Assembly: GCA_003132105.1 (NCBI GenBank)
Contig: PKWS01000323.1
Location: 1 to 32,540, forward strand
DNA length: 32,540 nucleotides
Direction of reading: 5' to 3'
Origin: Desulfosporosinus sp.
GTDB taxonomy: Bacteria; Bacillota; Desulfitobacteriia; Desulfitobacteriales; Desulfitobacteriaceae
Made by a program: the position numbers and the translations under genes. Positions 1 to 32,540 of this stretch are shown here, piece after piece. Position 1 is the first letter of the stretch. Every line of letters starts with the position of its first letter. The notes below the pieces were generated by a model. That model ran no database searches and was not told the DNA's origin. It was given only the letters and a program-made list of their open reading frames with translations.

Positions 1-2142
1 AACCAAGGAAGTTTTGCGAATAATTCTAATGCTTATTTGTATGTAGTCGATTCTACCGGGGCTGCTAGTAACGCTCTTGCTATTACTTTCGGTAGTGGTA
101 GTGGAGGAGGTGGGCCGGTGGTCACCAGTTTTACTCTTCCATCTACCTCTGCTTCTCTAACTGTACCTATCAGTTCTTTTACAGCTACAGATCCAAATGG
201 TGTTACAGGATATTGTGTAACTACTACTAATTCTTCTTCAGGATGCTCTTGGAATTCATCCCCCAATACTTCCATTACTTTTGGATCAAGTGGAAGTCAA
301 ACTGCATACGCTTGGGCTAAAGATGCAGCAGCAACCATAAGTTCTTCAGTTTCGGCTAGTACCACCATTAATCTTTCTTCAGGGGTAACTACAGCCGATA
401 CCAACGCTAATGCCCGAACGGTGGCTACTCTTTCATATCTTAAAAATTTATCTAATCAATATGTTGGTGGACAAATGACGCAAATTGGTTGGGATAATAT
501 GATCCCAACAATCAAGTCCAATTTTGGAAATTATCCAGGTGTTATAGGATTTGATGCTCATTATGATTATTCTTCTTCAGAGCTTAGTCAATTAGCTTCT
601 TGGTCTAATGGCCAAGGAAGTAATAGCAATAGTCTTATAACTCTAGTTGAACATTTGAATAATCCTGTGACTCAATCTAGCATTCATTCTCCTGGAAGTG
701 GAAGTGGAAGTGGAACAGCCTGGGATACTACAAGCGTTGACTTTTCTACTCTCACAACTAATTCTAACTTTCTTGCAGATCTAAGTGATGTAGCTAATAC
801 CATAGCAACTCTTCAAACAGCTGGTGTTACTGTTCTTTATCGGCCCTTCCATGAGATGAATGGTAATTGGTTCTGGTGGGGAAATAAACCAGCCGCACAA
901 TTTATAAGTGTTTGGCAATTTATCTTTAACTATTTAACAGTGACTAAGGGACTCCATAATATTCTCTTTGTCTATTCTATCAACGGTAATACAGGAAATG
1001 ACACAACTTACTATCCTGGAACAAATTATGTTGATATAGTAGGTTACGATATATATAATGGTGTAAACCCGGTTATATCTAGCGATTATTCTGCCTTAAC
1101 TGCTCTAGGCAAACCTTTTGCTATTACAGAATATGGGCCTTGCACTGCCAGCGGATGTTCTTCCAATACTAATTGGTCTGCATTTATTTCTGATGTAAAG
1201 AGCAGTATGCCTAAGACAACTTACTGGATGAACTGGAGTGATAACGGATCTCCTGCTACATCTGGCAATAGTTGGGTTTATAACTCTTCTGGCACTACCG
1301 GAATTTTAGCTGATTCATCAGTTATAACCGGAAATGAAATCTCGCTAGGATCTTCACCTTATAGTATTACAACCAGTGTAAGTGGTGGAAATGGTAGTCT
1401 TAGTTGCTCGCCAACTACGGTTTCTAGTGGAGGAAGTAGCACTTGCACTTTATCCCCAAACACCGGATATTCAATATCTAGTTTAACTGATAATAGTAGC
1501 AGTGTAATGTCCTCTCTTTCTGGAAAAACATATACTATTTCCAATGTAATCGGTAATCATAGTATAATTGCTGGATTTATAATCAACTCTTACACTGTTA
1601 CAGCTACACCAGGTAGTAATGGTACTTTAGATGGTAGCACTACTTCCCCTAAAACTGTTAATTATGGAGGAACAACTGATTTTCTATTTGATGCCAACAC
1701 TGGATACTATGTTAAATCCATTAGCGGATGTAATCAAACTGCATTCAACAATAGTCTTAACACCGTAAACTCCCAATCCTATACTACTGGTACTATCACC
1801 GGAGCATGCACTGTTACTGGAAATTTCAGTATCCAGGTTTGGCCCATGACCTTTTTGGCTGGACCCAATGGGTCTATAAGTGGAACCAGCCCTCAAAATA
1901 TCAATTATGGGTCTAATTGCACATCAGTTACCGCAGTACCTAATGCTGGATATAATTTTGTTAATTGGACTGGAACAAATGGTTTTTCGCTTACTACTGC
2001 TAACCCATTAACTGTAACAGGGGTGACTACATCTCAAACCATTACTGCTAATTTTACAGCCACAGTGGGGTCTATAGGGTTGGGAAATGTTATATTTGGT
2101 CGGCATGGAAAAATAACTGGAACAATAATCTCTCATCCTTAA
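1..2142 (+). CDS. Phage-associated GH26-like (beta-mannanase) glycoside hydrolase with C-terminal InlB-type B-repeats; 5' truncated by window edge
   Basis: Frame is open from base 1 (NQGSFANSNAYLYVVDSTGAAS...), so the listed TTG start at 37 is an edge artefact. GH26 acid/base motif LYRPFHEMNGNWFWWG and nucleophile-type ITEYG; C-terminal repeats of the form YTVTATPGSNGTLDGSTTSPKTVNYGGTTDFLFDANTGY. Confidence 0.85.
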   Translation, partial: NQGSFANNSNAYLYVVDSTGAASNALAITFGSGSGGGGPVVTSFTLPSTSASLTVPISSFTATDPNGVTGYCVTTTNSSSGCSWNSSPNTSITFGSSGSQTAYAWAKDAAATISSSVSASTTINLSSGVTTADTNANARTVATLSYLKNLSNQYVGGQMTQIGWDNMIPTIKSNFGNYPGVIGFDAHYDYSSSELSQLASWSNGQGSNSNSLITLVEHLNNPVTQSSIHSPGSGSGSGTAWDTTSVDFSTLTTNSNFLADLSDVANTIATLQTAGVTVLYRPFHEMNGNWFWWGNKPAAQFISVWQFIFNYLTVTKGLHNILFVYSINGNTGNDTTYYPGTNYVDIVGYDIYNGVNPVISSDYSALTALGKPFAITEYGPCTASGCSSNTNWSAFISDVKSSMPKTTYWMNWSDNGSPATSGNSWVYNSSGTTGILADSSVITGNEISLGSSPYSITTSVSGGNGSLSCSPTTVSSGGSSTCTLSPNTGYSISSLTDNSSSVMSSLSGKTYTISNVIGNHSIIAGFIINSYTVTATPGSNGTLDGSTTSPKTVNYGGTTDFLFDANTGYYVKSISGCNQTAFNNSLNTVNSQSYTTGTITGACTVTGNFSIQVWPMTFLAGPNGSISGTSPQNINYGSNCTSVTAVPNAGYNFVNWTGTNGFSLTTANPLTVTGVTTSQTITANFTATVGSIGLGNVIFGRHGKITGTIISHP

Positions 2143-2154
2143 GGAAATAAACCA

Positions 2155-2601
2155 ATGATAACTACGGAGCAAGCATGTGCAAAAATGCATGATGCTGCAA
2201 TTAAAGAATTAGGTATTCATGAGTCCGGAACAGCTACTTCTACAGCTAGAATTATAGAATACGATCAGCATACAGCACTAAAAGCAACATCAGATCATGT
2301 TGCATGGTGCTCATCTTTTATTAATTTTATTTCAGATGAATGCAGTTTCCCCGGAACTAATTCAGCAGCTGCCATTAATTGGCTGACATGGGGAAAGAAA
2401 CTGAAAGAACCTATTCTGGGATGTATAGTGGTCTTGAAAAGGGATGATTCTCAGAATCCTAATGCTGCTCATGTCACATTATGTGATCACCCCAATATTG
2501 CAAATGGGATGATAAGGTGTTTGGGAGGAAACCAGAGTGGCGGAGTAAAAGTCTCCAGATACCCAACTAAAAATGTGCTAGGGTATAGATCTCCAATATA
2601 G
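2155..2601 (+). CDS. TIGR02594-like / CHAP-like peptidoglycan hydrolase, probable endolysin
   Basis: AIKELGIHESGTATSTARIIEYDQHT...HVAWCSSFINFISDE...NWLTWGKKL...GCIVVLKR...AAHVTLCDH...CLGGNQSGGVKVSRYP: Cys and His pattern of this family. Confidence 0.8.
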   Translation: MITTEQACAKMHDAAIKELGIHESGTATSTARIIEYDQHTALKATSDHVAWCSSFINFISDECSFPGTNSAAAINWLTWGKKLKEPILGCIVVLKRDDSQNPNAAHVTLCDHPNIANGMIRCLGGNQSGGVKVSRYPTKNVLGYRSPI

Positions 2602-2685
2602 TTTGAACAAGCAAGGTGGTACCAGAAAGGGCCGAACGTAGTTAAACCTTTATCTTCCTACTACCTAAAATAAAAGAGGTGTTAA

Positions 2686-2850
2686 ATGGACTATTTGAAG
2701 AGGTTTGATCCGATAGAAATAATATTTGCATTTGCAATATGCGCCGCGGGGGTGTGTGCGACAATAAATGGGGATCAGAGTACAATCAGTTTTTGCTTAG
2801 GAGCGGCGGCCACCTATATTAAAGGCAAAACAACCTCTGTCCCAAATTAA
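2686..2850 (+). CDS. Small membrane protein (54 aa), possible holin
   Basis: MDYLKRFDPIEIIFAFAICAAGVCATINGDQSTISFCLGAAATYIKGKTTSVPN; preceded by aaaagaggtgtta; one or two hydrophobic segments directly after the endolysin. Not in supplied ORF track (short). Confidence 0.5.
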   Translation: MDYLKRFDPIEIIFAFAICAAGVCATINGDQSTISFCLGAAATYIKGKTTSVPN

Positions 2851-2852
2851 CT

Positions 2853-2869
2853 GGCCCTTCGAAGGGGCC
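2853..2869 (+). terminator. GC-rich hairpin (GGCCCTTC/GAAGGGGCC), terminator-like without U-tract
   Basis: ggcccttcgaaggggcc between the 2850 stop and the 2886 start; lacks a T run. Confidence 0.3.
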
Positions 2870-2885
2870 TACAAGGAGAAACAAC

Positions 2886-3341
2886 ATGTTTGATTTATTC
2901 GCAAAGATTGAAACGGACCTCAACAATTTGAAGACATTCAACAGTAACATCGCTGCAAAATTAGAGACAGCCTTAACGTCTCATAATAATTTTGTTACCG
3001 ACATGGAAGCTCTTACCCAGCAGCTTCAGGGGACTGGGCTTCCTGTGCCAATGGTAGTTAGTACAGCTATAGCTCAATTGGCTAATGCACAGCCCATGTT
3101 GGCAGCTTTCGGGCCAAAGATAGCTGGCATTACAGCTGCAATGAATCAGGTTCTTAGCGATATGGCAGCTCCCTTAGCTCCTGCAGTTGCTCCGGTACTT
3201 ACTCCGGCAGAACTTGTAGCCGCAGCACCTGCAAGTGCTCTTGGCCCAGCAGCAGGTGTTCCTGTTGGTGCTTCAGCGACTCCAAGTTCTGCAACTGCTG
3301 CAGTTGAAGCAATCTTGATGGGAGCATCAGCGGTAAAGTAG
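2886..3341 (+). CDS. Hypothetical protein, helical N-terminus and Ala/Pro-rich C-terminus
   Basis: Open frame with RBS acaaggagaaacaac; MFDLFAKIETDLNNLKTFNSNIAAKLETALTS... Confidence 0.6.
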   Translation: MFDLFAKIETDLNNLKTFNSNIAAKLETALTSHNNFVTDMEALTQQLQGTGLPVPMVVSTAIAQLANAQPMLAAFGPKIAGITAAMNQVLSDMAAPLAPAVAPVLTPAELVAAAPASALGPAAGVPVGASATPSSATAAVEAILMGASAVK

Positions 3342-3417
3342 CAACGGGGCCTCCAATTATTGAAGCGGATGCCCCTATTCCGGCTAGATAATTTCATTTT
3401 TATTGTTATTGTTATTG

Positions 3418-3460
3418 CCCCAGGTGTTTTTCTCCTTTTACGCCTGGGGTATTTTTACCT
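3418..3460 (+). terminator. Rho-independent terminator closing the lysis module
   Basis: CCCCAGGtg ttttt...ttta cgCCTGGGG then tatttttaccttttt. Confidence 0.75.
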
Positions 3461-3504
3461 TTTTAACAGAAACTAAAATACCCTATATAGCAGCCAAATT
3501 AAAT

Positions 3505-3531
3505 TAATTACCAAAAACTTTTTGGTAATTA
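3505..3531. repeat. Perfect palindrome, 13-bp arms with 1-nt centre
   Basis: taattaccaaaaa c tttttggtaatta in the noncoding region before the early operon. Confidence 0.85.
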
Positions 3532-3581
3532 TTTATTTTAGAGATATTCTTGTATTCTTGTATTCTGGAGGTTAAGAATTA

Positions 3582-3614
3582 AGCTAAATTCCTTAATAAA
3601 TAAGGTATTTAGCT
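3582..3614. repeat. Inverted repeat, 14-nt arms (13/14 paired), 5-nt loop
   Basis: AGCTAAATtCCTTA ataaa TAAGGtATTTAGCT. Confidence 0.8.
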
Positions 3615-3624
3615 ATCCCAGTTG

Positions 3625-3657
3625 CCAAAATACACTAAAGGTAAAGAAATATTTTGG
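3625..3657. repeat. Inverted repeat, 8-bp arms
   Basis: CCAAAATA ... TATTTTGG. Confidence 0.6.
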
Positions 3658-3734
3658 TATTTATTTAATTCCAGCTCTATATACAGGTATTTTAGAAGGC
3701 CGCTTTAGGTTAAATTAAAATAATATCTGAGGGC

Positions 3735-3762
3735 TTTACTTTTTTCTAAAGGTGTTTATAAT
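3735..3762 (+). promoter_or_regulatory. Sigma70-like early promoter
   Basis: TTTACT-N16-TATAAT followed by ttggctttaggattaaagggagg and the ATG at 3793. Confidence 0.65.
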
Positions 3763-3792
3763 TGGCTTTAGGATTAAAGGGAGGATTTAAAA

Positions 3793-3957
3793 ATGCTTAC
3801 CGATATGATTTGGCGTTGGCTGTTTACTCCTAAACCATGTGGTTGTACATTTTGGTTAGCATGTGATGCCCACAGCCGAATACTCTCAGAAATTGATGAA
3901 GATTTAAGGAAAGAAGAGAATAAAAAAGCAGATATCCATGTAAAACTACAATGGTGA
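3793..3957 (+). CDS. Hypothetical protein (54 aa)
   Basis: MLTDMIWRWLFTPKPCGCTFWLACDAHSRILSEIDEDLRKEENKKADIHVKLQW; good RBS; overlaps next start (ATGGTGA). Confidence 0.6.
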   Translation: MLTDMIWRWLFTPKPCGCTFWLACDAHSRILSEIDEDLRKEENKKADIHVKLQW

Positions 3958-5594
3958 GTATTACAGATTATAAGCCCAAGACTGCATTCCTTGAGCATCA
4001 GGCTGAAGACTTCCTTCTGGCTCGGGATTGGAAGGTCTGTGCAATTACTAGTGAGATGGGTACAGGAAAGAGTAAGCAGATCATCGATAATGCAGCCTGG
4101 CTCTTTCTCCGGGGTAATATTACCTCACTTCTAATAATCGCCCCTAATGGCCCTCACCGCGCATGGTGTGAAGATCAGATTCCAGAACATATGCCCGAAT
4201 ATATCCCAGTAAGGGTAGCTTATTGGGCCGCCTCTCCAAATAAAGTGGAGAAAAAAGCATTAGACACTACAGAAAAAATAGTATTCTCTGGTCTGGATAT
4301 TCTAAGCATGAACATACAGGCTATAGCTACTAAGAGAGGATTTGAGTTTGCTCAGAAGTTCCTTAGAAACAGTGGCGCTTGTATGATGGTAGTGGACGAA
4401 TCCTCCGGAATTAAGAACCCATCGGCTATTTGTACTAAAAATATCTTAAAGTTAGTGCCCCTTACAAAATATAGACGTATTCTTAATGGCACACCTGTTA
4501 GCAATGGCGGTCCTAATGATCTATGGGCACAGTATGGATTTTTGGATTTTAATATCATAGGCCACTCTAGTTTTATTACTTTTAAGGCTAGATATACTCA
4601 ATTAATTGATGTAGCTTTAGTACTTGCTATGGGTAAATTTTCCCCTTCCCATGAAATTAGGCAGGCTCAACAAATTCAAAGAATTATTCATAAGACGCCT
4701 AGAGCTGCATTTGCTCAGTTTGAATTAAAGGATGAAAATGGGCGTCCTCAGTATCAACGACTAGAGGAGTTAAGGAGTAAGGTTGTCCCTTATACTATTC
4801 GCCGTACTAAGGCTGAGTGCCTAGACCTTCCGGAAAAGCTCTATGTGAAACGATATGTAGAGTTGAGTACAAAACAGAGAAGGATCTATGATCAGCTTAA
4901 AAAAGGCATATTGGTTGAATGTGATGGGCATGTAATGTCAGCGCCTATGGCTGTAACTAAGTTAATTCGATTACAGCAGGTTACTGGAGGATTTTTTGTA
5001 CCGGATCTTATGTCGGTTAATGATTCATGGTCTGAACCAGGATTGTTTCATGATGATGATTTTACTCCGGTTACTGGTTATTCCTGTATAGATCGATTAC
5101 CTCAACCTATAGATGAAATAAATCCCAGGATTGAATGTCTTATGGATCTACTAGAAGAAACTTCTGGAAAGGTAATTATTTGGGCTAGGTTCAGAGCTGA
5201 AATAGCCCAGATTGTAAAGAGAATAAAAGATGTATACGGTGAGGAGTCGGTTGTTGAGTATCATGGTGGGGTGGACAACACCGAAAGGCAGAATTCAGTT
5301 AAGGCTTTCCAAACTAATTCTACCGTCAAATATTTTGTGGGACACGTACAGGCTGGCCGTTTTTTTCTTACTTTAACTGCTGCACAAACTGTGGTATATT
5401 TTAGTAACAACTTTTCACTCCTCGACCGAAATCAGTCTGAAGATCGGGCGCATAGGATCGGGCAAAGGAATCCTGTAACCTATGTGGATTTAGTAGCACT
5501 TAATACATTAGATGTAAAGATTATCGGGATGCTTAGGGGTATGCAGGATGTAGCTAGTATGATTACGGGGGAAAATATTAGGGAGTGGATTTAA
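3951..5594 (+). CDS. SNF2-like / superfamily II helicase
   Basis: Walker A TSEMGTGKS, motif II VVDESS, LNGTPVSN, C-terminal motif VI EDRAHRIGQRNPVTYVDLVA. Confidence 0.9.
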   Translation: MVSITDYKPKTAFLEHQAEDFLLARDWKVCAITSEMGTGKSKQIIDNAAWLFLRGNITSLLIIAPNGPHRAWCEDQIPEHMPEYIPVRVAYWAASPNKVEKKALDTTEKIVFSGLDILSMNIQAIATKRGFEFAQKFLRNSGACMMVVDESSGIKNPSAICTKNILKLVPLTKYRRILNGTPVSNGGPNDLWAQYGFLDFNIIGHSSFITFKARYTQLIDVALVLAMGKFSPSHEIRQAQQIQRIIHKTPRAAFAQFELKDENGRPQYQRLEELRSKVVPYTIRRTKAECLDLPEKLYVKRYVELSTKQRRIYDQLKKGILVECDGHVMSAPMAVTKLIRLQQVTGGFFVPDLMSVNDSWSEPGLFHDDDFTPVTGYSCIDRLPQPIDEINPRIECLMDLLEETSGKVIIWARFRAEIAQIVKRIKDVYGEESVVEYHGGVDNTERQNSVKAFQTNSTVKYFVGHVQAGRFFLTLTAAQTVVYFSNNFSLLDRNQSEDRAHRIGQRNPVTYVDLVALNTLDVKIIGMLRGMQDVASMITGENIREWI

Positions 5595-5731
5595 TGAATA
5601 TAGTGAAACGACCGAGATGTTTTAGATCTAAACCGAATTATATAGAACAGACTGAAAATGATTGTTACGAATGTATATACGGGGAAGAATGTCTAGGAAT
5701 AGGAGATTTGTTGACTCCTAAAGAAAAATAA
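5594..5731 (+). CDS. Small Cys-containing protein (45 aa)
   Basis: MNIVKRPRCFRSKPNYIEQTENDCYECIYGEECLGIGDLLTPKEK; start overlaps upstream stop (TTTAATGA). Confidence 0.5.
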   Translation: MNIVKRPRCFRSKPNYIEQTENDCYECIYGEECLGIGDLLTPKEK

Positions 5732-5734
5732 CTA

Positions 5735-5762
5735 TATACTTTTTATTTTTAGTGTATATAAT
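5735..5762 (+). promoter_or_regulatory. Sigma70-like promoter
   Basis: TATACT-N16-TATAAT followed by ctaaaggattacagggag leader. Confidence 0.5.
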
Positions 5763-5797
5763 GAAATAGCTAAAGGATTACAGGGAGAATATAAAAT

Positions 5798-6169
5798 ATG
5801 GGTGAAAAGAAGAGTGGCCGAGTTTTTATTCCTCAAGAACCAATGCGGAAAATAGATGGCCGCATGGTCTCTATTATGAATTTTAATAATGCTAGAAAAT
5901 TTGGTGAGCCAATAATTCTTTGCCAGACAGGGCCAGCTGCATTAAATACCATGCCAACTACCTGGGGGCTAAAGGATGCACTAAGAGATTTTTGTGACGA
6001 AGATTATTTAATTTGTGTAGGCGATCCTACTTTAATTGGAATGTCATCTGCAGTAGCTAGTAATGCCAATAGGGGAAAGATAAATTATTTGAAGTGGGAT
6101 AATGAATTGCGGATGTACATAGTTGTTAATTTTGACCTGTTCCAGAAGTTAAACCAATTGGAGGGTTAA
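5798..6169 (+). CDS. Hypothetical phage protein
   Basis: Complete ORF, RBS cagggaga. Confidence 0.7.
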   Translation: MGEKKSGRVFIPQEPMRKIDGRMVSIMNFNNARKFGEPIILCQTGPAALNTMPTTWGLKDALRDFCDEDYLICVGDPTLIGMSSAVASNANRGKINYLKWDNELRMYIVVNFDLFQKLNQLEG

Positions 6170-6172
6170 AGC

Positions 6173-6892
6173 ATGTCTAAAAAGGATTTACTATTAGATG
6201 AGATTATGGGAACAATTGAGGAAGAAAATGTTGAACCAAGTAATCTAAAGAATGAGGGACTTCAGCAGGTGGCAGAACTTGCAAAAAGACAACTTAACCT
6301 ACTGGGAACTACTTTCGAGGGTGAGCAAATTACTAAAGTTCCCAGTCAATCTGCTATTGGCGATTTAATGAAATGGGCTAAAGAACAGGGAGTTGGCTCA
6401 ATAGATCCTGAACTGTTTAATAAGGACTTGTCTATTTCAGACTTAGCTGGAATGATCTTATACCGAATCCAGGAATTACGGACTCTTTCTGAAGTAACTA
6501 TTCCAGAATTAATGGCCTCGCTTGGTGGTATGTCTGAATTTAAACTCGCTTCTGGATTTGTAGTCAAGGTACAGCCTGATCTTACTGCGGCAATCAAGAA
6601 GGGTAGTGAGGATGACGCAGCAGATTGGCTTTCATCTAAAGGCTTCGGTGATATTGTTAAGGATGAATTAAGTATAACGCTGGGAAAAGAGGATAAGAAG
6701 ATGGCTATAGAATTTAAGAATTTAGCCACTATACTTGGTATCCCTATTTCAGAGAAGATAGGCGTACACTGGGCTACTCTTAAAGCATTAGTAAAGGAAC
6801 AACAGGGCCGAGGGGTTGAATTTCCGGAAGAGTGCTTTCAGATTTACAATTATAATAAAACAGAGATTAAACCTGCGGGGAAAAAGAAATGA
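6173..6892 (+). CDS. Hypothetical phage protein in replication cluster
   Basis: 239-aa ORF, RBS ggagggttaaagc, operonic context. Confidence 0.7.
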   Translation: MSKKDLLLDEIMGTIEEENVEPSNLKNEGLQQVAELAKRQLNLLGTTFEGEQITKVPSQSAIGDLMKWAKEQGVGSIDPELFNKDLSISDLAGMILYRIQELRTLSEVTIPELMASLGGMSEFKLASGFVVKVQPDLTAAIKKGSEDDAADWLSSKGFGDIVKDELSITLGKEDKKMAIEFKNLATILGIPISEKIGVHWATLKALVKEQQGRGVEFPEECFQIYNYNKTEIKPAGKKK

Positions 6893-7056
6893 CTAAATAT
6901 TTTTGTGATAGATGCCAGAAGGAAGTTAACAGTAAAAAATTGCTTTTAATACCGGATTCTGACTTTTCATATCCAAGTGGAAGTAATAAAGTTGCATGGG
7001 AGCTATGTAAAGAATGCTTAGAAAGTTTTGAAGTATGGGTAAAGATGAATAACTAA
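6889..7056 (+). CDS. Small zinc-ribbon-like protein (55 aa)
   Basis: MTKYFCDRCQKEVNSKK...WELCKECLESFEVWVKMNN; CxxC...CxxC; ATGA overlap with upstream ORF. Confidence 0.6.
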   Translation: MTKYFCDRCQKEVNSKKLLLIPDSDFSYPSGSNKVAWELCKECLESFEVWVKMNN

Positions 7057-7216
7057 AGGGAGGTGATTCAGTGGCAAAGGGTTTTATATTTATCAACTAT
7101 TATGATACACTTGGGCAATATGTATTTCAAATGGTAATGGAATCCACCTTTTTTCCGTCGCGGAGGGACGGTCAGTCAATATACCTGCAATTTAGCGCCT
7201 AACTAAGGAGATAGAA

Positions 7217-8026
7217 ATGGGAAAAGTTGTTAAGGAAGAATCCAAAGCAGTAGCGATTAAAGAAGCTGCCTCAGTACCAATGGAAAGCCAGTTGGCAGCT
7301 ATGATGGAAGAAGATTCCGGAGTAGGTTTCGAGAATGGTACGGCAGCCGATTATGCTATCCCCTTCCTGCGGGTTATTCAGAAGGGCAGTCCTGAGTGCG
7401 ATGAGGCAAGTCCAGAATACGATGAGACAATGCGTCCTGGTATGTTCCAGAATAGCGTTACAGGCAAGCGATATGACGGCAAGAAGGGTGTGCTTTTTGT
7501 CCCGGCTATGTATCTCCGGGTGGGAACCAAATGGGCTTCAAATAAGGCTGATGGTACCGGATTTAGGGGGCAGATATCTGCAGCGGATCTGGATCGGGTG
7601 CTACTTACCTGTGAGCGTGACGAGAAAGGCCACGATATTCTTCCAGATGGGCTTATGCTAGTAGATAATCGGCAATGGTTCGGCCTTACTCTTGACGACG
7701 AAGAAGTATCCCCTGTATTATTTTCTCTTAAAGCCACCCAGATTAAGAAGTCAAAGAAATGGTATGCTTTTGCCAACGGACTTCGGCACAATGGCAAACC
7801 TACACCACTATATTCCCAAGTCTACCGTATTACTACTGTCCCGGAAAAGAATGACCAAGGCGGCTGGATGGGTGTTACAATTACCCATGAAGGTACTGTG
7901 CCAAATGTGGAAGTAGCTCTTGAAGCTAAGAACTTCCGGGGGATGATCCTCAGCGGCACGGCCAAGCCTGTCGAGCCTGATATTGAAGAATCTACCGGTG
8001 CCGAACCCTTTAACAATCAATTTTAG
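7217..8026 (+). CDS. Conserved phage replication-cluster protein, possibly ssDNA-binding-like
   Basis: 269-aa ORF; YAIPFLRVIQKGSPECDE...; acidic C-terminus ending in an aromatic (EPDIEESTGAEPFNNQF); adjacent to primase. Function is inferred from context only. Confidence 0.45.
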   Translation: MGKVVKEESKAVAIKEAASVPMESQLAAMMEEDSGVGFENGTAADYAIPFLRVIQKGSPECDEASPEYDETMRPGMFQNSVTGKRYDGKKGVLFVPAMYLRVGTKWASNKADGTGFRGQISAADLDRVLLTCERDEKGHDILPDGLMLVDNRQWFGLTLDDEEVSPVLFSLKATQIKKSKKWYAFANGLRHNGKPTPLYSQVYRITTVPEKNDQGGWMGVTITHEGTVPNVEVALEAKNFRGMILSGTAKPVEPDIEESTGAEPFNNQF

Positions 8027-8029
8027 TAG

Positions 8030-8095
8030 GGTCGATTTCAATGCCCTAGCTCCGAAGCGAATCGACCTTCGACAACTAGGAGCTAGGGCTTTTTT
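8030..8095 (+). terminator. Terminator with interleaved competing inverted repeat (possible attenuator or pseudoknot)
   Basis: A GGTCGATT 8030-8037 / A' AATCGACC 8060-8067; B GCCCTAGCTCC 8043-8053 / B' GGAGCTAGGGC 8079-8089 followed by TTTTTT. Confidence 0.75.
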
Positions 8096-8107
8096 GAGGA
8101 GATTATA

Positions 8108-8368
8108 ATGCGTAAAATTCAAGATGTCTCCACTGAGGTACTTCAGGACCAGCTTCAAGCATTAAATAGTGAAGATCTTGATCTAAATATATGTAGTGTA
8201 GATACTACTTCTTGCAATGGTCCTGGAGAGCAGCTGCAATTTTGTTATAATTGCTCGTATGTCTGGTTTGAAGGAGATGTATGTCGATTAGATATAACAG
8301 AAGAACAGCGGCTGAAGTGGATTGACGGAATAACTGAGGAATTGGCGACTAGACGCATTGTTTCATGA
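8108..8368 (+). CDS. Hypothetical protein (86 aa)
   Basis: ORF with RBS gaggagattata; overlaps next start (ATGA). Confidence 0.6.
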   Translation: MRKIQDVSTEVLQDQLQALNSEDLDLNICSVDTTSCNGPGEQLQFCYNCSYVWFEGDVCRLDITEEQRLKWIDGITEELATRRIVS

Positions 8369-9966
8369 GTCTCGGCGAAAGATTTCATACATTATTCATG
8401 GGGCTTGAAAAGTCTCATGGAACCTATAAAGTCGATGACTCAAAGAAGCCAGCTGGCGATAAGGTAAAAGGGAAAGCTCTTACTGTTCATGCATCAGTTA
8501 CAAATGCGTTATGGGATAGGCATCTGGCTGGAGAGATTGGTATTGGGATTATTCCCATTCGAGAGGATGGGACTTGTCTTTGGGGAGCTATAGATGTAGA
8601 TGATTATACTACTGATCATATAGAATTAGGGCAAAGAATTAAAAATATTGGGGCGCCGCTATTAGTATGCCGAACTAAAAGCGGTGGCGCTCATATGTAT
8701 ATGTTTTTCTCTGAGCCTATTCCCGGAACCTTACTTAGGGATAAATTAAGAGAATGTTCAGTAGCTCTTGGGGTATGGAAAAAAGAACTAGAGATTTTTC
8801 CTAAACAAAAAGCATTAGAAACGGATGCTACTGGTAATTGGATTAATATGCCTTACCAGCATGCAGATTTTACTACAAGGTATTGCATTCATAATGAAAA
8901 ACCTCTTGCAGCTGAAGAATTCTTAACTCTGGCTGAATCTTATAAAGTTAACCTTCAATTTATTCAATCTTTTATACCTAAACTTGCTAAGAATGATGAT
9001 AATCTTGATGATGAATGGAGTGAGGCACCGCCTTGTCTGGAATACTTAGTTAAAAACGGCTTCCCGGAAGGGTCTAAAAACAATGCTCTTTTATCCTTAG
9101 CTGTGTATGCCCGAAAACGATATGAAGATTGGAAGACTAAAGTTTCAGAATATAATACGGCATGGATGAGAGGTAGTTTTGAAGAAGTAGCAGGTATTAT
9201 TAAAAGTATCGGGAAAAAAGAATATAGATATAAATGCGGTGATGTACCGCTTTGGGAACATTGTAATAAAGAGCAATGTAAACGGCGTAGATTTGGAATT
9301 GGAGAAACAAGAGGAGTAGGCCGACCATCTGCAAGTGCAGCTGATAAAGACGCAATACTCTGTGTATTAGAGGAAGTGGATCGGCCGATAAGAGTATATC
9401 GTCCGCCTGATGGCAGTAGCGATGAGCCTCAATGGATTTTTCCCATGTCCAATGGGCATCAACTGGATGTAACTCTGGATATGATATTAGATCAAGGGCG
9501 ATTTTTACGAGAATATACCAAGCGATTTGAGCGAGTACGGCTCCCAGTTCCGGCACCTAAATGGCAGATCCTAGCGAATGAGCTTATGGCTGAAGCTGAG
9601 GTAATGGAATTACCAGCGGATGCTGGTCCGGAAGGGCAATTAATGTTACATTTAGAAGCATTCTGCCTAGGGAAAGTTACCGGCCTGGATAAAGATGAGA
9701 TTACACTTGGTCATCCATGGACAGATCCAGATGGAATAACTTGGTTTAGGAGCAAAGACTTTCTTAAATACCTTAATCAAGAGCGATTTAAAGCATTTAA
9801 ATTAAATGAATTATATGCAATCTTTAGGAAGCATGGGGGTAAGAATGACAAATTTATGATTAAAAAGAAATGCTGGGGTGTATGGGGATTCCCTGAGTTT
9901 CAACATCAGACTGAGGATTTTGCTTCAATAGTAATTCCCTTAAAGGATGAAGAAGAGAGGTTTTAA
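8365..9966 (+). CDS. AEP-superfamily (TOTE-type) DNA primase
   Basis: GIGIIPIREDGTCLWGAIDVDDY (DxD), CRTKSGGAHMYMFFSEPIP (SGxxH), ELEIFPKQ; matches the TOTE-conflict-system primase pattern. Confidence 0.75.
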   Translation: MSLGERFHTLFMGLEKSHGTYKVDDSKKPAGDKVKGKALTVHASVTNALWDRHLAGEIGIGIIPIREDGTCLWGAIDVDDYTTDHIELGQRIKNIGAPLLVCRTKSGGAHMYMFFSEPIPGTLLRDKLRECSVALGVWKKELEIFPKQKALETDATGNWINMPYQHADFTTRYCIHNEKPLAAEEFLTLAESYKVNLQFIQSFIPKLAKNDDNLDDEWSEAPPCLEYLVKNGFPEGSKNNALLSLAVYARKRYEDWKTKVSEYNTAWMRGSFEEVAGIIKSIGKKEYRYKCGDVPLWEHCNKEQCKRRRFGIGETRGVGRPSASAADKDAILCVLEEVDRPIRVYRPPDGSSDEPQWIFPMSNGHQLDVTLDMILDQGRFLREYTKRFERVRLPVPAPKWQILANELMAEAEVMELPADAGPEGQLMLHLEAFCLGKVTGLDKDEITLGHPWTDPDGITWFRSKDFLKYLNQERFKAFKLNELYAIFRKHGGKNDKFMIKKKCWGVWGFPEFQHQTEDFASIVIPLKDEEERF

Positions 9967-9970
9967 GAAA

Positions 9971-10069
9971 TTGAGATATTTAGTGGTTTATCCATCACAT
10001 AATAAATATTTTAAGGAGCACGCACGCATTAGGCGCGAGTGTAAAATTCGGGGGGCTGAGTATGAATAA
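9971..10069 (+). CDS. Small protein (32 aa), TTG start, translationally coupled to helicase
   Basis: (M)RYLVVYPSHNKYFKEHARIRRECKIRGAEYE; its stop overlaps ATG at 10062 (TATGAATAA). Confidence 0.4.
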   Translation: MRYLVVYPSHNKYFKEHARIRRECKIRGAEYE

Positions 10070-10096
10070 TCAGACGGTCATACTTGGCCCCCCCGG

Positions 10097-11491
10097 TTGA
10101 GTACTGGTAAATCCTTCGAATTGCTTAAGATAATAGATATGGAATTAATTAATGGGATAGATCCTAGTAGAATAGCAGTCTTGACTTTTACTAAAAAGGC
10201 CAACGAAGTTATTTTAACTAGAGCTATTGAGAAATTTGGGTTTAATGAGAAAGATGCACCATACTGGGTGACTCTTCACGCACTAGCATATCGTAGACTA
10301 GGGCTACGACGTAATGAAGTAATGGGACCAAAGAATTATACTGAGATAGGAAATGCTCTTGGCCTTACATTTGGAGGGAGTGTTGCTGCAATTGAGGAAG
10401 GATTTTATGGAGGTAGAAATAAAGGAGATAGATACCAATTTTTAGATGGCTTTGCTCGTAACAGAATGATCACCACTGAAGAAGCATTTAGACTATGCGC
10501 AGGAGATGGTGATGAAGAATTAAATAAATTTGAGATGAGAAGATTTAGCAATACACTCCTATCCTATAAAAAGGATAGAGGCATCTTGGATTTTACAGAT
10601 ATGTTGGAAATTCCTCAAGGGCCAATAGATGTTGATGTGGTAATAGTAGATGAGGCCCAGGATCTTTCAACCTTGCAATGGGATTATTTACGGCGGGTAG
10701 TAATTCCTAATGCGCAAAGAGTATATATTGCAGGAGATGACGATCAAGCTATTTACCAATGGAGTGGAGCGGATGTGGTGCAGTTTCAAACTCTTCCTGG
10801 ACGTAGAGTAATCTTGGATCAAAGTCATAGAATCCCACGAGCTATTCACCAATTAGCTGAAAAGATTTCTTTTACAATTAAGACTAGATGTGCTAAGATG
10901 TATAAACCAATGGATAAAGAAGGTTTAATTCGATATTATAGTGATCCTGAAGATGTGGATTTATCGGTATCTGGTACATGGTATCTTTTAGCCCGTAACT
11001 CATATTTGCTTTCTCAATTAATTACAATAGTTCGTGATCAAGGATATACTTATTCAATTCGAGGAGAAAGTGCAATTATTAGTAAACACGTAGATGCAAT
11101 CTTAGCTTATGAAAAATGGCGTAAAGGTATAGAACCATCTACAGCAGATAAGAACCTGGTGGAAAAATTGTCTACTCACCCTTGGCCCGGTACTATCTGG
11201 CATGAGGCTTTAGATAAGATACCTAGGAACGAGCGAGATTGGTATATAAGCGTACTTCGACGTGGGGGTAGTCTAACTAAAGCTCCTAGAATTAATATAG
11301 GCACAATTCACTCTGTTAAGGGCGGAGAAAGTGATCATGTATTACTTATGACAGATATGAGTATGGCAACATGGCATGCAGCTGAAATGAATCCTGATGC
11401 AGAAAAGAGATGTTGGTATGTGGGCGCTACACGAGCACGGGAATCACTTCATATTATCCGTGCACAAAGGGATACAGCATGGGATCTGTAA
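10097..11491 (+). CDS. UvrD/Rep-like superfamily I helicase; N-terminus (from ATG 10062) out of frame within the P-loop
   Basis: STGKS, RIAVLTFTKKAN, VVIVDEAQDLSTLQWD, VYIAGDDDQAIYQWSGAD, GTIHSVKGGESDHVLLMTDMS, WYVGATRARESLHII. MNNQTVILGPPG lies in the other frame at 10062-10097. Confidence 0.85.
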   Translation: MSTGKSFELLKIIDMELINGIDPSRIAVLTFTKKANEVILTRAIEKFGFNEKDAPYWVTLHALAYRRLGLRRNEVMGPKNYTEIGNALGLTFGGSVAAIEEGFYGGRNKGDRYQFLDGFARNRMITTEEAFRLCAGDGDEELNKFEMRRFSNTLLSYKKDRGILDFTDMLEIPQGPIDVDVVIVDEAQDLSTLQWDYLRRVVIPNAQRVYIAGDDDQAIYQWSGADVVQFQTLPGRRVILDQSHRIPRAIHQLAEKISFTIKTRCAKMYKPMDKEGLIRYYSDPEDVDLSVSGTWYLLARNSYLLSQLITIVRDQGYTYSIRGESAIISKHVDAILAYEKWRKGIEPSTADKNLVEKLSTHPWPGTIWHEALDKIPRNERDWYISVLRRGGSLTKAPRINIGTIHSVKGGESDHVLLMTDMSMATWHAAEMNPDAEKRCWYVGATRARESLHIIRAQRDTAWDL

Positions 11492-11769
11492 GTGGGAAAG
11501 CTAAGAAATTATTTTCAAACTGTTATATGTTAGATGGAACCCCAGTTAGATGCCCCTATTGTGGCGGATATAGAATCAGAACTAAAGTTAGGGATAGCTC
11601 AGATGGAATAAATTCGCTAGAGGAAGAATATTATTGCGGTGAATGTGGTATTATCCTGGCCTTTTGGTCTTATGGCCATTTTGACACAGAATTACGGGAA
11701 GATCCTCCGAATATAACTAAGGCTGAATTAACTATGCAAAATACAGCCGGTCTTTTGGAGGATGAATGA
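11479..11769 (+). CDS. Zinc-ribbon protein (96 aa)
   Basis: ATG 11479 overlaps helicase end; CPYCGG...YYCGECGI. Confidence 0.6.
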   Translation: MGSVSGKAKKLFSNCYMLDGTPVRCPYCGGYRIRTKVRDSSDGINSLEEEYYCGECGIILAFWSYGHFDTELREDPPNITKAELTMQNTAGLLEDE

Positions 11770-11914
11770 TTTGGAAAAATTCATGTAAAAATTGCGGAAT
11801 AATAATTAAATGGAAAGCTGATAGTTTTTTGATGCGGCTGATAAACATCCAAAAGGCTGGGTATATGACCCTGTTTTAAAAGGTATTGTCTGTCCAAAAT
11901 GTAAGATAGTTTGA
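11766..11914 (+). pseudogene. Small zinc-ribbon protein split by a -1 frameshift at T_TTT_TTG (lesion, sequencing error or programmed frameshift)
   Basis: Frame 0 MIWKNSCKNCGIIIKWKADSFL; frame -1 DAADKHPKGWVYDPVLKGIVCPKCKIV*; the two CxxC halves are in different frames, joined at 11825-11831. Confidence 0.6.
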
Positions 11915-11925
11915 GGGAGTATAAA

Positions 11926-12240
11926 ATGCGTAATACAGACAAAAGATTACTTAATGATAAGGAATTCTCTAATGCTGACAAGGAATTCTCTAATGCTGAC
12001 AAGGTATTTCCTACACTAGAGGAAGTTGAAGAATACCTCAAGCAAGATGAAGATAAGATCCGACTGTTACTAGGAATTATAGACGGTAAGATAAAACTAA
12101 ACTTTGGGGATCGGCCTGTGAAGTGGATAGCATTTACTCCGGATCAGGCTGCTCGGATAGCTTATGATATACTGGTACTGGTGAAGAAATTAACTGTTCC
12201 GGAAGAGGAACAAGGAGAAAAAAGGAGTATTATAATATGA
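11926..12240 (+). CDS. Hypothetical protein with internal 7-aa tandem repeat
   Basis: RBS ttgagggagtataaa; MRNTDKRLLNDKEFSNADKEFSNADKVFPTLEEVEEYL... Confidence 0.65.
   Translation: MRNTDKRLLNDKEFSNADKEFSNADKVFPTLEEVEEYLKQDEDKIRLLLGIIDGKIKLNFGDRPVKWIAFTPDQAARIAYDILVLVKKLTVPEEEQGEKRSIII
11956..12006 (+). repeat. 21-bp tandem repeat (2 full copies plus partial)
   Basis: GAYAAGGAATTCTCTAATGCT x2 then gacaagg. Confidence 0.9.
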
Positions 12241-12392
12241 AATATTGTAAGTTCAAAGTAACGGAATTAAAAGAGATACTCAATGTAATATATAAACATG
12301 TGGGGCTATATCCTACTGACGATCTGATTATTGAATTAAAAATTGAGAGAAGAATAAAAAGTGAAATATTAGCAAGAGGATTGTCAGTATGA
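12237..12392 (+). CDS. Small hypothetical protein (51 aa)
   Basis: MKYCKFKVTELKEILNVIYKHVGLYPTDDLIIELKIERRIKSEILARGLSV; start and stop overlaps on both sides. Confidence 0.5.
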   Translation: MKYCKFKVTELKEILNVIYKHVGLYPTDDLIIELKIERRIKSEILARGLSV

Positions 12393-12739
12393 CTGTCTCT
12401 AAACGGCCAGCTAAAGTGCCGAGTTTTACTCTTCAGAAAGAGACTCATTGCGGCCCAATGTATATAATTGTAGGTCATATTAATGGAAAGATAATAGAGG
12501 TATTCGCTATACTAGGGAAGGCTGGCGGTTGCGGGTCCGCAGTGGTTGACGGTATGGCTAGGATGATCTCATATGGACTTCGTAGCGGAATGGAACCAGA
12601 TAGAGTAATCAAAGGTATGAGCGGTATTCAATGCCACCAGGGGCCAGATACCTGTTGTAACGCTATTGCTTTAGCAGTTAAGGAAGTAATGAATGAATTG
12701 GAGGAAATGGAAATATGTGAGGAGGGCTATGACCGATAA
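12389..12739 (+). CDS. Stand-alone TSCPD domain protein (ribonucleotide-reductase-associated type)
   Basis: HCGPMYIIVGHINGKIIEVFAILGKAGGCGSAVVDGMARMISYGLRSGMEPDRVIKGMSGIQCH. Confidence 0.7.
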   Translation: MTVSKRPAKVPSFTLQKETHCGPMYIIVGHINGKIIEVFAILGKAGGCGSAVVDGMARMISYGLRSGMEPDRVIKGMSGIQCHQGPDTCCNAIALAVKEVMNELEEMEICEEGYDR

Positions 12740-13421
12740 CATCTGGGAACAAATAGTTACTAGCAAATTATCTATCTCAACAGAAATTGCTCAACCCAAA
12801 ACTAATAAATCAGTTATACCAGATGAATGTTTATCAGCTTTTGCTCCCATGTTCCTAGATACAGAAACATCGGGCATGATCCTTAGACGTATGCCCATGA
12901 ATCATGTTTGCCAACCTGATATTATCCAGATAGCAATGATATTGGATCATGCTGATGGGTATTTTAGCCGCTCTATGATTGTAAATCCTAGTGATATTAA
13001 TTCAGACTGGGAATTAGATCCGCAGGCTGAAGCTGTACATGGTATCTCGAAAGAGCAAATTCTGGATGAAGGTATTCCCAGTAGAGCAATGCTGGAAGAG
13101 GTAAAGTATATATTGTCACGATCTTCAGTAATGGCCTGTCATAACTGGGGGTTTGATTCGCAAATGTTAGCCATAGCATTTAATCGAGCAGGTGATACTA
13201 AGAGCGCAATGAAGATCTTGAATGGAAAAAGATATTGTACAATGATAGCAAGCACAAATCTCTGTAGGCTTCCAGGTAAGTTCGGAAATTATAAGTGGCC
13301 TAAACTAGAGGAACTTCACCAATTTTTATTTATGGAATCAGTACAAGGAGCACATGATGCTCTAAATGACACAATAGCAATTCGAAGATGCTATCATGAG
13401 ATGAGGAGAATGGGAATATGA
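12729..13421 (+). CDS. DnaQ-like 3'-5' exonuclease
   Basis: FLDTETSG (ExoI), ACHNWGFDSQML (ExoII), GAHDALNDTIAIRRCY (ExoIII); likely start MTDNIWEQ at 12729. Confidence 0.85.
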   Translation: MTDNIWEQIVTSKLSISTEIAQPKTNKSVIPDECLSAFAPMFLDTETSGMILRRMPMNHVCQPDIIQIAMILDHADGYFSRSMIVNPSDINSDWELDPQAEAVHGISKEQILDEGIPSRAMLEEVKYILSRSSVMACHNWGFDSQMLAIAFNRAGDTKSAMKILNGKRYCTMIASTNLCRLPGKFGNYKWPKLEELHQFLFMESVQGAHDALNDTIAIRRCYHEMRRMGI

Positions 13422-13597
13422 GCAAAGTCTCTGTAAAATTTAGGTGTAGAGCATGCGAGAATGGACCATGCACAGTTAAAACTCACACAATAAGTGTTCC
13501 TCAGGTATGTATACATGGACATGGAAGATATGATGTAAATTGGTTTTTCTACTCTCAAGAATTGGAAGATATGTCAAAGAAGGAGAAAAAGGCATGA
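13418..13597 (+). CDS. Small Cys/His-containing protein (59 aa)
   Basis: MSKVSVKFRCRACENGPCTVKTHTISVPQVCIHGHGRYDVNWFFYSQELEDMSKKEKKA; coupled ATGA overlaps. Confidence 0.5.
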   Translation: MSKVSVKFRCRACENGPCTVKTHTISVPQVCIHGHGRYDVNWFFYSQELEDMSKKEKKA

Positions 13598-13842
13598 AAG
13601 TACGAACAGTTGAAGAGAATAGAGTTTGTAGGTTGGCATGGTGCGGAAAGGTATTAGTAAGAAATGAAAATGAGAGTGCTGCCGGTTTTAGGAAAAGACA
13701 GACATGTGGCCGAGCACACGGAGCGGAACTTTCTTTTATGCATAAAAAGATGCCACGACCGACAATTATTAATCAGATCGGATTGCTAACTAACCCGGAC
13801 GACAAGGGCCGACCATACGCGTCAAAGGGGCGAGGATGGTAG
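13594..13842 (+). CDS. Small zinc-finger-like protein
   Basis: MKVRTVEENRVCRLAWCGKVLVRNENESAAGFRKRQTCGRAHG...; ATGA overlap, so the 13540 start is unlikely. Confidence 0.55.
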   Translation: MKVRTVEENRVCRLAWCGKVLVRNENESAAGFRKRQTCGRAHGAELSFMHKKMPRPTIINQIGLLTNPDDKGRPYASKGRGW

Positions 13843-14003
13843 ATACCGAGGTGGAGATATTACTAGGCAGGCTATGCGTCCGAGTACTTAAGAAACGAAC
13901 TAATTTAAAGGGAGCTGCACAGCATATGGAGGAGGACGGAGGTTATCGAGTAACCGGCTTTTGGCACGATAAAAAATTTTGTATCGAGATAAGAAAAATG
14001 TGA
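13836..14003 (+). CDS. Small hypothetical protein (55 aa)
   Basis: MVDTEVEILLGRLCVRVLKKRTNLKGAAQHMEEDGGYRVTGFWHDKKFCIEIRKM. Confidence 0.45.
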   Translation: MVDTEVEILLGRLCVRVLKKRTNLKGAAQHMEEDGGYRVTGFWHDKKFCIEIRKM

Positions 14004-14011
14004 AGAACCGC

Positions 14012-14040
14012 TTTACAACCCAATATCATAGTGATATGAT
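14012..14040 (+). promoter_or_regulatory. Sigma70-like promoter
   Basis: TTTACA-N17-TATGAT followed by cagattaaaggattaaaggagag. Confidence 0.6.
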
Positions 14041-14081
14041 TATTCTAGAGTTACAGATTAAAGGATTAAAGGAGAGAAATT

Positions 14082-14282
14082 ATGAATAAAATTAAGGATA
14101 TTCCGGAAGGCTCTAAGGTAATTATTTTGGGCTTTGGGGCGGGAGACAGCCGAAAAGGGGTGGAAACTTCATATGTTGGACGGCTTGCTATTGGGGAGCT
14201 AGTTAATCTTCCAAAAGAAATAAGTATAGATGGCCACATTTTTAATTTACAGGTTAAGGTTTTGGTGATTAATGAAGATTAA
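14082..14282 (+). CDS. Hypothetical protein (66 aa)
   Basis: RBS aaaggagagaaatt; overlaps next ORF. Confidence 0.6.
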   Translation: MNKIKDIPEGSKVIILGFGAGDSRKGVETSYVGRLAIGELVNLPKEISIDGHIFNLQVKVLVINED

Positions 14283-14547
14283 AAGTTGTATACCGACTCG
14301 GCCTTGCCCCGTATGCAGAAGTGTGGCTACAGGGGTGTATCATTCTCAAGGTTGTAGCTGTACAAATGTAAGGTGGGTAAAGGAAAGGTATTATTTAGCT
14401 CATTACCATTATGTTTGTAAAATTTGTAACCTGGAGTGGGTAATTCCCTATGTTACAATTGAGCTTAAAGTTTGTGACGATGGTAGCCTTGTTTATCGGG
14501 CCCGTTTTTGTACTACTGGCCTTGGCTATACCAACCCCAAAAAGTAA
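14272..14547 (+). CDS. Zinc-ribbon-like protein
   Basis: RPCPVCRSVATG...YVCKICNLEW. Confidence 0.55.
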   Translation: MKIKSCIPTRPCPVCRSVATGVYHSQGCSCTNVRWVKERYYLAHYHYVCKICNLEWVIPYVTIELKVCDDGSLVYRARFCTTGLGYTNPKK

Positions 14548-14586
14548 GTAGTAGATTAATTTAGGATTATAGGAAGGAGCCTTGCC

Positions 14587-14946
14587 ATGCTTAAAGCCTA
14601 TCGAATAGAAAGCGAAGGTATGGGAATATGTTCTAAATCAGCTTCAGCTGGTATCCTTATGAGTTGCGCCGGATTGTTTAAACCTCCTTTAGATTATTCG
14701 GCGGGGGCATATCAGCATTGGTTCACTCGGAAGGGATACCGAAAGATGGGGGAAATGATAATTGCTTTAAGTAAAGCTGGGAAACATCAAATCCATATCA
14801 GAACCGCTCTTATTCCTAGTAGCCTTATCCAATATTTCGATGAATTCCAGGTAGTAATCCTATGGGAAGAACAAGTTAAAATAATTCCCTGGAAATTAAC
14901 AAAAAAGTGGACCGTCGGCTTTCTTGATGATATATTTGTCTTGTAG
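14587..14946 (+). CDS. Hypothetical protein
   Basis: Complete ORF with RBS ggaaggagcctt. Confidence 0.6.
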   Translation: MLKAYRIESEGMGICSKSASAGILMSCAGLFKPPLDYSAGAYQHWFTRKGYRKMGEMIIALSKAGKHQIHIRTALIPSSLIQYFDEFQVVILWEEQVKIIPWKLTKKWTVGFLDDIFVL

Positions 14947-14978
14947 GTAAGAATTATAGGATTAAAGGAGGTAAGACA

Positions 14979-15218
14979 ATGAGACTTAATTCTGAGCATG
15001 TCGAGAAGCATAAATTATCAGTTGCCGAGGTAAGAAAGTACGAGACCGAATTGCGGGCAAAAGAGGCTCGGTTAGAATTCCTTCAAGAGATGTTTGTGCA
15101 TAGCTCATTAGGGGCTAAGGATGATTTTTCCGAGGTTAATAGATTAACAACTCGGATTAAATTTCTCGAACAAGTTATTGATCGTGGGTTTGAGTACAAA
15201 AAGTTGAAGGAACTATAA
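14979..15218 (+). CDS. Coiled-coil hypothetical protein
   Basis: RBS aaaggaggtaag; heptad-like KYETELRAKEARLEFLQEM...RLTTRIKFLEQVID. Confidence 0.6.
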   Translation: MRLNSEHVEKHKLSVAEVRKYETELRAKEARLEFLQEMFVHSSLGAKDDFSEVNRLTTRIKFLEQVIDRGFEYKKLKEL

Positions 15219-16195
15219 TGCGGAAGAAAGTATCAGAAATAGAAATTCGTGCTTTCTTTCTTGAGAACCCTATAGCTCTACAAGTCTGTAGGGACTCATA
15301 TGCTCATGTGTACTTGCACTTAGCCCATGCTAGTGGCCGAGTAGTATTGCTAGGGATGATTCAGGATAAGGAATCCTCTACTGGGGTAACGGATGAGTCT
15401 CTTCGAGATATTCTTAAATTTACAGTAGAGGATTATAAGCGTTATTTTAAACCACTGGGAACAAGTCCAGATCAGCTTGCACATATCTGGTTAACTTCCC
15501 CCATTCCGCTCACTGAGCGAGCAAAGGAGATTCTAATGGTAATTAACATTGATCGTCGAACTGCGGGTGAAGTAAAGTATCTTGGTAAGTACAATGATCT
15601 GGAGGAAGGAGTCAAGTCAGCTGAGGTGGGAACAGAAGTGGCAAAGGTACCGGAAGAGTTGAATCAATTTAGCACACCTATTCTTACTCAGATATATAAT
15701 GCGATAGTCGGGCCGGAGAAGAAGGTCAAAGGCTTTAGCAATAAGACCTTGGCTATGGATCGGGTAACTAAAGCTATATTTGATCTTCCTGTATCTGAAA
15801 CTCTTGTATCCAACAAGGTACCTACTGAAATTCCTGCGCCCCAGATATTAGCTGAATCCAAAATCCCTGCGGAACCCAAGGCAGTAAAGGTGCCTACTAA
15901 AGAACTTGTTAAACCCCTTAAACTGAATAAAATTGTCAGTATCCCTCTTTCTACAAAAATTCATATTTTGGCGCCTAAGAATCCACACCGGGAAGGAACC
16001 GGTCTCTATGTTCGGTGGGATCTTTATAGTGACGGTATGACTATCGGCGAGGCGCTTAAAGCTGGTATTACTAGGGCGGATCTACCTTGGATGGCTGAGC
16101 ATAAATATATTGAGTTTGAGGTAATCGCGGCAATAGCCGAACAGTCCGAGCAAGAAATTAATAATGTAGAGGGTGTAGAGACTATAGCCGAGTAA
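15218..16195 (+). CDS. Hypothetical phage protein (325 aa)
   Basis: Long ORF with Pro/Lys-rich linker around residues 200-245 and C-terminal TGLYVRWDLYSDGMTIGEALKAGITRADLPWM. Confidence 0.65.
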   Translation: MRKKVSEIEIRAFFLENPIALQVCRDSYAHVYLHLAHASGRVVLLGMIQDKESSTGVTDESLRDILKFTVEDYKRYFKPLGTSPDQLAHIWLTSPIPLTERAKEILMVINIDRRTAGEVKYLGKYNDLEEGVKSAEVGTEVAKVPEELNQFSTPILTQIYNAIVGPEKKVKGFSNKTLAMDRVTKAIFDLPVSETLVSNKVPTEIPAPQILAESKIPAEPKAVKVPTKELVKPLKLNKIVSIPLSTKIHILAPKNPHREGTGLYVRWDLYSDGMTIGEALKAGITRADLPWMAEHKYIEFEVIAAIAEQSEQEINNVEGVETIAE

Positions 16196-16222
16196 TTATA
16201 TACGGTGAGGTTATTGCATACG

Positions 16223-16252
16223 GGGCCGGTCTTTTAAACGGCCCTTTTATTT
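16223..16252 (+). terminator. Rho-independent terminator
   Basis: GGGCCG gtcttttaaa CGGCCC ttttattta. Confidence 0.75.
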
Positions 16253-16265
16253 AGGGAGCTTAAAT

Positions 16266-17204
16266 ATGATCAATGAACTAAATTTACTGGATAAGTTTGT
16301 ACCTAAATCGGAGTTTAAGTCGGCTACTTGGGAATGTTTTAATGTAGCAGATGGCCAGGTTACAGCTACAGATTTTGCCATAACCATGTCAATGTATATT
16401 CCGGAACTAGCAGGCTTTAATTTTAATGTACCTGCTCATAAGTTTACTGCAGCCATAAGTGTTTGCAAGAATCCTCAATTGAGTCAGAATGATGATGTCT
16501 TGACGATCCGGGACGGATCTTTTAAGATCGATATTCAACTAATAATGAATGCCTTTGGGAATATTTTTATGCCCGAAGGAGAAGGACTAAAGTTTGGACC
16601 TATTCTTCCTGTTCTTAAGGTGCTTCAAGGCTTTATGGGGTCTCCCAAGCGGCCTAACCTCCAGGGAATATTCTTTAATGATAATTTTGCCTATGCCAGT
16701 GATGGTAGTGTAGCCGCTAAAATTCCATGCAGGGCTGAAGGCATTTCCGCAGTTATTCCAGCCAAAGCTATATCGGAGCTTCTTAATAATGGGAATGAGC
16801 CGGTTAAAACAGTTTTAAACAAGAACCAGGTGGCTTTTTTTTATACCGATAAGGACTGGCTTCAAGCTAATGTTCTTGATACCAAATTCCCCGATATTAA
16901 TAAGATCCTAAATAAGGTTGTATTTATCGATAATAAGGTAGATCCGGCTTTACTTATAGGAATCAATCAAATTCTTCAATTTACCGAGGGCGAGTTTACT
17001 CAAATTACATTTGATGAGAAGGGGATCAAGGGTGGTTCAGCAGAGTTTTATATTAGCAGCCTGTATCCTTCATGCTGGAATGGCAAGACCCTTAGAGGGG
17101 TGCTGGAGCTTGCTGAAACTATAAATTTCGAGGCATGGCCTAATCCAGCAGGTTGGAGAGGGGCAAACGGGCTTGAAGGTGTACTCTGCGGATTGATTAA
17201 ATAA
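16266..17204 (+). CDS. Probable DNA sliding clamp (DnaN-like)
   Basis: PNLQGIFFNDNFAYASDGSVAAKIPC...VIPAKAISELL...QANVLDTKFPDINKILNKV resemble the LxATDxxRLA / PxK / GxFPDYxxVIP landmarks of beta clamps; replication context. Confidence 0.55.
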   Translation: MINELNLLDKFVPKSEFKSATWECFNVADGQVTATDFAITMSMYIPELAGFNFNVPAHKFTAAISVCKNPQLSQNDDVLTIRDGSFKIDIQLIMNAFGNIFMPEGEGLKFGPILPVLKVLQGFMGSPKRPNLQGIFFNDNFAYASDGSVAAKIPCRAEGISAVIPAKAISELLNNGNEPVKTVLNKNQVAFFYTDKDWLQANVLDTKFPDINKILNKVVFIDNKVDPALLIGINQILQFTEGEFTQITFDEKGIKGGSAEFYISSLYPSCWNGKTLRGVLELAETINFEAWPNPAGWRGANGLEGVLCGLIK

Positions 17205-17264
17205 GGCTTTTACTTGGCTCCCAGATATATTTGTAGTAACTAATTCCAGCAGGAGAAGGATAAT

Positions 17265-17600
17265 ATGAGACCAAAGAATGAAAAGAAGCAATATGAGGAG
17301 GAGAAAGAAGCGGTTCGGACCTTGTCTATTTTTGATGAAGATGATGAAGCTGAAGATAAGAATACTTGGAGTAAAGAATGGAATGATATGCCTGAGTTTA
17401 TTCAAGAGAATGACCCACCCTTTGAATATATTAAGGTATGCTTTAGAAGTATAGATGATCGAAAAGCCTTCGCTAAATTAACTAACTTAACTGTTACGGA
17501 AAAGACCAAGACAATCTGGTTTCCTGCATTAATAGAGCGAAGAGGTATGGATAAGAATGTAGAATATATAGATGAGATAGAAGAGGAGGAAAGGTTTTGA
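17265..17600 (+). CDS. Acidic hypothetical protein
   Basis: Complete ORF with RBS caggagaagga. Confidence 0.6.
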   Translation: MRPKNEKKQYEEEKEAVRTLSIFDEDDEAEDKNTWSKEWNDMPEFIQENDPPFEYIKVCFRSIDDRKAFAKLTNLTVTEKTKTIWFPALIERRGMDKNVEYIDEIEEEERF

Positions 17601-17631
17601 ATGAATTAGTCTCAATTAAGGGTAATTTATA

Positions 17632-18459
17632 ATGCAACCAAAATATCCAGTATATATTATCTCGAAGGGCCGGTGGGAGAGCAGATTAACAGCAAAATGT
17701 CTGGAGAAGATAAATGTACCTTACCATATCGTAGTCGAACCCCAAGAATATGACCAATATGCAAAGGTAATTGATCCTTCTAAAATCTTTGTATTACCTT
17801 TCTCCAATTTAGGATTAGGATCTATTCCTGCTAGAAACTGGGTATGGGAACATGCCATATCTATCGGAGCAGAACGACATTGGATCATGGATGATAATAT
17901 CTATAACTTTTATCGTCTGAACCAAAATTTTAAAGGTCGGGTAACATCAGGAACTGTCCTAAAGCTAGCTGAGGATTTTGTAGATAGGTACGAGAATGTA
18001 GCCCTATCTGGTTTTCAATATACACTATTAACAGCTGCCCCCAAAAAAAACCCTGCTTTCTGTCTTAACACTAGAATCTATTCTTGTATTTTAATTAAGA
18101 ATGATCTTCCTTACAGGTGGAGAGGAAAGTATAATGAGGATACCGATCTAAGTTTAAGAGTGTTGAAAGATGGATGGTGTACGATTCTGTTTTATGCCTT
18201 TTTAGCCAATAAAATGACAACATTGGTAATGAAAGGTGGGAATATGACGGAGTTATATAAAGATGATGGTCGTTTGAAGATGGCTGAGTCGCTAAGAGAT
18301 CAGCATCCAGACGTATGTTGTATTACTTGGAAATGGAATCGCTGGCAACATCATATTAATTATAAACCTTTTAAAAAGAATAAACTCATCATGAAGGAAG
18401 GTTTAGTCATTCCCAAAGGAAATAATGAGCATGGAATGAAATTAGTAAGACTGAAATAA
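17632..18459 (+). CDS. TET-associated-glycosyltransferase-like (TAGT) protein
   Basis: YPVYIISKGRWESRLTAKCLEKINVPYHIVVEPQEYDQYA...IPARNWVWEHA...HWIMDDNIYNFYRLN...NEDTDLSLRVLKDGWCTILF. Confidence 0.7.
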   Translation: MQPKYPVYIISKGRWESRLTAKCLEKINVPYHIVVEPQEYDQYAKVIDPSKIFVLPFSNLGLGSIPARNWVWEHAISIGAERHWIMDDNIYNFYRLNQNFKGRVTSGTVLKLAEDFVDRYENVALSGFQYTLLTAAPKKNPAFCLNTRIYSCILIKNDLPYRWRGKYNEDTDLSLRVLKDGWCTILFYAFLANKMTTLVMKGGNMTELYKDDGRLKMAESLRDQHPDVCCITWKWNRWQHHINYKPFKKNKLIMKEGLVIPKGNNEHGMKLVRLK

Positions 18460-18470
18460 AGGAGTTGTTT

Positions 18471-19445
18471 ATGTGGAAAAAGATGAAACAGATAAAGCGA
18501 ATAAAGCCACTAGGGTCTACTTCACCTCGGGTCTGGGTAATAGAACCTTCATTTGGATGTAATCTAAAATGTGGTCATTGTTGTTCTGATTTAATACAGT
18601 ATGAAGATAAATTACTCATGTCTAAAGAAGTATGGACAGCCACCTGGAATATTCTGGGCCAAGTATCTCCAACTGTTAGGGTCGATATTTGCGGAGTAGT
18701 AGGGGAACCTACCCTAAATCCGGATTTAACAGAGTGGCTGCCAATAGGCAGACAATTAGCTCCTCTTTCCCAGATCCAAATCACTACTAATGGTACTAAA
18801 TTGATAAGTGGTGCTGTTACATTTAAGAGGTTATTAGATGCCGGAGCTAATATTATTTATGTAGATCAATATGGGCCCCCAGAAATATTTGAAAAACTGG
18901 CTGAAGAATCAGGTTATCCTTGGTATAAATATTATGACGCTCCCGAGGATGCCCCTAGTCCCTGGAAATATTATGGTCCACATCCCAAATTTATTGTATT
19001 AATGGATCATCCTGGGCTTTGGCCAAAATCACGATTTAGGGCAGGGTTACTCGGTAACTGGTATGGGAATCTTAACTGGGAAAAGGCAAAAGAATTTGGA
19101 ATGAAGCCATTAGAGCAACCTTTAACTCGCCGCTGTAATCAGCCGTTTCTCTATGTCAATGTTGGAGCTGATGGCAACTATTTGCTATGCTGTCAAGATG
19201 GATTACATATAACTTCTGGGAAGTTTGGAAGTGTATTAGAAGGGCAGTATGGATTTAATTCATTTTGGTATGGAAAGGAAATGCAGATAGTACGTCAGCG
19301 ATTAAGAAATAAAGATCGAGCAGGTACGCTTTATGCTTGTGCCAAATGTAATATTACATTTTCCCGATGTGATTTTAGACACTATAGTAAAGAAGAATTA
19401 TCAAAATATTTGGAAAATGGCGAATGGGTTAAATTTAAGGATTAA
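18471..19445 (+). CDS. Radical SAM protein with SPASM-like C-terminal Cys region
   Basis: EPSFGCNLKCGHCCSDL (CX3CX2C), CGVVGEPTLNPDL, C-terminal RRCNQPFLYVNVGADGNYLLCCQD...YACAKCNITFSRC. Confidence 0.85.
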   Translation: MWKKMKQIKRIKPLGSTSPRVWVIEPSFGCNLKCGHCCSDLIQYEDKLLMSKEVWTATWNILGQVSPTVRVDICGVVGEPTLNPDLTEWLPIGRQLAPLSQIQITTNGTKLISGAVTFKRLLDAGANIIYVDQYGPPEIFEKLAEESGYPWYKYYDAPEDAPSPWKYYGPHPKFIVLMDHPGLWPKSRFRAGLLGNWYGNLNWEKAKEFGMKPLEQPLTRRCNQPFLYVNVGADGNYLLCCQDGLHITSGKFGSVLEGQYGFNSFWYGKEMQIVRQRLRNKDRAGTLYACAKCNITFSRCDFRHYSKEELSKYLENGEWVKFKD

Positions 19446-19451
19446 GCTATT

Positions 19452-19652
19452 ATGCATAAAAGAAAGATATTAGGTGTAGAAATTTGGGTATGTGAAAAAG
19501 CCGAAGCTAATGCTCTTGACAAACAAAATAAGGAAGAGAGTTGGCGAATATGGATACAAGAGGAAGTAGACAAATATCTTTTAGCTTCTCCTGAGGAACT
19601 ACAAGCAATTATTGATAAGAAAAGATTGCGACCAGGCTCATATTTAAAATAG
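19452..19652 (+). CDS. Small hypothetical protein
   Basis: ORF directly following the radical SAM gene. Confidence 0.5.
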   Translation: MHKRKILGVEIWVCEKAEANALDKQNKEESWRIWIQEEVDKYLLASPEELQAIIDKKRLRPGSYLK

Positions 19653-19662
19653 GAGTATAAAC

Positions 19663-19842
19663 ATGGCTAGTAACATAGTAGAATTCAAATTAAGAAATGA
19701 ACAATATTGTAAAACAACTGAAATCAAAGCTATCCAAAAACTTCGAACTAATATGTTTAAGATATGCAGGAAAGATAAACTCCAATTAATTGAAGTAGAT
19801 GAAACTCATCTTCCTTTTGATGTTTATAAATGGGAAAAGTGA
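19663..19842 (+). CDS. Small hypothetical protein (59 aa)
   Basis: MASNIVEFKLRNEQYCKTTEIKAIQKLRTNMFKICRKDKLQLIEVDETHLPFDVYKWEK; RBS aggagtataaac. Confidence 0.55.
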   Translation: MASNIVEFKLRNEQYCKTTEIKAIQKLRTNMFKICRKDKLQLIEVDETHLPFDVYKWEK

Positions 19843-19843
19843 T

Positions 19844-20044
19844 ATGCTACGAACCGATCATCCATATATCCATCCTTTGGTAATAAATAATGCTGAGGAA
19901 ATGCTTGAACTACTCCGCAGTATCTGGAATAGAATAGATGGAATTAATCGGGGGCAATTATCTATAGCGCATCAGGAAGCTATTGAGAGATTAGTCTTTA
20001 AGATGAGGACGGTTAAGGTGTGTGGAAAAGATGGCCCAGACTAA
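19844..20044 (+). CDS. Small hypothetical protein (66 aa)
   Basis: MLRTDHPYIHPLVINNAEEMLELLRSIWNRIDG...; start 2 nt after previous stop. Confidence 0.5.
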   Translation: MLRTDHPYIHPLVINNAEEMLELLRSIWNRIDGINRGQLSIAHQEAIERLVFKMRTVKVCGKDGPD

Positions 20045-20246
20045 AACCTACAGTCTATTGGAGAGCTGTACTAATATTATAGTTGGCTGCGGGGTAACTC
20101 TTTTAAGTCAGATTATTATCTTTCCGTTGTTTGGAATACATATTCTGCTTAGAGATAATTTAATGATGACAGCATGGTTTTCTGTATTGTCAATTACAAG
20201 AGGCTACCTTATAAGGAGGTTCTTTACTTTATATGTCAAGCGATAA
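20031..20246 (+). CDS. Small membrane protein of a widespread phage/bacterial family (MAQTKTxS...RGYxxRRFF type)
   Basis: MAQTKTYSLLESCTNIIVGCGVTLLSQIIIFPLFGIHILLRDNLMMTAWFSVLSITRGYLIRRFFTLYVKR. Confidence 0.65.
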   Translation: MAQTKTYSLLESCTNIIVGCGVTLLSQIIIFPLFGIHILLRDNLMMTAWFSVLSITRGYLIRRFFTLYVKR

Positions 20247-22077
20247 ACCTCAAGCTGTATGGGATACTGAGTGTGGGCCTAATTACTGGCTGATTAAATT
20301 TATGAGATTGTCTGATAATGTAATGGCGGAGTTTGAGCAGCTAGAAGATAAGCCGTTAGACTATAAAAAAATTCGAGAAATAATCAATAAATATGAGTTA
20401 ATTGATTTTAATGGTATTAAATATGATGTTCCAATGCTACAGTTTGCTTTAGCTGGTGCCACCAACACCCGGTTAAAGGAAATTTCTGATAAATTAATAG
20501 TAGAACATACCCCAGAATGGAAGCTAAAAGGAGAATACAAAACTGTTCCATTAAACATTGATCATATTGATCTAATAGATTTGCCTCGGGGTAAAGACTC
20601 ACTTAAAACTTATGCCGGTCGATTACATGTAGAGGAGTTGCAAGATCTACCTGAAGAAATGTTCAATAGAGTATTGACTAGAGACGAAATGAATGCAGTT
20701 GCTACTTATTGCGGGAAGGATCTAAAGGCAACAGCACTACTTTATAATCATATATTGCCTCAGATAGATCTTCGTCGAACTATGTCTAAGCGATATAATA
20801 CGGATCTGAGATCAAAGTCGGATGCTCAGATAGCAGAAATAATACTTACTTTAAATTTGACTAAAGAGTTGGGGTATAAGCCTTGTAAAGCACTTACCGT
20901 AGAGAAAGAATTTAAGTATGACATTCCAGAGTTTATAACACTAGATCATGAAGTACTTGATATAATTTCTGGGTGTAACTTTACCTTAGATAAGCTTGGG
21001 CATATAGTTATGCCTCCAGAACTTGATAATTATGAGATCAAGATCGGCAAGTCTATTTATCGGCTAGGAATAGGTGGACTTCATTCTTCCGAGAGTTCGG
21101 TCTGGTATAAGGCTGAAGATGGCTGGGGTCTAGCTGATCATGATGTTACTGGGTATTACCCTGCCACTATACTACGTTGTGGAATAAGTCCTAAGCACAT
21201 TGGGCCTGCTTTTTTAAAAGTATTTAAGACCAGTGTGGATGAGCGTACTGTAGCAAAGTCAACAAATGATACAGAAGTTGCTGATACTTTAAAGATTGTA
21301 AATAATGGATCTTTTGGGAAGCTATCATCTAAATACTCTATTTTATATGAACCAAAGTTAATGCTCCAGGTAACACTAACTGGGCAGCTATTGCTATTAA
21401 TGCAGATAAATTCCTTAGAAGAGCATGGGCTTCAAGTAGTTAGTGCCAATACTGACGGTATAGTGGTGCGCTATCCACTTAGTTTAGAGACTGTGCTAAC
21501 TCGTTGTATTAAGGAATGGGAACAAATAACCCGGTTATCGATGGAAAGAAGCGAGTATTCAGCTCTTTATTCCAGAGATGTAAATAACTATTTTGCTATT
21601 AAGAAGAATGGTAAGATTAAAACCAAAGGATGTTTTGGACCTCCGGCTGTTAGTAACCTAGAAGCAAAGAACCCCCAAGACGAAATTTGTAACGATGCTC
21701 TTTTTGCCTACGTTCAACATGGTACTCCATTTGAGCAAACAATCAGAGAATGTAAAGATATTCGTAAATTTCTGACATTAAGGAAAGTGGAGGGCGGGGC
21801 AGTAAAGGATGGAGTCTACTTGGGAAAAATAATCAGATGGTATTATGGAAAAAACGCTAACGGGGCTATTAAGTACCAAAGCAACGGCAATAATGTAGCC
21901 TTAACCGATGGTGCGCAGCCGCTAATGGCTCTTCCTGTAGATTTTCCTAAAGATATTGATTACAACCGGTATTTGGGCAAATGTGAAAGTTTATTATACG
22001 ATGTAGGCCTTAAACACAGCTTTAATCCTCAGTGCAAATTCGGTAATACTTCATCCAAACTAATCAAATTATTTTAA
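20233..22077 (+). CDS. Short family-B-like DNA polymerase with 3'-5' exonuclease domain
   Basis: Exo: AVWDTECG, IDFNGIKYDVPML, YCGKDLKATALLYN; Pol motif A DHDVTGYYPATI, motif B KIVNNGSFGKLSSKYS, motif C SANTDGIVV. Confidence 0.85.
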   Translation: MSSDKPQAVWDTECGPNYWLIKFMRLSDNVMAEFEQLEDKPLDYKKIREIINKYELIDFNGIKYDVPMLQFALAGATNTRLKEISDKLIVEHTPEWKLKGEYKTVPLNIDHIDLIDLPRGKDSLKTYAGRLHVEELQDLPEEMFNRVLTRDEMNAVATYCGKDLKATALLYNHILPQIDLRRTMSKRYNTDLRSKSDAQIAEIILTLNLTKELGYKPCKALTVEKEFKYDIPEFITLDHEVLDIISGCNFTLDKLGHIVMPPELDNYEIKIGKSIYRLGIGGLHSSESSVWYKAEDGWGLADHDVTGYYPATILRCGISPKHIGPAFLKVFKTSVDERTVAKSTNDTEVADTLKIVNNGSFGKLSSKYSILYEPKLMLQVTLTGQLLLLMQINSLEEHGLQVVSANTDGIVVRYPLSLETVLTRCIKEWEQITRLSMERSEYSALYSRDVNNYFAIKKNGKIKTKGCFGPPAVSNLEAKNPQDEICNDALFAYVQHGTPFEQTIRECKDIRKFLTLRKVEGGAVKDGVYLGKIIRWYYGKNANGAIKYQSNGNNVALTDGAQPLMALPVDFPKDIDYNRYLGKCESLLYDVGLKHSFNPQCKFGNTSSKLIKLF

Positions 22078-22176
22078 AAATTTAATAATTTTTCCTATTC
22101 TATTCTGCTCAAGTTGCGCTATATTAAAAATATAGATAAGGATTATAGAAATTAAAAGGGTCAGAGGAGACATAAA

Positions 22177-22395
22177 GTGGAAAACATTATTAGAAGAAAT
22201 CGGCTAATGACTGTATTCGCATATGCCATAGAATCTCTTCGGAAGAATGAAAGTCATGGCGGAAATATTTCAGTATTTCATAAAAAATTATTGGTCGAAC
22301 TAGAAGAGCATCTGAATCAAGCCGCTAATGGTGTATCTCTTAAGATAGGTACTTCAGAAAAGAAGATTGTGCCATATGACTGTGGGGAGGATTAG
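22177..22395 (+). CDS. Small hypothetical protein (GTG start)
   Basis: 72-aa ORF after agaggagacataaa. Confidence 0.5.
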   Translation: MENIIRRNRLMTVFAYAIESLRKNESHGGNISVFHKKLLVELEEHLNQAANGVSLKIGTSEKKIVPYDCGED

Positions 22396-22397
22396 CT

Positions 22398-22823
22398 ATG
22401 AGAGAATCGGGATTATGGCATACAATACGTACCAATCTTCCTGATGTCTCAGGAGCCTTTCACATGGAAAGGTTTGAAAATCCTATTGGGCTGGGAACCC
22501 CAGATATTAATCTATGCTATAAAGGAATCGAAGCATGGGTGGAAATTAAATATCTAGAGAAGTTCCCTGTTAAGCCCACTACTTCTGTTAAGATTCCCCA
22601 TTTTTCTAATGATCAAAGAAATTGGTTGAAGAGGCGGGGAGAGTGTAGTGGATTAGCATGGCTTTTTGTTCAGACCGGAACAGAGTATTTTTTATTTGAC
22701 TGGAAAAATGCTCAGTATATAGGAGAACTAGTTACTTTAGACTGGGAGCACTTTGCAAAAGGATATTGGAATAAGCGGTGCAATTGGCAAGAATGGCTAA
22801 GGATAGTTACTAAAATAGATTAG
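22398..22823 (+). CDS. VRR-NUC / PD-(D/E)XK-like nuclease (Holliday-junction-resolvase-like)
   Basis: GLGTPDINLCYKGIEAWVEIKYLEKFP...FSNDQRNWLKRRGECSGLAWLFVQTGTEYFLFDW. Confidence 0.75.
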   Translation: MRESGLWHTIRTNLPDVSGAFHMERFENPIGLGTPDINLCYKGIEAWVEIKYLEKFPVKPTTSVKIPHFSNDQRNWLKRRGECSGLAWLFVQTGTEYFLFDWKNAQYIGELVTLDWEHFAKGYWNKRCNWQEWLRIVTKID

Positions 22824-22835
22824 ATGGAGGTAAAA

Positions 22836-22976
22836 ATGAATTGCCCCAGGTGCCAAGGTAAGCTAGAAAATAGGGAATTTCCTAATCAGAAAGAATATGT
22901 CTGTGAGAATTGCGGAGATACATACACAGCCGAAGATTTAGAGATCTGGAAGAAGATGGAAGGAAACGCGCTATGA
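22836..22976 (+). CDS. Small zinc-ribbon protein (46 aa)
   Basis: MNCPRCQGKLENREFPNQKEYVCENCGDTYTAEDLEIWKKMEGNAL; RBS gatggaggtaaaa. Confidence 0.6.
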   Translation: MNCPRCQGKLENREFPNQKEYVCENCGDTYTAEDLEIWKKMEGNAL

Positions 22977-23092
22977 ACTGCCCAGACTGTGGAGCTGAGA
23001 TGAATTATGATATGTGGGAAAATGAATATGAATGTTGGGACTGCGGGCGTATTGTAAATAGGTATAAAGATAATCCGAAGGAATGGGATTAA
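22973..23092 (+). CDS. Small zinc-ribbon protein, probable paralogue of preceding gene
   Basis: MNCPDCGAEMNYDMWENEYECWDCGRIVNRYKDNPKEWD; ATGA overlap. Confidence 0.6.
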   Translation: MNCPDCGAEMNYDMWENEYECWDCGRIVNRYKDNPKEWD

Positions 23093-23149
23093 ACAGCAAA
23101 TAGAAATAGTTTCTATGTAAAATTAATATTAAAATTGGCCTTTACTGTA

Positions 23150-23186
23150 GATTTTTGTGATATGATTATCTTGTAGTTGAGGATTA
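23150..23186 (+). promoter_or_regulatory. Promoter/leader module
   Basis: tttgtgaTATGATTATcttgtagttgaGGATTAAAG; near-copy of the 14031-14068 module. Confidence 0.45.
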
Positions 23187-23209
23187 AAGAATTGATAAGG
23201 AGGGTGCCC

Positions 23210-23488
23210 GTGAAAAATAGGACTTGCAGGGAGCATCAGAAGCATCTCCAGACTTTATTGCTGCTGGCTTACAATATAGACAGGGTCTACGATAGCCAAG
23301 GTAAGGATCTTACTGAAGTATTTTTTCGTGTTCTAGCTACCTTGCGGGGAACTACACCAAGGCTGGAATCAGAAGATCATGTATGGGATAGCAAAAGGGA
23401 AGAATGTACCTGCGGCTATAGTCCATATCATGATGCTATGTTTAATTGTCCAAACCATAAAGAATTTAAGCCAGGGATAGGATTCTAA
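23210..23488 (+). CDS. Small protein with HxWDx5CxCG motif (GTG start)
   Basis: RBS taaggagggtgcccGTG; VKNRTCREHQKHLQTLL...EDHVWDSKREECTCGYSPYHDAMFNCPNH. Confidence 0.55.
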   Translation: MKNRTCREHQKHLQTLLLLAYNIDRVYDSQGKDLTEVFFRVLATLRGTTPRLESEDHVWDSKREECTCGYSPYHDAMFNCPNHKEFKPGIGF

Positions 23489-23512
23489 TCAGGAAGAAAA
23501 AGGAGAAATACC

Positions 23513-23644
23513 ATGTTAAGTATATTAACAGTCATATTCTGCTTATTCGCTTTGATAGTTGTTGTTAGTCAGCTTTCACTTCCAGTAATGATGTTAATGG
23601 AAATGGTTAAGGGATTATTTTCTAAGAGAACAGGAAGGAGTTAA
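23513..23644 (+). CDS. Small membrane protein (43 aa)
   Basis: MLSILTVIFCLFALIVVVSQLSLPVMMLMEMVKGLFSKRTGRS. Confidence 0.5.
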   Translation: MLSILTVIFCLFALIVVVSQLSLPVMMLMEMVKGLFSKRTGRS

Positions 23645-23646
23645 AC

Positions 23647-23814
23647 ATGTATAAGGAATTTCAGGAACAGTGGAGTGAAGAATGGACTAATACTCCTGAA
23701 GAATGGAGTAATACTCCTCAATTTCATAGTTCTTATTGTCTATTCTGTGATAATACTTATCTAAATCTAATTCGGTGGGAAAATATCGAATGGGATAAGT
23801 TAATGGAGGATTAA
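23647..23814 (+). CDS. Small Trp/Glu-rich protein with 7-aa tandem repeat
   Basis: MYKEFQEQWSEEWTNTPEEWSNTPQFHSSYCLFCDNTYLNLIRWENIEWDKLMED. Confidence 0.5.
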   Translation: MYKEFQEQWSEEWTNTPEEWSNTPQFHSSYCLFCDNTYLNLIRWENIEWDKLMED

Positions 23815-23815
23815 T

Positions 23816-24004
23816 ATGATTACTAATATTAATAAGGCATGCCGATACTTTACACTAGATCCAAAACTATTCTATTTTTCCTTAGGGTGTCTTTATGGGC
23901 TAAAATCATCATTGCCAAAAGAAAAGGCTGAGGACCAGATTATTACAATGCTCATGCGAATAATACAGAAACATAGTTCAATAGAAGGAGGAGAAGAATG
24001 GTAA
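23816..24004 (+). CDS. Small hypothetical protein
   Basis: 62-aa ORF, RBS atggaggattaat. Confidence 0.5.
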   Translation: MITNINKACRYFTLDPKLFYFSLGCLYGLKSSLPKEKAEDQIITMLMRIIQKHSSIEGGEEW

Positions 24005-24273
24005 AGCTGGTTGGTTGGGTAACAGGAGTATGGGTAAGATATTGGACTGGGGTGTGGGGAAAGTATTTTCTCGGATGGTTTACACCTGTGGTAAAATGCG
24101 AAGGTTGTGGAGCAATATATGAGGATATTACCTCACAACCTTTTGGGTCTCAATGGTGTCCAAATCATTTGATGGTAAGATCTGATGGCAAACGGGCCTG
24201 CTATTATGTTCGATATAATTCCGGATTACAAGTTGAGATGGTCTATGCCAAATTAAAAGGGGAAATAAAATGA
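23998..24273 (+). CDS. Hypothetical protein with CxxC...C zinc-ribbon-like motif
   Basis: VVKCEGCGAIYEDITSQPFGSQWCPNH. Confidence 0.5.
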   Translation: MVKLVGWVTGVWVRYWTGVWGKYFLGWFTPVVKCEGCGAIYEDITSQPFGSQWCPNHLMVRSDGKRACYYVRYNSGLQVEMVYAKLKGEIK

Positions 24274-25103
24274 GCCAAGACTTAATAGAAGGGCCAATAG
24301 ACGGTTATAAGTTAACAGATGAAAATATGGTTTGTTGCCCAGACGGTATACCTTACCAGTATGAACTTGGTAAACGACATCAATTGGTAGAAGAAAACAG
24401 GCCTTTAGATTTGTGCGAGTATGGTTTCCACTTCTGCTTATATCCTTCAGGTGTTTATGTATATAAAAATATAGGTAGAGTTTTTAAAGTAAGAGCCTAC
24501 GGAGTTTTGAAATTGGATAAAACTCCGGGAGCAGATTTAAAGATGGTTTGTAAGGAGATAGAATTTGTTGAAGAAATAACGCCTACAGGTAACCAGAATA
24601 CAGGCCACCGGAATACAGGCTGCCAGAATACAGGCGACCAGAATACAGGCGACCAGAATACAGGTAACTGGAATACAGGTAACTGGAATACAGGCGAACG
24701 GAATATAGGCGACCAGAATACAGGTAACTGGAATACAGGTAACTGGAATACAGGCGAACGGAATATAGGCCACCTGAATACAGGCCACCGGAATACAGGC
24801 CACCAGAATACAGGTAACCAGAATACAGGCCACCGGAATACAGGCGACCAGAATACAGGTAACTGGAATTGTGGTAATTTTCATACTGGTTATTTTGGAT
24901 TGTTAGACGCGCCTGTTTATGTGTTTGATAAAATCTGCGAAGTAAAAAGACAAGACCTCAATATGGTATTATTCTACGAATTGGGGAAAAGGCTATTAGA
25001 GAATGCCCCTTTTGATATTAAGCCTTTCCTTGGTATCCCTAACGCAACAGAAATAAAAATTACAAACCTCCACCAAGCTTTTATAAAGGCGCGTAAGAAA
25101 TGA
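24270..25103 (+). CDS. DUF7666-like N-terminal domain plus NTG-type pentapeptide repeat protein
   Basis: DGYKLTDENMVCCPDG...ENRPLDLCEYGFHFCLYPSGVYVYKNIGRVFKVRAYG then 19 x TGxxN repeats. Confidence 0.7.
   Translation: MSQDLIEGPIDGYKLTDENMVCCPDGIPYQYELGKRHQLVEENRPLDLCEYGFHFCLYPSGVYVYKNIGRVFKVRAYGVLKLDKTPGADLKMVCKEIEFVEEITPTGNQNTGHRNTGCQNTGDQNTGDQNTGNWNTGNWNTGERNIGDQNTGNWNTGNWNTGERNIGHLNTGHRNTGHQNTGNQNTGHRNTGDQNTGNWNCGNFHTGYFGLLDAPVYVFDKICEVKRQDLNMVLFYELGKRLLENAPFDIKPFLGIPNATEIKITNLHQAFIKARKK
24585..24869 (+). repeat. 15-bp coding tandem repeat (19 units), including an exact 60-bp tandem duplication 24651-24710 / 24711-24770
   Basis: ACAGGYNAMYRGAAT period 15, read directly. Confidence 0.95.
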
Positions 25104-25180
25104 TTTATGGCTACACTAGAGTATCCACCGGCCAACAGAGTATAGAAGGTCAAAAGCTTAGCGGCATTAGAAGGGGGTGA
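25100..25180 (+). pseudogene. N-terminal stub of a serine recombinase/resolvase
   Basis: MIYGYTRVSTGQQSIEGQKLSGIRRG*; matches the M-x-Y-G-Y-x-R-V-S-T-x-x-Q-S resolvase N-terminus, then stops. Confidence 0.7.
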
Positions 25181-25252
25181 GAAAGGGGGTGAAAGTTAAA
25201 GGCTAGTATACAAACCATAGATATTCAGCATTTACACTCCTAGGAGGAACAC

Positions 25253-25807
25253 ATGTCATTTCAGAGAGAACGCAATTACTTCGTGTTTAAGACTTCCGAC
25301 CTGGTTGGGTTTGACGCCGCTAGATACCACCTTGAAAACACTGAGAAGACGATCGGCCTATACCGTAAGCTCGGAGGTAAAGCCCCTCTTGAATGCCTGG
25401 TCATTGAATCAGACTGGCCCGAGTACGAACCGGCTTGGGATGAGATTCAGCGCCGGGTAGAAGGTCGGCCAACCATCACGGATGAGGAAATGGGCCGCTG
25501 GCAGGACACGATTTACAAGCTGGCTTGCGACCTTGCTCCAGACGCCCAGATCGACGGCGGCGGTTGCGACTCAGGCGATCCGCTTGACCTCACCACAGAC
25601 AAGATTGCTCAGGCGTTCAACTACTGGGACAATCTCCTGTTCGATACCCTGAAGTCGGTTAGCCATGCCAAGGTGGAAGGTTCGACCTTCAAGGCGGCTG
25701 CTGCGACGATAACCACCCTCGCTGACGAGAATGAGAAACTGCAGCGGCAGGTAACTAACCTGGAAGAGAAGCTGCTCTCTCTTCTGAGCGAGGCTGAGCG
25801 GCAATGA
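25253..25807 (+). CDS. Hypothetical protein, visibly GC-richer than its surroundings
   Basis: RBS taggaggaacac; MSFQRERNYFVFKTSDLVGFDAARYHLENTEK...; C-terminal coiled coil. Confidence 0.65.
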   Translation: MSFQRERNYFVFKTSDLVGFDAARYHLENTEKTIGLYRKLGGKAPLECLVIESDWPEYEPAWDEIQRRVEGRPTITDEEMGRWQDTIYKLACDLAPDAQIDGGGCDSGDPLDLTTDKIAQAFNYWDNLLFDTLKSVSHAKVEGSTFKAAAATITTLADENEKLQRQVTNLEEKLLSLLSEAERQ

Positions 25808-25848
25808 GCGGATACTAGGGATGCTAGGATTATAGAAAAGGAGCGCCC

Positions 25849-26100
25849 ATGAAATATAGCCCATCCGATCCGAGACGCAAGGTGTGTGAATTTTATCTTT
25901 TGCCTTGCGAAATGGATAAATGCCCGGTTACTCTAAACACAATATGCCGGAATAAGGATTGTTGGCATATCCTTTCGCATTCGGTATGGGATGAAGCCTT
26001 TGAAAAATATGTGCCGAAGTATTGCCCTAATCCAGACTGTTTTTATCACACTCATGAACAGACAGAGAAGGAAGAAAGGTGGAGGAAAATTCATGACTAA
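25849..26100 (+). CDS. Cys-rich small protein
   Basis: CEFYLLPCEMDKCPVTLNTICRNKDCWHILSH...YCPNPDCFYHTHEQ. Confidence 0.5.
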   Translation: MKYSPSDPRRKVCEFYLLPCEMDKCPVTLNTICRNKDCWHILSHSVWDEAFEKYVPKYCPNPDCFYHTHEQTEKEERWRKIHD

Positions 26101-26212
26101 TAGCTATTTTAATAAGAAAACTCAGGATAAAATTGCAGTTGTTGTATCAACAATAGCTGCTATTCTTTGGGGTGGAGCTGTTATATGGTTGATGATTTGG
26201 GTTTACAAATAG
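26093..26212 (+). CDS. Small membrane protein (39 aa)
   Basis: MTNSYFNKKTQDKIAVVVSTIAAILWGGAVIWLMIWVYK; overlaps upstream stop. Confidence 0.5.
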   Translation: MTNSYFNKKTQDKIAVVVSTIAAILWGGAVIWLMIWVYK

Positions 26213-26228
26213 ATAAAGGAGAAATAAA

Positions 26229-26540
26229 GTGAAAGAGCGTAGAAATGAAACCCGAGTTGCAATTGCACATCTTCGGACGGGGTTAGACCTTATACATGTA
26301 TCATTGGAACAGCTTCCAGACCCTAAAGGCGATGGGTGTAACACCTTTAAAAGTTGCTCTGTATGTGATCCAATATGTGCCGGGACTCATGCTTTAAAGG
26401 CTGCAGAATACTGGATGGCTGAGGGAATGCTTAGGCTTGAGAATGTAGAGAAAGTTCACCTGGCTGAACATCTTGGGATCGAAGCTGCTAAAGAGAGGAT
26501 GCTGAAGATACATGGGGCATCTATGTGTAGAGAAACATAG
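26229..26540 (+). CDS. Hypothetical protein (GTG start)
   Basis: RBS aaaggagaaataaa; 103 aa. Confidence 0.5.
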   Translation: MKERRNETRVAIAHLRTGLDLIHVSLEQLPDPKGDGCNTFKSCSVCDPICAGTHALKAAEYWMAEGMLRLENVEKVHLAEHLGIEAAKERMLKIHGASMCRET

Positions 26541-26591
26541 GTAGAGTTTTTAAAGTAAGAGTCTATGAATTTTTAAAAGGAGATACAAATA

Positions 26592-26969
26592 ATGCCAATA
26601 TGCGGAAGAGATGGGACAAGACTCAAGCTATTAAAATCAGGATTGAGTTTTAATGATGGACGTATCCATGCTAAAGATGAAAGATCCTATGCCGATCTAT
26701 ATGTATGCTCAGTATGTGAGGCATCAATACTAGAGATAGGGAATAATAATTATTTTGTTGACGACCCGGATCAACAGCCAGATGCATCGATAATAACAAA
26801 AGAAGTCAGATATTCCCAGGAAATAGTAGAAAGAGCATCCAAACTGGGAATTAGACTGCCACAAATTGTTTTATTTGTTAAAGCAGAGCATACCTGGGAT
26901 CATCACACCGGAAGATGCAGTTGTGGTTGGCCTTGGCCTTTTGAGTCCCTATTACATAAGGAGAAGTGA
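26592..26969 (+). CDS. Zinc-binding-like protein with HxWDx5CxCG motif
   Basis: YVCSVCEASILEIG...AEHTWDHHTGRCSCGWPW. Confidence 0.55.
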   Translation: MPICGRDGTRLKLLKSGLSFNDGRIHAKDERSYADLYVCSVCEASILEIGNNNYFVDDPDQQPDASIITKEVRYSQEIVERASKLGIRLPQIVLFVKAEHTWDHHTGRCSCGWPWPFESLLHKEK

Positions 26970-26971
26970 CT

Positions 26972-27157
26972 ATGAAATGGGAAGATATAGTGGCAATATT
27001 AATGACAGCAGTTATATTAGTTGCAATATTAATACTAGGAATTAAGGCGAAAGTAGTCCATGGCGAGGAGTTAACTGGAATAACTGAGAATAGCCTGGTA
27101 GATAATGCTGTAGCCCAGATGAAGGAGTGTTATTTTTTAGCATTAAAACCTTCATGA
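26972..27157 (+). CDS. Small membrane protein
   Basis: MKWEDIVAILMTAVILVAILILGIKAKVVHGEELTG...; RBS aaggagaagtgact. Confidence 0.5.
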   Translation: MKWEDIVAILMTAVILVAILILGIKAKVVHGEELTGITENSLVDNAVAQMKECYFLALKPS

Positions 27158-27543
27158 AAACCTTGCTGATAATCTTCGTCATTTGCAAATTTAATTAATA
27201 CTTTTATTATATCTATTGTATTATCAGAGCAACCGTATGGATCTTTATCATACCTGTAAATAAGATTTTTAAACTTAGTGGCATTCCATATTCCAGTAAT
27301 ACCTAAAGTTTTACCAAAACTATCAAAGTTCATTTGTTTACGACGAAATGCTTTGAGAAAATATGGCATAAACTTACGATCTTCTCTAAGCTTAAATTTG
27401 AGGGTATCAGGAAGTAGTTGAGGTAAAGGAAAATTCATAATTAATTGTTCAAAGCATTCATTCCGAGATATATGCAAGCTATTACAAATTTCAGCTACTC
27501 TAACACCTGCTTCTTTTGAAATATCAATAATTCGTTGAGGCAT
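27130..27543 (-). CDS. Hypothetical protein, candidate DNA-binding regulator; only convincing minus-strand gene
   Basis: MPQRIIDISKEAGVRVAEICNSLHISRNECFEQLIMNF... (HTH-like spacing); SD ttggaggtcctaaATG and own promoter on minus strand. Confidence 0.6.
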   Translation of the reverse strand: MPQRIIDISKEAGVRVAEICNSLHISRNECFEQLIMNFPLPQLLPDTLKFKLREDRKFMPYFLKAFRRKQMNFDSFGKTLGITGIWNATKFKNLIYRYDKDPYGCSDNTIDIIKVLIKFANDEDYQQGFHEGFNAKK

Positions 27544-27586
27544 TTAGGACCTCCAATATGGTTAAGCTGTATGCAAAATTATAATT

Positions 27587-27615
27587 ATTATACTCTTTTC
27601 TTAGGCTTATGTAAA
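27587..27615 (-). promoter_or_regulatory. Sigma70-like promoter for the minus-strand gene
   Basis: Minus strand: TTTACA-N17-TATAAT. Confidence 0.65.
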
Positions 27616-27665
27616 GTTAACTAAAACTTATATTTATATTACTGGTTGGCAAGGAAGGTGGCGTG

Positions 27666-27761
27666 ATGGACGATTATCTCAAATTCTTAAAAAGTAAACT
27701 CATAACATCTGCCCCGTCTGGCTTCGATATTGACCGGGGATTCTGGGGGGTGAAACTGTGA
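27666..27761 (+). pseudogene. N-terminal remnant of a larger phage gene (methyltransferase/helicase-type N-terminus)
   Basis: MDDYLKFLKSKLITSAPSGFDIDRGFWGVKL*; resembles the N-terminal DYLxFLKSKxxxAPxSGFxxD segment of phage methylase/helicase proteins, then stops. Confidence 0.4.
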
Positions 27762-27954
27762 AAATACTCTACTACCCAATACTCTACCCAATATGCGGCT
27801 TACTTACGGCCATGGTTGGCTATCACATCCACGGCGGATGGTTTTGGACCACCTGCAACTTTTTTTCTGGTTTCCCTCCTGGGCGAAGTGGTTGTTTTGC
27901 CATGAGGTCACTTTGCCAATAATTAAGGCAACCTTTTCTTGGTTTCTTGGCTGA
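27758..27954 (+). pseudogene. Frameshifted small phage membrane protein (GYHIHGxxFW...WxKWLxCHEVTLxIIKxxFxWFL type)
   Basis: Frame 0 VKILYYPILYPICGLLTAMVGYHIHGGWFWTTCNFF; frame -1 after T7 run FWFPSWAKWLFCHEVTLPIIKATFSWFLG*. Confidence 0.65.
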
Positions 27955-28192
27955 TTAATTCAACAGCCCTGCCTCCCCCCAAAACTCTGATGCTTTGGGA
28001 CATATCGGGATCGAGAGGGGCGGTGGGGCGAAGGAGGGTAGAACGAGCTTCGCCGCTACGTTAATTCTTCAAAGTTTCGCTGCGGTAACGAGCTTGACGG
28101 TTACGTGAATGTTTCCGATGTTATCAACAGGCTTTCAGACTTTTAAATAAAACCGTTTCCTAGTATCGGACAAACTAGGGAGGGATAACAAA

Positions 28193-28327
28193 ATGAAAGG
28201 TTATTATTTGAGAATGAACGGTTGTTATTTTGGTAAAATGTTTAAGACTTATCAAGAGGCTGTGAATTTTGCTGAAGGTATGAATAAGGTAGGACATGTG
28301 ACTTCTTACACAATTGAGGAAATTTAA
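28193..28327 (+). CDS. Small hypothetical protein (44 aa)
   Basis: MKGYYLRMNGCYFGKMFKTYQEAVNFAEGMNKVGHVTSYTIEEI; RBS agggagggataac. Confidence 0.5.
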   Translation: MKGYYLRMNGCYFGKMFKTYQEAVNFAEGMNKVGHVTSYTIEEI

Positions 28328-28444
28328 AAATGAGAACTTTTTAGCGGCATGTGGTGCAAGTCTGAATACACCTTGCGTGAATTCCTTGCAGGCAGAGATT
28401 TTGGTTGTCAACAATAATTTATAAATTATTTTAGGGGGCGCAAA

Positions 28445-28655
28445 ATGCAGGTTACAGAATCGGCCATTGAGGGCTTAGAAAGGCTTTTAACGGAACTAGG
28501 GAATCAGGTGACGGGTTAGAGTTATTCTTTACTCCGGAACTAGGGAATCAGGTGACGGGTTAGAGTTATTCTTTACTCCGGAACTAGGGAAGCTGGGAAA
28601 TCAGGCAAAAACCTTAATAACTACACTTTCCACTATACAGGGCGGAAATAATTAA
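28445..28655 (+). pseudogene. Small gene interrupted by an 88-bp tandem amplification
   Basis: Removing 28492-28579 restores MQVTESAIEGLERLLTELGKLGNQAKTLITTLSTIQGGNN*. Confidence 0.6.
28492..28591 (+). repeat. 44-bp perfect tandem repeat (2 copies plus 12-nt partial)
   Basis: GGAACTAGGGAATCAGGTGACGGGTTAGAGTTATTCTTTACTCC x2 then GGAACTAGGGAA. Confidence 0.95.
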
Positions 28656-28751
28656 ATAATTAAATAATAATCCTGATAATAATTATTTGGTTTAACCTTT
28701 AATTAATTACGAATATCTCTCTATATAGGGGATTAAATAATTTAAGTAAAT

Positions 28752-28801
28752 TTCTGACTGCCGGCCATATTTGACTTGGAGCCAATTCTGACTGCCGGTC
28801 A
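28752..28801. repeat. Direct repeat TTCTGACTGCCGGYCA, 34-bp period, upstream of putative terS
   Basis: 28752-28767 and 28786-28801, one mismatch in 16. Confidence 0.85.
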
Positions 28802-28875
28802 CAATTTTAATTTTCCGCTAGATAAAAATTTAATAATAGTTTTTTCCTCCAGAAAGGTTTATAATATTTATTATT

Positions 28876-29418
28876 ATGACCCAGGGATGTCACAATTCAG
28901 ATGGTACTCACCTTAACCCCAGATCATGGGGAGGTGGGCGTAAGAAGGGCGGTAAGAACAAGGATATATATCAAGTTCGAGCCGCATTCGATAGAGCCGT
29001 GTTCGTCGGCTGGAATCCTATTGAAGAAATGGCTAGGATGGCTCATACCGGACTGATGCAGCTATTCGATCCGCTAACTCAGCTGCCATATGATCCACCT
29101 CAATTTGTCCCAATAGAGAACAAGATTCGCGCTCGAATGTATGAAGAAGTAGCCTCATACAGTTTTCCCAAATTAAAATCAATAGAATTTCAAGACTCGG
29201 ATAATATTCATACTAGGGTAGGTCTAACAGTGGAGATGGTAAGCGGAGGATGTGTCCAGAGCCAAGAACTTTCTAACAATGGGCCACTAAAAATTACGAA
29301 AGAGATTGAATTAACCCCAGCCGAAACATGGGAAATAGTCGGGGATGATGAAGAAGATGAAGAAGATGAAAAAGATGAAGAAGATGAAAAAGATGAAGAA
29401 GATAAAGAAAAGGATTAA
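28876..29418 (+). CDS. Putative terminase small subunit
   Basis: N-terminal GGRKKGGKNKD (GRPKGSKNK-like), position upstream of TerL, acidic repetitive C-terminus (EEDEKDEEDEKDEED). Confidence 0.55.
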   Translation: MTQGCHNSDGTHLNPRSWGGGRKKGGKNKDIYQVRAAFDRAVFVGWNPIEEMARMAHTGLMQLFDPLTQLPYDPPQFVPIENKIRARMYEEVASYSFPKLKSIEFQDSDNIHTRVGLTVEMVSGGCVQSQELSNNGPLKITKEIELTPAETWEIVGDDEEDEEDEKDEEDEKDEEDKEKD

Positions 29419-29448
29419 GAAGATAAACTATAAGGTAAAGGGGAACAA

Positions 29449-29994
29449 ATGAACATTAATGCTCTACTTCCTGAGATTCAGACAGGAGACTATGCCTTAT
29501 TTCGTGGGCATAGTGTCATGTCAGCCGGTATTGAGTGGTTAGCTAAAGTTACTGACTCCAAGTGGGTAAGTAAATTTGGAGTTTATTCTCATATTGCTAA
29601 GTTCTTTTGGGAACAAGGGCAACTTAACGTAGCAGAAATGTGGGATGTAGGGGGGTATCGGGATCTTCGAGCTGTAGCCCGGCTAAAGGAATATGATGGG
29701 CTTTGTTTCTTTGCCCCAGCTCCTCATATTGTACGTGATAACCCGATGGGTACATTCTTCATGATCAATGAGTTTAGAATCACTCCAGCTTTGCAGCATT
29801 ACGGTAATTCAACACTTGGCCTAGTAGCTCTATCCGATCTAACTAATATCCATATTCATCCCGATTCTGTTCAGTCGGTATGCTCTGGGTTTTGTCAGCA
29901 TTGCGATGAGGCTTGCGGCATGACATTTGATCGCCTATTTGCCCCTTCTGATTATCTGGCTATCATAGACAAGGTTGTACCGATAGAATTGTAG
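29449..29994 (+). CDS. YiiX/permuted NlpC/P60-like papain-fold hydrolase
   Basis: LPEIQTGDYALFRGHSVMSAGIEWLAKVTDSKWVSKFGVYSHIAKFF...EMWDVGGY...CSGFCQHC. Confidence 0.6.
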   Translation: MNINALLPEIQTGDYALFRGHSVMSAGIEWLAKVTDSKWVSKFGVYSHIAKFFWEQGQLNVAEMWDVGGYRDLRAVARLKEYDGLCFFAPAPHIVRDNPMGTFFMINEFRITPALQHYGNSTLGLVALSDLTNIHIHPDSVQSVCSGFCQHCDEACGMTFDRLFAPSDYLAIIDKVVPIEL

Positions 29995-30099
29995 GATCAA
30001 AGAGCAAGGGTATAGCAGGAAGGGCCGAATGATAGTAAGGTAAGAAAAGTATACTACTAAAAATCAAACGGCCTTTAAACCGCAAATTTGGAGCTTGAT

Positions 30100-30189
30100 A
30101 TGCACATATTATCAGAACATGCAGGATTAATTTTTTTGTTTGTTTTTATGTCGGCCTTTGCAATTTTTGTTTTTTGTATCACAAAATGA
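30100..30189 (+). CDS. Tiny membrane protein (29 aa)
   Basis: MHILSEHAGLIFLFVFMSAFAIFVFCITK; overlaps next ATG (ATGA). Confidence 0.45.
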   Translation: MHILSEHAGLIFLFVFMSAFAIFVFCITK

Positions 30190-30437
30190 GAACCATGTTG
30201 GCGGTTATCTGGGAGATTATTCAATCCCTAGCCTGGATGTTCTTAATATATATAATCCTTCAGGTTATGATCGGATGCTCCTCATTTCCTTATAAAATGA
30301 CAGGTTTTGATGTTAGCGCGACCGGTGGCCAGCAATTTTGGAATAATGGCCCTGGGCCGTCTCAGCCGTACTTTACTGAGAGTATTACGGTTAGTGGGCA
30401 TTTTTCAGATCCGCGGTATCTTAGGGAAAATAAGTGA
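30186..30437 (+). CDS. Possible small lipoprotein / membrane protein
   Basis: MRTMLAVIWEIIQSLAWMFLIYIILQVMIGCSSFPYK: hydrophobic N-terminus with lipobox-like VMIGC. Confidence 0.5.
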   Translation: MRTMLAVIWEIIQSLAWMFLIYIILQVMIGCSSFPYKMTGFDVSATGGQQFWNNGPGPSQPYFTESITVSGHFSDPRYLRENK

Positions 30438-30539
30438 AGGACAAGGTTACACTGCTGGAGGTATATCTAAAATGATATTCCCAGTGAAGGACAAGGTTAC
30501 ACTGCTGGAGGTATATCTAAAATGATATTCCCAGTGAAG
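30434..30539 (+). repeat. 50-bp perfect tandem duplication containing an RBS and start codon
   Basis: GTGAAGGACAAGGTTACACTGCTGGAGGTATATCTAAAATGATATTCCCA at 30434-30483 and 30484-30533, then gtgaag. Confidence 0.95.
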
Positions 30540-30683
30540 CAGTGGCAGCATGGTAAGTACATTGCAGTATGTGTATTTAAGCATCATAGTTATACCTGTA
30601 GTTTGTTCTTTGACAATTTAATGCTTCGATTCGCTCAGCTCGGGACAGAGAACCGCCGGGCTATTGTAGTTTGCAGAATATGA
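30522..30683 (+). CDS. Small hypothetical protein (53 aa)
   Basis: MIFPVKQWQHGKYIAVCVFKHHSYTCSLFFDNLMLRFAQLGTENRRAIVVCRI; stop overlaps TerL start (ATGA). Confidence 0.5.
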   Translation: MIFPVKQWQHGKYIAVCVFKHHSYTCSLFFDNLMLRFAQLGTENRRAIVVCRI

Positions 30684-32512
30684 GTAGCCCTTACCCCAAA
30701 ATCCAGTTTCCTTTAATATTGGCCCCACTTTTTGAGCCGCATCTTTATAAAGTTGTATGGGGTGGCCGTGGAGGACTTAAAACAAGAAACATCGCCCAGG
30801 CTTTGGTAATCCTGGGCGCTGCTACATCTATCAGAGTAATTTGTTGCAGAGAGATCCAAAAGTCTCTTAAAGATTCAGTACATCAGGAACTAGCCGATGC
30901 TATAGTTCGTGCTGGGCTTGATGATTATTATCGCATCCTGGATAATGAGATCCGGGGTATAAATAATGGTACATTCTTCATCTTCACTGGTCTTAAATCC
31001 AATAGCTCCTCGATTAAATCCACAGCAGCTTTAAATATAGCTTGGGTAGAAGAAGCCGAAGGTGTATCTAAATCATCGTGGGAGTTCCTTGAACCTACGA
31101 TGAGAACACCTTGGCTATTACCCTGCCAGTTCTGGCCCATAGGTACTAAGTTCACGCCGGAAGAACGAAGATTAAATGGTCGGTGGGTAGATCCTGAGAT
31201 CTGGTGTTCATTCAATCCAGATGATGAGACTGACGAAACATATGTTAAATTTGTAGGAGGAGATCCGCCTAGATCAGGATGGAAGCCGCCGCCCGGAGCC
31301 TGGATATGTATGACTTCTTGGCGTGATAATCCATGGATGCCAAGTAATCTTATCATGCAGAAGGACCATCTTGAGGCCACTGATTATGATGCTTATCTTC
31401 ATGTGTGGGAAGGTAAGCCCAGAAAGATGTCTGCAGCTCAAGTACTTCGAGATAAATATGTGAAGCAATGGTTCGAACCCGATCCAGACACATGGGATGG
31501 CCCATATGATGGAACTGACTGGGGATTCTCTAGTGATCCATCAGCTCATAGCCGATGCTGGGTATTCCAAAGACGATTATATATAGAATATGGTTATTAT
31601 GGCTATGGTGTGGAGAATGATGATCTATCTGAATGGTTGAATCAAATGCCCGATGCAGCTAGGCAAGTAAATAGGGCAGACTGTGCCAGGCCAGAAACTA
31701 TCAGCCATTGTCGCAGGCATGGTCATCCGTTAATGATACCGTGTGAGAAATGGCCAGGATCAGTAGAAGATGGAGTTTCATACCTACGTGGTGAATTTGA
31801 TCAGATTGTAATCCACCCGAGATGTGAATCAGCACTGGAAGAAGCTCGGTTATGGTCCTATGAGATAGATAAGAATAGTCAAGAAGTATTGCCTAAACTA
31901 AAGAAAGGCCATGATCATATAATGGATTCTATACGTTACGCTATAGGCCCACTCATTCGAGGCGCTGTTAAGTTGCCTGGTAACTGGTGGCGTAGATGGA
32001 CTGAGACAGAAGCCACGGAACGAGCCATTTCAATCAAGTACGTCATTGTAACCGTTGATGAAACAACAGAAGGAGCTGCTGAACTACGGGCCGTATTCCA
32101 ATTATGGGGTGTTGGTGGCTATAGTAAGATATTCCTGTTAAAAGAGGCAGGCTGTTTTGGCCTATTACCTGAGATCATGGATGAGATAGCTAAATTCTGG
32201 GAGGAATGTGCCCAGTTTGGCAGTTATGTTAAAGCAGCTAGTGAGTTATGGTGTGAGAGTAAATCAATTGGATCTACATTGATCAAAACTCTACGCGCAA
32301 AAGGTATACCTGCAAGGGAATGGGATCAAGAAGATTTGAGCATGAATGATCCATCCTGGAGGGCAAAGCAAGCTTCAGTTCATCTGCATGACGGTAGGGT
32401 ATATATTCCAGTTGGCCCATGTATAGCTATGCAAGAAATAGAAGGTCTTGCCACTAATGCGTTAACTCTAGCATTAATGGTTTGGCAGAAGAGGGGCGGG
32501 GGCGTAGGATAA
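30680..32512 (+). CDS. terL: Terminase large subunit
   Basis: VVWGGRGGLKTRNIAQAL (Walker A), LNIAWVEEAEGVSKSSWEFLEPTMR (Walker B), nuclease YDGTDWGFSSDPSAH...GHDHIMDSIRYAIGPL; likely start MSSPYPK at 30680. Confidence 0.9.
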   Translation: MSSPYPKIQFPLILAPLFEPHLYKVVWGGRGGLKTRNIAQALVILGAATSIRVICCREIQKSLKDSVHQELADAIVRAGLDDYYRILDNEIRGINNGTFFIFTGLKSNSSSIKSTAALNIAWVEEAEGVSKSSWEFLEPTMRTPWLLPCQFWPIGTKFTPEERRLNGRWVDPEIWCSFNPDDETDETYVKFVGGDPPRSGWKPPPGAWICMTSWRDNPWMPSNLIMQKDHLEATDYDAYLHVWEGKPRKMSAAQVLRDKYVKQWFEPDPDTWDGPYDGTDWGFSSDPSAHSRCWVFQRRLYIEYGYYGYGVENDDLSEWLNQMPDAARQVNRADCARPETISHCRRHGHPLMIPCEKWPGSVEDGVSYLRGEFDQIVIHPRCESALEEARLWSYEIDKNSQEVLPKLKKGHDHIMDSIRYAIGPLIRGAVKLPGNWWRRWTETEATERAISIKYVIVTVDETTEGAAELRAVFQLWGVGGYSKIFLLKEAGCFGLLPEIMDEIAKFWEECAQFGSYVKAASELWCESKSIGSTLIKTLRAKGIPAREWDQEDLSMNDPSWRAKQASVHLHDGRVYIPVGPCIAMQEIEGLATNALTLALMVWQKRGGGVG

Positions 32513-32540
32513 GGAGAAAAAATGATATTCCCAGTGAATA

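Follow-up and report, generated by a model that had tools for sequence, protein, structure and literature searches.

The TAGT glycosyltransferases, to which a 2013 paper reportedly gave their name, are called after an association with TET/JBP oxygenases that is no requirement of their fold. In the TET/JBP-TAGT cassette of Nonlabens phage P12024L, the TAGT lies within a DNA-modification cluster. The family member of phage T6, beta-glucosyl-HMC-alpha-glucosyltransferase (PF20691/phrog_842), is described as placing a second sugar on hmC of DNA that is already glucosylated (PMC13216743); hmC is provided there by a thymidylate-synthase (TS)-type enzyme, and a primary glucosyltransferase takes part as well. 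In a survey from the same source, 288 of the 753 phages that carry a DNA glycosyltransferase homologue encode TAGT as the only one, without an assigned function, and TAGTs without primary glucosyltransferases are noted as unexplained (PMC13216743). ParB proteins occur beside phage cytosine carboxymethyltransferases, as in the CmoA/CmoX/CmoY system of carboxymethylcytosine hypermodification, in which a phage builds upon a handle placed on cytosine (PMC12783734). Another point of comparison is BtrN, a 2-deoxy-scyllo-inosamine dehydrogenase (4M7T) that oxidises an alcohol of an aminocyclitol (PMC9012708).

Here we analyze a stretch of 32,540 nucleotides (contig PKWS01000323.1, hereafter the window), which carries a TAGT gene next to genes for a helper domain and for a radical SAM (rSAM) enzyme. 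The window TAGT shares its Pfam family, PHROG and GT-A fold with the T6 enzyme, but neither the TS-type enzyme nor the primary glucosyltransferase of T6 is seen in the window phage, and helper and rSAM are not described for T6. Like the solitary TAGTs of the 288 phages, it occurs without alpha-GT or beta-GT; the helper and the rSAM partner, both seen here, are not mentioned in the passages of that survey consulted here (PMC13216743). Identity between the TAGTs of P12024L and the window is just 27%, and the former lacks the helper domain; the window phage lacks TET. Likewise, whereas the CmoA/CmoX/CmoY system is based on a C5-methylase, the window phage has no such gene. The rSAM has the same single-auxiliary-cluster cysteine pattern as BtrN, at 18% identity, and its family was found here in viral contigs only. 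The gene identities, the intact motifs, the folds, the recurrent linkage and the occurrence of relatives in DNA-modification cassettes lead us to lean towards a three-part phage module for DNA-sugar hypermodification, composed of the helper, the TAGT and a BtrN-like rSAM that would rework the sugar.

Genomic context of the module

The window belongs to a tailed phage. Over the common parts, the window shows 99.6–100% identity to a 62,758-base contig of IMG/VR (L002, L083–L085): positions 1–24783 of the window align to the last part of this contig and positions 30209–32540 to its beginning, so that the two sequences together close a circle, by summation of ~67 kb. Pfam and PHROG searches with the ORFs of the window and the contig identified portal, capsid, and baseplate genes, a terminase, and, for replication, SNF2 helicase, AEP-type primase, UvrD helicase, exonuclease, clamp, and polymerase. 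Beyond the module, these scans revealed no further base-modification family in either sequence.

The initial annotation placed two adjacent, co-directional ORFs, 11 nt apart, between a clamp-like and a polymerase gene. Both ORFs are real neighbors on the + strand. The TAGT gene (17632..18459, 275 aa) starts with ATG 17632 and ends with the stop codon at 18457–18459. The start of the rSAM gene (18471..19445, 324 aa) was called by the ORF tool at TTG 18465; GGAG at 18461–18464 is well placed for ATG 18471, and this supported start confirms the gap of 11 nt from the TAGT stop. The flanks are as described: a clamp-like DNA polymerase processivity factor lies upstream (16266..17204, +; phrog_947, E 1.7e-22) and a phage DNA polymerase downstream (20233..22077, +; phrog_1252, E 2e-171), separated from the rSAM by several small ORFs. 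The proposed two-gene cassette is nonetheless incomplete, as it omits the helper ORF of 111 aa (17265..17600, +), whose ATG 17265 is preceded by an AGGAG ribosome-binding site, and the module thus has three parts.

Other genes of the phage deserve mention. A GH26 glycoside hydrolase with InlB-B repeats (37–2142), cut at the window start, is probably a tail-fibre enzyme. A stand-alone TSCPD domain protein (12389–12739) is encoded in the replication region, and the near-identical IMG/VR contig ends within the repeat array of a pentapeptide-repeat protein with DUF7666 (24270–25103). That contig opens with an IS605 OrfB/TnpB-like gene (L083, 17–1405), which is missing from the matching place in the window.

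The TAGT and its helper domain

The 275-aa protein aligns with PF20691 over the entire profile (1–205 of 205) with 152.5 bits, against a cut-off of 27.5. This is its sole Pfam match; the initial annotation had named a match to surface-glycan glycosyltransferases alone as contradicting its DNA-modification reading, and no surface-glycan family in Pfam is matched. The active-site motifs are intact (DDN, residues 87–89, and NEDTD, residues 168–172), with DDN present in all 81 TAGT relatives. The AlphaFold model of a fused TAGT relative (pLDDT 88) adopts a GT-A fold and matches GT-A enzymes in Foldseek, the nearest solved folds being LARGE1, ColGalT1, and SpsA, which act on proteins and glycans. 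The family assignment is thus borne out by profile score, motifs and fold, and by analogy the enzyme would transfer a sugar onto DNA. Among the 24 BLAST matches of the window TAGT there is no T-even phage. Cultured phages are represented by Aeromonas Ah1, Pectobacterium POP12, Tenacibaculum PTm1, and Vibrio 1.076.O and 1.124.O, whose TAGTs are 42–49% identical to that of the window and reach 384–471 aa owing to an additional N-terminal region.

In a search restricted to eight proteins, the ORF at 17265–17600 matches this additional region with E-values between 1e-9 and 4e-6, and shares with it the motif EWxGMPEFxQ...IxVxFxxxEDxxxFAxLxxQxxTxKTKSIWYP. The helper is stand-alone in the window; elsewhere it is found N-terminal to TAGT, as in the cultured phages, or behind a ParB domain, and Pfam detected a ParB_N domain fused to it in 8 of 30 cases. 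A search of 81 TAGT loci located a helper homologue directly upstream of TAGT, mostly overlapping it, or fused to it in 79, a few of these having the helper one or two genes away. As for the remaining two, one shows by eye a helper domain after a ParB-like domain (L041) and the other is cut at the contig end (L003), so that the helper lies beside or is fused to TAGT in 80/80 testable loci. The Pfam model also detected a TAGT that the custom HMM had missed (L116). Apart from the helper, no gene is present in more than ~15% of the TAGT loci and the host phages differ; helper and TAGT therefore behave as a mobile pair. It is the helper, and not the rSAM, that is the obligate partner of TAGT: the rSAM was considered for this part and rejected, being near just 7 of the 81 close TAGT loci, that is, absent from ~90%. 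The helper-TAGT profile gave no match against PDB sequences. In one locus (L131, 5956–8795), rSAM, TAGT, and two ParB-domain genes stand in a row and are followed by an ORF that resembles, by eye, a radical SAM enzyme with its cysteine motif.

A BtrN-like radical SAM enzyme

The 324-aa protein had been labeled a radical SAM/SPASM enzyme. The first half of this label holds, with PF04055 above its cut-off (34 bits vs 29.5) and a CX3CX2C motif at C32/C36/C39 (numbering from the TTG) that is invariant in 23 relatives. As to the second half, PF13186 (SPASM) passes its cut-off narrowly (23.7 vs 21.5), but the full seven-cysteine SPASM motif is absent. The C-terminal part has instead C224, C242, C243, C292, C295, and C302, which fit the four-cysteine twitch pattern: C224, C242, C292, and C295 (from the TTG) all align with the auxiliary-cluster cysteines of BtrN, although C292 is not invariant, being a tyrosine in L100. 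BtrN is also the best solved relative of the rSAM profile (E 1e-17) and the top Foldseek match of the AlphaFold model (pLDDT 91, pTM 0.91), with an E-value of 2e-12 and a TM-score of 0.80 by BtrN length. The next matches are thioether-forming peptide enzymes, the twitch dehydrogenase SpeY, and DesII; SuiB and the thioether-forming peptide enzymes match the model less well than BtrN. Judged by its cysteines and predicted fold, the rSAM resembles the twitch dehydrogenase BtrN more than the peptide-modifying SPASM enzymes.

Since BtrN is the best match and oxidises an aminocyclitol alcohol, we propose that the rSAM may oxidise or epimerise a sugar. At 18% identity to BtrN, naming such a substrate is conjecture, prompted by the neighboring gene. 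Deazaguanine synthesis of the QueE type was rejected, the NCBIfam QueE match being weak (E 0.003).

Linkage of the radical SAM family to TAGT

A single-sequence scan of IMG/VR for rSAM relatives returned the same phage only, whereas an alignment-based scan revealed a family. The profile search yielded 29 close loci, 36–68% identical, which collapsed at 90% identity into 21 clusters. TAGT is found on the same strand, 0–1.4 kb away, in 20 of these 21 non-redundant clusters, the sole exception being one group whose contigs do not exceed 25 kb. The genes occur in three orders: helper-TAGT-rSAM (the window, L105, L107, and L113), helper-rSAM-TAGT (L099, L100, L102, and L111), and rSAM-helper-TAGT (L095, L096, L106, L108, L112, L114, L115, and L117). 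The coupling of TAGT and rSAM that had been read from one phage is thus recurrent and specific. The 17 TAGTs linked to an rSAM are scattered over a tree of 82 TAGTs and require 11 changes, at least 5 of them forced by supported branches, counts that are rough as the bootstrap had not settled. Among 32 records with more distant rSAMs, 9 also contain a TAGT, close by in those that could be placed. Clamp-like genes occur in 9 of the 29 rSAM-family loci.

Conversely, just 7 of the 81 close TAGT loci have the rSAM nearby, and a Radical_SAM match was obtained in 8 of 50 records. As the rSAM is nearly always accompanied by TAGT and TAGT mostly lacks the rSAM, the rSAM depends on TAGT and not the reverse; it is optional for TAGT loci, and this asymmetry favors a tailoring role. 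All members of the BtrN-like family in this analysis come from viral contigs. No close relative was found in cultured phages, and the matches listed for cellular genomes contain weak fragments but no true family member.

DNA as the likely target

Both ADDT and TET are enzymes of DNA bases, and both accompany one relative that is 68% identical to the window TAGT. This single 4.1-kb viral contig (L027, 225–3979) carries a co-directional run of TET_JBP (89 bits), ADDT (76 bits), a P-loop kinase with a score just below the Pfam cut-off, helper, and TAGT; apparently, base hydroxylation and hypermodification with an amino acid and a sugar are joined there in one operon. A distant TAGT, a twitch-like rSAM, and a TS homologue stand close together in L138 (4753–8316) and, less closely spaced, in L128, a second and separate TAGT-rSAM lineage with the TS homologue as plausible acceptor-maker. 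These relatives, the ParB fusions, the clamp, clamp-loader, and polymerase genes among the module neighbors, and the action of the T6 TAGT on DNA make DNA the likely target, in support of the DNA decoration suggested initially.

In 5 loci TAGT is flanked by a gene for a nucleotide-sugar epimerase similar to UDP-xylose synthase, and in 7 by a methyltransferase gene, so that the donor sugar and its decoration probably vary. In L030, L055, L065, and L076, an NAD-dependent epimerase/UDP-xylose-synthase-like gene adjoins TAGT, hinting at the donor sugar. Epimerases and methyltransferases would also suit work on glycans, and LARGE1, ColGalT1, and SpsA, the nearest solved GT-A folds, act on glycans and proteins; TAGT and rSAM might accordingly alter the surface glycans or proteins of host or virion rather than DNA. 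We consider this unlikely in view of the replication-gene neighbors, the links to TET, ADDT, kinase, TS, and ParB, the lack of any Pfam match other than PF20691, and the DNA substrate of the T6 enzyme.

Source of the acceptor

No TET/JBP oxygenase was detected in the window, the 62.8-kb record, or the bin by a search that was positive in P12024L and L027. Similarly, TS (PF00303) was found neither in the phage record nor in the 79% complete bin, control genomes being positive, and a T-even type pathway with a TS-type hydroxymethylase supplying the acceptor is therefore not seen in the window phage. The absence of both enzymes, initially remarked for the window, thus holds for all three sequence sets. 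ADDT and C5-methylase are absent from the record of this phage, and the idea that TET, TS, ADDT, or C5-methylase is hidden elsewhere in it was rejected, as the record searches came back empty. The other rSAM-TAGT records have none or few of these genes: TET and TS are absent from all those of the close family, several of which span 50–70 kb, and a search of 29 records found C5-methylases in 3. It follows that no known acceptor is made in this phage. The acceptor may come from an unrecognised enzyme, from the host, or from the rSAM, or else TAGT takes a canonical base.

Were the rSAM the acceptor-maker, it would functionalise the base or nucleotide for TAGT in place of TET or a TS-type hydroxymethylase, which would agree with its tight pairing with TAGT and with the lack of a recognisable hydroxylase in this phage and in the other close rSAM-TAGT records. 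We regard this as improbable: most close TAGT loci lack the rSAM and also TET and TS, so that it is no general substitute; the distant TAGT-rSAM pair already adjoins a TS homologue; and the fold match is a dehydrogenase of a sugar-like alcohol. Still less probable is that an unrecognised enzyme of phage or host makes the acceptor and that the rSAM has an unrelated task and merely profits from co-transfer, for although TAGT and helper mostly occur without the rSAM, 20 of the 21 rSAM members lie next to TAGT, in three orders and with gains or losses recurring across the tree, and distant rSAMs share its record in 9 of 32 cases.

A model for sugar hypermodification

In the three-part module that we favor, the helper, which elsewhere is ParB-linked or fused to TAGT, would dock TAGT onto DNA or the replication machinery. 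TAGT would take a sugar from its nucleotide-sugar donor and attach it to a base of the phage DNA, and the BtrN-like rSAM would abstract hydrogen at one of the sugar carbons and thereby oxidise or epimerise the sugar, which could in this form escape recognition by host enzymes aimed at modified DNA. We infer the docking, the radical chemistry, and the use of this phage's own DNA as acceptor. More tentatively, the module may produce a radically reworked DNA sugar that helper and TAGT install without the known acceptor-forming enzymes, perhaps directly on a canonical base, the oxidation or epimerisation possibly taking place after or before transfer.

These results supply a context for one large group of solitary TAGTs, namely a helper domain as obligate partner and a BtrN-like radical enzyme as a recurrent one. 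We found no paper that connects TAGT with either a radical SAM enzyme or the helper in the literature searched, which did not include the 2013 paper that is said to have named TAGT, where an earlier mention is possible, or the 2025 work on glycosylated 5-hydroxycytosine, which could also bear on prior description. If the model is true, radical chemistry would join the known routes for building DNA sugars, and a mass shift visible by LC-MS is predicted. The cultured Vibrio phages 1.124.O and 1.076.O carry the helper-TAGT fusion without TET or TS, so that the acceptor question is directly answerable there. Single phages may also carry more than one copy: TAGT or helper-TAGT genes are duplicated in tandem in L026 (8422–10819), L047, and L090, and Vibrio phage Kuja has two TAGT or helper-TAGT paralogues.
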